From positions 1 through 47,139 of the IMG/VR virus record IMGVR_UViG_3300048838_000271: a stretch of DNA of 47,139 nucleotides; one strand, given 5' to 3'. This DNA is from a virus. A program made the translations under genes and the position numbers. Of the stretch, positions 1 to 47,139 are shown piece by piece; position 1 is the first letter of the stretch, and every line of letters begins with the position of its first letter. A model generated the notes under the pieces. That model did not search any database and was not told the DNA's origin. It was given only the letters and a program-made list of their open reading frames with translations.

Positions 1-178
1 CGTCTTTCAGAAAGAGGCAACGGTTGATGTCGCCGCAGAGAGCTATAACCTCCAGTCTTCGCATGATGCAGGGGCTAATCCGATTAAATGCACGGTCCGC
101 GTTATCCATCAGTTTGACGCAGGCGGCGCGATACAGCAGTATAAGGTGTCGGTCCTCTACAGCACGGACGTATCGGGC
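1..178. repeat. Left copy of terminal direct repeat
   Basis: This segment matches 46962-47139 over 178 bp with two substitutions (G128/A47089 and T132/C47093). It lies wholly inside the tail-tip gene. The simplest reading is overlap at the ends of a circular or circularly permuted genome, not a T7-type physical repeat, because it is coding and has no boundary signals. Both substitutions change residues (Ala-Ile here, Thr-Thr in the right copy). Confidence 0.95.
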
Positions 179-1666
179 AGTCCTGAGTTGGTCCTGTTTA
201 ACGGCTCGACCTTTAAGACCGCGACACAGACAGTCGAGGCGGGTAAGGACAGCGAGACTATAAATGTCGCCGGGACACAGGAGAGCGTCTATGAGGTCAA
301 TCTTCCTTATCGAGGAACATTCAAAGTCAAGGTCGAGCTGACATCTTCCTCCAATAACGGCAAGCTGTACCTTGATTCCGTGGAGCTTGAAGACACCGCG
401 GTCCAAAGCGAGGCTGTCGAGTCATACGGGACATCCCTCTTGGTTATTCACATTCGTGATGTTGACGGCACGATGGTCAAGCCGACCGTGACAGGGATGG
501 TCACGGGCGGTCCGTCTAACCCAGCGGAGGCACTCTTGTGGCTATTGCAGAACCGTGAGGTCAGCCTTGGAATAGGGGCTGATTACATTGATGAGATCAG
601 CTTCGCGGAAGCGGGGGCTAAGTGCGATGAGTACAATTACACTTTCAATCGCGCGTATTGCTCCAGCTTTACCTTTGAAACGGCGATCAGTGACATGGCA
701 AAATGCGGACGGCTTCTCTTGGGGGAGTACGGCGGCAAGCTCGCTTGTGTCTTTGACGAAGAAGTGCCCGCGCTGAATGTTCGCGAAGTTGACATGATGA
801 CCATGGCCAATAATGTGACCTACGGCGATGCATCAATGCAGAATATCCCGAACCGATTCATCATTAAGTATGTCGAAGGTTCAGTGGAGTATACCGCGCA
901 GGATGTCATTTTGGAGGACATATCCCTACAGGACAAGGCGGGTGTAGTCAACGAGAAGTCAATCGACCTCTACGGAGTGACCTCACAGGCTAAGGCTTGG
1001 GAACTGGGGTGGTTCCACGCTAAATGGGCGCAAGCGTCAAAGTGGATCGAGTTCGACATGAAGCCAATCCTATGGGACTTATCACCAAGTTCGGTCATCA
1101 AGACGGTCAGTTCTGAAGATCCTTATCTTGACGGCAAAGAGTGGATGCTTGTCGGATTTGACGAGACAGAGCCAAACCATTACCGCGCGAAGGGTATTGA
1201 GTATAAGCGTACAGCCTACCATCCCGAGGATTACATTGAGGAGTTCCCGGATGTCTACATTGAGGACTTTGTTCCGTCAGGCGGTCAGAACGTATCAAAC
1301 GTGCCGTCAGGGACCGTCACTATATCGCTTCTTGCGCTGGAACACACATCAACAGGCGAAACGAGGCTGACACTCAGGCTTAACGGCATACCGACAGACG
1401 CGACCTTTGTCAAGCTGTATCGAAGTTACAACGGGACCAGCTTCGCGCTTCTGTCCGAGACAGAGGGCGGTGTTGCTTCGTTTGACTATACCTACATTGA
1501 GAACAAGATATGGTCATACGCTTGGTTCAAGGCCACTGTGAGATCGTCAAAGGGCGAAACGGCACTGGCGGGCGCGCCGACAACTCAGGTCTACGTTACA
1601 GGAGTAGAGGACAACATACCCGGCTACGGCCTGGGCGAGTACGGTAGACAGCCATACGGCTATTAA
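2..1666 (+). CDS. J: Tail tip / host specificity protein (J-like), C-terminal part
   Basis: This is the C-terminal 554 codons of a tail tip protein whose N-terminus lies at 46498-47139. Joined across the circle it is about 709 residues. J-type proteins form the distal tail tip and contact the receptor. The visible features are a beta-rich tail-hub style body, the last gene of an L-K-J order just upstream, and a fibronectin-like stretch near the C-terminus (roughly 1300-1600) rich in Thr, Ser and Tyr. The end is a short Gly/Tyr-rich tail (YGLGEYGRQPYGY). It is shorter than lambda J (1132 residues), which suggests fewer fibre domains. The gene order makes the assignment fairly safe; receptor specificity cannot be read from the sequence. 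Confidence 0.85.
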   Translation, partial: VFQKEATVDVAAESYNLQSSHDAGANPIKCTVRVIHQFDAGGAIQQYKVSVLYSTDVSGSPELVLFNGSTFKTATQTVEAGKDSETINVAGTQESVYEVNLPYRGTFKVKVELTSSSNNGKLYLDSVELEDTAVQSEAVESYGTSLLVIHIRDVDGTMVKPTVTGMVTGGPSNPAEALLWLLQNREVSLGIGADYIDEISFAEAGAKCDEYNYTFNRAYCSSFTFETAISDMAKCGRLLLGEYGGKLACVFDEEVPALNVREVDMMTMANNVTYGDASMQNIPNRFIIKYVEGSVEYTAQDVILEDISLQDKAGVVNEKSIDLYGVTSQAKAWELGWFHAKWAQASKWIEFDMKPILWDLSPSSVIKTVSSEDPYLDGKEWMLVGFDETEPNHYRAKGIEYKRTAYHPEDYIEEFPDVYIEDFVPSGGQNVSNVPSGTVTISLLALEHTSTGETRLTLRLNGIPTDATFVKLYRSYNGTSFALLSETEGGVASFDYTYIENKIWSYAWFKATVRSSKGETALAGAPTTQVYVTGVEDNIPGYGLGEYGRQPYGY

Positions 1667-1678
1667 GGGGGGATAGCG

Positions 1679-2215
1679 TTGAGCATTTATATATGCGGAG
1701 CCTGTAACGCGGGTAAGGCGGAGATCGCGCGGCGAATTGCTGCGGAGTACCCGTCTTTGAGGCTGACAATCGACCCCGCTGATTCCGTCTTTATTCCCAT
1801 CTTTGGGGTCGGACTAGACAGGATATTCAGGGGCAGAAAATGGGAGGGGAAAACAGATGAAACGTATCAAGGAATTGTTCAGTATCTTTCTATCCTGGAG
1901 CAGGAAGACATTCTCACGAATGAAGGTCCTCTGGTCTTCCTTTCGCACTTGGTGTTCTTCGGTCTTTTAAGCTCCTTCAACGATGAACAGCGCAAGGAAA
2001 TAATTACACGTTGTCTTGACCTATTGCGAAAAGGCAAACATTTTGTGGTCAGGCGGTGGGCTGACAACGGCAACTTCGGACAGGTCAGCGTCATGCTCCA
2101 GAGGGAGTTCAGGAACGGCAGGGAGAACATATACACGATCCCGCCCGCTACAGATTATGAATCTACGGTAGAACAGGCGGTCGAATACATTAAGGGAAGG
2201 ATGGGGGTGGAATAA
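1679..2215 (+). CDS. Small P-loop NTPase-like protein
   Basis: This 178-residue protein starts at TTG, after a G-rich Shine-Dalgarno stretch (GGGGGG). It has a nucleotide-binding loop at residues 7-14 (GACNAGKA) where the usual Ser/Thr after the Lys is Ala. The overall pattern (P-loop at the N-terminus, later basic RRW segment near residues 124-126) resembles small phage nucleoside or adenylate kinase-like NTPases of the AAA/kinase superfamily. It lies between the tail-tip and fibre genes and overlaps the next start by one base, so it is co-expressed with adhesion genes. Its role is unknown: fibre maturation or a moron metabolic enzyme are both possible. Confidence 0.55.
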   Translation: MSIYICGACNAGKAEIARRIAAEYPSLRLTIDPADSVFIPIFGVGLDRIFRGRKWEGKTDETYQGIVQYLSILEQEDILTNEGPLVFLSHLVFFGLLSSFNDEQRKEIITRCLDLLRKGKHFVVRRWADNGNFGQVSVMLQREFRNGRENIYTIPPATDYESTVEQAVEYIKGRMGVE

Positions 2216-3486
2216 TGGCACTTTCGACAACGGTGAATTATAGCCTCAGAAAGCATGACGCTGGCGACCTCAACTGGGACGTTGATGTCAACTGGAACAT
2301 GGCCGAGATAGACAAGAAGCTGAAACTGCTTTTTGCCAATTTTCTGACCTGTTCGACCGAGATAGGTACGGTGGCTAAGACGGCGGCGTTTAGCAATTTT
2401 GTGTTGGAGACAGGCTGTTTGGTCGCCGTTAAGTTTGTCAACGGAAACAGCGCTAGTGCGCCAACATTGGACGTAAATAGCACGGGTGCTAAGGCGATAC
2501 AGGTCAACGGCGAAGCGGTAGCGGTAGGGGCTATTGTCCCGAATGGCATATATCTGCTTGCCTATGACGGCACAAACTGGGCGATGCTGACGCGGGAGAT
2601 GGTGTCTGACGCGATCACGGATGGGGAATTAGGAATTGCTCCATCACAGAACGCCGTTTATGATGCCCTTGCCCTCAAAGCCAACGCCTCAGATGTCGAG
2701 GATGCACTGGCAATCAAAGAATCCATAGACAACTTAACCTACAATGGCACTGACCTGACGGTCAAGTTTGCTGACGAGATAGCCGAGTACTCCGATGTAT
2801 GGGCATGGATTAAGGCACGTATAACTGCGGTAAATTACTCAGGGCTGAACATCTGCGACTACATACCGTTTACTTTAGGTGCTGAGACTATTTGGTCGCA
2901 GATTGCGGGGATAGATACGTACTATCGCACTGGTGATACAGAGATAGGGCATCATATTGATTTTATCTCTAAGGACTGCATGGCTACAACGTATCAATGG
3001 AACACGACAAATACCAATAACGGTACTGCTGACAATGCCTCTCCTTATATGGTGAGTGCACTCAAGGCAAGCCTTGATGGGCTTGTTGCTAGTTTACCTG
3101 CGGGGTTGCAGGCACAGGTAATTGAGAAAAGGGCATTTTTGGAGACGAGATATTCAAGCAGTAGTGCGTTAAGTAATTCAACGGGATGGTCATGGGTCAA
3201 TGTTGGAAAACTGTGGATTCCCACAGAACATGAACTATTCGGTAACGCAGTACAGGGTACTAAACCGTATGCTTCGGGGCAGACAGTACAATATCCCATT
3301 TTTTCATACAGCTATAAAAGCCGAATCAAGGGAGCTGGACATAATGGGTCAAGAGCTAACTGGTGGGTGTCAACAGTGGGGTCTGGTAACAGCACTACAT
3401 GCGGGGTTGTATATCAATATGGTTATCCGTATGCAAGTCTTGCCTCTGTATCCCTTAGGGTCCCGCTCTGCTTCCGAATAGGCTAA
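2215..3486 (+). CDS. Tail fibre / adhesin with DUF6273-like C-terminal domain
   Basis: This 423-residue protein is probably the receptor-binding fibre. Its N-terminal ~150 residues carry repeats typical of phage tail-fibre shafts and a region rich in Asn, Thr and Val. The C-terminal ~200 residues (from about IPFTLGAETIW, through IGHHIDFISKDCM and KLWIPTEHELFG to RVPLCFRIG) match the DUF6273-type domain, which resembles C-type lectin-like modules found in gut phage fibres and bacterial surface proteins. The 3' third is visibly more A+T-rich and repetitive in Ser/Thr/Gly than the shaft, as expected for an exchangeable receptor domain. It is followed by a small gene that may be a fibre helper. 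Confidence 0.65.
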   Translation: MALSTTVNYSLRKHDAGDLNWDVDVNWNMAEIDKKLKLLFANFLTCSTEIGTVAKTAAFSNFVLETGCLVAVKFVNGNSASAPTLDVNSTGAKAIQVNGEAVAVGAIVPNGIYLLAYDGTNWAMLTREMVSDAITDGELGIAPSQNAVYDALALKANASDVEDALAIKESIDNLTYNGTDLTVKFADEIAEYSDVWAWIKARITAVNYSGLNICDYIPFTLGAETIWSQIAGIDTYYRTGDTEIGHHIDFISKDCMATTYQWNTTNTNNGTADNASPYMVSALKASLDGLVASLPAGLQAQVIEKRAFLETRYSSSSALSNSTGWSWVNVGKLWIPTEHELFGNAVQGTKPYASGQTVQYPIFSYSYKSRIKGAGHNGSRANWWVSTVGSGNSTTCGVVYQYGYPYASLASVSLRVPLCFRIG

Positions 3487-3498
3487 GGAGGTCTAACT

Positions 3499-3684
3499 AT
3501 GGACTACGAAACCGAAATCCGCAATATGCTACAACTGCTCTCACAGACTGACTACGTTGCACTAAAGTGTGCCGAAGATGAGACAATGAAGATTAAATAC
3601 GCTGACATTTTGAAACAACGCAAGGCTTGGCGTGAAAGGATCAACGAGATGGAGGCACTCATAAATGACAATCCCACGAGATAA
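3499..3684 (+). CDS. Small hypothetical protein downstream of fibre
   Basis: This 61-residue charged, helical protein has a good Shine-Dalgarno (AAGGAGG) nine bases before its ATG. Its sequence (start MDYETEIRNMLQLL, then a run of Lys/Arg/Glu around residues 39-52) suggests a coiled-coil helper of the type often encoded directly behind phage fibres. It overlaps the next gene by 20 bases, which implies translational coupling. There is no confident family match; fibre assembly is an inference from position only. Confidence 0.6.
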   Translation: MDYETEIRNMLQLLSQTDYVALKCAEDETMKIKYADILKQRKAWRERINEMEALINDNPTR

Positions 3685-3895
3685 ACTACTACACTTTGTA
3701 GCCGGTTCGATTGCCTCTATCGTTGCATACGTTGCAACTTTTGACGTAACGATAGCGGTTTCGTTCTCCGCACTCTTGGGCATCGGCAAGGAAGTCTACG
3801 ACAGCAGAGGTCACGGCACGGTAGAAGTGCTTGATGCGGTGGCTACTGTGCTTGGTGGGGTTGTGGGGGCTATTTTAATTAAGGCGGTGATGTAA
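3665..3895 (+). CDS. YfiM/DUF2279-like membrane protein
   Basis: This 76-residue protein has two hydrophobic stretches (about residues 10-30 and 60-75) separated by the motif GIGKEVYDSRGHG. The opening RDKLLHFVAGSIA and the GKE-D pattern are typical of the YfiM/DUF2279 group, small membrane or lipoprotein-like proteins that recur near phage lysis genes. No lipobox is visible here. The stop codon overlaps the start of the next tiny gene (TAATG), so the two are translated together. A holin-like or accessory lysis role is possible but unproven. Confidence 0.6.
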   Translation: MTIPRDKLLHFVAGSIASIVAYVATFDVTIAVSFSALLGIGKEVYDSRGHGTVEVLDAVATVLGGVVGAILIKAVM

Positions 3896-3981
3896 TGGAA
3901 TGGATAATTAAATGGATTAAATGGATTAAAAGAGCGTATGAGTGGGTAAAAGAACTCATTAAGCGGGTCAAGGCAGAATGA
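3895..3981 (+). CDS. 28-residue amphipathic Trp/Lys peptide
   Basis: This short gene is coupled on both sides: its ATG overlaps the upstream stop (TAATG), and its TGA overlaps the ATG of the glucosaminidase gene (ATGA). The peptide begins MEWIIKWIKWIKRAYEW and continues with alternating hydrophobic and Lys/Arg/Glu residues. It would form a strongly amphipathic helix with four Trp and eight positive residues, and it has no long purely hydrophobic segment. The underlying DNA contains a tandem AAATGGATT repeat. Peptides of this kind bind membranes, so a lysis accessory (pore-forming, holin-modulating or lysin-release) role is plausible. No known family was recognised. Confidence 0.7.
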   Translation: MEWIIKWIKWIKRAYEWVKELIKRVKAE

Positions 3982-4574
3982 AGCGTCTATATCTCGGAGC
4001 GGTCGCTGTTGCGGTCGCTCTTTTTTTATGCTCATCTGCTTGGGCGATGGACGCTAAAACATTCTACGGTTTGGCACAAAAGCAAGCGGGCATCAACGCA
4101 TTTGCCGCAACCTGTCAGTCAGCTGTCGAAACGGGACACTGGACAAGCCCGCTGTGGAGAAATACCTACAACGGAGCTGGGCTGAAAGCACCTCCGTCAT
4201 GGAGAGCAAGCAAGCCCTATGTGGAGTTCGTCAGCCCCGAAGCCAAAGACGGCGTTTATTACAAGAAGTCATCGTACTTTCGCAAGTATGAATCGCCTAA
4301 AGCCTTTCTTGCCGATTACGCCGTGAAGATAAAGCAGGACTACCCACACTGCACACCTGATAACGTGTGGGGGTACTTTGCGGGGCTGTACAGAGGGCGT
4401 TTAGGCAAGTGGGCGACAGACCACAAATATTTTGAGAAGCTGGCGAAGAAGGCGGTTGCTTTGGAACCTGTCCTGCTCTCACAAGGGCATTTAAAGCGGT
4501 CCCTTGATTACGCGATAAGTAAAAACTACTTGGAAGACTGGCAGATAAAAATCATTGAGGCGGTGATCAAATGA
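3978..4574 (+). CDS. Secreted N-acetylglucosaminidase-type endolysin
   Basis: This 198-residue enzyme probably cleaves peptidoglycan glycan strands (GH73-like glucosaminidase). It starts with a Sec signal peptide (MKRLYLGAVAVAVALFLC) with a likely signal peptidase I site after Ala-Trp-Ala at residue 23. The catalytic Glu is probably Glu51 in SAVETGHW, followed by the YNGAGLKA segment typical of the family. Having its own signal peptide, it could reach the periplasm without a holin, unlike the amidase just downstream. Its stop overlaps the amidase start by four bases. The family call rests on motif patterns and is fairly secure. Confidence 0.8.
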   Translation: MKRLYLGAVAVAVALFLCSSAWAMDAKTFYGLAQKQAGINAFAATCQSAVETGHWTSPLWRNTYNGAGLKAPPSWRASKPYVEFVSPEAKDGVYYKKSSYFRKYESPKAFLADYAVKIKQDYPHCTPDNVWGYFAGLYRGRLGKWATDHKYFEKLAKKAVALEPVLLSQGHLKRSLDYAISKNYLEDWQIKIIEAVIK

Positions 4575-5149
4575 TAAAAATTATTCTTGACCCCGGACAT
4601 GGAGATCCCGACCCGGGCGCACGTGGGCGTATGTCGAACGAAGCCGACATTAACCTTGATGTGGCGGTCGAGCTGTCGAAGATCCTTTCAAGCATGGGGA
4701 TAGTCGCACCATTGACGCGGAGCGGTCCGAAGCGGATACATCGCGATAATCGGAACGTTGACCTCTCATCGCGCCCCGGTATGGCGAACCGCCTCAAAGC
4801 TGACGCTTTTATATCCATCCACTGCAACGGTGCTGTATCGCCCGAGGCGAACGGGTTTGAGATTTACACAACACCCGGGCAGAACAGGAGTGATAGCCTT
4901 GCCACCGCTATATTTGAGAGTTGGCAAAAAGCCTTTCCCTCACAGAGGAAGCGCACCGACTATAAAGACAACGACCCTGATAAGGAAGCCAACCTTAAAG
5001 TCTTGCGCGAAGCTCTTTGTCCCGCCGTTCTCGTTGAGCTGGGGTTTATAACCAACCCGCAAGAGGAGCGGTTTCTTATCGACAGGCACAACCAGCACGT
5101 GATGGCGTTGGCTATTGCGGCGGGGATAGAGAACTTCCTGAGAGGGTGA
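4571..5149 (+). CDS. N-acetylmuramoyl-L-alanine amidase (Amidase_3) endolysin
   Basis: This 192-residue zinc amidase cuts the bond between N-acetylmuramic acid and the stem peptide. Zinc ligands and catalytic residues are visible: His10 (DPGHG), Glu24 (NEADINLD), His84 (SIHCNG) and catalytic Glu157 (VELGFITN). There is no signal peptide or cell-wall-binding domain; the length matches a bare catalytic domain. Without a signal it should need the holin candidate downstream. Together with the secreted glucosaminidase the phage carries two cell-wall lysins of different chemistry. Confidence 0.9.
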   Translation: MIKIILDPGHGDPDPGARGRMSNEADINLDVAVELSKILSSMGIVAPLTRSGPKRIHRDNRNVDLSSRPGMANRLKADAFISIHCNGAVSPEANGFEIYTTPGQNRSDSLATAIFESWQKAFPSQRKRTDYKDNDPDKEANLKVLREALCPAVLVELGFITNPQEERFLIDRHNQHVMALAIAAGIENFLRG

Positions 5150-5409
5150 CGCGAGTGCATATCACATTGGAGAACGCGACAATTTATATCGCAATAATCA
5201 TGTTCGTGGTCGGGATCGTGCGCTGCGTCATAATTGCGCCCCTCAAGGACAGCATCACCGCTCTACAAAAGGCCATTGAGAAGTTGGAAAAGAGCCTGTT
5301 TGTCCTTGACGAGAAGATTGACGGCCAGCGCGAGCGCATCGCATGTGTTGAAGCCTCCGCTAAGTCAGCTCATAAGCGGATAGATGATCTTGTGGGGCAT
5401 GAAAAATGA
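5146..5409 (+). CDS. XhlA-like membrane/coiled-coil lysis protein
   Basis: This 87-residue protein has one membrane segment (residues 11-31) and then a long charged coiled coil (32-87, heptads of Leu/Ile/Val). GTG at 5146 overlaps the amidase stop (GTGA); a second GTG at 5155 is an alternative start. XhlA-type lysis proteins also pair a membrane helix with a coiled coil, though XhlA has its helix at the other end. It sits directly before the holin candidate, so it probably helps membrane lesion formation or anchors it. The exact family is uncertain. Confidence 0.6.
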   Translation: MTRVHITLENATIYIAIIMFVVGIVRCVIIAPLKDSITALQKAIEKLEKSLFVLDEKIDGQRERIACVEASAKSAHKRIDDLVGHEK

Positions 5410-5699
5410 GTTGGCGGGGATGGGCAAAAACACCCGCCCGGAAGCCTGTTTTTGTCTGTACATACATATTCGCCGCAGGCATGGCCATCTACCACACGTT
5501 TAAGGGGATAGACATCCCGCCGGGGATATTATCGCTGGTCAACAACATGTTGCTGGTCGTATCAGGCATGTACGGGCTGACAAGCTCATCTGAGACGATA
5601 TACGGCTCTCAATGCGGCGGGATGCTCAACGCCAACCGGGAGCCTTATTACTACGGGCAGGAGGGCAACCAGAATGAATCAGACCTCGAAGGTCATTAG
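5406..5699 (+). CDS. Putative holin
   Basis: This 97-residue protein has two predicted membrane helices (residues 14-31 and 39-58) joined by a short GIDIPPG turn, then a polar tail. Short two-helix proteins between endolysin and spanin genes are usually holins, which open the inner membrane at a timed moment and release the endolysin. Its start overlaps the upstream stop by four bases and it overlaps the spanin gene by 26 bases, which fits tight translational coupling in a lysis cassette. No sequence family was recognised, so the assignment rests on topology and position. Confidence 0.6.
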   Translation: MSWRGWAKTPARKPVFVCTYIFAAGMAIYHTFKGIDIPPGILSLVNNMLLVVSGMYGLTSSSETIYGSQCGGMLNANREPYYYGQEGNQNESDLEGH

Positions 5700-5979
5700 C
5701 GTTATTGCGCTGATTATAGTTATCGTGGCGGGGGTGTGGATATACAGAATCATATACCCGCCTGAACCGCCGCAGGTCGAGATCACGAACCAGGCACTAG
5801 AGGCGGCTAAACAGGAGAACGCAGATATGAGAAGGAGGCTTGAGGAGCTTGAGAAACGGGTCAAGGAAGAATCAAAAAAGATTAAAGTGCAAGAGCGTGA
5901 AAAGGTTGATGCTATGCCTCCTGATGCTGTTGCTGTTGCTATTGCTGACGAGTTGCGCTTATTCCTCGGAAGCGATTAA
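5674..5979 (+). CDS. Rz-like inner-membrane spanin
   Basis: This 101-residue protein has an N-terminal membrane anchor (residues 7-27), a Pro-rich hinge (PPEPPQ) and a periplasmic coiled coil (about 38-80, rich in Glu/Lys/Arg). This is the layout of the inner-membrane spanin of diderm phages. The next gene begins inside it in another frame and encodes a lipoprotein, as in lambda Rz/Rz1. The pair would fuse inner and outer membranes at the end of lysis. It is shorter than lambda Rz (153 residues). Confidence 0.7.
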   Translation: MNQTSKVISVIALIIVIVAGVWIYRIIYPPEPPQVEITNQALEAAKQENADMRRRLEELEKRVKEESKKIKVQEREKVDAMPPDAVAVAIADELRLFLGSD

Positions 5980-6325
5980 CTTTGAGTATGTCCCGCAAGG
6001 CTACGTGTCACCCTCTGACGGGTACTGGCTGGATGTCCCGACCGGGCGCAATCTGCTGCACATGATACGCACGTACCGCGAGCAGTCGGAATACTGGGAA
6101 GCGGCGCACGGCGCACTCTCGGAGGAGTTCCGGGCTTATATTGATAAAACAAATGAGAGATTGACTACGATAGAAACGAGTATCGAAGCAGAACGCAAGG
6201 CATGGAAGAATGAGATCAGGAAGGCTAAGTTGCCCGGAGTAGGTGTGTTTGCCGGGGCAGGATATGGGTCGGCTGGGCAGGTGCAGGCTGTAGTAGGTGT
6301 CGGGCTTGTTTGGCGGTTGTGGTAA
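5897..6325 (+). CDS. Rz1-like outer-membrane spanin lipoprotein
   Basis: This 142-residue protein starts at GTG 5897, inside the Rz-like gene in a different frame. It reads MKRLMLCLLM then a Leu run and a lipobox ending in LLTSC with Cys20 as the lipidation site. The longer frame opens at TTG 5840, but that would put a basic 19-residue extension before the signal. The mature part is much longer than lambda Rz1 and contains a helical charged segment around residues 70-115 and a Gly/Val-rich end. The overlap with Rz and the lipobox make the spanin assignment good. The stop ends the lysis operon. Confidence 0.7.
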   Translation: MKRLMLCLLMLLLLLLLTSCAYSSEAINFEYVPQGYVSPSDGYWLDVPTGRNLLHMIRTYREQSEYWEAAHGALSEEFRAYIDKTNERLTTIETSIEAERKAWKNEIRKAKLPGVGVFAGAGYGSAGQVQAVVGVGLVWRLW

Positions 6326-6380
6326 GGTTATAATACATAAACTGACATTGGTATATTGCGGTTTACCCGTTTCAACCTTT

Positions 6381-6404
6381 AGCCCTCTGCGCTTACAGGG
6401 GGCT
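6381..6404 (+). terminator. Hairpin after lysis operon
   Basis: A nine-base-pair stem (AGCCCTCTG with CAGGGGGCT, one G-T wobble) and a six-base loop lie about 55 bases after the lipoprotein stop. The following sequence is only modestly T-rich, so it may be a weak terminator or an RNA-stabilising hairpin. Confidence 0.5.
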
Positions 6405-6481
6405 TGCTTGTCCCTTTATTATAATTTCTGCCCAAAACTGGCTTTATTTATTTCTTCTTTTCCTCTTACACACCAACCAAC

Positions 6482-6499
6482 CCGGCTATAAATCCGTCA
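6482..6499 (+). repeat. Direct repeat copy 1 (CCGGCTATAAATCCGTCA)
   Basis: First of three identical 18-bp copies. The others are at 6711-6728 and 6755-6772. It lies on the lysis-gene side of the presumed attP core and may be an integrase arm-type site. Confidence 0.75.
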
Positions 6500-6586
6500 A
6501 CCTCAATTACCGTCCACGGTTACACACTCCACCGCAACAACTCAGACAATTATACTGTTGGGTGATGGGCCCACCAAATACTCAAT

Positions 6587-6616
6587 ATCCCGCCTTAGTG
6601 CGGGGTATTTTTTTTG
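6587..6616 (+). terminator. Intrinsic terminator
   Basis: The stem ATCCCGC / GCGGGGT (one wobble) with a short loop is followed by eight T residues. It is the clearest stop signal for rightward transcription from the lysis genes before the integrase. Confidence 0.8.
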
Positions 6617-6636
6617 CCTTTTACTTGCCAAAATGC

Positions 6637-6645
6637 TGTTATAAT
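6637..6645 (+). promoter_or_regulatory. Possible extended -10 promoter for integrase
   Basis: TGTTATAAT is a perfect extended -10 element (TGnTATAAT). It sits just after the terminator and about 178 bases before the integrase start, with the repeat copies in the leader. There is no good -35 hexamer at the right distance. Confidence 0.35.
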
Positions 6646-6704
6646 CCCACTTTTCGCCCCTTGCTTGTAAACAATGACTGAACATGATAACCTATACACG
6701 CAAT

Positions 6705-6728
6705 AAAAAGCCGGCTATAAATCCGTCA
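6705..6728 (+). repeat. Direct repeat copy 2, extended to 24 bp
   Basis: This copy matches copy 3 (6749-6772) over 24 bp because both are preceded by AAAAAG. The two copies start 44 bp apart, about four helical turns, so proteins bound to both would face the same side of the DNA. Confidence 0.75.
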
Positions 6729-6748
6729 GATTTGAAATTAGGGTTGTT

Positions 6749-6772
6749 AAAAAGCCGGCTATAAATCCGTCA
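6749..6772 (+). repeat. Direct repeat copy 3, with adjoining inverted motif
   Basis: The end of this copy forms a small palindrome with the next bases (CCGTCAAATGACGG), and an inverted copy of ATCCGTCA lies at 6795-6802. It ends 50 bases before the integrase start, so a bound protein could repress or shape integrase expression. Confidence 0.7.
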
Positions 6773-6822
6773 AATGACGGCGCGCAAAACCGCCTGACGG
6801 ATGAGAGGGGTTAAATCCAGTT

Positions 6823-8034
6823 ATGGCAAGGCTTAACGATACTTCGCTTAGAGGGCTAAAAACTAGGGATAAATCCTACATTGTGACGGACGGTGACGGT
6901 CTGTATATTGAGGTGCTGAGCAACGGTAAAAAGTATTGGCGATACAGGACGGAGAAGACGGACAAGACTACGGGGCAACGCAAGCATCACCGCTTCTCAC
7001 TGGGCGAATATCCCATGGTCTCACTGGCAGAGGCACGGGCGAAAAGAGACGAGATGAAAAAGGCCGTAAAAGAGGACCGCCTTGATGAACTTAACAAGGC
7101 TTCTGCATCAAAGGTGCTTTTCGGCGATATTGCCTTACGTTGGTGTCAACTGCAAGAGGATAGGTCAAAAGGTAAAGAGCGGGGAAAGTACATCACTAGG
7201 GGCAGGCTTGAAAACTACCTAATGCCGACACTGCGAGACCGCCCCATGGAAGATATAAGCCCCGCTGACCTCCTGGACATCATAGAGGAGATAGAGCGCA
7301 ACGGCACGAGAGAAACAGCCTACCGGGTATATCTGATCCTTAAAAAGGTCTTTGATTATGCCGTGGCACGTGAGCTTATTATCAAGGATCCCGCGAGGAT
7401 CATAAAAGACCAGGTTTCATCAATGCCGAAAACGAACCGCGCCACCCTTGAGCGCGGGGAAGAAATAGGCAAGATGCTGCGCGACATAGAGACATACAAA
7501 AGTTTTGTTGTGCGGTGCGCTATACAGCTACAGGCATTTACCTTTGTGCGCCCGGTCGAGTTGCGCCTTGCCGAGTGGCAGGAGATTGACCTTAAAAAAG
7601 CAGAATGGCGTATTCCTCAGGGGAAGATGAAAGAGAGGCGGTTTCATCTTGTCCCGCTGTCCAGACAGGCCGTTGAGATATTCACAGAGCTTTACAAGCG
7701 CACCGGCTACGGGAGATACTGCTTCCCCGCGATAGATGCCCCGGCAGGAGACGCAACCATGTCAGAATCGACCGCTTTGTCTGCCTTGCGATCACTAGGT
7801 TATACAAAAGAACAGATGTGTATGCACGGGTTTAGGGCGATGGCCTCCACGATCCTTAATGAACACGAGTGGAACCCGGACGCGGTAGAAATGCAACTGG
7901 CACATTATACAAAAAACACCGTCCGCGCGTCCTATAATCACGCTAAATTACTCGGGATCCGCAAGAATATGATGCAATGGTACGCCGATTATCTGGATAG
8001 CCTTAAATACGGCACCGAACCGCCCGAAATGTAG
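6823..8034 (+). CDS. int: Tyrosine recombinase integrase (P4/DUF4102 type)
   Basis: This 403-residue enzyme would integrate and excise the phage. It has the DUF4102 N-terminal arm-binding region (MARLNDTSLRGLKTRDKS to about residue 90), a SAM-like core-binding region, and a C-terminal catalytic domain. Catalytic residues are visible: Arg in FVRPVELRLAEW, HxxR as MHGFRAMAS, and the nucleophilic Tyr at about residue 371 in VRASYNHAK. P4-type integrases usually use tRNA or similar genes as targets. It is followed by a bidirectional terminator and convergent with the lysogeny module. Confidence 0.95.
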   Translation: MARLNDTSLRGLKTRDKSYIVTDGDGLYIEVLSNGKKYWRYRTEKTDKTTGQRKHHRFSLGEYPMVSLAEARAKRDEMKKAVKEDRLDELNKASASKVLFGDIALRWCQLQEDRSKGKERGKYITRGRLENYLMPTLRDRPMEDISPADLLDIIEEIERNGTRETAYRVYLILKKVFDYAVARELIIKDPARIIKDQVSSMPKTNRATLERGEEIGKMLRDIETYKSFVVRCAIQLQAFTFVRPVELRLAEWQEIDLKKAEWRIPQGKMKERRFHLVPLSRQAVEIFTELYKRTGYGRYCFPAIDAPAGDATMSESTALSALRSLGYTKEQMCMHGFRAMASTILNEHEWNPDAVEMQLAHYTKNTVRASYNHAKLLGIRKNMMQWYADYLDSLKYGTEPPEM

Positions 8035-8108
8035 GCAGTTTGAAGCGTAGACATGGCTATTCAGTAAGAAGTTATAAAATAGGGATAAGTAGACCTGTAA
8101 GTATAAAA

Positions 8109-8143
8109 CAAGCCCCTTCTCGTTGATTCTGAGAGGGGGCTTA
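8109..8143. terminator. Bidirectional terminator between integrase and minus-strand genes
   Basis: AAGCCCCTTCTC pairs with GAGAGGGGGCTT (12 bp with one wobble) around a nine-base loop. Short A and T tracts on both sides let it act on both strands. It separates the convergent integrase gene and the minus-strand gene ending at 8158. Confidence 0.8.
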
Positions 8144-8157
8144 TGTTGTTGTGCTGG

Positions 8158-8808
8158 TTAAAATTTGATAGTCAGGGTTATTCTTCCCGGATGGCCGTGT
8201 TGTTCCATCAATCTGAGGTATTCTTGTTCAGATACGACACTCGGAAGGTCATTCAGCCGGGCAATTATGGAAATATAATCAAATGCCGGGCACTTATTAT
8301 AAGATTGTGCCGCGTAGTCGATACGTCTTTGGATCCGTGGCTTGTCAAGTTGATAATCACCGTCGGCGGTCGGGTTGAAGAACTCCACCCACGGGGCGTT
8401 ACATGCGCTCATTTGCAATCTGTGGCAGCCGAACGGGTTCGCCGTGAAGATACTTGCCCCGAAGCAGAACTCAGGATTGCCGGATCTGCACTTATCCCCG
8501 TAACAATAATTGATGTTGCCGATGATCTTACGATCCACAAGATGGCCGTTGATCATAACGTGCGCTGACTTCCAACCTGACACAAGCTCATAGAGCTTCA
8601 CGAAGGATAAGAACTCTTCTGGGTCGGCTGAATATGTCGCCTGATAGATCCCGTTGCTCTCCGTGTACTCCGGTGCGCTCTGAGCAAGAAATACAGCGCG
8701 GTCGAAGTTGGCACTTCTCGATATCCCGAAGGATATTGAGATACGCCACGGGTATTTTGCCTCCGGGGCAGTCTCTCTATGGGCCGATACAGGTAGGCTA
8801 TCTGTCAT
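8158..8808 (-). CDS. Uncharacterised Cys-containing protein in repressor operon
   Basis: This 216-residue protein has no recognised family. The chosen ATG (8808) has GGAG seven bases upstream and overlaps the end of the preceding gene by 11 bases; a longer frame opens at 8844. Six Cys occur at residues 102, 107, 115, 128, 136 and 173, four of them in a block with His129 (CYGDKC, ANPFGCHRLQ, SACNAPW) that could bind zinc or iron. There is no signal peptide or membrane helix. As the last gene behind the repressor it should be expressed in the lysogen, so superinfection exclusion or host modification are reasonable ideas, but function is unknown. Confidence 0.75.
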   Translation of the reverse strand: MTDSLPVSAHRETAPEAKYPWRISISFGISRSANFDRAVFLAQSAPEYTESNGIYQATYSADPEEFLSFVKLYELVSGWKSAHVMINGHLVDRKIIGNINYCYGDKCRSGNPEFCFGASIFTANPFGCHRLQMSACNAPWVEFFNPTADGDYQLDKPRIQRRIDYAAQSYNKCPAFDYISIIARLNDLPSVVSEQEYLRLMEQHGHPGRITLTIKF

Positions 8809-9271
8809 AGATCTCCATGTCCAGCAGATGCCATTGTTTGCCATTCAGGATTAGCTTAACATACCAATTAGAGCGTATTTTTGCGCCAAAACTATTTTGC
8901 GCATCAACGTAAGCGTATATTTTGTACGTAACGCCGTCTTCTAGCAATTGAATGCTGGCATGCTTGGAATTAGGAAACTCCGCTGTTTTAGGCGCTTTAA
9001 GCCGCTTCTCAACGAACTGGGTCGCCGTGTAATAAGCATCCCATTCTCGATCTTCTCTTGAGTAGGTTGTAGTCTTGGGTTTATCATCGCCAAACAGGCT
9101 TATAAGATAGAAGGCTATGACGATCAGACAGATAACGCCGAAGCATCCTAGCTTTGGTTTGGGCTTTGAAAAGTCGCTGAGAAAGGATTTTTCAACGTAC
9201 CCGCAGCTTGGACATGACGGGGCCTTGTCTGACATATTATTACCGCATTCCGGGCATTTGATTAAGGACAT
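8798..9271 (-). CDS. Zinc-ribbon membrane protein in repressor operon
   Basis: This 157-residue protein starts with a zinc ribbon (Cys6, Cys9, Cys20, Cys23), followed by a single membrane helix (about residues 41-60) and an extracytoplasmic-type domain of about 90 residues with a ~25-residue charged linker. A strong AGGAGGTG lies just before its ATG. It begins 15 bases after the repressor stop, so it belongs to the repressor operon. Zinc-ribbon plus single-helix proteins of this layout are widespread and uncharacterised. The position suggests expression in lysogens. Confidence 0.75.
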   Translation of the reverse strand: MSLIKCPECGNNMSDKAPSCPSCGYVEKSFLSDFSKPKPKLGCFGVICLIVIAFYLISLFGDDKPKTTTYSREDREWDAYYTATQFVEKRLKAPKTAEFPNSKHASIQLLEDGVTYKIYAYVDAQNSFGAKIRSNWYVKLILNGKQWHLLDMEIYDR

Positions 9272-9286
9272 GGCCGCACCTCCTCT

Positions 9287-10000
9287 TTACAGACCGTGCT
9301 TAATTGTCCCTGCTCTTACCTGTCTATAATACATTGCCTTGCCCCATATTTCAAATAAAGCCGGGACTTCTGCCTCTTCCTGTGTGACCATTATCACAGC
9401 TCCGTCAGCGGACAACAGGCTTATGCTTCCGTCAGGTCGGCGCTGCACTTTCTTCAAGGCGAGGTTGTCTCTGTAGCATACAAGCACAATGTCAAAATCA
9501 TGGACTTCCTCAACAGGATTGATTACTACTCTGCTTCCGTCTTCAATTCCCCATCTTTCCATACTGGAACCTTCCGCAATTATTGCAAATGGCATCTTGC
9601 CTTCGCACATTCGCCCGATCAGCTTTTTCTGCACCTGGACACTCTCCTTATTATCGTATGTGCATTCAGCGGAAGGTATGCCCTTTCCGCAACATGCCGT
9701 CTGTTCGGGCGAGAGTACGGGGATTTCAATTACATCTTCTGATGCGGGCAGCTCGTCAAATTCAAAGTGTACGTTGGATTCCATAACGGGTTGATTGTTT
9801 CCGAAGTTAAGAAGTCCCATCTCTGCCAATATAGTATGTCTTGGAACCTGATCGTCATTTTCCCATCTGGATACCGTAACATTTTCAACTCCATATTTCT
9901 GAGCAAACTTAGCTTGCGTAAGGTGTTGCTCCTTACGCTTTCTTTTGATGGCTTTCGCCAGTTCGCTTCTTTCTTCTTCGGGTTTTTTTGAGCGTCTCAT
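9287..10000 (-). CDS. CI-like repressor (XRE HTH plus S24 self-cleaving domain)
   Basis: This 237-residue protein would hold the prophage silent. The HTH lies near residues 13-60 (LTQAKFAQKYGVENVTVSRW). The C-terminal S24 peptidase-like domain has the catalytic Ser146 in EGSSMERW and a Lys dyad partner at 183 or 184 (ALKKV). Self-cleavage probably occurs at Cys104-Gly105 in ACCGKG, where other family members have Ala-Gly. RecA-stimulated cleavage after DNA damage would induce the phage. There is no Shine-Dalgarno before the ATG and the best promoter leaves no leader, so the mRNA may be leaderless, as for lambda cI from PRM. Confidence 0.92.
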   Translation of the reverse strand: MRRSKKPEEERSELAKAIKRKRKEQHLTQAKFAQKYGVENVTVSRWENDDQVPRHTILAEMGLLNFGNNQPVMESNVHFEFDELPASEDVIEIPVLSPEQTACCGKGIPSAECTYDNKESVQVQKKLIGRMCEGKMPFAIIAEGSSMERWGIEDGSRVVINPVEEVHDFDIVLVCYRDNLALKKVQRRPDGSISLLSADGAVIMVTQEEAEVPALFEIWGKAMYYRQVRAGTIKHGL

Positions 10001-10006
10001 AAATGG

Positions 10007-10035
10007 ATACTATCCGCAATACGATAATATTTCAA
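10007..10035 (-). promoter_or_regulatory. Repressor promoter (PRM-like), leaderless
   Basis: On the minus strand, TTGAAA (10035-10030), a 17-base spacer and TAGTAT (10012-10007) lie only six bases before the repressor ATG. Transcription would begin at or next to the ATG. A half-site (ACGATAA at 10021) falls inside the spacer, allowing autoregulation. Confidence 0.6.
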
Positions 10036-10159
10036 TGGGCTTTTTACGATAATAAAACTTATCGTTCAAAGAGTATAAAACGATAAAATGGGTCTGTAGA
10101 CCTATTGAATATTATCGCCCCACGTTTATAATAATATCGTCAACACAAAAACTTATCGC
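10021..10159. promoter_or_regulatory. Operator cluster with ACGATAA / TTATCGT half-sites
   Basis: One perfect palindrome, ACGATAA-N6-TTATCGT, lies at 10046-10065. Single half-sites occur at 10021, 10080, 10112 (TTATCG), 10134 (ATATCGT) and 10153 (TTATCG). They cover both divergent promoters and are the probable sites for the repressor and Cro-like protein. Confidence 0.7.
10105..10132 (+). promoter_or_regulatory. Early rightward promoter (PR-like)
   Basis: TTGAAT (10105-10110), a 16-base spacer and a perfect TATAAT (10127-10132) lie 43 bases before the Cro-like start. Operator half-sites overlap the spacer and the region just after the -10, so a bound repressor would block it. Confidence 0.7.
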
Positions 10160-10174
10160 AAGGAGGTGATTTTA

Positions 10175-10405
10175 GTGAAGCTAAAAGAATTCAGAAAGAC
10201 AAAAAAAATGACCCAACGTGATCTTGCTGATCGTTTCAACGTGAGCAATATAACCGTTTCACGTTGGGAATCAGGGACACAAGCCCCGTCGCTGGAGACG
10301 GCTATTTTGCTTGCTAAGTTTTTCGGCTGCACGATAGATGATTTGGTTCGCGGCCCAAACCCTACACCTACCCCTGCCGGGTCGGAATCTCGACAGGGGG
10401 CATAG
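10175..10405 (+). CDS. Cro-like XRE regulator
   Basis: This 76-residue DNA-binding protein starts at GTG 10175, eight bases after an excellent AGGAGG; GTG 10166 lies inside that signal and is unlikely. The HTH covers about residues 10-50 (MTQRDLADRFNVSNITVSRW) with the usual IDDLV end. It is transcribed divergently from the repressor and should act as the lytic-switch regulator. The C-terminus ends in a Pro/Thr-rich tail (NPTPTPAG). A 5-G run just before the stop leads into a longer open frame in the -1 register (see the next entry). Confidence 0.85.
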   Translation: MKLKEFRKTKKMTQRDLADRFNVSNITVSRWESGTQAPSLETAILLAKFFGCTIDDLVRGPNPTPTPAGSESRQGA

Positions 10406-10575
10406 ATGAGGCAAGGCGGTTTGTAGAGGCAATCATACGCAGCAGGGCGCTTTTCAGTCCAGACGGACATATCAAGGTCGTACTTGACCTGGCAGACAAC
10501 GGCAGGCTGGACGACCCGGAGAGCAGGACACAGGCTCTCGAATTAGTACAGGTCCTTTCAGAAGTTCTTATCTAA
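10396..10575 (+). CDS. Frame -1 extension of the Cro-like gene (no own start)
   Basis: From the GGGGG run at 10396-10400 an open frame continues in the -1 register to TAA at 10573-10575. It encodes about 58 residues of normal-looking protein (IDEARRFVEAIIRSRALF, then VVLDLADNGRLDDPESRTQA). The frame is open from 10342 but contains no ATG, GTG or TTG. A -1 slip on GGG at the 5-G run, or one more G in the real sequence, would fuse it to the Cro-like protein to give about 133 residues. It may be a programmed frameshift product or a sequence error; both fit. Confidence 0.5.
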   Translation, partial: GGIDEARRFVEAIIRSRALFSPDGHIKVVLDLADNGRLDDPESRTQALELVQVLSEVLI

Positions 10576-10762
10576 CTAACTACCGCACAATGACAACTGA
10601 ATAGAGGATAGGACACGAGCCTTTTCTTATCTCTGATGCTGGCCGTAATGACCGGGAGGTAGCTAGCCGAACCGCCACGACCGCAGACAACAAGCGCGAG
10701 CGGGTCAGGGGAATGCGAGAGGATGATTACTTAACTTATAGGTTAATTAAGGAGGTAGAGCT

Positions 10763-10906
10763 ATGGAACAACTAGCTTGCAGTTCCTTTATGCAGTGGGT
10801 CTACGGCGACATGGGCACTATCGCACTTGTGGCGGTCCTGTTTATGGCCGTTGGCGTTTACAGGGAGTTTGTGATACTACCGGAAAGGAGACGTGGCAAT
10901 GACTAG
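10763..10906 (+). CDS. Small single-pass membrane protein
   Basis: This 47-residue protein has GGAGG seven bases upstream of the ATG and one membrane helix (about residues 17-33, ending in VGVY). The C-terminal end is basic (PERRRGND). It overlaps the next start by eight bases, so it is coupled to the antirepressor. No family was recognised. The stretch before it (10576-10762) has no convincing gene; a frame runs through it but lacks a start codon except a late ATG at 10714. Confidence 0.65.
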   Translation: MEQLACSSFMQWVYGDMGTIALVAVLFMAVGVYREFVILPERRRGND

Positions 10907-11702
10907 CGCTATACAGATATTTAATCACCCGGAGTTCGGGGACATAAGGACCATTGCAGACGGTGATGCGGTTCTCTTCTGCGGTAAAGACATAGCTGAT
11001 GCACTCGGGTATCTGAACCCAAGTAAGGCTATATCTGATCATTGCAGGGGGGTAACGAAACGTTATGTAGGGGTCCGCACTGGTTACAGGGCCAACGGAA
11101 GCGACGCGGTACAGGTGGTGGAAATGTCCTTCTTGCCAGAGCCGGATATATACAGGCTCATTTGCAACTCAAGGCTGCCAAGCGCGGTGAAGTTTGAGAA
11201 GTGGGTCTTTGAAGAAGTCCTCCCCTCGATCCGAAAACACGGGGCCTACATGACACCGGAAATGATTGAGAAGACGTTGACCAATCCTGACTTTATCATA
11301 GGATTGTGCCAGCGTTTGAAGGAAGAACAGGCTAAAACACAGCACCTTGAATCACGGGTACAGGCTGACGCGCCAAAGGTACTATTTGCAGATGCAGTCT
11401 CAGTCAGCTCTAGTGAGATATTGGTCGGCGATCTTGCAAAGTTGCTTAAACAAAACGGCGTTGACATAGGTCAAAACAGGCTGTTTGAGAAGCTCCGCGA
11501 AGACGGTTATCTGATGAAGCAGGGAAGCGCACGGAACATGCCGACACAGCGATCAATGGACATGGGTTTGTTCCGTATCAAGGAGACGGTGATCAACAAG
11601 CCTGACGGCTCAGTTCTTATCACCCGCACACCGAGGATTACAGGCAGGGGGAGCTTGTATTTTGTCAATCGTTTTCTTGGTGAAAGAGGGGTGTGTTTCT
11701 AG
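10899..11702 (+). CDS. Phage antirepressor (BRO-N and KilAC domains)
   Basis: This 267-residue protein starts at ATG 10899, nine bases after AAAGGAG; GTG 10893 is less likely. The N-terminal ~110 residues are a BRO-N domain (FNHPEFGDIRT through CGKDIADALGY, and LPEPDIYRLICNSRLPSA). The C-terminal ~100 residues are a KilAC/ANT domain (ILVGDLAKLLKQNGVDIGQN, GYLMKQGSARNMPTQ, ending near ITGRGSLYFV). Such proteins bind DNA or repressors and favour lytic growth. Its place just after the Cro-like gene fits this role. Confidence 0.9.
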   Translation: MTSAIQIFNHPEFGDIRTIADGDAVLFCGKDIADALGYLNPSKAISDHCRGVTKRYVGVRTGYRANGSDAVQVVEMSFLPEPDIYRLICNSRLPSAVKFEKWVFEEVLPSIRKHGAYMTPEMIEKTLTNPDFIIGLCQRLKEEQAKTQHLESRVQADAPKVLFADAVSVSSSEILVGDLAKLLKQNGVDIGQNRLFEKLREDGYLMKQGSARNMPTQRSMDMGLFRIKETVINKPDGSVLITRTPRITGRGSLYFVNRFLGERGVCF

Positions 11703-12346
11703 TGAAAATGAGGGATTTAACAGGTATGCGGTTTGGCAGATTAGTGGCGATCTGCCCCTCTGGGACTACTCAATGGAAGAATATTAAGTGGCGTTGCTTG
11801 TGTGATTGTGGAAATGAAACAACAGTGGCAAGCGGAAAATTAATACGGGGGACAACACAGAGCTGTGGATGTTATAGCCATGAACTACACGTTAAGCAAC
11901 TTGAGAAGCATGGCCTTACAACTGGCGGGAAACCGCGCACTTTTATCATTTGGTGTGGAATGAAGTCAAGATGTTATTACCCAAAGTCAATAAATTATCC
12001 CGCTTATGGTGGACGTGGAATAAGAATTTGCGAAGAATGGCTAACATTTGAAAATTTCCATAGGTGGGCAATTTCAAATGGATATCAGGATAATCTAACT
12101 ATCGACCGTATCGACAATGACTCTGATTACTGCCCTGAAAATTGTCATTGGATACCATCAAAAGAGAACCGCAAAAAACAAAGACGGGCAAGATATTTTT
12201 CTATCAAGGGTGAAATAAAAAATATTACCGACTGGTGCAAACTTGTAAGGCTTTCTAAGAGTACGGCCTATAAATATCTTCACCAAAGCGAAGACAGTTT
12301 TGTCAAAGAGGTTGAAAGAAGACTAAACGGCAAGGAGGCGGCCTAA
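11702..12346 (+). CDS. HNH-type homing-endonuclease-like protein
   Basis: This protein of about 214 residues starts at GTG 11702, overlapping the upstream stop (TAGTG), with GAGGGGT upstream; ATG 11708 is also possible. It opens with the LTGMRFGRL and CDCGN-SCGC zinc-ribbon pattern, followed by a YGGRGIRICEEW, NLTIDRIDNDSDYCPENC block typical of HNH/AP2-associated phage mobile endonucleases. A C-terminal HTH-like segment follows. It is visibly more A+T-rich than its neighbours, which fits recent arrival as a mobile gene. Cleavage activity is inferred, not shown. Confidence 0.7.
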   Translation: MKMRDLTGMRFGRLVAICPSGTTQWKNIKWRCLCDCGNETTVASGKLIRGTTQSCGCYSHELHVKQLEKHGLTTGGKPRTFIIWCGMKSRCYYPKSINYPAYGGRGIRICEEWLTFENFHRWAISNGYQDNLTIDRIDNDSDYCPENCHWIPSKENRKKQRRARYFSIKGEIKNITDWCKLVRLSKSTAYKYLHQSEDSFVKEVERRLNGKEAA

Positions 12347-12347
12347 C

Positions 12348-12527
12348 ATGCAGGATGAGATCTACACGGCGGATCAGCTTGCGGTGATCTTCTCACGGTC
12401 GCCCCGCACAATTTGGAAGTGGGCGGCAACCGGGAAGATACCGAAGGGCATAAAGATTTCCCACAAGTCCCACTACTGGCGGCGCTCTGAGATAGAGCAT
12501 TTGTTTGACGACAGGAGGATAGCTTAA
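12348..12527 (+). CDS. Small MerR/excisionase-like HTH protein
   Basis: This 59-residue protein contains a winged-HTH motif of the MerR/AlpA type (YTADQLAVIFSRSPRTIWKW, then GKIPKGIKISHKSHYWRRSE). AAGGAGG lies upstream of the ATG. Proteins of this size and fold act as phage excisionases or small regulators. Its stop overlaps the start of the next gene (TAATG). Whether it serves the integrase is unknown, because it is far from it. Confidence 0.75.
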   Translation: MQDEIYTADQLAVIFSRSPRTIWKWAATGKIPKGIKISHKSHYWRRSEIEHLFDDRRIA

Positions 12528-12880
12528 TGAGCGTCTTCAAAGAGGGTTCAGTGGGTTATCTCACATCAACGAGTTCAAAGCGGCCATTCGCGGCAAACGG
12601 CAACAAGTATTCCATGGATGAGCCGCTTTACTGTTATGTCGGGCTTCAAAAGGGCGTCGGGGTAGTCCATCACATATTTAAGTCGGTCAGGGGCGGTTAT
12701 CTTGTGTCGGTCGCGAATGTTGATTTCATTATCGGCGATGTCGAGTTCACGGAAGACGGCAAGGCGACAAAGAAGCCGAAATACAGCAAGTCACAGAAGG
12801 TCAAGTCTGAATGTACTCACCGTGCGGAGCTGAGCGATCAGTTCCTTAACGTCTACAACAAGGGAGGCTGGGTGATATGA
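12527..12880 (+). CDS. Hypothetical early protein
   Basis: This 117-residue protein has no recognised family. It is basic and rich in Ser, Lys and Val, without membrane helices or Cys clusters. Both ends overlap neighbouring genes (TAATG upstream, ATGA downstream), which supports real translation as part of the early operon. Confidence 0.7.
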   Translation: MSVFKEGSVGYLTSTSSKRPFAANGNKYSMDEPLYCYVGLQKGVGVVHHIFKSVRGGYLVSVANVDFIIGDVEFTEDGKATKKPKYSKSQKVKSECTHRAELSDQFLNVYNKGGWVI

Positions 12881-13020
12881 CGCACGATACAAAACTGATC
12901 CTTGCGGGGGTACTGATAGGCTGGTCGGCGTGGTTCTTCATAGTCGTCCTGATCTCCAGCGCCTTCACAAAGCCCAAATGGCTGTATGACGGGGATAAGG
13001 TCAAGGGTATTAAGAAATGA
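12877..13020 (+). CDS. Small membrane protein
   Basis: This 47-residue protein has one membrane helix (about residues 7-30) and a basic C-terminal tail (KVKGIKK). It overlaps both neighbours by four bases (ATGA). Next to the membrane-anchored transglycosylase it could be a partner of that enzyme, but nothing in the sequence shows this. Confidence 0.65.
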   Translation: MTHDTKLILAGVLIGWSAWFFIVVLISSAFTKPKWLYDGDKVKGIKK

Positions 13021-13664
13021 AGCCGCCCTGGATACGCAGGTACACGGCACGTCAAATCATAGTCTGTGTTCTTGCATTTTACGCCGCCTTACTTGCCTTT
13101 TTGCTTGGGATATTCGCCGCCCACCTTGCTTATACGCCCGCACAGCTGCCCGAAACGACACAGACGATTGAACACGCACGTCCGGTTGATTACACCGCGA
13201 TCCACTGGATCAGGAAGTATAACCCTGCACTCTCTGAGGCTGAGGCCCGCGAGATGTACAGCTACGTTGAGCAGACGATTGCGCGGTATAAAGCTGACCC
13301 GGCATATCAGAAGGGCGCGGCATTACAGGTAACGCCGAAGCTCTTTCTTGCTCTTATTCTCAGGGAGTCGGGGGCTAAGTGGCAGTCTATCTCAGACCAC
13401 GGGGCAATCGGGCTGTGTCAGGTAATGCCGCTCCACGTTGAGGATCTTCACGCAGCCGGGGTTATCGAATCGCCGGAGGTTGAAGAGCTACTGGACGCAG
13501 AGAGCAATATCAAGGCAGGTATTCACATTTTGATGAACTATGCGCGGAGGGTTGAGACGCTGACACGCGCCCTAAGTGTTTACAACGGCGGGTTCGGTAG
13601 AGAGAAAGCCGGGCGCAATTACGCAAGGCGAGTTATGGAGCTATACAGACAGATAGGAGGTTAA
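13017..13664 (+). CDS. Membrane-anchored lytic transglycosylase (SLT)
   Basis: This 215-residue enzyme has an N-terminal membrane helix (residues 13-37) that leaves the catalytic domain outside the cytoplasm. The SLT fold is shown by catalytic Glu117 in LILRESGAKW, GAIGLCQVMP at 129-138 and ALSVYNGG near residues 185-192. It cleaves glycan strands to 1,6-anhydro products. It lies in the early region far from the tail and lysis genes, so it is not an ordinary tail or endolysin enzyme. A role in DNA entry, wall remodelling or exclusion is possible. Confidence 0.85.
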   Translation: MKPPWIRRYTARQIIVCVLAFYAALLAFLLGIFAAHLAYTPAQLPETTQTIEHARPVDYTAIHWIRKYNPALSEAEAREMYSYVEQTIARYKADPAYQKGAALQVTPKLFLALILRESGAKWQSISDHGAIGLCQVMPLHVEDLHAAGVIESPEVEELLDAESNIKAGIHILMNYARRVETLTRALSVYNGGFGREKAGRNYARRVMELYRQIGG

Positions 13665-13667
13665 ACA

Positions 13668-13841
13668 ATGGAATCATTAAAAATCAAGATGCTATGTGAC
13701 GCTGACTTTTGCAATTGCTCTGCTGGCCGAAGGTCGAGAGAAACAACGACAGTTGCCGAATGTGAACAGCTTTACAGACAGGCAAGCGGGAAGGGAGAGG
13801 TCAGAGATGCCCGAAACGAAACTGACAGGCAGACAGCTTGA
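13668..13841 (+). CDS. Small Cys-containing protein
   Basis: This 57-residue protein starts at ATG with AGGAGG nine bases upstream. It has three Cys in a tight cluster near the start (MLCDADFCNCS, Cys10/15/17) and a fourth Cys at residue 32, a possible metal site. The rest is charged. It overlaps the next gene in another frame by 35 bases. No family was recognised. Confidence 0.55.
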   Translation: MESLKIKMLCDADFCNCSAGRRSRETTTVAECEQLYRQASGKGEVRDARNETDRQTA

Positions 13842-13983
13842 GAAAATCAAGGAGATACATGAGACGCTTAAGGAGAGTGGCGATCTGCTTGACAAGACAA
13901 CGGATGCGTGGCACGCGATCATGGAGCTCGGTTGGATTGTTGATGATCTTACGGGTGTAGGTGTAAGGACATGGGCGAGATAA
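13807..13983 (+). CDS. Small helical hypothetical protein
   Basis: This 58-residue protein starts at ATG 13807 with GGGAGAGG upstream. It is charged and helical at first (LTGRQLEKIKEIHETLKESG), then more hydrophobic. A longer reading from 13696 has no good Shine-Dalgarno and overlaps the preceding gene heavily. No family was recognised. About 100 bases follow without a gene; they hold only a weak hairpin near 14000. Confidence 0.6.
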   Translation: MPETKLTGRQLEKIKEIHETLKESGDLLDKTTDAWHAIMELGWIVDDLTGVGVRTWAR

Positions 13984-14082
13984 CTGAAAACAAAGAAAGC
14001 CTCCGTCGGTAAACGAAGGCGATCCAATAACGAGAGAAGTATTTTTTCTGTAACTCAATTATATCACTAGGAGGTAACAAAG

Positions 14083-15051
14083 ATGAACAGTACAAACAGC
14101 ATAGATATTTTCAGGGACTATCCTGACAACAAGTTCAACCTGCTGGTCCCGGTCAAGACGATCACGCAGATATCCCCGCTTCACAAGGTCTCGATCAATA
14201 CGGTAGAGGTGAGCAAGGATCTTAAGGACGGGGACATATACCTTCAGGACAAAGGCAAGAACCTTTTCGCGCTGACCAAGAAGGGGCTCATGAAGTTTAT
14301 GGCTACAGCGAATATTCAGGTGGTCAAAAGCGAAAGCGTCACGCCGTCTTCCTGTAAAAGGTGCATGGAAATGGCGAAGGTAACACGCACCCCGGCCCCT
14401 TGCAGCACATGCAGGTCAAAAGATGATGTGGCTTGGGCCGTAACTATCGCGGTCCCTGATCTCTCCGGTGGCTACAGGCTTATCACCGCAAACAAGGAGT
14501 TCCTTTGCGAGACAGAACAGGAGCAGATGAAGAACAATACCTACCAGTACAAACAGGCGTTTGCTTTCAGGTCGGCACATGCGGAGAGCAAGGCGCTATT
14601 AAGGGCACTAAGGGAAGCCCTGATGATCAAGCCGACTTATGAGCTTTCGGAGTTGTCAAAACCCTTCGCGGTTCCGGTTATATCTCCGAATTTTGACGAC
14701 AAAGACCTGAAGAACGCGGCTGTCCAGCGCTTTGCAAACGGGTCCAGCTCCCTCTACGGCGGCGGGCTTTCTGAGCCGCTCCAGCTTGCAGAGTGTGCGG
14801 CAGAGTGTGCGGATTTTGAAGACGGGGACGCGGTAGAAGTAGAGGTCGTGGATACCTGCCCCGAACCTGCATTTGATGATTTCGTAGAATGTCAGGGGTG
14901 CGGTGAGATCCTTGAACCGTTCAAAGATTCAAGCGGCAACGAGTGGAGCGTTAAGAGGACCAAGGAGTACAGCAATGCGCACTTTGGCAAGACGCTGTGC
15001 AAAAAGTGTATAGCGGTTGCTGTTGCTGAAAAGAAAAAGGGCGCGGCGTGA
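14083..15051 (+). CDS. Zinc-binding recombination-associated protein
   Basis: This 322-residue protein has two Cys-pair sites (CKRC...CSTC near residues 90-110; CQGC...CKKC near the end) suited to zinc. Between them is a HAESKALLRALREALMI helix motif similar to that seen in phage ssDNA annealing or Rad52-like proteins. It starts just after AGGAGGTAACAAAG. It is followed immediately by SbcD and SbcC genes, so a role in homologous recombination or end processing is likely. The exact family is not certain. Confidence 0.6.
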   Translation: MNSTNSIDIFRDYPDNKFNLLVPVKTITQISPLHKVSINTVEVSKDLKDGDIYLQDKGKNLFALTKKGLMKFMATANIQVVKSESVTPSSCKRCMEMAKVTRTPAPCSTCRSKDDVAWAVTIAVPDLSGGYRLITANKEFLCETEQEQMKNNTYQYKQAFAFRSAHAESKALLRALREALMIKPTYELSELSKPFAVPVISPNFDDKDLKNAAVQRFANGSSSLYGGGLSEPLQLAECAAECADFEDGDAVEVEVVDTCPEPAFDDFVECQGCGEILEPFKDSSGNEWSVKRTKEYSNAHFGKTLCKKCIAVAVAEKKKGAA

Positions 15052-16169
15052 TGAAGATCGCGCATATAGGAGACATTCATTTGGGGCTGGGCTATCCCGG
15101 CCCCACTCCGCAAAGTCGGTTTGACGACATAGTGCGCACAATGCGCTGGTGTCAGCAGGAGATCATAGAGCAGGAGTGCGATCTTGTCCTGTTCGCCGGG
15201 GACGCGTTCAAGGATTCCAAGGTCATGCTTGACAGGGCGGCGGTTGAGATTGACGCGTTCACGTCATGGCTTCGCGGCTTCTCTGCTGCCGGTATCCCGG
15301 TCGTGGCTATCTCCGGTACTCCTTCCCATGATGCGATATCCGCCTACGGGCTTATTGAGCAGATGAATATCCCGCTGGTGCAGGTAGTCACAAGGCCGCG
15401 AGTTGTTGAGGCGGCGGGGCTGAAAATAGCCTGTGTCCCGGGGCTTAACCGCTCACAGATAGCTACTGCTGAAGAGTGCAAGGGGCTGTCTGCTCAGGAG
15501 ATACACAGAATTATGACTGACAAACTGACCGATGTGTGTTATGGGCTGAAGGCTCAGGGCGGGGAGATCCTTTTGTCTCACCTGACGCTTGCTGGCTGTG
15601 ATGCAGGGTTTGACGAACTTGTCATGCAGCATGAGCCGATACTTACACAGGAGGCGGCAGGGCAGTTCAAGTTGTCTTGTCTCGGGCATATACACAGGCC
15701 GCAGATTATTGGGGTCAACGGAAAAAGCAGGGCATATTACTGCGGATCACCTGATAGGTTGACTTTCAATGACGAAGCAATAACGCCGGGATTCTGGATA
15801 CATGATTCAGCTATAGGCAGTTCACGGTTTATTGAAACACCGGCGCGCGAGTTCCTGACCCTCTCTGCTAATCCAACTGATGTAAGAGATAAGATCGTCC
15901 GCTTCCGTGCTGAAATGTCCGAGGCTGATTTCAAGGCATTTGACCGTCAGGCCTTTGAAAAGAAGCTCTATGACGAGGGCGCTTTCTATGTTGCTGAGAT
16001 CAAGATAGACGTCAGCGCTTCGGACAGGGCCCGTGATGAGAGTGTAAAAGAGGGGATCGGGACGCTTGAGGCGGTAAAGAAGTGGTGTCTTGCCAACGAG
16101 ATAAGCGAGGTAGTTTCGGACATTCTCATAAACCACACAACGAAGATACTTGAGGAGGTAACACTATGA
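15051..16169 (+). CDS. sbcD: SbcD-like nuclease subunit (calcineurin-like)
   Basis: This protein of about 372 residues is the nuclease partner of SbcC, which trims DNA ends and opens hairpins. Metallophosphoesterase motifs are present: DIHLG at the start, GDAFK, LSHL and GHIHRP. The third motif, normally GNHD/E, reads GTPSHD, which is unusual but keeps a metal-binding His-Asp pair. ATG 15051 overlaps the upstream stop (TGATG); GTG 15048 is an alternative. The stop overlaps the SbcC start, as expected for a two-subunit complex. Confidence 0.88.
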   Translation: MKIAHIGDIHLGLGYPGPTPQSRFDDIVRTMRWCQQEIIEQECDLVLFAGDAFKDSKVMLDRAAVEIDAFTSWLRGFSAAGIPVVAISGTPSHDAISAYGLIEQMNIPLVQVVTRPRVVEAAGLKIACVPGLNRSQIATAEECKGLSAQEIHRIMTDKLTDVCYGLKAQGGEILLSHLTLAGCDAGFDELVMQHEPILTQEAAGQFKLSCLGHIHRPQIIGVNGKSRAYYCGSPDRLTFNDEAITPGFWIHDSAIGSSRFIETPAREFLTLSANPTDVRDKIVRFRAEMSEADFKAFDRQAFEKKLYDEGAFYVAEIKIDVSASDRARDESVKEGIGTLEAVKKWCLANEISEVVSDILINHTTKILEEVTL

Positions 16170-18718
16170 ACCCCATGAAGCTGATACTTGATAACTTCGG
16201 GCCGATTGGACACGCGGATCTTGACCTTGAGGGCCTTGATCTTGCCGCCGTGGTAGGGCCGAACGGGGCGGGGAAGTCCACAACATTCACCATAGCGCCC
16301 ATATGGGCACTCTTCGGAACAACAAAAAACGGCTGCTCTGCTGACAACCTCATCAAGCTGGGATCAGACACCGGATCCGTCTGTTTTGAATTTGAACACA
16401 GGGGCGAACGCTACAAGGTGATCCGCACGAGGTCGACCAACGGCAAGGGCAAGTCCTCACTTGAGCTGCAACGGCTGGCGGGTGATTTCTGGGTCCCGTC
16501 AAGCGGCGCGACCATCAGGGAGACAGAAGAAAAGATAGTTGCACTTCTCGGACTGGACAGTGACACGCTTGTCAGTTCTTCAATGATCCTTCAGGGGCGC
16601 GCGAACGAGTTCACACAGAAGGCGCCGGGGGAGCGTAAATACATCCTGTCGCAAATCCTGGGTCTTGATGATTACGAGGTGCTTCAGGCGAAGGCAAAAG
16701 AACATGTTGCGGGGCTGTCACGGAACATTGAGGACATCAAGGCAGAGATATCAAGATGTGAGGACAAGACAAAAGAGCGCGACTACTATACGGGGCAGCT
16801 TGAGGAGATAAACAAGGACATAAAAGCGGCGGCAGAGGACACAGTAAAAGATGAGGCGGCACTTAAACAGCTTCGCGGTGAAATGGCTAAGCTCGACAAT
16901 GCTCAGGCTGACATTGACAAACTTAAAGTCAAGGTTATTGACCTGAAAAAAAAGAGAGATTCGGCAGATCTTAACTTAGCATCAAGCGGAATCATTATTG
17001 GCGAATGCAGAATAAAGCTCGAAAGAGAGCCGGACATACTTAGTGTTTGCGCGGAGATAGACAAGGCAGAAAAGACGCTTGCAAACCTTGATCCCCTTTT
17101 GAAGCGACAGGAAGCCCTCACAAACGAAAAAAGGACACTCTTATCCAATAGCTGTAGGGATGAGGTCGCCCTGTCGAAGCTGACCGAAGAAACGGGCAAA
17201 CTATCGGCCTTTCTGAACCGCACCGGAGAGTACAGGGAGGCAGAGAAGCGGATCACAGAGATAACGGCAGAAATCGAGCGGCTTGAAACAAAGCAGATTG
17301 AACGGTTCCAGACAGAAAATGAAATCGCCGCTAAAAAGTCAAAGATATCTCTGATGCGATATGAGCACAAGGCGAAGCGTGAGGGGTTGGAAGCGGAGAT
17401 AAGAGAGCTGACCAGAAAGACCGACCTGCTGAAAGATGCGGGCTGTGTGGATATTGCGGCGGCTCAGAATAACCCTTGCCGCTTCCTGAAGGATGCCGCT
17501 GAAGCAAGCAGGAGATTGCCGGAGGTCGAGAAGGAGTTACAGTCTCTCTCTGATGCCGACATTCAGGCGCTTGAAAAAGAATACACTGAAATGAAGGAGC
17601 AGAACCCGGAAGTCAGATACGGTGAGCAGATAACTAGCCTTAAGACGCGCAAAGACACATACAGAGATCTTGCAGACAAGGCCAGGTTGATAGACGAAAA
17701 AGAAAAGATGCTTGCTGCTTACAAGGCGCAGATCCGCGAGAAAAACGAAGCTGTTGAAGCCGGTATCAAGCGCGACAACGAAATAACCGAAGAGCTCGGC
17801 AAGATGTCCTTTGATTTGGCACAAGTCCCCACGCTCCAATCAATAGTCACAGAGTCCGGGGAGTGGCACAAGGCAAAAGAAGAGCTCCCGGTGCTGAAAG
17901 AACGGCTCAAGGGTGCGCTTGCCCAGTACGAAGCGGTTCACAAGGACATTGAGGCACTGAAGGCTGAAGTTATGGGTGTAGAAGTTGAGATATCCAGCCT
18001 GTCAGGATTGCTCAGAGATTCCGAAGCCAAACGCCGCGAAGCAGAGAGCATAGAGGCCCATGTTGCCGCCTGTAACAACCTAATCCGCATCAAGACAGGA
18101 GAAAAAGCGGTGTGTGAGCAGAAATTGAAGGAGATAGAAAAAGCCGCAAGGGACATTGAAGAAATGGCCCTAAAACTCATGCCGCTATCTCAGGACTATG
18201 AGGCTTATTCACTATTGGTCAAGGCCTTTGGTCGTGACGGTATCCCGGCGCTGATCATTGAAAGCGCGGTACCGGAACTGGAGATCATAGCCAATGAGAT
18301 ACTCGGCGCAATGTCAAACGGTCGCCACTCTCTGGAGTTCAGGACACAACGGGAGCTTAAGAGCAGGTCGGGAATGGCCGAGACGCTGGATATTATAGTC
18401 CGTGACTGGGCAGGTGAACGCCCATACGAGACATTCTCCGGCGGTGAACAGCTCAGGATCGACTACGCTATCAGGTTTGCGCTTGCTGAACTGCTTACAA
18501 GAAAAGCAGGAAGCCGCATTGAGTGGCTGGTGATTGATGAAGGGCTCGGAAGTCAGGACAAAGAACACAGGGATCTTGTACTAGAGGCAATCAGAAACGT
18601 TGCCGGGAGGTTTAAGAAGGTGTTTGTCATAACCCACGTGGAGGAGGCACAAGGGGCATTTCAGCAGCAGATCAGGTTTGAAAGCACGCAGAATGGGATC
18701 GAAATATCAACACAGTAG
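16166..18718 (+). CDS. sbcC: SbcC-like ATPase subunit (SMC family)
   Basis: This 850-residue ATPase has Walker A at residues 31-38 (GPNGAGKS), a long coiled coil with a zinc-hook region, the ABC signature FSGGEQ near 757 and Walker B VIDEG near 789-793. The hook Cys are Cys427 and Cys438 (C-X10-C), not the usual close CxxC. With SbcD it would process double-strand ends, perhaps making ends for the upstream recombination protein. It has a strong AGGAGG and is coupled to SbcD. A hairpin without a T tract follows it. Confidence 0.92.
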   Translation: MNPMKLILDNFGPIGHADLDLEGLDLAAVVGPNGAGKSTTFTIAPIWALFGTTKNGCSADNLIKLGSDTGSVCFEFEHRGERYKVIRTRSTNGKGKSSLELQRLAGDFWVPSSGATIRETEEKIVALLGLDSDTLVSSSMILQGRANEFTQKAPGERKYILSQILGLDDYEVLQAKAKEHVAGLSRNIEDIKAEISRCEDKTKERDYYTGQLEEINKDIKAAAEDTVKDEAALKQLRGEMAKLDNAQADIDKLKVKVIDLKKKRDSADLNLASSGIIIGECRIKLEREPDILSVCAEIDKAEKTLANLDPLLKRQEALTNEKRTLLSNSCRDEVALSKLTEETGKLSAFLNRTGEYREAEKRITEITAEIERLETKQIERFQTENEIAAKKSKISLMRYEHKAKREGLEAEIRELTRKTDLLKDAGCVDIAAAQNNPCRFLKDAAEASRRLPEVEKELQSLSDADIQALEKEYTEMKEQNPEVRYGEQITSLKTRKDTYRDLADKARLIDEKEKMLAAYKAQIREKNEAVEAGIKRDNEITEELGKMSFDLAQVPTLQSIVTESGEWHKAKEELPVLKERLKGALAQYEAVHKDIEALKAEVMGVEVEISSLSGLLRDSEAKRREAESIEAHVAACNNLIRIKTGEKAVCEQKLKEIEKAARDIEEMALKLMPLSQDYEAYSLLVKAFGRDGIPALIIESAVPELEIIANEILGAMSNGRHSLEFRTQRELKSRSGMAETLDIIVRDWAGERPYETFSGGEQLRIDYAIRFALAELLTRKAGSRIEWLVIDEGLGSQDKEHRDLVLEAIRNVAGRFKKVFVITHVEEAQGAFQQQIRFESTQNGIEISTQ

Positions 18719-18726
18719 AGAGGAGC

Positions 18727-18748
18727 GGGGCGGTGTAAAAGCCGCCCC
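18727..18748 (+). other. Strong hairpin between SbcC and initiator genes
   Basis: GGGGCGG pairs with CCGCCCC, with an extra T-G pair and a GTAAAA-type loop. There is no T run, so it is not a standard terminator. It may stabilise the mRNA end, pause transcription or control the following gene. Confidence 0.5.
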
Positions 18749-18777
18749 TATTGTTGCGACAAAGGGGTGGTTATGTT

Positions 18778-19674
18778 GTGAATGGCTGGATCAAGCTGCA
18801 CCGCAAGATTATAGACAACCCGGTTTTTGACAACCCTGATTTATTTCACTTGTTTGTTTATTGCCTCATAGCAGCCAACCATAACCCAACTATGGTCGTC
18901 TGGAATGGGGAAGAAAAAAACATGGAAAGGGGTAGTTTTATCACAGGAAGAAAATCCCTTTCAGAGAAGTTAAAACAGAGCGAAAGCAAGATATATCGCA
19001 ATTTAAAAACGCTGGAGAAATTAAACATAATTACGCAAAAATCGAACAACAGATTTACCCTTATAAATGTAGTCAACTACTGTAATTATCAGGGGTCAGA
19101 ATTTGAAAATGAACAACAAATGAACAACCAGCGAACAACAAATGAACAACAAATGAACACAGTCAAGAATATAAGAACTAAAGAACTTAAGAATAAAGAT
19201 TTAAAAGATTTAAAACATATGTGTGATTCCCCTCCTCTTTTTCCACCAGACTTTGAAGAATTCTGGAAAAACTACCCGCACTTCAACCGGAACAAAAAAG
19301 GCGCGTACAAAAACTATCTGGCAACCCTCAAGGGTGATTCCCGGATTCACAAGGCGACCCCCGAAGGCCTATTGAGAGCTGCTAAAAACTATACAACAGA
19401 GGTCAGCGGGAAGGATAAGCAGTACGTATTACACGCTTCAACCTTCTTGGGCCCGACTACCGAACGCTGGTTTGAGTACGACAAGCCGTTAAAGAACTCT
19501 AACGGCGAGACCCTGAGGGAAGACGTAGACAAGAACGATTTCTTAATAGGAGGTGGACCAGACATTGACTACAAAGCCTATGAGCGCGCTCGTCGCGGAT
19601 ATGATCCCTACACGCCAAAACGCGGTAGAGAGACTGATAGCCCGTCAGGAGTGGGCAGAACAGAACGTGCATGA
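18778..19674 (+). CDS. Replication initiator protein
   Basis: This protein of about 298 residues starts at GTG 18778, eight bases after AAAGGGGTGG. The N-terminal ~110 residues form a winged-HTH replication-protein domain (MNGWIKLHRKIIDNPVFD, then RKSLSEKLKQSESKIYRNLK). A low-complexity Asn/Gln linker follows, encoded by tandem iterons, then an A+T-rich segment and a C-terminal region with FEEFWKNYPHFNRNKKGA, typical of phage replication proteins that recruit a helicase. It precedes a DnaC-like loader, as lambda O precedes P. The DNA-binding role is inferred from the layout. Confidence 0.75.
   Translation: MNGWIKLHRKIIDNPVFDNPDLFHLFVYCLIAANHNPTMVVWNGEEKNMERGSFITGRKSLSEKLKQSESKIYRNLKTLEKLNIITQKSNNRFTLINVVNYCNYQGSEFENEQQMNNQRTTNEQQMNTVKNIRTKELKNKDLKDLKHMCDSPPLFPPDFEEFWKNYPHFNRNKKGAYKNYLATLKGDSRIHKATPEGLLRAAKNYTTEVSGKDKQYVLHASTFLGPTTERWFEYDKPLKNSNGETLREDVDKNDFLIGGGPDIDYKAYERARRGYDPYTPKRGRETDSPSGVGRTERA
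19107..19161 (+). repeat. Five tandem 11-bp iterons
   Basis: Copies of AAATGAACAAC begin at 19107, 19118 and 19140 (perfect), with variants at 19129 (CAGCGAACAAC) and 19151 (AAATGAACAC). The unit is about one helical turn, so binding proteins would line up on one face. They lie inside the initiator gene. Confidence 0.85.
19162..19222. other. A+T-rich segment next to iterons (possible origin unwinding region)
   Basis: This 60-base stretch is mostly A and T with runs such as AATATAAGAACTAAAGAACT and TTTAAAAGATTTAAAAC. Iterons followed by an A+T-rich segment inside the initiator gene is the lambda ori layout. Confidence 0.6.
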
Positions 19675-20353
19675 CTGTCAGGAGGATTGCGACAGGATGG
19701 GCAAGATAGCAGTGCAGCTTGAAGGAGACGAAAAGCCCGTCATGGTAGCCTGTCCGCTCTTCAAGAAGGAGTGCAGGCGCGGGAAGATGTTCTACTCCGG
19801 GATGGTCGCGCTTGCAGAGCAGTCAATACCCACGGCGATACCTCCGAGGTACAGAAAGTCGCTTGCCAAGGCGGAGGAAACGGAATCAATACGCCGCGTC
19901 AGGGAGTGGAACGGTCAGGGAGTGCTTTATATCTACGGACTGACCGGGACAGGAAAATCATTTGCTGCTGCATGGTGGCCCTTTAACAGGATCATGCAGA
20001 GGTTGGAGCAGGAGTGGGAAGAGCCGTACAGGTGGCGGGAGATAACGGCCTATGAAATGCGGTGGCTTACAGCGTTCGATATCTGCCTTGACAGGGTGAA
20101 TATGTACGATGCGCGAAGCACTCCGATGCTGATTGTTGATGATCTCGGCTGTGAATCAGACACCCCTGCGAACAGGGCGGTAATCAATGACCTTATCGCC
20201 TACCGATACTCATACGGAGTGCCGACAATCATCACAAGCAACCTCACTCCCGAAGAGATGGGCAATCGCTACAAGGACCGCATGTATGAGCGGATCATAC
20301 AGACGGGCAAGGTTGTTGACGCTGGCAGATACAACAAGAGACTTGAGAGATAA
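19565..20353 (+). CDS. DnaC-like helicase loader ATPase
   Basis: This protein of about 262 residues starts at TTG 19565, 11 bases after AGGAGG; GTG 19553 lies inside that signal and ATG 19580 is too far. Walker A is GLTGTGKS, Walker B is LIVDDLG and a sensor-like TSN follows (IITSNLTPEEM). DnaC family proteins load the replicative helicase. The N-terminus, with Cys motifs (CQEDCDR, CPLFKKECRRGK), may bind zinc or the helicase. It overlaps the initiator by about 110 bases. A helicase gene was not found, so the host's is presumably used. Confidence 0.85.
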   Translation: MTTKPMSALVADMIPTRQNAVERLIARQEWAEQNVHDCQEDCDRMGKIAVQLEGDEKPVMVACPLFKKECRRGKMFYSGMVALAEQSIPTAIPPRYRKSLAKAEETESIRRVREWNGQGVLYIYGLTGTGKSFAAAWWPFNRIMQRLEQEWEEPYRWREITAYEMRWLTAFDICLDRVNMYDARSTPMLIVDDLGCESDTPANRAVINDLIAYRYSYGVPTIITSNLTPEEMGNRYKDRMYERIIQTGKVVDAGRYNKRLER

Positions 20354-20369
20354 AGAAAGGGGAATGTAG

Positions 20370-20585
20370 ATGTTAAAAACATTTAAAACAAAGGCAGAGA
20401 TCCTTAAAGAATCACAGTTGAAGGTGCAGGCTATCCTTGCAGGAGGTCGCAGGGCATATTCACTCGATGTCGCCAAAGCGCAGATAAAGCATCAACAGGA
20501 AGAAAAGGCCCTTAGAACAGGCAAGGCGAAGCGGGCAGCACGGAGAGCGGAGCATGAAGCTAGGGAAGGGGCAGAGACGGCATGA
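20370..20585 (+). CDS. Small basic helical protein
   Basis: This 71-residue protein is rich in Lys, Arg, Ala and Glu and would be almost all helix, with a basic end (RTGKAKRAARRAEHEAREG). AAAGGGGA precedes its start. It overlaps the next gene by four bases (ATGA). A nucleic-acid-binding role is possible but not shown. Confidence 0.6.
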   Translation: MLKTFKTKAEILKESQLKVQAILAGGRRAYSLDVAKAQIKHQQEEKALRTGKAKRAARRAEHEAREGAETA

Positions 20586-21064
20586 AGCGCAGAATAACCA
20601 AAATCAAGTATAAACCGGGCGACTTTGTAACCATCAACTGGACAGCGGGAGAGAAGCACGAGGACGAATACAGCATCAAGTGCAGAGACGTACCGCGCGG
20701 TGAGTTTATACGCGCCATGCAGGGGCTTAATCAGCATGTTGTAGAAATGTGCGAACTGCCCGACAACGCATTAGATAGGGTACAGGCCCGAAGCGTCAGC
20801 CTTAACTACGGCGGCGAGAATGAGACGATGGGTGCAACTATATCCGCTCAGATGGATCTCTTGAAGAGCAATCAGCCGCTTAACATCAACACGCCGAACA
20901 AGACCGTTGAGCCGTACTGCGAGGGCACGCCATGGGATGAAAAGATCTGTCTCACAGAAGAATGCACCGATGCTCTTTATGAGCTTATCGAGGAGGCGAA
21001 CATGTACATAGACGGCACGAGGGCGCAGGGGACGCTGTTTGATGCGGAGAAAAAGGCGGTGTAA
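20582..21064 (+). CDS. Hypothetical early protein
   Basis: This 160-residue protein opens with a basic segment (MKRRITKIKYKPG) and is acidic toward the end. Its motif content (IKCRDVPRGEFIRAMQGL, CELPDNALDRV) recurs in phage replication regions, as I recall it, but no function is known. It overlaps the preceding gene by four bases and is followed by a tiny ORF before the methyltransferase. Confidence 0.6.
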   Translation: MKRRITKIKYKPGDFVTINWTAGEKHEDEYSIKCRDVPRGEFIRAMQGLNQHVVEMCELPDNALDRVQARSVSLNYGGENETMGATISAQMDLLKSNQPLNINTPNKTVEPYCEGTPWDEKICLTEECTDALYELIEEANMYIDGTRAQGTLFDAEKKAV

Positions 21065-21066
21065 TA

Positions 21067-21165
21067 ATGCCCCTTCCGAAGAAGAGGCAAGTCGAAGTGT
21101 TACAGGTGGATAGTTGGAGCTATCCGCCCCAAATAATAGCAGATGGAGGGGCGAAATGGGACTGA
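21067..21165 (+). CDS. Possible 32-residue ORF
   Basis: This short frame (MPLPKKRQVEVLQVDSW...) runs from the ATG just after the preceding stop into the methyltransferase start. It lacks a good Shine-Dalgarno. Its stop at 21163-21165 overlaps the methyltransferase start (21156) by a few bases. It may be a leader or nothing; the call is weak. Confidence 0.3.
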   Translation: MPLPKKRQVEVLQVDSWSYPPQIIADGGAKWD

Positions 21166-22493
21166 TAATTGATTCTTTCGCCGGAGGCGGCGGCGCATCC
21201 ACAGGCATAAAAATGGCGACCGGGCGGGATCCAGATATAGCCATCAACCACAACGCCGAGGCTATGGCGATGCATAAGGCCAATCATCCCGGCACGAAGC
21301 ATTATATCGAGGATATTTGGGGAGTTGACCCGATAACCGTAACAGGAGGACAGCCTGTTGATCTCATGTGGCTTAGTCCAGACTGCACCCATTTTTCAAA
21401 AGCAAAGGGAAGCGCACCGAAGTCACCAAGGATCAGAGGGTTGGCATGGATAGCCGTCAAATGGGCCAAGGCGGTCAGACCGAAAACAATAATCCTTGAG
21501 AATGTCGAGGAATTCAAGACATGGGGACCGCTGGACGTTGAAGGCAACCCTATTAAGGCACTTGCAGGGCAGACATTTGACGTGTTTATCCGACAGCTCC
21601 GGGACCTCGGCTACACGGTGGAACACAGAGAGCTTGTAGCTTGTGACTACGGCGCACCGACATCACGGAAGCGGTTCTTCCTTATTGCTAACTTTAATTA
21701 CTCTCCTGTCTACTGGCCCATACCGACACACGGACCCGGCAGAGAGAACCCGTACCGCACCGCCGCTGAGTGTATAGACTGGAGTATTCCCTGCCCGTCA
21801 ATCTTCGGGCGCAACAAGCCGCTTGCAGACAAGACCTTGAAGCGGATCGCGAGAGGGGTAGTTAAGTTTGTCCTGGCAAATTCAGATCCGTATATCTCAA
21901 AAATAGCATACGGCAAGCATCATCACGAACAGAACATTGCAGCATTTCTTGCACAGTATCACAGCGAGACGACAGACAGCGGCGTAAGAGGGCAGTCACT
22001 TAATAATCCGATGCTTGTAATTGACAGCAATCCGAGATACGCGCTTGCGGCCTGTTCGCTCACGAGACAATTCGGAACTTCAATAGGGCAAGACATTGAC
22101 AAGCCGATGCTTACGGTAATGCCTGACGGAAGTGGTAAAACCGGGCTGGTATCAGCCTTCCTCACAAAATACTACGGCAACGAGAAAGACGGCTGTCGGA
22201 TCACTGACCCGATGGACACGATAACAGGCAAAGACCGAATGGGGCTTGTAACGGTAGCGATCGGCGGCGAGAACTACATCATAACCGATATAGGCTTAAG
22301 GATGCTCCAGCCGAGAGAACTATTTAACGCTCAGGGGTTCCCGGAGGACTACATCATTGACCCTGTTTATAATGGCAGACCTATGACGAAAACGGCACAG
22401 GTCAGAATGTGCGGCAATTCAGTATGCCCGCCTGTCGCTGAGGCTCTTGTCAGGGCGAACTACTACGAAATGCAGAAAAAGGAGGCCGCTTAA
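21156..22493 (+). CDS. C5 cytosine-specific DNA methyltransferase
   Basis: This 445-residue enzyme methylates cytosines in DNA. Motif I is DSFAGGGGAST at residues 6-16, motif IV contains the catalytic Cys77 in SPDCTHFSKAKG (PDC instead of PPC), motif VI is ENVEEF and motif VIII is APTSRKRFFLIA. The central target-recognition region contains three echoes of a D/N-x-P-M-x-T pattern (NNPMLVID, DKPMLTVM, TDPMDTIT). No restriction enzyme gene is seen, so it is an orphan enzyme, probably protecting phage DNA from host restriction. The ATG is preceded by GGAGGGG. Confidence 0.93.
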   Translation: MGLIIDSFAGGGGASTGIKMATGRDPDIAINHNAEAMAMHKANHPGTKHYIEDIWGVDPITVTGGQPVDLMWLSPDCTHFSKAKGSAPKSPRIRGLAWIAVKWAKAVRPKTIILENVEEFKTWGPLDVEGNPIKALAGQTFDVFIRQLRDLGYTVEHRELVACDYGAPTSRKRFFLIANFNYSPVYWPIPTHGPGRENPYRTAAECIDWSIPCPSIFGRNKPLADKTLKRIARGVVKFVLANSDPYISKIAYGKHHHEQNIAAFLAQYHSETTDSGVRGQSLNNPMLVIDSNPRYALAACSLTRQFGTSIGQDIDKPMLTVMPDGSGKTGLVSAFLTKYYGNEKDGCRITDPMDTITGKDRMGLVTVAIGGENYIITDIGLRMLQPRELFNAQGFPEDYIIDPVYNGRPMTKTAQVRMCGNSVCPPVAEALVRANYYEMQKKEAA

Positions 22494-22894
22494 TGGCAAA
22501 TAAATCACTAAACGAACTGGCAAAACAGATACACGAAACTGCGATTAACCACGGATGGTGGGAGAAAGAAAGGGAACTGCCCGAACTTATAGCCCTGTTT
22601 CACTCGGAGCTGTCAGAGGCATTGGAGGAATACAGGGAGAAACGGCCCGATGTGTGGTACTTGTGCAACATGGGCATGTCTTCGCCCTGTCACCCTGATT
22701 GTGAACGCTTCCACGATCCTGAATGTCCGTGGCGGGGAGATAAGCCAGAAGGCGTAGCGGTGGAGCTTGCGGACTGCATCATCAGGATACTGGACTACTG
22801 CGGGCATGAAGGTATAGACATAAACGCGGCAATCGAGGCGAAGATGAAATACAACGAGACGCGCCCCTACAGGCACGGCGGCAAGAGGTGTTGA
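22493..22894 (+). CDS. MazG-like nucleotide pyrophosphohydrolase
   Basis: This 133-residue protein has the MazG helix pattern (LFHSELSEALEEYR with Glu residues, and VELADCIIRILDYC with the second metal-binding pair). MazG enzymes hydrolyse nucleoside triphosphates and in phages modulate nucleotide pools or (p)ppGpp. A Cys-rich insertion (about residues 58-80: four Cys and His) separates the two halves. The start overlaps the upstream stop by one base (TAATG). Confidence 0.75.
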   Translation: MANKSLNELAKQIHETAINHGWWEKERELPELIALFHSELSEALEEYREKRPDVWYLCNMGMSSPCHPDCERFHDPECPWRGDKPEGVAVELADCIIRILDYCGHEGIDINAAIEAKMKYNETRPYRHGGKRC

Positions 22895-22895
22895 G

Positions 22896-23084
22896 ATGGC
22901 AAATAAATATCTCTACATGAATAACTTTTTCAAACTCTGCTGCATACAAAAAAGCCGTTTCAACGGGAAGTATTTTATCTGTATTGGAGAAAGGAAATAC
23001 AACGGAGAGCATTACAACACGGTGGAAGAGGCTCAAGCAGTGCTTGATGAACTGGCGAAAGAAAGAGGATGGGAACATGTGTAG
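22896..23084 (+). CDS. Small hypothetical protein
   Basis: This 62-residue protein begins with the same 13 bases (ATGGCAAATAAAT) as the gene just before it, so the two starts may share an origin. Otherwise the sequence differs, with a helix at the C-terminus (VEEAQAVLDELAKERG). No family was recognised. Confidence 0.5.
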   Translation: MANKYLYMNNFFKLCCIQKSRFNGKYFICIGERKYNGEHYNTVEEAQAVLDELAKERGWEHV

Positions 23085-23101
23085 AAAGGGGAGGAATAAA
23101 C

Positions 23102-23620
23102 ATGTCTAGGGGATTCAATCGCACAATCTTAATGGGGAATCTAGCCAAAGATCCAGACATCAGAACAACACAGAGCAACCAGAAAGTGGCGCGCATGACA
23201 ATAGCGGTCGGCAAGCAGTGGAAGGATAAGCAAACCGGGGAAGCGAAGAGCCACACGGACTTCATAAACGTTTCCGCTTGGGGCTTCACCGCTGATATAT
23301 GCGAGAAGTACCTGTCAAAAGGCAAGCCCGTACTCATAGAGGGCCGTATCAGCGTAAGGGATTATGACGACCCGAAGACAGGTAAGCATGTGTGGATAAC
23401 CGAGGTCATGGCTGAGAACGTAACCTTGCTTGGCGGTGGACAGGGAAGCGGTCAGGGCAACACAGAACCGCAGGTCAGGGCTGACATACAGCCGAGAGCA
23501 GAGGCAAGTGCGGATTCAGGGAGCCTGAGAGATGAGACGGGCTTTGAAGATGAATTTCCGCTTGATTTTAGTGCGCTTGATGGGCAAGAAGGCCCCGGCG
23601 ATATTAAAATTCCATTTTGA
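23102..23620 (+). CDS. ssb: Single-stranded DNA-binding protein
   Basis: This 172-residue protein has the OB-fold of SSB (MSRGFNRTILMGNLAKDPDI, KVARMTIAVGKQWK, FINVSAWGFTADICEKY, GKPVLIEGRI) and an acidic C-terminal tail ending DIKIPF. That tail recruits replication and repair partners. The start chosen (23102) has GGAGGAAT just upstream; a frame begins earlier at 23069. It would protect the ssDNA produced by the SbcCD and replication machinery. Confidence 0.95.
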   Translation: MSRGFNRTILMGNLAKDPDIRTTQSNQKVARMTIAVGKQWKDKQTGEAKSHTDFINVSAWGFTADICEKYLSKGKPVLIEGRISVRDYDDPKTGKHVWITEVMAENVTLLGGGQGSGQGNTEPQVRADIQPRAEASADSGSLRDETGFEDEFPLDFSALDGQEGPGDIKIPF

Positions 23621-23634
23621 CAGGAGGACGAAGA

Positions 23635-23988
23635 ATGATAAGGGCATATGTAGCTCATCCATTGCGGGGGTCCGCACCTTACACGGAAGAAAAGGTCAAA
23701 GAAAACATACAGAAAGTGACTGAGATATGCCAGTCAATCTCAGAAAATCCGCAAGTCATCCCCTTCTCACCCATTCACGCCTTCGCTTACATGGACCCGC
23801 TCAAATACGATCAGGACATAGCGATGCAACACTGTTTTGCGCTCCTTTCTTCGTGCGATGAACTGTGGGTGTTCGGAGACTGGGAGACTTCAACAGGCTG
23901 CAAGATGGAGGTCGAATATGCAAAGAGGACAGACATCCCGATCAGGTTCTTAGATAACCCGTGGGAAGGGATAGCGGGGTGTCTCTGA
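23635..23988 (+). CDS. DUF4406-like nucleotide-binding protein
   Basis: This 117-residue protein (start MIRAYVAHPLRG, then YMDPLKYDQDIAMQH and DELWVFGDWETSTGCKMEVE) resembles DUF4406 and nucleoside 2-deoxyribosyltransferase-like proteins, which have a Rossmann-type fold. Such proteins act on nucleosides or nucleotides; substrate unknown. AGGAGG precedes the ATG. It overlaps the next gene start by a base. Confidence 0.6.
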   Translation: MIRAYVAHPLRGSAPYTEEKVKENIQKVTEICQSISENPQVIPFSPIHAFAYMDPLKYDQDIAMQHCFALLSSCDELWVFGDWETSTGCKMEVEYAKRTDIPIRFLDNPWEGIAGCL

Positions 23989-24380
23989 TGCAAACACCAT
24001 GCGGTTGTGTCCCTACAGAACACCAGGAACAGGCGGCTTTTTTCGCACAGGCCGCCTACCTTCTGACGCGCGAGCAGTACGAGCTTTTATACGCCATACC
24101 CAACGGAGCAAACAAGAGCCTGACGGCAAGGATGAAGTTCCAGCGCGAGGGATTAAAAGCCGGAGTGCCCGATGTCTCGTTCGACTACCCGGCAAGCGGA
24201 TACCACGGTCTGCGGATTGAGTTCAAGCGGAGGAAGAAGTCAAAAACGAGCGATGAGCAGAAACGCAAGATAGAGCTGCTCAACAAGCACGGTTATAAGG
24301 CGGTCGTCTGTTACGGATGTGATGAGGCTATCGAGGTGCTGACGGAATACCTAAAGGGGGAGTGTAGGCACGATGCGTAG
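23988..24380 (+). CDS. VRR-NUC family nuclease
   Basis: This protein of about 130 residues starts at ATG 23988, overlapping the upstream stop (TGATG). It has the nuclease pattern AIPNGA, AGVPDVSFDYP and LRIEFKRRK, matching the PD-(D/E)XK VRR-NUC fold. Such proteins cut branched or flap DNA and in phages may act as Holliday-junction or structure-specific nucleases. Its position among recombination genes fits. Confidence 0.85.
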   Translation: MQTPCGCVPTEHQEQAAFFAQAAYLLTREQYELLYAIPNGANKSLTARMKFQREGLKAGVPDVSFDYPASGYHGLRIEFKRRKKSKTSDEQKRKIELLNKHGYKAVVCYGCDEAIEVLTEYLKGECRHDA

Positions 24381-24876
24381 AAATCCGAAGGTTGTACCGC
24401 GCGGGGTAAGGCAGTTGTGCAACATGTTTGAACTGTTTATTGACTACTACATGACCGGGCTGATGTGCTTCTTTGACGACAAGGAGCCATTCCCGGATTC
24501 AGAAGAATTATCACTGCTGGCAAGCGCACCCTATATGTCAGAGCCGCTTGATGTAAGGGTGCAGGGCGGTCCCGATATTCCTTATGCCCAACTGCTGGCC
24601 GAGCGAATCATGCCGATAGAGCAGTTGTTGAAGCGGTACGGAGGAATAGAGCACTTCCGGGCGATATTCAGCCTATATGAAGCGACAGAGCCGATCCATG
24701 CGAAGACGCTCAGGGATCTGTCGAAGGTAGGGAGCCTTGAATACAAGAACCTTGAAACGCTGGCAGAGGCGCACGATACAACAACGGCGACTATAAGGCG
24801 CAGAAAAAACCGGGCGTTGCTGCAATTGGCCTGTGAGATTTACAGGCGAGATATAAAGATCGGGGGAACGGATTGA
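24373..24876 (+). CDS. Late-regulator-like HTH protein (ArpU/RinA-like)
   Basis: This 167-residue protein has a C-terminal helix-turn-helix of sigma-region-4 style (LETLAEAHDTTTATIRRRKN) and a helical N-terminus. Proteins of this type (ArpU/RinA-like) often activate phage late genes from the end of the early region. It is the last of the better-known early genes before the accessory cluster. The palindrome upstream of the late promoter at 28758 is a reasonable but untested target. Confidence 0.6.
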   Translation: MRRNPKVVPRGVRQLCNMFELFIDYYMTGLMCFFDDKEPFPDSEELSLLASAPYMSEPLDVRVQGGPDIPYAQLLAERIMPIEQLLKRYGGIEHFRAIFSLYEATEPIHAKTLRDLSKVGSLEYKNLETLAEAHDTTTATIRRRKNRALLQLACEIYRRDIKIGGTD

Positions 24877-25427
24877 TGAAGAATGACCTAATAACAGAGG
24901 CACAACGATTAAAAGCTGCCAGAGATATAGTCTACCGATATAACGAGCCGATCAGCGTAAAAGATTACGCCTTCCTTTTTGGAAGCTGGATAGTGTCAAA
25001 AAATACACAATGCCTTACAAATGCAAGAGTTGCCGTGCGCACAACCAAACATGTTGACTTGCCAGTTATAGATACCCAGAAAGACCAAAACTTTGATTGG
25101 AATAGATTTAATTTATATTTCACCCGTATTTTAAAAAAGCTTAACGCGACAAAGCAATACTGCGAAATTCCACTTTCAGAAGCAGTCATAAAGCGTATCG
25201 GAAAAGAGGGACAAAAGGAATACTACGCAGACGATCCGGAAAGATTAATTAAGTATGGTGATACATGGGTTACAAAGTGGAATTTGTATTTGGCTGTTTA
25301 CGCATTGGGTGGGGAGAATACCAAACTCAAATATTTTATGGACGACAACAAAGACAAAATAGTTATTCTTTCCAGCAACGGAATTGCCGTTATTGCGGAA
25401 ATTGTCAGGGGTGATCTCAATGACTGA
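24876..25427 (+). CDS. Hypothetical accessory protein
   Basis: This 183-residue protein starts at ATG 24876, overlapping the preceding stop (TGATG). It is visibly more A+T-rich than the replication genes and shows no recognised domain. It is helical and charged, with Trp and Tyr-rich patches (WNRFNLYFTRIL, TKWNLYLAVYAL). It opens the accessory cluster of small genes that runs to 28725. Confidence 0.65.
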   Translation: MKNDLITEAQRLKAARDIVYRYNEPISVKDYAFLFGSWIVSKNTQCLTNARVAVRTTKHVDLPVIDTQKDQNFDWNRFNLYFTRILKKLNATKQYCEIPLSEAVIKRIGKEGQKEYYADDPERLIKYGDTWVTKWNLYLAVYALGGENTKLKYFMDDNKDKIVILSSNGIAVIAEIVRGDLND

Positions 25428-26019
25428 CCGCCCAATACTTTTTAACGGCGAAATGGTCAAAGCGATATTAGAGGGTCGAAAGACCATGACAAGGCGGGTT
25501 AATTCTATTGGTGAATATTATATCAGCGACAAGAAATGTCCCTACGGTGTGGTTGGAGACCGCCTTTGGTTGCGGGAAACTTGGTACTACGAAGAACACA
25601 TGCACGATTCAACGGAAGGGATACCAGATTTACCCGGCGGTTTATATTCACACAGGCTTGTTTATAAAGCAGACTGCACGGACTATCCCGTCAACGTTGG
25701 AGTGGGGCGGCAAGGTTGGCGTCCCTCAATCTTCATGCCACGCTGGGCCTCAAGAATTACACTGGAGATAACAGACATCAAGGTTGAGCGGTTGCAGGAT
25801 ATTACAGAGGAAGACGCAGCGAAAGAGGGTATTAATCAACATCCATACGAGTATGCAGATAGTACTTACTATGATGAAAGACCAGAGATTGCGGGACTAG
25901 AGGCAAATATTGCAGCATTCGCAGGGCTTTGGGATTCAATTAACGGCAGAAAGCCCGGCAAGGCGTGGAACGACAATCCATGGGTGTGGGTGGTCGAGTT
26001 TAGGAGGGTTGAGGGGTGA
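25420..26019 (+). CDS. ASCH-like domain protein
   Basis: This 199-residue protein resembles the phage ASCH/PUA-like group (DRPILFNGEMVKAILEGRK, TMTRRV, CPYGVVGDRLWLRETW and a C-terminal WVWVVEFRRVE). ASCH domains bind RNA or modified nucleotides. The start chosen (25420) is preceded by CAGGGGTGA. It overlaps the preceding gene slightly. Precise function unknown. Confidence 0.7.
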   Translation: MTDRPILFNGEMVKAILEGRKTMTRRVNSIGEYYISDKKCPYGVVGDRLWLRETWYYEEHMHDSTEGIPDLPGGLYSHRLVYKADCTDYPVNVGVGRQGWRPSIFMPRWASRITLEITDIKVERLQDITEEDAAKEGINQHPYEYADSTYYDERPEIAGLEANIAAFAGLWDSINGRKPGKAWNDNPWVWVVEFRRVEG

Positions 26020-26159
26020 AATGTTCAATATGTGACTGCAATGGTGTCTATTGGTCAGATTATACGAATCCATCTACCGTATGCCCTGATTGCGGGGCTA
26101 TAAACTCAGTAGTTCCAGAGGAAGAAGATCAGGATGGGAGATGCACCTTCGATGAATAA
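26016..26159 (+). CDS. Small zinc-ribbon protein
   Basis: This 47-residue protein starts at GTG 26016, overlapping the preceding stop (GTGA). Cys residues occur as CSIC, CPDC and a later single Cys, giving a plausible zinc ribbon with an acidic tail (PEEEDQD). It overlaps the next gene by eight bases. Such tiny proteins are easily missed, but the Cys spacing supports it. Confidence 0.6.
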   Translation: MKCSICDCNGVYWSDYTNPSTVCPDCGAINSVVPEEEDQDGRCTFDE

Positions 26160-26361
26160 TTTAGCTGACATCTGCCGAGAGTGCGAACTACCGAGTAAAA
26201 CTAGGGAGTTGGAGGCAGAAAATATGTCTCTAAGAAAAGCAGGACACAGGCTTGCGATGCTAATGTGCGACATTGTGTTAGATAAAAAGATTGACGAACA
26301 GGCTATGAGCTATGCAATAGCACAGTGGAGCAAGGCACGAGCGAAGGAGGAAGCGGAATGA
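26152..26361 (+). CDS. Small hypothetical helical protein
   Basis: This 69-residue protein has a Cys pair (CRECEL) near the start and then a charged helix. ATG 26152 overlaps the zinc-ribbon gene and the stop overlaps the next ATG. No family was recognised; coding is supported by the tight overlaps. Confidence 0.55.
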   Translation: MNNLADICRECELPSKTRELEAENMSLRKAGHRLAMLMCDIVLDKKIDEQAMSYAIAQWSKARAKEEAE

Positions 26362-26696
26362 ATCCAGAAGCAATCAATTCTGTAATAGATAATCTTGCAA
26401 GCAAACTAGCGGTGCCGGCGGCTAAGGTGATGGAAGTATTACCTAATCTTGGCTTTAGGACTGCGGTAGAGTTCGGTTTATTGCTTGCATTTTTAGGTTT
26501 TGGTTTATTCCTAATCATCTTGGGAATATGGGCAACAAAATATTTCAAGGAAGATTGCATGTGTCTTGTAATTGTGGGAGGAATAATAGTGTTTTTAAGT
26601 TTTACAATAGCCCCGGCTGTCTTGCCTGATTTTTTGTTGTGGCGCAATTACCCCGAAGCATGGGCGTTGGATTACATATTCAAGATGTTGAAATAA
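26358..26696 (+). CDS. Two-helix membrane protein
   Basis: This 112-residue protein has two membrane segments (about residues 38-60 and 68-90) with a short loop containing two Cys (KEDCMC). It begins at ATG 26358 after AAGGAGGAAG and overlaps the preceding stop (ATGA). Phage membrane proteins in accessory clusters may act in superinfection exclusion, but nothing here proves it. Confidence 0.65.
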   Translation: MNPEAINSVIDNLASKLAVPAAKVMEVLPNLGFRTAVEFGLLLAFLGFGLFLIILGIWATKYFKEDCMCLVIVGGIIVFLSFTIAPAVLPDFLLWRNYPEAWALDYIFKMLK

Positions 26697-26708
26697 GGAG
26701 GAAGCGAA

Positions 26709-27170
26709 ATGACCGAGGCTAAGTTTACGCCGGGACCGTGGAAGGTAATTGATAATCGACCAAAAGTAGACTACCCCGTAAAGAAGGGTATGGAGTGGGT
26801 AAAAAATACAATTGAAATAGTTGGGTTTAAAAGATATACAGGCGAATTAACTTGTGTCGCAAGGATAGATCACAGGATAGGATATTACCCTATCGATGAT
26901 GAAGACATGGCAAACGCTGATCTTCTTGCCGATGCATGGCAACTGCCTGACCTGCGAAGGGAGATTAAAGAACTTAAGGCAATAAACAAGGAGATGCTGG
27001 ACGTGTTGAAAGCGAGTGAAGAACTACAGGGGGACGTTTTAATGGAAGTATCTACATCACAAAGGATATTTAATGCAATGGTGGAATATAACGAAAAACT
27101 GAACAAAGCACTCCGCAAGGCACGAGGTGAACTATCCGGTAATTCCGGGGAGTTGGAGGTAGGCGAATGA
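26709..27170 (+). CDS. Hypothetical phage protein with TPGPW motif
   Basis: This 153-residue protein opens with KFTPGPWKVI, a motif that recurs in phage proteins of unknown function, and has DDEDMANADLLADAWQLPDL followed by a long charged helix that could form a coiled coil. AAGGAGG precedes the start. Its stop overlaps the next start (ATGA). Confidence 0.7.
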   Translation: MTEAKFTPGPWKVIDNRPKVDYPVKKGMEWVKNTIEIVGFKRYTGELTCVARIDHRIGYYPIDDEDMANADLLADAWQLPDLRREIKELKAINKEMLDVLKASEELQGDVLMEVSTSQRIFNAMVEYNEKLNKALRKARGELSGNSGELEVGE

Positions 27171-27337
27171 AGAAGATCGACAAGGCGGTAGAAATAGTCA
27201 GAGGGTGGAGCGATGAGGAGCTGAAGGAATTTATTATTGCCCACCCATATTGTCCACAACAATATGGAATTAATAAATGCCATGGTTGTGGAGAGGTTTG
27301 CTGTAGTTACGGTTGGAACGAGGAGGTCGAGGAATGA
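27167..27337 (+). CDS. Small Cys-rich protein
   Basis: This 56-residue protein has an amphipathic N-terminus and a Cys cluster at the end (Cys29, then CHGCGEVCC at about residues 38-46), a likely metal site. Both ends overlap neighbouring genes by four bases. No family was recognised. Confidence 0.6.
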   Translation: MKKIDKAVEIVRGWSDEELKEFIIAHPYCPQQYGINKCHGCGEVCCSYGWNEEVEE

Positions 27338-27537
27338 GCTACTACAAACGCCGAGAGGCCGAGATCAGGGAGGCTATCTCCGAGGCGCGAAGGTTTATCA
27401 AGAGGGCAGAATCAACGCTTGAAGAAATGATAAATTCAGATGATTCTTACTTCGGGGGAAGTGAAAACGCCTCAATGAAACGGGCATCACTTGATCTCAA
27501 TAATGCGCTTGTTAAACTGAGGAAACCGCTGTTATGA
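27334..27537 (+). CDS. Small charged helical protein
   Basis: This 67-residue protein (MSYYKRREAEIREAISEARR...) is mostly helix with many Glu and Arg. ATG 27334 overlaps the preceding stop and its stop overlaps the next ATG, so coupling runs through this block. No family was recognised. Confidence 0.6.
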   Translation: MSYYKRREAEIREAISEARRFIKRAESTLEEMINSDDSYFGGSENASMKRASLDLNNALVKLRKPLL

Positions 27538-27701
27538 CCACGTGCGCCAAATGCCACAGAACGATAGACACCTGATGTGAGGAGACATTTGAAGCCGTCT
27601 GGTCAGATGGTACAGATGCGGGGGTGGTTTGTCCACAGTGTGCGGAAGTTATGCGGAAAGATGGGGATGTAGAGGAGGAACGATATAACGGTGAAGGTTA
27701 A
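27534..27701 (+). pseudogene. Zinc-ribbon ORF interrupted by one in-frame UGA
   Basis: The frame starts at ATG 27534, overlapping the preceding stop, and ends at TAA 27699. One in-frame TGA at 27573-27575 interrupts it after MTTCAKCHRTIDT; the remainder continues sensibly with CEETFEAVWSDG and CPQC, so the whole would be a 54-codon zinc-ribbon protein. Other genes here use TGA as a true stop, so the code is standard. A TGG-to-TGA change, readthrough or a sequencing error could explain it. Weak pairing after the TGA gives no clear selenocysteine element. Confidence 0.5.
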
Positions 27702-28017
27702 GTTGACACAGGAAGACATAATTGCTTCGATGTATATGTTGGTGCTTATAATTTGCCCGATTATTGTTATCGCGGGCGCTTGCATCAGCGTAACAGTCGG
27801 GCGCTCAATGTTGTTTATCTATATGTGCGTTCTTTACGGGGTAGAGATTGTTCTATTTGTCATGCTTGCACAAGGCACATGGAAGATATTGCAGAACCCG
27901 AAGAAGTTTATGACAGAGGTAAAAGGATTATATGTTGATATTATGGCATGGTTTGACACTATTCCAGACAGGATAATACAGGCGGTTAAAGAAGACAAAA
28001 AGGAGGAGAAACGATGA
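27691..28017 (+). CDS. Two-helix membrane protein with basic tail
   Basis: This 108-residue protein starts at GTG 27691 after AGGAGG and has two membrane segments (about residues 13-36 and 40-60). The C-terminus is long and charged (ending EDKKEEKR). It overlaps the end of the interrupted ORF and the next gene start. A possible exclusion or anchor protein; function unknown. Confidence 0.65.
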   Translation: MKVKLTQEDIIASMYMLVLIICPIIVIAGACISVTVGRSMLFIYMCVLYGVEIVLFVMLAQGTWKILQNPKKFMTEVKGLYVDIMAWFDTIPDRIIQAVKEDKKEEKR

Positions 28018-28328
28018 TAGAAGGGCAATATGAAGCGCGCAAAGTAGTACAGTGTATTCTTGAAAATGATGAAATCCTTGAAGGATTGACCATTGATTAT
28101 TTCCATGGCGGTGTAGATGTAATGGCAAAGGTTCGCATCTTTGGTTATCAAGAGTTTAAGCAGGTCGAAAAAAACGCCAGGGAAGAAAAACAAGAAAGGG
28201 CGTATCGTGAACTCGCGCGTGAAATTGGAATAAGGCAAGGCGCACAGTGCGCAAGGGTGCCGGAAGAAATGGTTGTGGGGCCGCGCTGTGAAAAAAAGGA
28301 GGCACAAAATGATCAAACTAGCAGATAA
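28014..28328 (+). CDS. Hypothetical accessory protein
   Basis: This 104-residue protein has an N-terminal part (MIEGQYEARKVVQCILEND) and a charged helix rich in Glu and Arg. Its start overlaps the preceding stop (ATGA). It overlaps the next gene by 20 bases. No family was recognised. Confidence 0.6.
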   Translation: MIEGQYEARKVVQCILENDEILEGLTIDYFHGGVDVMAKVRIFGYQEFKQVEKNAREEKQERAYRELAREIGIRQGAQCARVPEEMVVGPRCEKKEAQNDQTSR

Positions 28329-28725
28329 CAGGCTGACAAACTTCATAGAGTTCTTGAATGTCAACTGGCCCACACGGGAAGATGTGTATTTATCAGTCCT
28401 GCACACTTATGACAGCGTAGAAGCAGGAGGAGAAAGAGCATGGGCGGTCTACGCAGTGCCCGAAGGAGAAGGCAAGCCCGTGATCTACATAGCGGGAGAA
28501 GTGCCGGAGGACGTGCAGGAGGAGTATATAGGCGTAGATCCGAAAGACATCATCCTTGAGGACCTTGCTCACGAGTACTGTCACCATATTCAATACTGCG
28601 AAGGCAGACTGCCGGAAGAAGAGGAAGACAAAAAAGCGGAAGACGAAGCTGCGAAATTTGCTACAAAGGCTATGGACATGTGGATGAAGCAAACGGCCCA
28701 AATGAACAAAAACACCAACCTGTAA
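28309..28725 (+). CDS. Minigluzincin-like HExxH metallopeptidase
   Basis: This 138-residue protein has a zinc protease motif, His88-Glu89-x-x-His92 (LAHEYCHHIQY), with Glu111 or Glu113 in KKAEDEAAKFA as a likely third ligand. The order and size resemble minimal gluzincin or IrrE/ImmA-like domains found on phages. AAAAGGAGG precedes the ATG. As the last gene before the late switch it could act in regulation (for example cleaving a regulator) or host defence. Activity is inferred from the motif alone. Confidence 0.65.
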   Translation: MIKLADNRLTNFIEFLNVNWPTREDVYLSVLHTYDSVEAGGERAWAVYAVPEGEGKPVIYIAGEVPEDVQEEYIGVDPKDIILEDLAHEYCHHIQYCEGRLPEEEEDKKAEDEAAKFATKAMDMWMKQTAQMNKNTNL

Positions 28726-28757
28726 CAATCCCACAAAAAAGCGTTCATACCATGTAC

Positions 28758-28775
28758 CATATAGCGTTCTATATG
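28758..28775. promoter_or_regulatory. 18-bp palindrome upstream of late promoter
   Basis: CATATAGCGTTCTATATG is a perfect inverted repeat with 7-base arms and a CGTT centre. It ends six bases before the -35 hexamer, the position expected of an activator site. Confidence 0.7.
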
Positions 28776-28781
28776 CCGTTG

Positions 28782-28810
28782 TTGACAATTACATCAACAT
28801 TGGTTAAATT
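28782..28810 (+). promoter_or_regulatory. Strong sigma-70-type promoter (late promoter candidate)
   Basis: A perfect TTGACA (28782-28787), a 17-base spacer and TAAATT (28805-28810) lie about 100 bases before the terminase small-subunit gene. Transcription would start near 28817 and meet the terminator at 28851 after about 35 bases. Confidence 0.7.
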
Positions 28811-28850
28811 GATAGTGCGTAAATTTGTCTAAGGACATCACAAACAAGAG

Positions 28851-28877
28851 GCCCCGCGATTGTGCGGGGCTTTTTTA
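28851..28877 (+). terminator. Intrinsic terminator just after the late promoter
   Basis: GCCCCGC pairs with GCGGGGC around GATTGT and six T residues follow. It would stop both transcripts arriving from the early genes and the short RNA from the promoter at 28782, unless antitermination lets polymerase through. Confidence 0.85.
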
Positions 28878-28911
28878 TTGCCTTAATCCCGGACGAAAGG
28901 AGGCTGAGGGC

Positions 28912-29385
28912 ATGGCAAGAGAGCTGACCACTAAGCAGAAAGTATTTGTTAAGGAGTACATAGTTGACTTTAACGCCGCCGCAGCCGCCCGGAGAGCGGG
29001 ATATTCAGTCAAACACGCGGATAATATTGGAAATCAATTGATGGGTAAAACTGGAGTATCAAAAGCCATAGAAAATGAACTAAAGAAACGAAACTGGCGA
29101 ACGGAAATAACCGCTGAGGAGATCATAAAAGATCTGATTGAGGTCAAAAGTGTTTGTATGCAGAAGATATATGTCAGGGATGCTGATGGCAATATAGTCA
29201 AGGACATTGACGGCAACCCGGTAACCGCTTTCGTGAACACAAAAGAGGGGAACAAGGCCCTTGAACTGCTCGGCAAACACAAGGCTCTGTTCAGCGATAA
29301 CAAGCTCGATGTCTCCGGCGGACTGAAAATCACAGTCGCATACGAAGACAGCGCGGAAAATGACAATGACGGAGACGACAGCTAG
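28912..29385 (+). CDS. terS: Terminase small subunit
   Basis: This 157-residue protein matches the Terminase_2 group, with the HTH-like opening ELTTKQKVFVKEYI and FNAAAAARRAGYSV. It recognises phage DNA for packaging. The start at 28912 has AAAGGAGG upstream; the frame opens earlier, but that extension would run through the terminator. It overlaps the large subunit by 26 bases and heads the late operon, as in many siphophages. Confidence 0.9.
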   Translation: MARELTTKQKVFVKEYIVDFNAAAAARRAGYSVKHADNIGNQLMGKTGVSKAIENELKKRNWRTEITAEEIIKDLIEVKSVCMQKIYVRDADGNIVKDIDGNPVTAFVNTKEGNKALELLGKHKALFSDNKLDVSGGLKITVAYEDSAENDNDGDDS

Positions 29386-30634
29386 ATTCAACTCAATATT
29401 CCGTTCAGCCAACAACAGCAAGAAGCGCTACAGGGTACTTAAGGGTTCAGCCGGTTCAGGTAAGTCGGTAAACATAGCACAGGACTATATAATCAAGCTC
29501 ATGGACCCGAAGAACAAAGGCGCAAACCTTCTCGTTGTCAGAAAGGTAGAGGAATCCAACAAGGATTCAACCTATGCCGAACTCTACGGCGCAATCAGCC
29601 GCATATGCGGTGATCAGGCAGAAAAGATATGGAGCAGTACGGTCAATCCGTTACAGCTCACATGCAACGTCACAGGGGCGCGGATCATCTTCAGGGGAAT
29701 GAACGATTCAAAGCAGCGGGAAAAGGTCAAGTCAATCAACTTCCCGGTCGGCAAACTTACGTGGATATGGATCGAAGAGGCGACAGAGCTTGAAGAGGCC
29801 GATGTTGACATACTGGACGACCGCTTAAGGGGAACCCTGGATAATCCCAACTTATACTACCAAATCACTTTCACATTCAACCCGGTATCATCTTCACACT
29901 GGATCAAGCGCAAATACTTTGATGTCCAGTCAGACGATACATTCACACATCATTCAACCTACAGAGATAATAAATTCATAGACGAAGCATTTTACAGGCG
30001 CATGGAACGGCGCAAGAGGGAAGACCCGGACGGCTACGAGGTTTACGGACTGGGGAACTGGGGAACAACAGGCGGGCAGATCCTCAGCAACTACAGAATA
30101 GAGAGCTTTGACTGCCACGATGAGCGTTTTGATACCCGCGTCTACTCTCAGGACTTCGGTTACAACCACGCCAACGCGATACTTGATGTCAGGTTCAAGG
30201 ACGGCGAGATGTACGTTCTTGATGAGATATACGTGTTTGAGAAGGACACAACGGAGATCATAGACCTTGCAGACAGGCGCGGATTCAACAAGCGTGTGCG
30301 CATGTGGTGCGACAGCGCGGAGCCGGACAGGATAAAGATGTGGAAACGTGCCGGGTATTACGCGGAAGGGGTAAAGAAAGAGCAGGGATCAGTACACGCC
30401 CAGATCGATTACCTCAAGGGCATGAAGATACATATTCACCCGCGCTGCACGAATACCATTAAGGAAATACAGGCTTGGAAGTGGAAGAAGGACCGCCAGT
30501 CAGGGTTATATCTCGATGAGCCGATAGAGTTTATGGATGATGCAATGGCGGCACTTCGGTATTCCATCGAGGACATGAGGATCAGGCGCAGTGGGGCCAA
30601 AGTCTTATCATTCACGGGAGGAGCAATCAGATGA
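29360..30634 (+). CDS. terL: Terminase large subunit (PBSX-type)
   Basis: This 424-residue packaging motor has Walker A GSAGSGKS at residues 29-36, Walker B WIWIEEATE and the nuclease acidic residues in YSQDFGYNHANAI and CDSAEPDRI, ending with DDAMAALRY. These features match the Terminase_3/PBSX family. ATP hydrolysis drives DNA into the prohead and the nuclease domain cuts the concatemer. It overlaps terS, suggesting translational coupling. Confidence 0.95.
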   Translation: MTMTETTARFNSIFRSANNSKKRYRVLKGSAGSGKSVNIAQDYIIKLMDPKNKGANLLVVRKVEESNKDSTYAELYGAISRICGDQAEKIWSSTVNPLQLTCNVTGARIIFRGMNDSKQREKVKSINFPVGKLTWIWIEEATELEEADVDILDDRLRGTLDNPNLYYQITFTFNPVSSSHWIKRKYFDVQSDDTFTHHSTYRDNKFIDEAFYRRMERRKREDPDGYEVYGLGNWGTTGGQILSNYRIESFDCHDERFDTRVYSQDFGYNHANAILDVRFKDGEMYVLDEIYVFEKDTTEIIDLADRRGFNKRVRMWCDSAEPDRIKMWKRAGYYAEGVKKEQGSVHAQIDYLKGMKIHIHPRCTNTIKEIQAWKWKKDRQSGLYLDEPIEFMDDAMAALRYSIEDMRIRRSGAKVLSFTGGAIR

Positions 30635-32010
30635 TCAATAACGAAAATAATAGCGTAGCTGTATTAGGCTATGCCCATAAAGAAATGAGCCGTCACTGGA
30701 ACATGACAAGAACACTCCTTGGCGGCACGTATGCCATCAGGGAAGCGGGGGAGGCGTACCTTCCTAAGTACCCGGCAGAGCAGGGTGAGGATTACAGAAT
30801 AAGGCTAAGCAGGGCAGTTTTAACTAACTACTACGCCATGACCATCAAGCACCTTGTGGGGAAAGCCTTCTCAAAGCCACTGACGCTTGTAGATGATGTC
30901 CCGGAGCAGATAGTTAAGTGGTGTGAAGACGTAGACCTACAGGGAACGCACATCAATGACTTTGCGGCTGAGCTATTCCGCGAGGCTCTCGGTATGGGCT
31001 TTGCTTCAATCTTCGTTGACCATCCGAAGGCACAGCCTGGAGCAACTCTTGCAGATGAACAGGCAATGGGCGCACGGCCCTACATGGCAATGATACGGCC
31101 CGAAAGCCTTCTGGGTGTACGGACATCAGGTAGGGCTAATCAGATACAGCTTGCGAGAATACTTGAGCAGGCTGTTGAGCCTGACGGTCTGTACGGCGAG
31201 GTTGTGGCGACAAGGGTCAGAGTGCTTTATCCGGGCGGCTATCAGCTATTTGAACTCAAGGACGATAAGGAATATATATTGGTGGACGAGGGCATAATGA
31301 ACCCGCTTCAAAGGGTCCCGCTTGTCCCTGTCTACGGACAGAAAGAGGGAAGCTGGATAGGTAAGCCGCCGCTCCTTGACCTTGCTTACAAGAACATACA
31401 GCACTATCAGACGGACAGCGACCACGACAACGCGCTTCATGTCGCATCATTCCCGATCCTTGCAGTTTCAGGATGGGAAGAGGACAGAGACCCTGCTATA
31501 ACAATAGGCCCTAATCGTGTACTTGCGACAGGCGACCCACAGGGCAAATACTACTATGTCGAGCACAGTGGAGCATCGCTAGGCGCGGGTCGGCAGAGGC
31601 TTGAAGACCTCAAAGCAGATATGGCCACAATGGGGATACAGATGCTCATGCCGTCAGCATCAGGCGGCGCGGCAACTACTGCAACTGAAACACAGGTCAA
31701 ATATGCAGAGGCCACGAGTGACCTACAGCGGATGGCGTTTGGACTTAAAGACGCGCTTGAAAACGCCCTCATGCTCATGGGCGAGTGGGTCGGGCTTCCT
31801 GACGGCGGTTCTATTGAGCTTAAAGGTCAGTTCACCATGCCGAGAGACGCGGCTACAGAGGCACAGGCGCTTATATCTTTGCGCAATTCAGGAGAGATCA
31901 CATCACACACGCTCTTGTCAGAACTCAAGCGGCGCGACTTTCTGCCAGACGATTTTGACGTAGCGGAGGAAATAGAGGCGGTCGCGGCTGAGGGACATGG
32001 CGGTGAATAG
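30631..32010 (+). CDS. Portal protein (DUF4055)
   Basis: This 459-residue protein is the DUF4055-type portal, the ring through which DNA enters and leaves the head. Recognisable features are the opening SRHWNMTRTLLGGTYAIREA, LKDALENALMLMGEWVGLP and a helical C-terminus. It overlaps the terminase gene by four bases (ATGA), which is the usual order terS-terL-portal. Confidence 0.88.
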   Translation: MINNENNSVAVLGYAHKEMSRHWNMTRTLLGGTYAIREAGEAYLPKYPAEQGEDYRIRLSRAVLTNYYAMTIKHLVGKAFSKPLTLVDDVPEQIVKWCEDVDLQGTHINDFAAELFREALGMGFASIFVDHPKAQPGATLADEQAMGARPYMAMIRPESLLGVRTSGRANQIQLARILEQAVEPDGLYGEVVATRVRVLYPGGYQLFELKDDKEYILVDEGIMNPLQRVPLVPVYGQKEGSWIGKPPLLDLAYKNIQHYQTDSDHDNALHVASFPILAVSGWEEDRDPAITIGPNRVLATGDPQGKYYYVEHSGASLGAGRQRLEDLKADMATMGIQMLMPSASGGAATTATETQVKYAEATSDLQRMAFGLKDALENALMLMGEWVGLPDGGSIELKGQFTMPRDAATEAQALISLRNSGEITSHTLLSELKRRDFLPDDFDVAEEIEAVAAEGHGGE

Positions 32011-32012
32011 CC

Positions 32013-33104
32013 GTGGCAGAGAGCATAAATAAAAAGCTGGCAGAAAAGGCGGTATTGCAGGCACTCAAGGACGCGAGATACACGACCGGACAGCGCAAGT
32101 CGATAATGAAGCAGTTAAGCGGCACGGTAGACAGCCTGGTTGCCGAGATGTCAAAGCTCACAGGGCTTAACACTTCAAAGTCGCCGCGCAAAAGGAAGCG
32201 GATCATCTCAGCGTTCCTGCAAGACGCGGAGCAGATCATAGAGAAGGACTTCAAGGTGTTTGAGAAAGCCTTTACAAGTGAGATGTCGTCATACGCGGTC
32301 TATGAATCAGAAGCGGCGGCGAAGACGGTCAACACAGCGGTCGGGGTCGGTCTCGTGAGCAAGACCTTAACCGAGAAACAGGCAGCCGCGCTTGTAAGTG
32401 AAGCATGGATAGCGAACCGAACGGTCAACGAGTATTTCAAGGGTATGCAGGAGAGCATGAAGGCAGACCTCTTTAGCGCCATGAGAAGGGGCTATCTTAC
32501 CGGGGAGAGTACGGAAAGCCTAATCAGAAAGATAAGGGGCTACGTTGACGCGGAGGGCATACAGCACGCGGCCTTAATAGACGGGGCGACCCGCAAGAGT
32601 GCAGAACGCGCGGTAAGAACCATGGTCATGGGGATAGCGAACGAGGCAAGGCACAAGACGCTTGTCGAGGACTCAGATGTTGTTAAAGGCTTCCAGTGGG
32701 TGGCAACGCTTGACGGCAGGACATGCGCCGACTGCGCTTCACGTGACGGGCTTGCATGGGATCTTGACGGCAACGGGCTTGATGGGAACACGATACCTTA
32801 TGAGACACCGCCGATCCACGCAAGTTGTAGATGCACGCTGGCGCCCGTCTTAAAGTCATGGGAAGAATTAGGCATGGATCTGCCGGAGTTTGACCCGTCT
32901 ACGAGGTCAAGCATGGACGGGCAAGTGTCCGACACGCTGGACTTCAAAGAGTGGTTTGATTCCAAGGGCGCGGCGTTTCAGGCCAAGTGGCTTGGGCCGG
33001 GCCGGTACGAGTTATGGCAGAAAGGCAAGATAACATTTCGGGATCTCGTTGACCAGAACGGGCGGGAGCTGACATTGAAGCAACTGGCTGAACTGGCTGA
33101 CTGA
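32013..33104 (+). CDS. Minor head protein (Mu F / SPP1 gp7 type)
   Basis: This 363-residue protein starts at GTG two bases after the portal stop. The Mu gpF-like domain is shown by the helical N-terminus, the segment KADLFSAMRRGYLTGESTES, ATLDGRTCADC and the signature PPIHASCRCTLAPV. Such proteins help prohead assembly and may be injected with the DNA. No strong Shine-Dalgarno is visible. It is followed by 400 bases without a clear gene. Confidence 0.88.
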   Translation: MAESINKKLAEKAVLQALKDARYTTGQRKSIMKQLSGTVDSLVAEMSKLTGLNTSKSPRKRKRIISAFLQDAEQIIEKDFKVFEKAFTSEMSSYAVYESEAAAKTVNTAVGVGLVSKTLTEKQAAALVSEAWIANRTVNEYFKGMQESMKADLFSAMRRGYLTGESTESLIRKIRGYVDAEGIQHAALIDGATRKSAERAVRTMVMGIANEARHKTLVEDSDVVKGFQWVATLDGRTCADCASRDGLAWDLDGNGLDGNTIPYETPPIHASCRCTLAPVLKSWEELGMDLPEFDPSTRSSMDGQVSDTLDFKEWFDSKGAAFQAKWLGPGRYELWQKGKITFRDLVDQNGRELTLKQLAELAD

Positions 33105-33228
33105 TTAGAATACGGCGGGGATGGCGCATCAGACCACACACACTAAGGGCGAATAGACTGACGACTATTCCCCGCTGATATTGAATACACCGTGCGCCGG
33201 GCATCGCTACCTTGTCGCCGGGGGAAGG

Positions 33229-33258
33229 GCCGCCTCTAACCGGGGCGGCTTTTATTTT
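33229..33258 (+). terminator. Intrinsic terminator after minor head gene
   Basis: GCCGCC pairs with GGCGGC (extendable by wobble pairs), followed by TTTTATTTT. It lies about 125 bases after the minor head stop. Confidence 0.7.
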
Positions 33259-33279
33259 GCAAGAGGGAGGTGATGCACC

Positions 33280-33366
33280 ATAGGCATAAGCGCACTCAGA
33301 AAAATGGATTACAACCCATGGGATGAAGAGTTGTGGCTGTGGTGGAAGAAGAGAATGCATTTATAG
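33280..33366 (+). CDS. Possible 20-28 residue ORF with non-canonical start
   Basis: The open frame runs to TAG at 33364-33366. ATA at 33280 is five bases after GGGAGGTGAT; the first ATG is at 33304, leaving 20 residues (MDYNPWDEELWLWWKKRMHL). The encoded peptide is Trp-rich and charged. ATA initiation is rare, so this is a weak call. Confidence 0.3.
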   Translation: MGISALRKMDYNPWDEELWLWWKKRMHL

Positions 33367-33421
33367 GCTTACTTACTGGCAACAATGATAATCAGGATAG
33401 GTCAAACACATAGGCAAGAGA

Positions 33422-33451
33422 GGGCTGGTCGATATGACTAGCCCTTTTTTT
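33422..33451 (+). terminator. Intrinsic terminator before scaffold gene
   Basis: GGGCTGGTC pairs with GACTAGCCC (one wobble) around GATAT, followed by seven T residues. It is one of the strongest terminators in the genome yet lies inside the head operon. Confidence 0.85.
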
Positions 33452-33503
33452 ATGCGCTCACGCAGGACGCGGAGCAACCTACACAAGTCGGGAGGACTTA
33501 AGA

Positions 33504-34277
33504 ATGGCACTCAAACTAAAGGTAACAAAAGCGGAATTTGACAGTCTCGATGAGGGAATCAGAGGGCTGTACGAGGAAAAAGACGGCAGTTATCAGCTTG
33601 CCGTTGACGGTATCGAGGACACGGGCGGGCTGAAATCAGCGCTTGAAAAGGAGCGCAAGGCGCGCGCGGACTTTGAAAAGATGGCAAAGCAGTATCAGGG
33701 GCTCGGGATGACCCCGGAAGAAATAACCGAACTGGTCAAAGCTAGGGAGGAAGCAGAGCGTGGAAATCTGGAAAAGAAGGGCGAATGGGACAAGCTAAAG
33801 GCCCAACTGCTTGAGTCTCACAAGAAGGAGATAACGGCTCGGGAGGAAGCTGTGCAGAAGATGAAATCAACTCTCGAATCTTACCTTGTAGACGCTTCTG
33901 CAACAGAGGCTATCGCCACTGCAAAAGGTATACCTCAACTGCTTCTGCCCCACGTCAAGTCAGCCGTGAAGGTTGTCGAGGAAGAGGGCAAATACCACGT
34001 TCGCGTTGTTGATAAGGATGGTTCGCCCCGCATGAACTCAAAGGGCGAGTACATCGGCATCAAAGACCTTGTTACAGAAATGCGCGAGTCTGACGTTTTC
34101 GCCCGTGCATTTGAAGGAAACGGCACATCGGGGAGCGGTGCGCCGTCAGGCGGCACGTTCAGGAAGGGCGGAACTATTGTCCTTTCCCGTGATGATGCGA
34201 AAGACCCGGTCAAATACAGGTCAGCGAAAGAACAGGCACAGAAGGCGGGAGTCGATCTTCAGATTGCCGAAGACTAA
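33504..34277 (+). CDS. Head scaffold protein
   Basis: This 257-residue charged protein is long-helical in the middle (residues 35-120, rich in Glu/Lys/Ala) and lies just before the coat gene, as scaffolding proteins do. It resembles DUF4355/GP20-type scaffolds (TKAEFDSLDEGIRGLYEEKD, GMTPEEITELVKAREEAER). The scaffold guides prohead assembly and later leaves. The C-terminal part is basic (PVKYRSAKEQAQKAG), which probably contacts the coat protein. GGGAGGACTTAAG precedes the ATG. Confidence 0.82.
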   Translation: MALKLKVTKAEFDSLDEGIRGLYEEKDGSYQLAVDGIEDTGGLKSALEKERKARADFEKMAKQYQGLGMTPEEITELVKAREEAERGNLEKKGEWDKLKAQLLESHKKEITAREEAVQKMKSTLESYLVDASATEAIATAKGIPQLLLPHVKSAVKVVEEEGKYHVRVVDKDGSPRMNSKGEYIGIKDLVTEMRESDVFARAFEGNGTSGSGAPSGGTFRKGGTIVLSRDDAKDPVKYRSAKEQAQKAGVDLQIAED

Positions 34278-34305
34278 AACAAAAACATAAGGAGGAATTT
34301 TATAA

Positions 34306-35454
34306 ATGTCTAACACACTTGGAAACTATGATCCCATTTTTTACGCGCAGGAAGCTCTTATACAGCTCCATGAAGCCCTTGGCTTCGCAGGAAGGGTTCA
34401 CCGTGGCTACGATCCCGCACCTCAGCAGAAAGGCTCTGTAATCAACATCACAAGGCCGATGTCTTTTGAGGCTACGGATGTCAACACTTCCACGGGCGGG
34501 ACTACACAGGAACTCAATCCTGAAAACGTCAGCATCACGCTGAACAACTGGAAAGAGGTTAAGTTCGGACTGACGGATAAGGAGCTCTCTTTCACAAAAG
34601 AGAAGATCATCACCGACCATATCCGCCCCGCATCGTTCGGACTGGCAAAGGCAATAAACAAAACCCTTTGCGATCTTTACCCGAAAATCCCGTGGTACGG
34701 AGCAATATCATCAACTCCCACGGTAGCCGACATAACAGGGATACACACGACCCTGTTCAATAACAAAGCCCCTCTTGACGATCTCCATTTCATGGTAGAC
34801 GGCAACGTAATGGGCGGGCTTATGGCACTTAACGCCTTTGCAACTAACGAAGGGGCAGGACAGGCGGGTGTCAACACACAAATGAGCGGGATACTCGGTA
34901 CCCGTTACGGGTTCGAGTTCTTCGCTTCTCAGACCGTACCCGCGCACACTTGCGGAACAATGGCAGATACCGCAGGCGCACTCAACGCAGATGCTGACGC
35001 AGGAGCAGAAGCAGTTGTCATTAAATCGCTCACTGACGGGCAGACTCTCAAAAAGGGCGACATTATCAAAATAGCGGGCGATGCACAGCAGTATTGTGTA
35101 ACAGCGGATTATACAATATCTTCCGCTACGACCGTTGCGATCACGCCGCCCCTTGCTAAGAAGAATCTGGCTGATGCGGTTGTAACTGTTATCCTCACTT
35201 CGGGAACAGGCGCAACAAAGAATCAGTGCCTTGCGTTCCACCGCCACGCTTTCGCTCTTGCGATGGCTCCGCTCTCCGACCTCGGCGGGCAGCTTGGTGC
35301 GAAAATAGCCACTGTATCTGATCCCGAAACCAATCTTGCGATCAGAAGCAGGATGTGGTACGAAGGCAACACATCAACCGTCAAGGTCGCACTTGACGCA
35401 CTCTGGGGCGTGCAGGTTCTCAACCCGAACCTTTGCGTAAGGGCGGTACAGTAG
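34306..35454 (+). CDS. Major capsid protein (P22 coat-like)
   Basis: This 382-residue protein resembles the P22 gp5 coat group of HK97-fold capsids (LGNYDPIFYAQEALIQLHEA at the start, NWKEVKFGLTDKELSFTKEK, FHRHAFALAMAPLSDLGGQL near the end). The Ala/Asp/Gly-rich insertion around residues 220-260 may be the extra coat (telokin-like) domain. It is preceded by AAGGAGG. A strong terminator lies 17 bases after its stop. Confidence 0.88.
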   Translation: MSNTLGNYDPIFYAQEALIQLHEALGFAGRVHRGYDPAPQQKGSVINITRPMSFEATDVNTSTGGTTQELNPENVSITLNNWKEVKFGLTDKELSFTKEKIITDHIRPASFGLAKAINKTLCDLYPKIPWYGAISSTPTVADITGIHTTLFNNKAPLDDLHFMVDGNVMGGLMALNAFATNEGAGQAGVNTQMSGILGTRYGFEFFASQTVPAHTCGTMADTAGALNADADAGAEAVVIKSLTDGQTLKKGDIIKIAGDAQQYCVTADYTISSATTVAITPPLAKKNLADAVVTVILTSGTGATKNQCLAFHRHAFALAMAPLSDLGGQLGAKIATVSDPETNLAIRSRMWYEGNTSTVKVALDALWGVQVLNPNLCVRAVQ

Positions 35455-35470
35455 AGATAACAGAACGACA

Positions 35471-35499
35471 GGGAGGGGCTTTTGCCTCTCCCCTTTTTT
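35471..35499 (+). terminator. Intrinsic terminator after coat gene
   Basis: GGGAGGGGC pairs with GCCTCTCCC (one wobble) around TTTT, followed by six T residues. Partial stopping here would leave more coat mRNA than connector mRNA. Confidence 0.85.
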
Positions 35500-35520
35500 A
35501 TTTTGTCGGAGGTGAACTGA

Positions 35521-35727
35521 ATGGAACTGGTGAAAGTTAAATTTAAGGGCGGCTGGGCCTTGGCTGAACCCGCAGATGTAGGGAGCGGAAAGTATGAGCT
35601 TTATGTTGAGACTGTGGAAGCAGAACCGATAAAAGAGGCTCAATATGATCAAGAGGTCAAAGAAGTCCCTCCTGTGGAGGTGAAGAAGAATGTCCCTGAT
35701 AGTCGAGGACGGAACAGGAAAAAGTAA
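35521..35727 (+). CDS. Small head-region protein
   Basis: This 68-residue protein has beta-like and charged segments (MELVKVKFKGGWALAEPADV, QEVKEVPPVEVKKN). GGAGGTGAACTGA precedes the ATG. It overlaps the next gene by 38 bases. It may be a head decoration or connector helper; no family was recognised. Confidence 0.6.
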   Translation: MELVKVKFKGGWALAEPADVGSGKYELYVETVEAEPIKEAQYDQEVKEVPPVEVKKNVPDSRGRNRKK

Positions 35728-36205
35728 CGCTGACGCATATGTGACCCTGGCTGAATGTGACGCTTATCATGTCAATCTAGGCAACTCAGACTGGGACATT
35801 GACGCAGAAGACGCGGCGAATGTGGCAAAGAGGGAAAATGCCATCAAAAAAGCCACAGCGTTCATTGATACGCGCTATGGAGGTCGGTTCAAAGGGGTCA
35901 GGAGCACCGCAGAGCAAGCCCTTCTCTTCCCGAGGTATGGAATATCCGATAATGACGGTTACGTGCTTGAAAACGTGCCAACAGCGGTAAAACGTGCTAC
36001 ATGCGAAGCCGCCTTAAAGCTCTTTCTCGGCACTGACCTTATGCCCGATCTCGACAGGGGCGGCAAGATCATATCTGAGACAGTCGGCCCGATCTCAACG
36101 ACTTATTCAAGCGGCGCACCAGCAGGGACAAAGTATGAAATGATTGAAAACCTTCTCCGTGGTTGCCTCAACGGCGGCGGCACATTGAAGATGATCAGGG
36201 CATAG
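35690..36205 (+). CDS. Head-tail connector (DnaT-like phage protein)
   Basis: This 171-residue protein is of the group labelled putative DnaT-like ssDNA-binding protein, which in siphophages sits as the first connector after the capsid. Typical features are TLAECDAYHVNLGN, ENAIKKATAFIDTRYGGRF and a C-terminal loop. The real role is head-tail joining. It follows a GGAGG nine bases before the ATG. Confidence 0.78.
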   Translation: MSLIVEDGTGKSNADAYVTLAECDAYHVNLGNSDWDIDAEDAANVAKRENAIKKATAFIDTRYGGRFKGVRSTAEQALLFPRYGISDNDGYVLENVPTAVKRATCEAALKLFLGTDLMPDLDRGGKIISETVGPISTTYSSGAPAGTKYEMIENLLRGCLNGGGTLKMIRA

Positions 36206-36223
36206 AAAGGGGGAATAGACAGC

Positions 36224-37264
36224 ATGAAATTACAGTTTAGGGACGCTCTTACTCAGGGTTTTCCGACAAAAGCAGGAATACTAGGCGTGATACTGCCCAC
36301 AACATGGGCAACGGCGAACATAACGTTTCAAGTGTCGCAGGATAATGTGACCTTCCATGACCTGTACTCAGACGCGGGCGCGGAAGTGGCGGCAACAATA
36401 TCAGCGACAGGCGCACATGCTGTAACTTTTGTTTCAAAGGGTGAAAGTGTAGCCCCATTTCAGTACGCGCGTATCCGTTCCGGTGTTTCCGCAACTCCCG
36501 TATCTCAGGGGATAACGGAAGCCCAGAAGGTGTTCACATTCGGAGAAAACAAGACGCTGACTTTCAAAAGCGGTTTGAAGGGTACTATCGGCAATGAAAT
36601 AAGAGTCGGCTTTGAGACGAACACGGAAGACACCCTTGCAGTAGCGGCAAGCGGGAAAGTGATAACCGTCAAGCTCGCAAGCGACACAGCAAGCAAGAAC
36701 GCCGCCGCCGCGATAGAAACGCTCGTTCAGGCCCTTACCGTGGCTGACATTGATGTAACAGCTTTCACGGTGGCAGAATCCGCAGGATACGCGGCGGCTA
36801 GGCCAACAGCAGTAAAGGGCGTGGGTATCTATGATATTCAGCTCCTCAACGGAGAAACATTAGAGTCAGCTGGAACTTTGACCTTCACGGCAGGAATCGG
36901 CGGAGCGGGCGGCGATTTTGTCAGAGATATAGTCTGGGGCGTTAATGACGAGGACGAGCTCGCGGTTTCCGTCAATGCTTCTGGTCTGCTTGTTATCCAG
37001 TTCGCAAAAACGACCGCAAGTAAGAACACAGCCCTTGCGATCCAGACGGCAATACAGGCTCTGACAGGCACAGCACTTGATGCTTACACCGCCGCTCTCA
37101 CTGTTGCGGGAGATGCGACCTATAACGGTGCGCCCGTAGCTTCGTTTGATTCTGTCGGACTTGTGACAGAGGGAACAGTTGAGGCTTTGGATATTGCAGT
37201 TGATCCGATTTCAGCCAATCTCACGGGTGGTGTCGATCTCGAAATTGAGCTGTGTTACAAATGA
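36224..37264 (+). CDS. Structural protein with internal duplication
   Basis: This 346-residue protein carries two similar halves: residues 111-193 and 218-304 align (LTFKSGLKGT... with LTFTAGIGGAGG..., and TASKNAAAAIETLVQAL with TASKNTALAIQTAIQAL). It is Ala/Thr-rich and beta-like, without Cys clusters or membrane helices. It sits between connector genes, so it may be a head decoration or adhesion protein. The short N-terminal ~100 residues resemble a separate domain. No family was recognised. Confidence 0.65.
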   Translation: MKLQFRDALTQGFPTKAGILGVILPTTWATANITFQVSQDNVTFHDLYSDAGAEVAATISATGAHAVTFVSKGESVAPFQYARIRSGVSATPVSQGITEAQKVFTFGENKTLTFKSGLKGTIGNEIRVGFETNTEDTLAVAASGKVITVKLASDTASKNAAAAIETLVQALTVADIDVTAFTVAESAGYAAARPTAVKGVGIYDIQLLNGETLESAGTLTFTAGIGGAGGDFVRDIVWGVNDEDELAVSVNASGLLVIQFAKTTASKNTALAIQTAIQALTGTALDAYTAALTVAGDATYNGAPVASFDSVGLVTEGTVEALDIAVDPISANLTGGVDLEIELCYK

Positions 37265-37292
37265 CCTCCGCTCAATATGAGGGGGTGGCGAT

Positions 37293-37658
37293 ATGGCCGG
37301 AAGATATGACGCAACGAAAGTAAGCGCGGCAAAGGCGATCAAGAAGTCGGGAGTTGCCATGACGCTGAACCATAAGGGCACAACCGCCGTAACCAACCCG
37401 TGGGACCCGCCTACAGAGACGACAACGGCTTATCCATGTAACGGGGTCATTACCAACTATCAAATGAACGAGATAGACGGAACGGTGATCAAGAGGGACG
37501 ACAGAAAGGTCTTGCTTGGCGCTGACGGTCTTCCGGTAATGCCGACAGACCTTGACACGCTGACCATAGGCGGTGTTGAGATGCTGATCATGCACGTTGA
37601 GCCTATAGCACCGTCAAACGACCCGATCATTTACACCGTACAGGTCAGGAACGTGTAG
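37293..37658 (+). CDS. Head closure / stopper protein
   Basis: This 121-residue protein (GRYDATKVSAAKAIKKSGVA, PTDLDTLTIGGVEML, IYTVQVRNV) has the small beta-barrel look of stoppers such as SPP1 gp16 and the correct place in the connector series. It seals the head after packaging. GGGGGTGG precedes the start. Confidence 0.72.
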   Translation: MAGRYDATKVSAAKAIKKSGVAMTLNHKGTTAVTNPWDPPTETTTAYPCNGVITNYQMNEIDGTVIKRDDRKVLLGADGLPVMPTDLDTLTIGGVEMLIMHVEPIAPSNDPIIYTVQVRNV

Positions 37659-37660
37659 AC

Positions 37661-38146
37661 ATGGCATGGAAGGACTTTAATCGTAAAAGCGTAGGGCGCA
37701 TTGTCAACGCGGGCGGCAACAGGTCAAGCATGGCGGCGGCAAACTTCGAGATGCAGCTTAAGGAGTTTACAGACATCCTGCTCCCACAGCATCAGACACT
37801 TTTCGTCAAAAAAATCTCAATGGAACTGCTGAAGAAGCTCATCGACAAGTCACCAGTAGACACGGGCCGTTTTCGCGGCGCATGGGTGGTAGGCAGGAAC
37901 ACTGCAGACAGAAGTGAACCGGATACAACGGACAAAGAAGGCACTGCAACAAAGATTAAGGGCATCAGCGACATCAGCGAGATACGCGAGGGTGACATCG
38001 TATACCTCAGCAACAACCTTGATTATGCCCTGATGCTTGAATACGGCTGGTCAAAAAAGGCCCCGCAAGGCATGGTGGCTATTTCGCTCAATGAGATAGA
38101 AGCATGGCTACAGGGCGTTAAAAAAACGGCAATTGACAGTCTCTAG
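37661..38146 (+). CDS. HK97 gp10-like tail completion protein
   Basis: This 161-residue protein carries the HK97 gp10 signature (LLKKLIDKSPVDTGRFRGAW, ALMLEYGWSKKAPQGMVA). It helps attach the tail to the head. It begins two bases after the preceding stop. Confidence 0.85.
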   Translation: MAWKDFNRKSVGRIVNAGGNRSSMAAANFEMQLKEFTDILLPQHQTLFVKKISMELLKKLIDKSPVDTGRFRGAWVVGRNTADRSEPDTTDKEGTATKIKGISDISEIREGDIVYLSNNLDYALMLEYGWSKKAPQGMVAISLNEIEAWLQGVKKTAIDSL

Positions 38147-38157
38147 GAGGTGACGCG

Positions 38158-38604
38158 ATGGCCGACACAACTTACAAAGGTGAATATAACACTCTCGCGT
38201 CAATATTCAACGCCGGGTGGGTGACGGTCCCGGCAGAGGAAGAAGAAGCCGCGCCGTTCTCTCCGGTGCAGTATGAGAATCTGGCATACACACCTGTAAC
38301 CGGTACGAAGTGGGTCAGGTTTACGGTGGTCAGCGGGGAGGCGAACCAGGCATCAATAGGCGCGCCCGGACAGAATTACTACAGGTACACAGGCACGGTG
38401 CAGATACAGTGCTTCGCGCCGCTGAACATGGGCGCGGCGGGGGCTAAGGAGCTAGCAGATAAGGCTATCGGGATATTCCATAACAAAGTATCGGCGGGGT
38501 ACATATTCCGCGCCGGGTATGCGGTGACGGTCCCAAACAGCGCAACAGACGGATGGTATCAGGTCAACGCCATAATCCCATATTGGCGCGAAAGTATCAA
38601 ATAG
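38158..38604 (+). CDS. Tail terminator protein (DUF4128/gpU-like)
   Basis: This 148-residue protein of the DUF4128 type (FTVVSGEANQASIGAPGQNY, YRYTGTVQIQCFAPL) caps the tail tube. A GGAGGTGACGCG precedes the ATG. It is followed by an intrinsic terminator before the tail tube gene. Confidence 0.82.
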   Translation: MADTTYKGEYNTLASIFNAGWVTVPAEEEEAAPFSPVQYENLAYTPVTGTKWVRFTVVSGEANQASIGAPGQNYYRYTGTVQIQCFAPLNMGAAGAKELADKAIGIFHNKVSAGYIFRAGYAVTVPNSATDGWYQVNAIIPYWRESIK

Positions 38605-38636
38605 ACATACATAAAAGCATACACAGCAACACAGCA

Positions 38637-38662
38637 GAGGCCCTTACGGGGTCTCTTTTTTT
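38637..38662 (+). terminator. Intrinsic terminator before major tail protein gene
   Basis: GAGGCCC pairs with GGGTCTC around TTACG, then seven T residues. It sits between the tail terminator and tube genes. Confidence 0.8.
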
Positions 38663-38687
38663 ATGACAATTTATGGAGGTGGTTTAT

Positions 38688-39614
38688 TTGTTCGCAATGG
38701 CAGACGGTTCGCAGTTAGCATATATCAAAGAGGCAGAGTGGGGAACGACCCCTGCAACACCAGCATGGCAGATACTCAGGCTAACCGGTGAGAGCCTTAA
38801 GGTCACGAGAGAGACCAAAACATCGGCAGAGATAACGCCCGAACGCGATGTAATGGACCATATACAGGTAGCGGGCGGCGCATCAGGCGGATTCAACTTT
38901 GAATTATCCTACGGCGCGTATGACGCGATCCTTGAATCGCTCATGTATAACGAATGGGAGACAGATGTACTTAAAAACGGAGTGCTGCAAGTCCCGCTAT
39001 CGTTTGAAAAGAAGCTCCTGATCGGCGAAGCGACATACTCATATCTGAGATACACGGGCATGGTCGCCAATTCAATGAGCCTGAACCTATCGGCGAATGA
39101 TGTCATAACCGGGTCATTTGACTTCATGGGCAAGGGCGGGTCAGTCGCGGCGGCGGCAATCGCAAGCTCTACATATCTTGACGCGACAACGGAAGACGTA
39201 ATAAACGCGACAAGCCACATCGGTGCGCTTACCTTCGGATCGTTTACATCTCCGAAGATCCTCAGTGTCGCGCTCAATGTCTCCAACAACCTGATGACCG
39301 CTCCTGTACTCGGCAGTCTTGACAGCGGGGACATAGGCGCAGGGCGCTTTGACGTATCGGGCAGCATAGAGGTCTATTTCGACAACTCGGACATTTACGC
39401 GGCCTTCCTTGCGGCGACAGCATCTTCGCTCTCAATGACGCTCGGCGCGGCTACAGGCAAGAAGTACACAATAGACCTGCCTAAGATCAAGTTCAGTGAC
39501 GCGGAAATCTATGCAAGCGCTCAGAACAGCTACGTCATGTGTTCCGTTCCCTTCCAGGCTATCTATGATTCGGTCTCGGAATGCACGATGCAGATCACGA
39601 GGGCGGTAGCATAA
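38688..39614 (+). CDS. Major tail tube protein
   Basis: This protein of about 309 residues forms the tail tube. The likely start is TTG 38688, eight bases after GGAGGTGG; ATG 38697 is an alternative. The sequence opens FAMADGSQLAYIKEAEWGTT and has a Gly/Ser/Asp-rich beta fold (ASGGFNFELSYGAYDAILES, GSFDFMGKGGSVAAA) that fits tail tube proteins of siphophages. Its large size suggests an extra immunoglobulin-like domain at the C-terminus. Confidence 0.82.
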   Translation: MFAMADGSQLAYIKEAEWGTTPATPAWQILRLTGESLKVTRETKTSAEITPERDVMDHIQVAGGASGGFNFELSYGAYDAILESLMYNEWETDVLKNGVLQVPLSFEKKLLIGEATYSYLRYTGMVANSMSLNLSANDVITGSFDFMGKGGSVAAAAIASSTYLDATTEDVINATSHIGALTFGSFTSPKILSVALNVSNNLMTAPVLGSLDSGDIGAGRFDVSGSIEVYFDNSDIYAAFLAATASSLSMTLGAATGKKYTIDLPKIKFSDAEIYASAQNSYVMCSVPFQAIYDSVSECTMQITRAVA

Positions 39615-40088
39615 ATGGCAAAAACAAAGGAAAAACCGCACTCAATATTTGACGACTACGAGACAAGCAGGGAGCTTGAAAGAGACGGCGCATGGGTCAC
39701 GACCTCCAAGGGGTACGAGTTCAAGGTTGCGCGGATCGGCGGCATGAATCCCGGGTACGGCAACTTCCTGATCGAACAGGGGAAAGTCCTCCAGTCCCAG
39801 ATTGAGGCTTACGAAGACCGGGCAAAAGAGGACATCAACGAGGAGAACACCAAGATCCTTGATGATCTGGCCGTCAAAATGGCCGAAGTAGAATTTGAAG
39901 CCTTCGGGCGGTTCATTGTCAAAGGGTGGCGTAACCTGTACGACCGGGAGGGTAAGGAGATCCCTTACACGGTGGACAATGCCATCAAGCTCATGCAGAT
40001 GAGCGAACTGTACCGGGAGCTGTACCCGCTGGCACGGCAGTACGCCACGTTCCTTGTCAGCAACCTTGAGGCTACCGCAAAAAACTGA
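39615..40088 (+). CDS. G: Tail assembly chaperone (gpG-like)
   Basis: This 157-residue protein is the unshifted product of the tail chaperone gene, with acidic helices (RELERDGAWVTTSKGYEF, QSQIEAYEDRAKEDINEENT). It binds the tape measure protein during tail assembly. Its last codons are GCA AAA AAC TGA, which form the slippery site for the longer GT product. Confidence 0.85.
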   Translation: MAKTKEKPHSIFDDYETSRELERDGAWVTTSKGYEFKVARIGGMNPGYGNFLIEQGKVLQSQIEAYEDRAKEDINEENTKILDDLAVKMAEVEFEAFGRFIVKGWRNLYDREGKEIPYTVDNAIKLMQMSELYRELYPLARQYATFLVSNLEATAKN

Positions 40089-40402
40089 GGGACGCGCTCA
40101 CATGGCAATTGCAGTGGGCGCGTCATAAAGAGCGGTTAAGGGCAGTAGACCCGGACGCGGCGGCACTCAAGGAAGAGCCTCCGCTGAATTATGCAGAATC
40201 CCACTATATGCGGGTGTTCACCGACTTATCACGAAGCAGGCCAGTAGGCATGGGAGTATCCGCTATACCGATCTCGGAGATCAAAAGCTACTGCGACTAT
40301 TTCGGCATCACAGACCTTAACGAGAGGGCAGACCTCTTATTCATCATCCAGCAGATGGATGAGCAGTTCATAAGCTACTGCAACAGCAAACAGAACAAGT
40401 GA
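39615..40402 (+). CDS. GT: Frameshifted tail assembly chaperone (gpGT-like)
   Basis: A -1 shift at A AAA AAC (40079-40085) would avoid the UGA and continue in the overlapping frame (LRDALTWQLQWARHKERLRA, then ITDLNERADLLFIIQQMDEQ) to 40402, giving a product of about 262 residues. The ratio of G to GT controls tail assembly in lambda and relatives. The T frame has no start of its own near the junction, so frameshifting is the natural way to express it. Confidence 0.85.
40079..40085 (+). promoter_or_regulatory. -1 frameshift slippery heptamer A AAA AAC
   Basis: The heptamer is in the right phase of the G frame, and the UGA stop follows immediately at 40086-40088. After the slip the next codon is CTG. 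A downstream stem was not clearly identified. Confidence 0.85.
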
Positions 40403-40427
40403 CCGCTTCTCTCATTGAGGGGCGGTC
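40401..40427 (+). terminator. Hairpin before tape measure gene
   Basis: GACCGC pairs with GCGGTC around a loop that can pair further. The T tract after it is weak, so it may attenuate or stabilise RNA. Confidence 0.5.
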
Positions 40428-40456
40428 ATCGTCTTTATATCGGGGAGGTGAGATAA

Positions 40457-42784
40457 ATGCCGGAAGCAAAGTTAGATGTGATCGTTGACCCTTCGGGGGC
40501 GATAACAGGCTCGTCACAGGCGAAACAGGCCATTAACAGCATAAACGATTCAACCCGCAAGATGGCGACAGAGATGGAAAAGGCAAGACAGGCGCAAGAG
40601 CGCATAAACGCGGCAACACAAAGAATGGTCGGGGCGATCCGCGCGGCGGGCACTGCATGGCTTGTCTATAAAGGCATTATGAGCACATATATCCGCAACA
40701 GCGTAGAGGCAGAGAAGGTCAGTACACAGCTTGACGCGGTACTAAAGTCCACAAAGAGCGCGGCGGGGTTGACTGCTGTAGAAATAAAGAACATGGCTTC
40801 TGAAATGCAGATGCTTACTACTTTCGGGGATGAAGAAGTCGTCTCAATGCAGAACCTTCTCCTTACGTTCAAGCACATCAAGGGCGACACCTTCAAACAG
40901 GCAACTATGGCAATACTCGACCTCTCCACGGCAATGGGAACAGACTTATCAAGTGCGGCTATACAGGTAGGCAAGGCGCTGAATGATCCTAAGATAGGGC
41001 TTACAGCCTTACAGCGGGTCGGGATCACATTCAACCAGTCACAGAAGGACATGATCAAGAAGTTCCAGGAGACGGGCAAGGTCGCAGAGGCGCAGAAGAT
41101 AATCCTCAAAGAGCTTGAATCACAGTTCGGAGGAAGCGCAAAGGCCGCAACGAACAATCTCGGCGGCGCGTTGGCGCAGTTAAAGAACAAGTTCGGAGAT
41201 CTCTTTGAGATAAATGCGACAGATGAGTTCAACGCGATCACAACGGCCATTAAAGAGCTGACAAAGGCACTTGATACGGAGCCTGTCAAGGAGTTCACAC
41301 AGGAACTCGGCAAGCTCGTAGCCGGAGGCATTGAGACGGCAACCAAGGGGCTCAAGCTTATGGCCGATAACGTGGACACCCTGAAAGATGCACTAGGCGC
41401 ACTTATGGCTATGAAGGTAGGTTCATGGTTCGGTGGTCTGCAAGGCGCGATCATAGGCGGTGCGGGCTACATTCTCGGCAAGGGTGCTTATGACTTCGTG
41501 AAGAACGATCAGGCACAGGCCAAAATAACAATGGATATGCTGAAGCGCGAACAGGGCGGCTACTCTATGACCTCAAGCGCGGGTGAGAGCTACGGTGGGA
41601 TGTTCGCGGCGGAAAGAGCCGCATTAGTGGGGAATAAAAGCAAATCGCCCGTTGTGCCGACAGTCAAGGTCGGCAGTTCATCAGGTGGCAAATCCAAGTC
41701 CGGCAAGACAGCGGCAGAAGAAGCACTAGAGCGCATCAAGAAGAAAGCGCAGGAAGCCGGCGCAGAGATAGCCGCGGCACTCACTAGGCTTGACGCGCAG
41801 AACGCGGCACTCCAAGAGGCGAAAGATGCGGCGGCAGAGGGTGAAAGCCGTTACTATGATTCGCTCCGCTGGGAAAATCAGGAAGGGTTGCTCGGGGACA
41901 CTGAGTATCTTGACATCCTCAAAAAGCGGTTCGCCGACCTCAGCACAGAGCTTGAAGGTCTCGGCATTGATATGCAGAATGTCTCAAACTGGTCAGAGCC
42001 TATGAGGTCAACCTTTTCGGAGATGCAGAGCGTAGTAGGCACATTGGCAAGTGATCAGATGGAATTACTTCGCGGGCAGTTTGAGAACGGCGCACTCACT
42101 AACGCGCAGTATCTTTCAGCCTTAACTGCGATAAAAGATCAATTCGCGCAATACCCCGCAATAGTCAAAATGGCGGATCAGGCAATTGCAGCATTTAACG
42201 CCACAACACAAAACACCCTGCCGACCGTAGCAAATCAAGTCAAGGCGGCATGGGACGACATGGAGATGTCAATAGCGCAAGTCCCGACCGCTATGGGTGA
42301 CGCTTTTATGAGCGCGATCAAGGGCTCTCAGTCGCTCGGAGACGCGCTGAACAGCCTCCTTGCTGATATCGGCGCGGTGATTGCAAAGGCACTGATTATG
42401 AAGTATCTCGTGGGTCCGATCATGGGATTCATGGGCTTCGCGGACGGCGGAGTATTCCAGGGGGGGCAATTGACAGCCTTCGCAAGCGGCGGGGTGGTCA
42501 ATAAGCCGACCCTTTTCCCCTTCGCCAACGGAATAGGTCTCATGGGCGAAGCAGGACCAGAGGCGATCATGCCTCTTGAGCGCGGGGCAGACGGCAAGCT
42601 CGGGGTCAAGAACAACGCGGGCGGTGGACAGCCTGTAATAATCAACGTGCTTGACAAGGGCGATCTTGAGCAAGTGACTTACGAGGCTATGGCGAAGTAC
42701 CCAGGCTCTCAGATCGTAACAAACCATGTACTCAGACAGCGCGTAGAGCGTGGCAGCTTGGCATTTGGAGGTGCTGTAAGATGA
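40457..42784 (+). CDS. Tape measure protein
   Basis: This 775-residue protein sets tail length and is the longest helical protein here. The N-terminal 200 residues are coiled coil (MPEAKLDVIVDPSGAI, MATEMEKARQAQERI), followed by a typical TMP block (TTFGDEEVVSMQNLLLTFK, LALNDPKIGLTALQRVGIT-type segments), a hydrophobic Gly-rich stretch near residue 320 and another charged coil. The end (LMGEAGPEAIMPLERGADG) matches the family. It is short for a siphophage, implying a short tail. GGGGAGGTGAGATAA precedes the ATG. Confidence 0.92.
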   Translation: MPEAKLDVIVDPSGAITGSSQAKQAINSINDSTRKMATEMEKARQAQERINAATQRMVGAIRAAGTAWLVYKGIMSTYIRNSVEAEKVSTQLDAVLKSTKSAAGLTAVEIKNMASEMQMLTTFGDEEVVSMQNLLLTFKHIKGDTFKQATMAILDLSTAMGTDLSSAAIQVGKALNDPKIGLTALQRVGITFNQSQKDMIKKFQETGKVAEAQKIILKELESQFGGSAKAATNNLGGALAQLKNKFGDLFEINATDEFNAITTAIKELTKALDTEPVKEFTQELGKLVAGGIETATKGLKLMADNVDTLKDALGALMAMKVGSWFGGLQGAIIGGAGYILGKGAYDFVKNDQAQAKITMDMLKREQGGYSMTSSAGESYGGMFAAERAALVGNKSKSPVVPTVKVGSSSGGKSKSGKTAAEEALERIKKKAQEAGAEIAAALTRLDAQNAALQEAKDAAAEGESRYYDSLRWENQEGLLGDTEYLDILKKRFADLSTELEGLGIDMQNVSNWSEPMRSTFSEMQSVVGTLASDQMELLRGQFENGALTNAQYLSALTAIKDQFAQYPAIVKMADQAIAAFNATTQNTLPTVANQVKAAWDDMEMSIAQVPTAMGDAFMSAIKGSQSLGDALNSLLADIGAVIAKALIMKYLVGPIMGFMGFADGGVFQGGQLTAFASGGVVNKPTLFPFANGIGLMGEAGPEAIMPLERGADGKLGVKNNAGGGQPVIINVLDKGDLEQVTYEAMAKYPGSQIVTNHVLRQRVERGSLAFGGAVR

Positions 42785-43188
42785 CCGTTCCGGCAATAAC
42801 TAAATATCTGTCAACGGCACTGAATACAATCAGCCTCCCTTCCCATTCAGTGCTTGACGTATCTCAGGAAGACTGCGCGGAGGAGTTCTCATCTCCTTCG
42901 CGCCTTTCTCAGTGGCTCTATGTTGATGCAGCCCTTATTAAAACATGGTCAGTCACAGTCCCCGCTGTCACAGATGCGGAGAAGGCCACGTTACAGACGT
43001 TTTGGGAGACACAGAAGGGGCGCGTCATCCCGTTTATCTGGACTAATCAGTTCGATGGCGCGACATACTATGTCAGGTTTGCGTCATCGGCACTACGTTT
43101 CGAGGGGGTCGCGCATGGGTACTGGAGCGTATCCTTCGCGCTTTCAGAGGCTCATCCGCTTGAAATAGAAGTCGTGGCAGGTGAATAG
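42781..43188 (+). CDS. Minor tail protein (gpM-like)
   Basis: This 135-residue protein follows the tape measure gene as gpM does in lambda (VLDVSQEDCAEEF, ATYYVRFASSALRFEG). It is part of the baseplate/tip hub. It overlaps the tape measure gene by four bases. Confidence 0.75.
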   Translation: MTVPAITKYLSTALNTISLPSHSVLDVSQEDCAEEFSSPSRLSQWLYVDAALIKTWSVTVPAVTDAEKATLQTFWETQKGRVIPFIWTNQFDGATYYVRFASSALRFEGVAHGYWSVSFALSEAHPLEIEVVAGE

Positions 43189-43190
43189 TA

Positions 43191-46130
43191 ATGAACAAGA
43201 GTGATTTTATTTCTGATGCGGTAGCCCTTGACCTAGGCAAGAGCGGGGTCAAGGTAGCTGAAACGCTTGAAATGCAGATCGGTGGGGAATGGTGGAGGCT
43301 TGTCAATTCTGCCGAGCCGATGACAACAAAGAGTTTTGTCAGGCGCATGGAGAATGATATTTCTGTCGAGGAAGGGGTTATGGATTTAAGTTCGCTTACC
43401 TCATCGTTCAGCTCAGCTGGATCTGGCTCTACAATAGATAAAGGGGGCAATGTGCGATCGCTGTTTATCCAGATTAAGCAAGGCGAAGGCGAAGCTGACC
43501 TCCCATGCGTGGCGGTAATTTTCAGGAGATTTAACTCCACTGCGCTTGATGGCAGAATTTATAATTTAGACGGCTCTCTATACAAGAGCGTCAGCAGCTC
43601 AGCATCAGAATATACATGGGCAAGCAGGAGTGCTGTGTGGGATTATGTCAATCAACGAGTTGTTATGTTTGATAGAAGCGATGCTGAAATATCTTATAAC
43701 CGCGTATATTATTTTGGACCCGCCGATGCTTCGATTACCTTAAATAGCTATATTTCGTCATATCCTACGTTTTCGTCAGACTTCAAAAGTTTTCCTGAAT
43801 GTCCAGAAAAGATTTACAGGCTATACAGAAAAACAGGTGCGCTCACCATTAAGTCGGTCACGCCGACGGCGGGGCAGACCGCTAATTCTGTTGCTACTGC
43901 ACTTGTCAGCACGGCAGGTGAAGTTGCTATAACAGCTGGGGCAAACTACCGAGGTTCAGAGGCTTACCTATTCTATTCTCGTACACATGAAAGCGTGGGA
44001 GTGGCGTGGGTCGATACTACTACAGGTAAACTCTACTACGCTGTGGAATCTGACTCATGGGCTACAGCTTACGAACTGTCTGCCACCTTCAGCTCAGATG
44101 GGTCTACGCTCTCGCATTTCGGCAACATGACGATTGGGGGAAGACACAGCGGGGAATATTATGTGGCGGGTCGGAAAAAATACACAACGGGCAACATGGG
44201 TAAGCCTGTTGGCTTCACCTTCCCCTCCAACCTGGCGGTGCTTGGCGTTGCTGAATCCACCACAGGGCATATCAGACTATTCGGGTATGTCGGTTCTGTC
44301 CTTTATGTCTATCTTGTCAGCCTGTCGGATATGACTATTGTCGCATCGGGGAGCCTTGACACGGGTACGGCGGTTGACGCTGATATACAGCCTGTGAAGC
44401 TGTATGAAACCGAGACGCGGGAATTATATAACTTGGTTTTGTGCCGGGCGAAACTCGGTGCGGAAATTTCTGTGATCCAATCATACGTTGTGAATATAGA
44501 AAAAAGCACGAATAATGTTTTGTGGATATGGGGTGCGGGAAGCACAGGATGGCGTGATTCTACGGCTTGGGCGTATTACATGGCAACATCTTATGGGTCA
44601 TATCATGCGCTCAGAAAGTATAAAAATGAATTGATGTTTTTTACAACATTTGCCAGCTCGTCTGGAACGCCAAGAATAGGGGTCACATATCGCTTTATCC
44701 CCGCAGAATCCGTCATAGTCTGTAACTCTGCACAAGATGTCCAGACTCTGATCAGAAGTACCACCGTAATCATTTCCCCAGAAATTTCAGCATATTCAGC
44801 GATAATAGCCAACGGTTTGGCGCACCGACAAGCTCAACATACAATTGCGTGGGGGGAGACTGCCAATACGATCTTTTTCGGCTCATATAATTATGAGGGC
44901 ATGTGTACTGTCCACATGGATAAAATTACCAGAGCGTATGTAAACACATACTCGGTAAAGGATACTAGCGAAACCCCGCACAAGGATGCCTTGGGAACAA
45001 CTTGGGATGCAGAGTTCGAGGGGTATAAATACAACGAGGCTGACGGAACTGGCGAAAGTGTCAGATTTTACAGGCACGTAGCGAAAAAAATTGAGGTTAG
45101 GTCGCCGACCCTTGGATTGATCGCCGAATATCCGTTTTTCAGTTCTGCCAGTTCGGTTGAGCTTTCTGGATATCCCAACGTAATAGATGCGGGAATAAAA
45201 GATGTCGCCCATTTAATTTTAAGCCTGCCTACATCGTCAATGATAGAGTTCCTGACCCTTGATATGAACCAAATCGCGATATATGCCCCATCGTACACGC
45301 TTTCACACCTTGCCTTTAGGGTGTTCGTTGCCGAAAAACAAGATGCTGTCCTTTTTGTATCAAACTGCATAGGCGGGGAGATTGCTTACACAAAATTTAA
45401 GTGCAACGAGCGAAATTACAGTAATGCGGTTGCATTTAATTCCGCAGACTTCACCGACACATACGCGTTGGACATGGGAAATGCACTGATCGGCGGGGAA
45501 CATTCGGCAGTTTTTGCGGGGTCATGGCTCTTGTCGAGGGATTATGTCAATAGGGTGCGCCTGGTTGAAACAGGCACAAAGGTGACCGATTATGTCGGCG
45601 GAACTCCGCCAGAACAAACAGGGTCGGTTGTCTATCTCTACGAGAATTTGAACTATCTACCATACCCCTTTGCGCGAGAGGGCATCAAGGTCGAACTCTC
45701 GAACATCAGCAAAATGACGAAAGTGACGATCCCCGAAACTCAGACCGACCTCATCCGCACTATGCTTGCAAGCGGTACAGATTTCCGTGGCTCAAGATGC
45801 ATTCTACGGAGGCTGTTTCCTGACCACACGGAGGAAGGCTCGGACATTGTCCTGCTAGACGGTTACATTCAAGATTGGAGTTATTCGCCCGAGAACAAAG
45901 GGGTCCTCTTCACGGTTTCAAAAACGCTGATTGATGTCGGCGCACAGTTCCCGAAAAGGCTGATGAACATGGGATGCTCCCATGTATTCAAGGGCGAACG
46001 GTGCGGGTATCTCGGTGCTGATGGACTATGCACGAAAACAAAGACGGACTGCACGGGCAAGGGCAGGGTCAACCAGTTCGGCGGGTTCCCGTGGGTAGCG
46101 GCTCGACAGCGGAGGGTCATGTGGCGATGA
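43191..46130 (+). CDS. Very large minor tail protein with L-like C-terminus
   Basis: This 979-residue protein is far larger than lambda gpL (232). Its C-terminal ~160 residues match gpL/BR0599-type proteins (LNYLPYPFAREGIKVELSNI, GYIQDWSYSPENKGVLFTVS and the Cys cluster GCSHVFKGERCGYLGADG...DC). Those Cys are expected to hold an iron-sulfur cluster at the tail tip. The N-terminal ~80 residues (DAVALDLGKSGVKVAETLEM, GGEWWRLV) may be the other half of the L fold. Between them lies a beta-rich insertion of about 700 residues, probably an extra adhesion module. Confidence 0.75.
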   Translation: MNKSDFISDAVALDLGKSGVKVAETLEMQIGGEWWRLVNSAEPMTTKSFVRRMENDISVEEGVMDLSSLTSSFSSAGSGSTIDKGGNVRSLFIQIKQGEGEADLPCVAVIFRRFNSTALDGRIYNLDGSLYKSVSSSASEYTWASRSAVWDYVNQRVVMFDRSDAEISYNRVYYFGPADASITLNSYISSYPTFSSDFKSFPECPEKIYRLYRKTGALTIKSVTPTAGQTANSVATALVSTAGEVAITAGANYRGSEAYLFYSRTHESVGVAWVDTTTGKLYYAVESDSWATAYELSATFSSDGSTLSHFGNMTIGGRHSGEYYVAGRKKYTTGNMGKPVGFTFPSNLAVLGVAESTTGHIRLFGYVGSVLYVYLVSLSDMTIVASGSLDTGTAVDADIQPVKLYETETRELYNLVLCRAKLGAEISVIQSYVVNIEKSTNNVLWIWGAGSTGWRDSTAWAYYMATSYGSYHALRKYKNELMFFTTFASSSGTPRIGVTYRFIPAESVIVCNSAQDVQTLIRSTTVIISPEISAYSAIIANGLAHRQAQHTIAWGETANTIFFGSYNYEGMCTVHMDKITRAYVNTYSVKDTSETPHKDALGTTWDAEFEGYKYNEADGTGESVRFYRHVAKKIEVRSPTLGLIAEYPFFSSASSVELSGYPNVIDAGIKDVAHLILSLPTSSMIEFLTLDMNQIAIYAPSYTLSHLAFRVFVAEKQDAVLFVSNCIGGEIAYTKFKCNERNYSNAVAFNSADFTDTYALDMGNALIGGEHSAVFAGSWLLSRDYVNRVRLVETGTKVTDYVGGTPPEQTGSVVYLYENLNYLPYPFAREGIKVELSNISKMTKVTIPETQTDLIRTMLASGTDFRGSRCILRRLFPDHTEEGSDIVLLDGYIQDWSYSPENKGVLFTVSKTLIDVGAQFPKRLMNMGCSHVFKGERCGYLGADGLCTKTKTDCTGKGRVNQFGGFPWVAARQRRVMWR

Positions 46131-46507
46131 AATTTATATGCCCGTATTCGGCTGACGAAGTTGCGACAAGAGCAAAATCATGGGTCGGGAAACCAGTTGC
46201 AAGGGCAGAATGGAGGCAGGGTGAGACTTGTATTCACCTTGCCTCTTTTTCGTATGGGTGGGATGACTTAATTCCACACAACTGGCTTGCTTGGAGCATG
46301 GAAGATTTAGCGATACTTTCAGGGTGGAATATCGTAGATCGCAAGCCGATCCGCGGCGACCTTGGAATATTCGAGATCCATAATAGGGAGCATATAGGCA
46401 TATTCACAAGCGATGATACTTTCGTTCACGCTGGGTCCCTGACCTTTGTTGAGGCGAAAGCGGAACGGTTTATGCGGTATTTTAAGGGGGTGCTGACTTG
46501 GCAATAG
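46127..46507 (+). CDS. NlpC/P60-like tail peptidase (gpK-like)
   Basis: This 126-residue protein follows L as gpK does in lambda. The pattern GETCIHLASFSYGW gives the likely catalytic Cys, and EIHNREHIGIFTSDD the His. NlpC/P60 enzymes cut peptidoglycan peptides to help DNA entry. ATG 46127 overlaps the preceding stop by four bases. It overlaps the tip protein start. Confidence 0.75.
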   Translation: MKFICPYSADEVATRAKSWVGKPVARAEWRQGETCIHLASFSYGWDDLIPHNWLAWSMEDLAILSGWNIVDRKPIRGDLGIFEIHNREHIGIFTSDDTFVHAGSLTFVEAKAERFMRYFKGVLTWQ

Positions 46508-47139
46508 GCGGACTTTTCTCGGGACTTCTCGGTTGGCTTTTTTTCGGAGCGGCCATATACAGCTTTTTGATGTATAAGGATTACTCGGTCAGCAACTCTC
46601 CGCAGGCATCATTTTCTGATCCTGGTGTGGGCGGCGGGCCGTGGGCGCACCCGACAAGTTCGCAGACACCGATACCGCTTATCTTCGGGACAACGCGCTC
46701 TACGATGCCGATAATCCATTACAGGCTTGAGGGCGACCAGTATCAGGATATGTGGCTTGTTTGTGCCGTAGGTGAGGACTGGAGTTCACTTCACGAGGAC
46801 TACAGGACAGCGGTCGGCAATGTCTGGCTCAATGACACTCCGCTATCAAGGTTTGCGCGATACACGGCAGATGAAAATTTATATGATCGTGATCACGACT
46901 GGTGCAGATTTTATCCTGTAGGTAGAGGCTGCAACATCTACTGGAAGTCAGACGGCAAGCACGTCTTTCAGAAAGAGGCAACGGTTGATGTCGCCGCAGA
47001 GAGCTATAACCTCCAGTCTTCGCATGATGCAGGGGCTAATCCGATTAAATGCACGGTCCGCGTTATCCATCAGTTTGACGCAGGCGGCACGACACAGCAG
47101 TATAAGGTGTCGGTCCTCTACAGCACGGACGTATCGGGC
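46498..47139 (+). CDS. J: Tail tip / host specificity protein (J-like), N-terminal part
   Basis: This is the N-terminal part of the tip protein that continues at base 2. The start is TTG 46498 with AAGGGGG nine bases upstream. The beginning is hydrophobic (LAIGGLFSGLLGWLFFGAAI), then comes a hub domain (PIPLIFGTTRSTMPIIHYRL, WLVCAVGEDWSSL). The frame agrees across the join, giving about 709 residues in total. Confidence 0.85.
   Translation, partial: MAIGGLFSGLLGWLFFGAAIYSFLMYKDYSVSNSPQASFSDPGVGGGPWAHPTSSQTPIPLIFGTTRSTMPIIHYRLEGDQYQDMWLVCAVGEDWSSLHEDYRTAVGNVWLNDTPLSRFARYTADENLYDRDHDWCRFYPVGRGCNIYWKSDGKHVFQKEATVDVAAESYNLQSSHDAGANPIKCTVRVIHQFDAGGTTQQYKVSVLYSTDVSG
46962..47139. repeat. Right copy of terminal direct repeat
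   Basis: This matches 1-178 with two substitutions (A47089 and C47093). Here the codons are ACG ACA (Thr-Thr) where the left copy has GCG ATA (Ala-Ile). It marks the point where the circle was opened. Confidence 0.95.

Follow-up and report, generated by a model that had tools for sequence, protein, structure and literature searches.

Does a 28-codon reading frame squeezed between two lysis genes of a temperate phage encode a functional peptide, and what might such a peptide contribute to lysis? The question is raised by positions 3895..3981 (+) of the window, that is, the whole stretch of DNA analyzed here, which is 47,139 bp long and constitutes an entire virus record. The phage is temperate and tailed; it encodes a lambda-J-like tail protein (146-1666), an integrase (6823), a terminase (29360) and a portal (30631). 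The phage is mosaic at 29360-32010; its terminase is nearest to those of Bacillota prophages, and the nearest named phages for its portal are the proteobacterial Bordetella and Pseudomonas phages. The original prediction placed a cationic, Trp-containing peptide gene in tight overlap with the genes of a YfiM-like protein and a secreted glucosaminidase, and these descriptive points all held. The coordinates, frame, length of 28 codons and sequence (MEWIIKWIKWIKRAYEWVKELIKRVKAE) were exact; the ATG shares one base with the stop codon of the upstream YfiM-like gene (ATGTAATGG; TAATG), and the peptide's stop overlaps the glucosaminidase start by four bases (GAATGA; ATGA). The peptide contains four Trp residues and carries a net charge of +4.

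The surrounding genes look like a full lysis operon from a phage whose host is diderm, a host type proposed from the predicted spanins. The upstream gene (3665..3895, +) encodes a 76-aa small membrane protein, a holin candidate that was classed as YfiM-like from its alignment, its hydrophobic segments and a match to NCBIfam NF008028 (E 2.9e-6) that falls under that family's own cut-off; in the alignment, its DK..H and GIGKEVYD signature is kept in 16 viral relatives. The downstream glucosaminidase (3978..4574, +; 198 aa) is an endolysin that matches PF01832 above the cut-off (2.7e-12) and, by hydropathy, has a signal-peptide-like N-terminus. A second endolysin follows, an N-acetylmuramoyl-L-alanine amidase of the Amidase_3 type without a signal peptide (4571..5149, +; PF01520, 3.3e-44). 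The next gene (5146..5409, +) encodes a protein with a single transmembrane segment, seen in its hydropathy, and a coiled coil; this layout, just after the endolysins, resembles that of the Mu releasin, and the protein has no convincing family match, the best being phrog_1863 (2.6e-6), a family without an assigned function. The same operon encodes a weakly hydrophobic 97-aa protein (5406..5699, +) with no family match in Pfam or PHROGs. A predicted i-spanin (5674..5979, +) was recognized by its layout, with an N-terminal transmembrane segment and a coiled coil, and by weak matches to Rz-like PHROGs (0.008-0.015). The overlapping gene is predicted to encode an o-spanin lipoprotein with the lipobox LTSC (5909..6325, +); its match to the Rz-like phrog_456 (6.7e-6) was obtained with the frame 5840-6325, and the start at 5909 is the likely one. 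The C-terminal half of the 5840-6325 product matches DUF6808 (PF20647), as does, weakly, its counterpart in the related phage L171.

The arrangement of the operon argues for a translated frame at 3895-3981. With this frame included, all junctions from 2215 to 5979 measure -26 to +12 nt; if it is omitted, an 82-nt hole appears, the sole one in the lysis operon. RNA structure was considered as a cause of this gap and rejected, since none was found beyond chance (z +0.66). A Shine-Dalgarno-like site, AAGGCGGTGA, lies at 3880..3889 (+) within TAAGGCGGTGA, in the last codons of the YfiM-like gene. Its duplex with the anti-Shine-Dalgarno sequence is worth -8.9 kcal/mol, similar to that of the amidase gene (-9.0) and within the top 5.9% among the window's 868 ATGs. 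That the frame opened by chance in an untranslated gap is very improbable, given the combination of ribosome-binding site, packing and amphipathicity. This explanation would nevertheless account for the lack of a homologue and for a base composition (GC 36%, GC3 41%) unlike that of the neighbours (43-54% and 49-67%). When the gap was filled with random 82-nt sequence, an ATG frame of at least 20 codons overlapped both neighbours in 2.7% of draws and simply lay close to the upstream stop in 7.3%.

The peptide itself is exceptional among short frames. With an Eisenberg hydrophobic moment (100 degrees) of 0.56, it ranks first among the 455 window frames of 20-45 aa, and only 0.3% of composition-preserving shuffles matched this value (p=0.003). 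In 551 kb of fetched loci, it was reached by 5 of 3,385 frames of the same length range, one of which was the peptide itself. In the helix, all four Trp lie along a single edge of the apolar face, with the basic residues, Lys and Arg, round the other side. Taken together, the packing without an 82-nt hole, a Shine-Dalgarno site as strong as that of a neighbour and the top-ranking hydrophobic moment indicate that 3895-3981 is probably a real gene. Part of its regularity has a simple origin, for the WIKWIK pattern is due in part to a perfect 9-bp tandem repeat, ATTAAATGG, which spans 3907..3930 (+) in 2.7 copies, lies in frame and encodes WIK units. Thus, some of the regularity probably arose via in-frame slippage, which is still compatible with selection for the outcome.

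Translation could also matter without the product, and a coupling spacer of this kind is the main rival to a functional peptide. The frame would then serve only to take ribosomes over the gap and to determine how much endolysin is made, while the peptide would do little and its sequence would be free to vary. The overlaps of one and four bases at the two ends fit this explanation, as do the weaker Shine-Dalgarno site of the glucosaminidase gene (-5.7 kcal/mol), the slippage repeat and the lack of sequence conservation relative to the peptide of L171 described below. However, a sequence free to vary would rarely come out as the most amphipathic of 455 frames, and neighbours that overlapped directly would couple equally well. 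We consider this explanation unlikely, though worth serious attention.

The best 19-residue mean hydropathy of the peptide is only 0.06, so it contains no transmembrane segment; lacking a stretch hydrophobic enough to span the membrane, it is not a standard holin or pinholin. It resembles pinholins and small holins in being a tiny lysis-operon protein encoded beside an endolysin whose N-terminus carries an export segment, but differs in lacking a transmembrane helix. No curated holin family in Pfam, PHROGs or NCBIfam matched it, which is weak evidence at such a short length. We tentatively favor, at somewhat less than an even chance, the reading that 3895-3981 is a genuine gene of the late lysis operon whose product is a cytoplasmic, membrane-surface-active lysis accessory that acts first on the inner membrane. 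Under this proposal, the peptide would be translated from its own Shine-Dalgarno site, with additional coupling to its neighbours. Since it has neither a signal peptide nor a transmembrane segment, synthesis would take place in the cytoplasm, and the peptide would form one amphipathic helix on meeting a membrane, with Ile, Val and Leu facing inward, Trp on one border and Lys and Arg facing outward. Late in infection, it may accumulate at the inner membrane, on the cytoplasmic side, and weaken or depolarize that membrane. In this way it would assist a membrane protein, the YfiM-like one or another, in triggering lysis and so open the peptidoglycan to attack by the glucosaminidase, which is exported, and by the amidase, which lacks a signal.

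Searches were performed to find the peptide elsewhere, and no homologue was detected in phages, viral contigs, Pfam, PHROGs or NCBIfam. A tblastn search against phages at E 10 gave no useful match, and the low-complexity filter may mask matches in such a search; a degenerate MEWxxKWxKW DNA pattern was not found in viral contigs. Against the PDB, only designed helical proteins were retrieved, with weak E-values. No Trp/Lys peptide was present in the 32 YfiM-like neighbourhoods inspected. Searches with the glucosaminidase gave nothing useful in viral contigs, phages and plasmids, and only two weak, unrelated glucosaminidases in 50 genome or virus records. A search of 200 genomes sampled from one phylum, run without a positive control, also gave nothing useful. 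Further scans reached only two relatives, L171 and L177. L171 is a close relative found via its J-like tail protein (80% identity), and L177 was found via a tail-fibre N-terminus.

Both relatives carry tiny putative frames ahead of an endolysin. In L171, where no YfiM-like gene was detectable, a 27-aa hydrophobic frame with a strong Shine-Dalgarno site (11723-11806) precedes the endolysin, together with a 28-aa frame, MNKMLAKIAEAITSLLAKANEVFFGGEF (11799-11885), that is mildly amphipathic (moment 0.34, p=0.02) with a net charge of 0. The latter is not alignable with the window peptide, as 35% of shuffles score equally well. In L177, a 28-aa hydrophobic frame ending in WRR (6315-6401) lies between the tail fibre and an endolysin frame that, read by eye, encodes an M15-type peptidase. 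Thus, three phages have tiny putative genes in this slot, and the chemistry of the products varies; the slot recurs, the sequence does not. L171, the one close relative in which the slot could be read, has an unrelated and uncharged 28-aa peptide there, and L177 a hydrophobic one. The hydrophobic single-helix frames at 11723-11806 and 6315-6401 are possibly minimal holins, and they fit the pinholin comparison better than the window peptide does.

The L171 locus has further peculiarities. Its glucosaminidase and amidase are fused in one 387-aa protein (11901-13064), whereas the window has two overlapping genes. The L171 glucosaminidase frames at 11442-11648 and 11901-12470 start at the equivalent of window residue 24 (MD), so that the signal-peptide-like extension occurs in the window and not in L171; judged from these N-termini, the mode of export seems to differ between close phages. 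The frame at 11442-11648 is a truncated glucosaminidase remnant, 66% identical to that of the window over the aligned part, and by eye its tail is similar to the C-terminal end of the protein encoded at 3499-3684 in the window. Next to the intact fused endolysin, this remnant has the appearance of a scar left by recombination. The L171 record also extends into host sequence, with a tRNA-Val and, as read by eye, a gene resembling that of diaminopimelate epimerase.

Disruptins, which are short amphipathic phage lysis peptides resembling antimicrobial peptides, are already known (PMC12819732). The proposal of a lysis accessory stands with regard to its tightly coupled, real-looking gene, its cationic amphipathic helix and its difference from holins and pinholins; the claim of a new type is not supported. 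Like a disruptin, the window peptide is short, is encoded within the lysis region and has the pattern of a cationic amphipathic helix. As with phiKT gp28, its gene overlaps an endolysin gene and adjoins a membrane protein gene. The fetched gp28 gene, flanked by endolysin and holin genes, encodes 56 aa with a charge of +7 and a best 28-residue moment of 0.56. Conceivably, once the inner membrane is open, the window peptide reaches the outer membrane and disrupts it, backing up the spanins or acting together with them. We regard this role as distinctly unlikely. The peptide is half as long as gp28 and less charged, and the weak alignment between them (Smith-Waterman score 28) is reached by 3.5% of shuffles. 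Moreover, disruptins were found by examining phages without identifiable spanins (PMC12819732), whereas a predicted i-spanin (5674-5979) and o-spanin (about 5909-6325) already fill this job here; with these and two peptidoglycan hydrolases present, an outer-membrane role is not required. The peptide is best regarded as analogous to a disruptin, and not as an established one. A cationic amphipathic helix supplied with an endolysin is also found in the P87 region of Pae87, an antimicrobial-peptide-like endolysin tail (PMC8972805); here, in contrast, it is encoded by a separate gene and is not part of the enzyme.

The location of the gene between those of the YfiM-like protein and the glucosaminidase also suits a regulatory partner. 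As a coiled-coil helix, soluble or peripheral, the peptide could set the timing of lysis by binding either the YfiM-like protein or the glucosaminidase signal segment, in the manner of an antiholin or releasin; the 3-4 spacing of its apolar residues would suit a coiled coil. The releasin of phage Mu offers a precedent for small accessories in cassettes with an endolysin that carries a membrane or signal segment at its N-terminus (PMC9239132). However, Mu gp25 is a 99-aa transmembrane protein with an anionic cytoplasmic domain (PMC9239132), a layout closer to that of the window's 5146-5409 protein than to the peptide. Its high net positive charge and Trp border are features more often associated with membrane surfaces, and the peptide has no family match in Pfam, PHROGs or NCBIfam; a regulatory role is, in our estimation, improbable.

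The inner-membrane accessory remains the reading we favor because of the operon packing, the Shine-Dalgarno site, the hydrophobic moment with its Trp border and basic face, the presence of two peptidoglycan hydrolases and spanin-like genes in the same operon, and the 27-28-aa frames before the endolysin in L171 and L177. It is weakened by the lack of a homologue, the unalignable and uncharged peptide of L171, the divergent base composition, the slippage behind the WIK units, and a residue pattern that a soluble coiled coil would fit as well. More speculatively, and with little expectation that it will hold, this phage lineage may have a fast-changing slot before the endolysin in which 27-28-residue micro-proteins of interchangeable membrane chemistry (cationic interfacial, neutral amphipathic or single hydrophobic helix) form a class of minimal, sequence-independent inner-membrane lysis triggers working alongside spanins.

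If real, the peptide would be a 28-residue example, from a spanin-bearing phage, of amphipathic phage lysis peptides, few of which are known, and its membrane activity would be directly testable. It would also suggest that a recurring micro-protein slot in lysis operons escapes gene callers, which often pass over frames of fewer than 30 codons.
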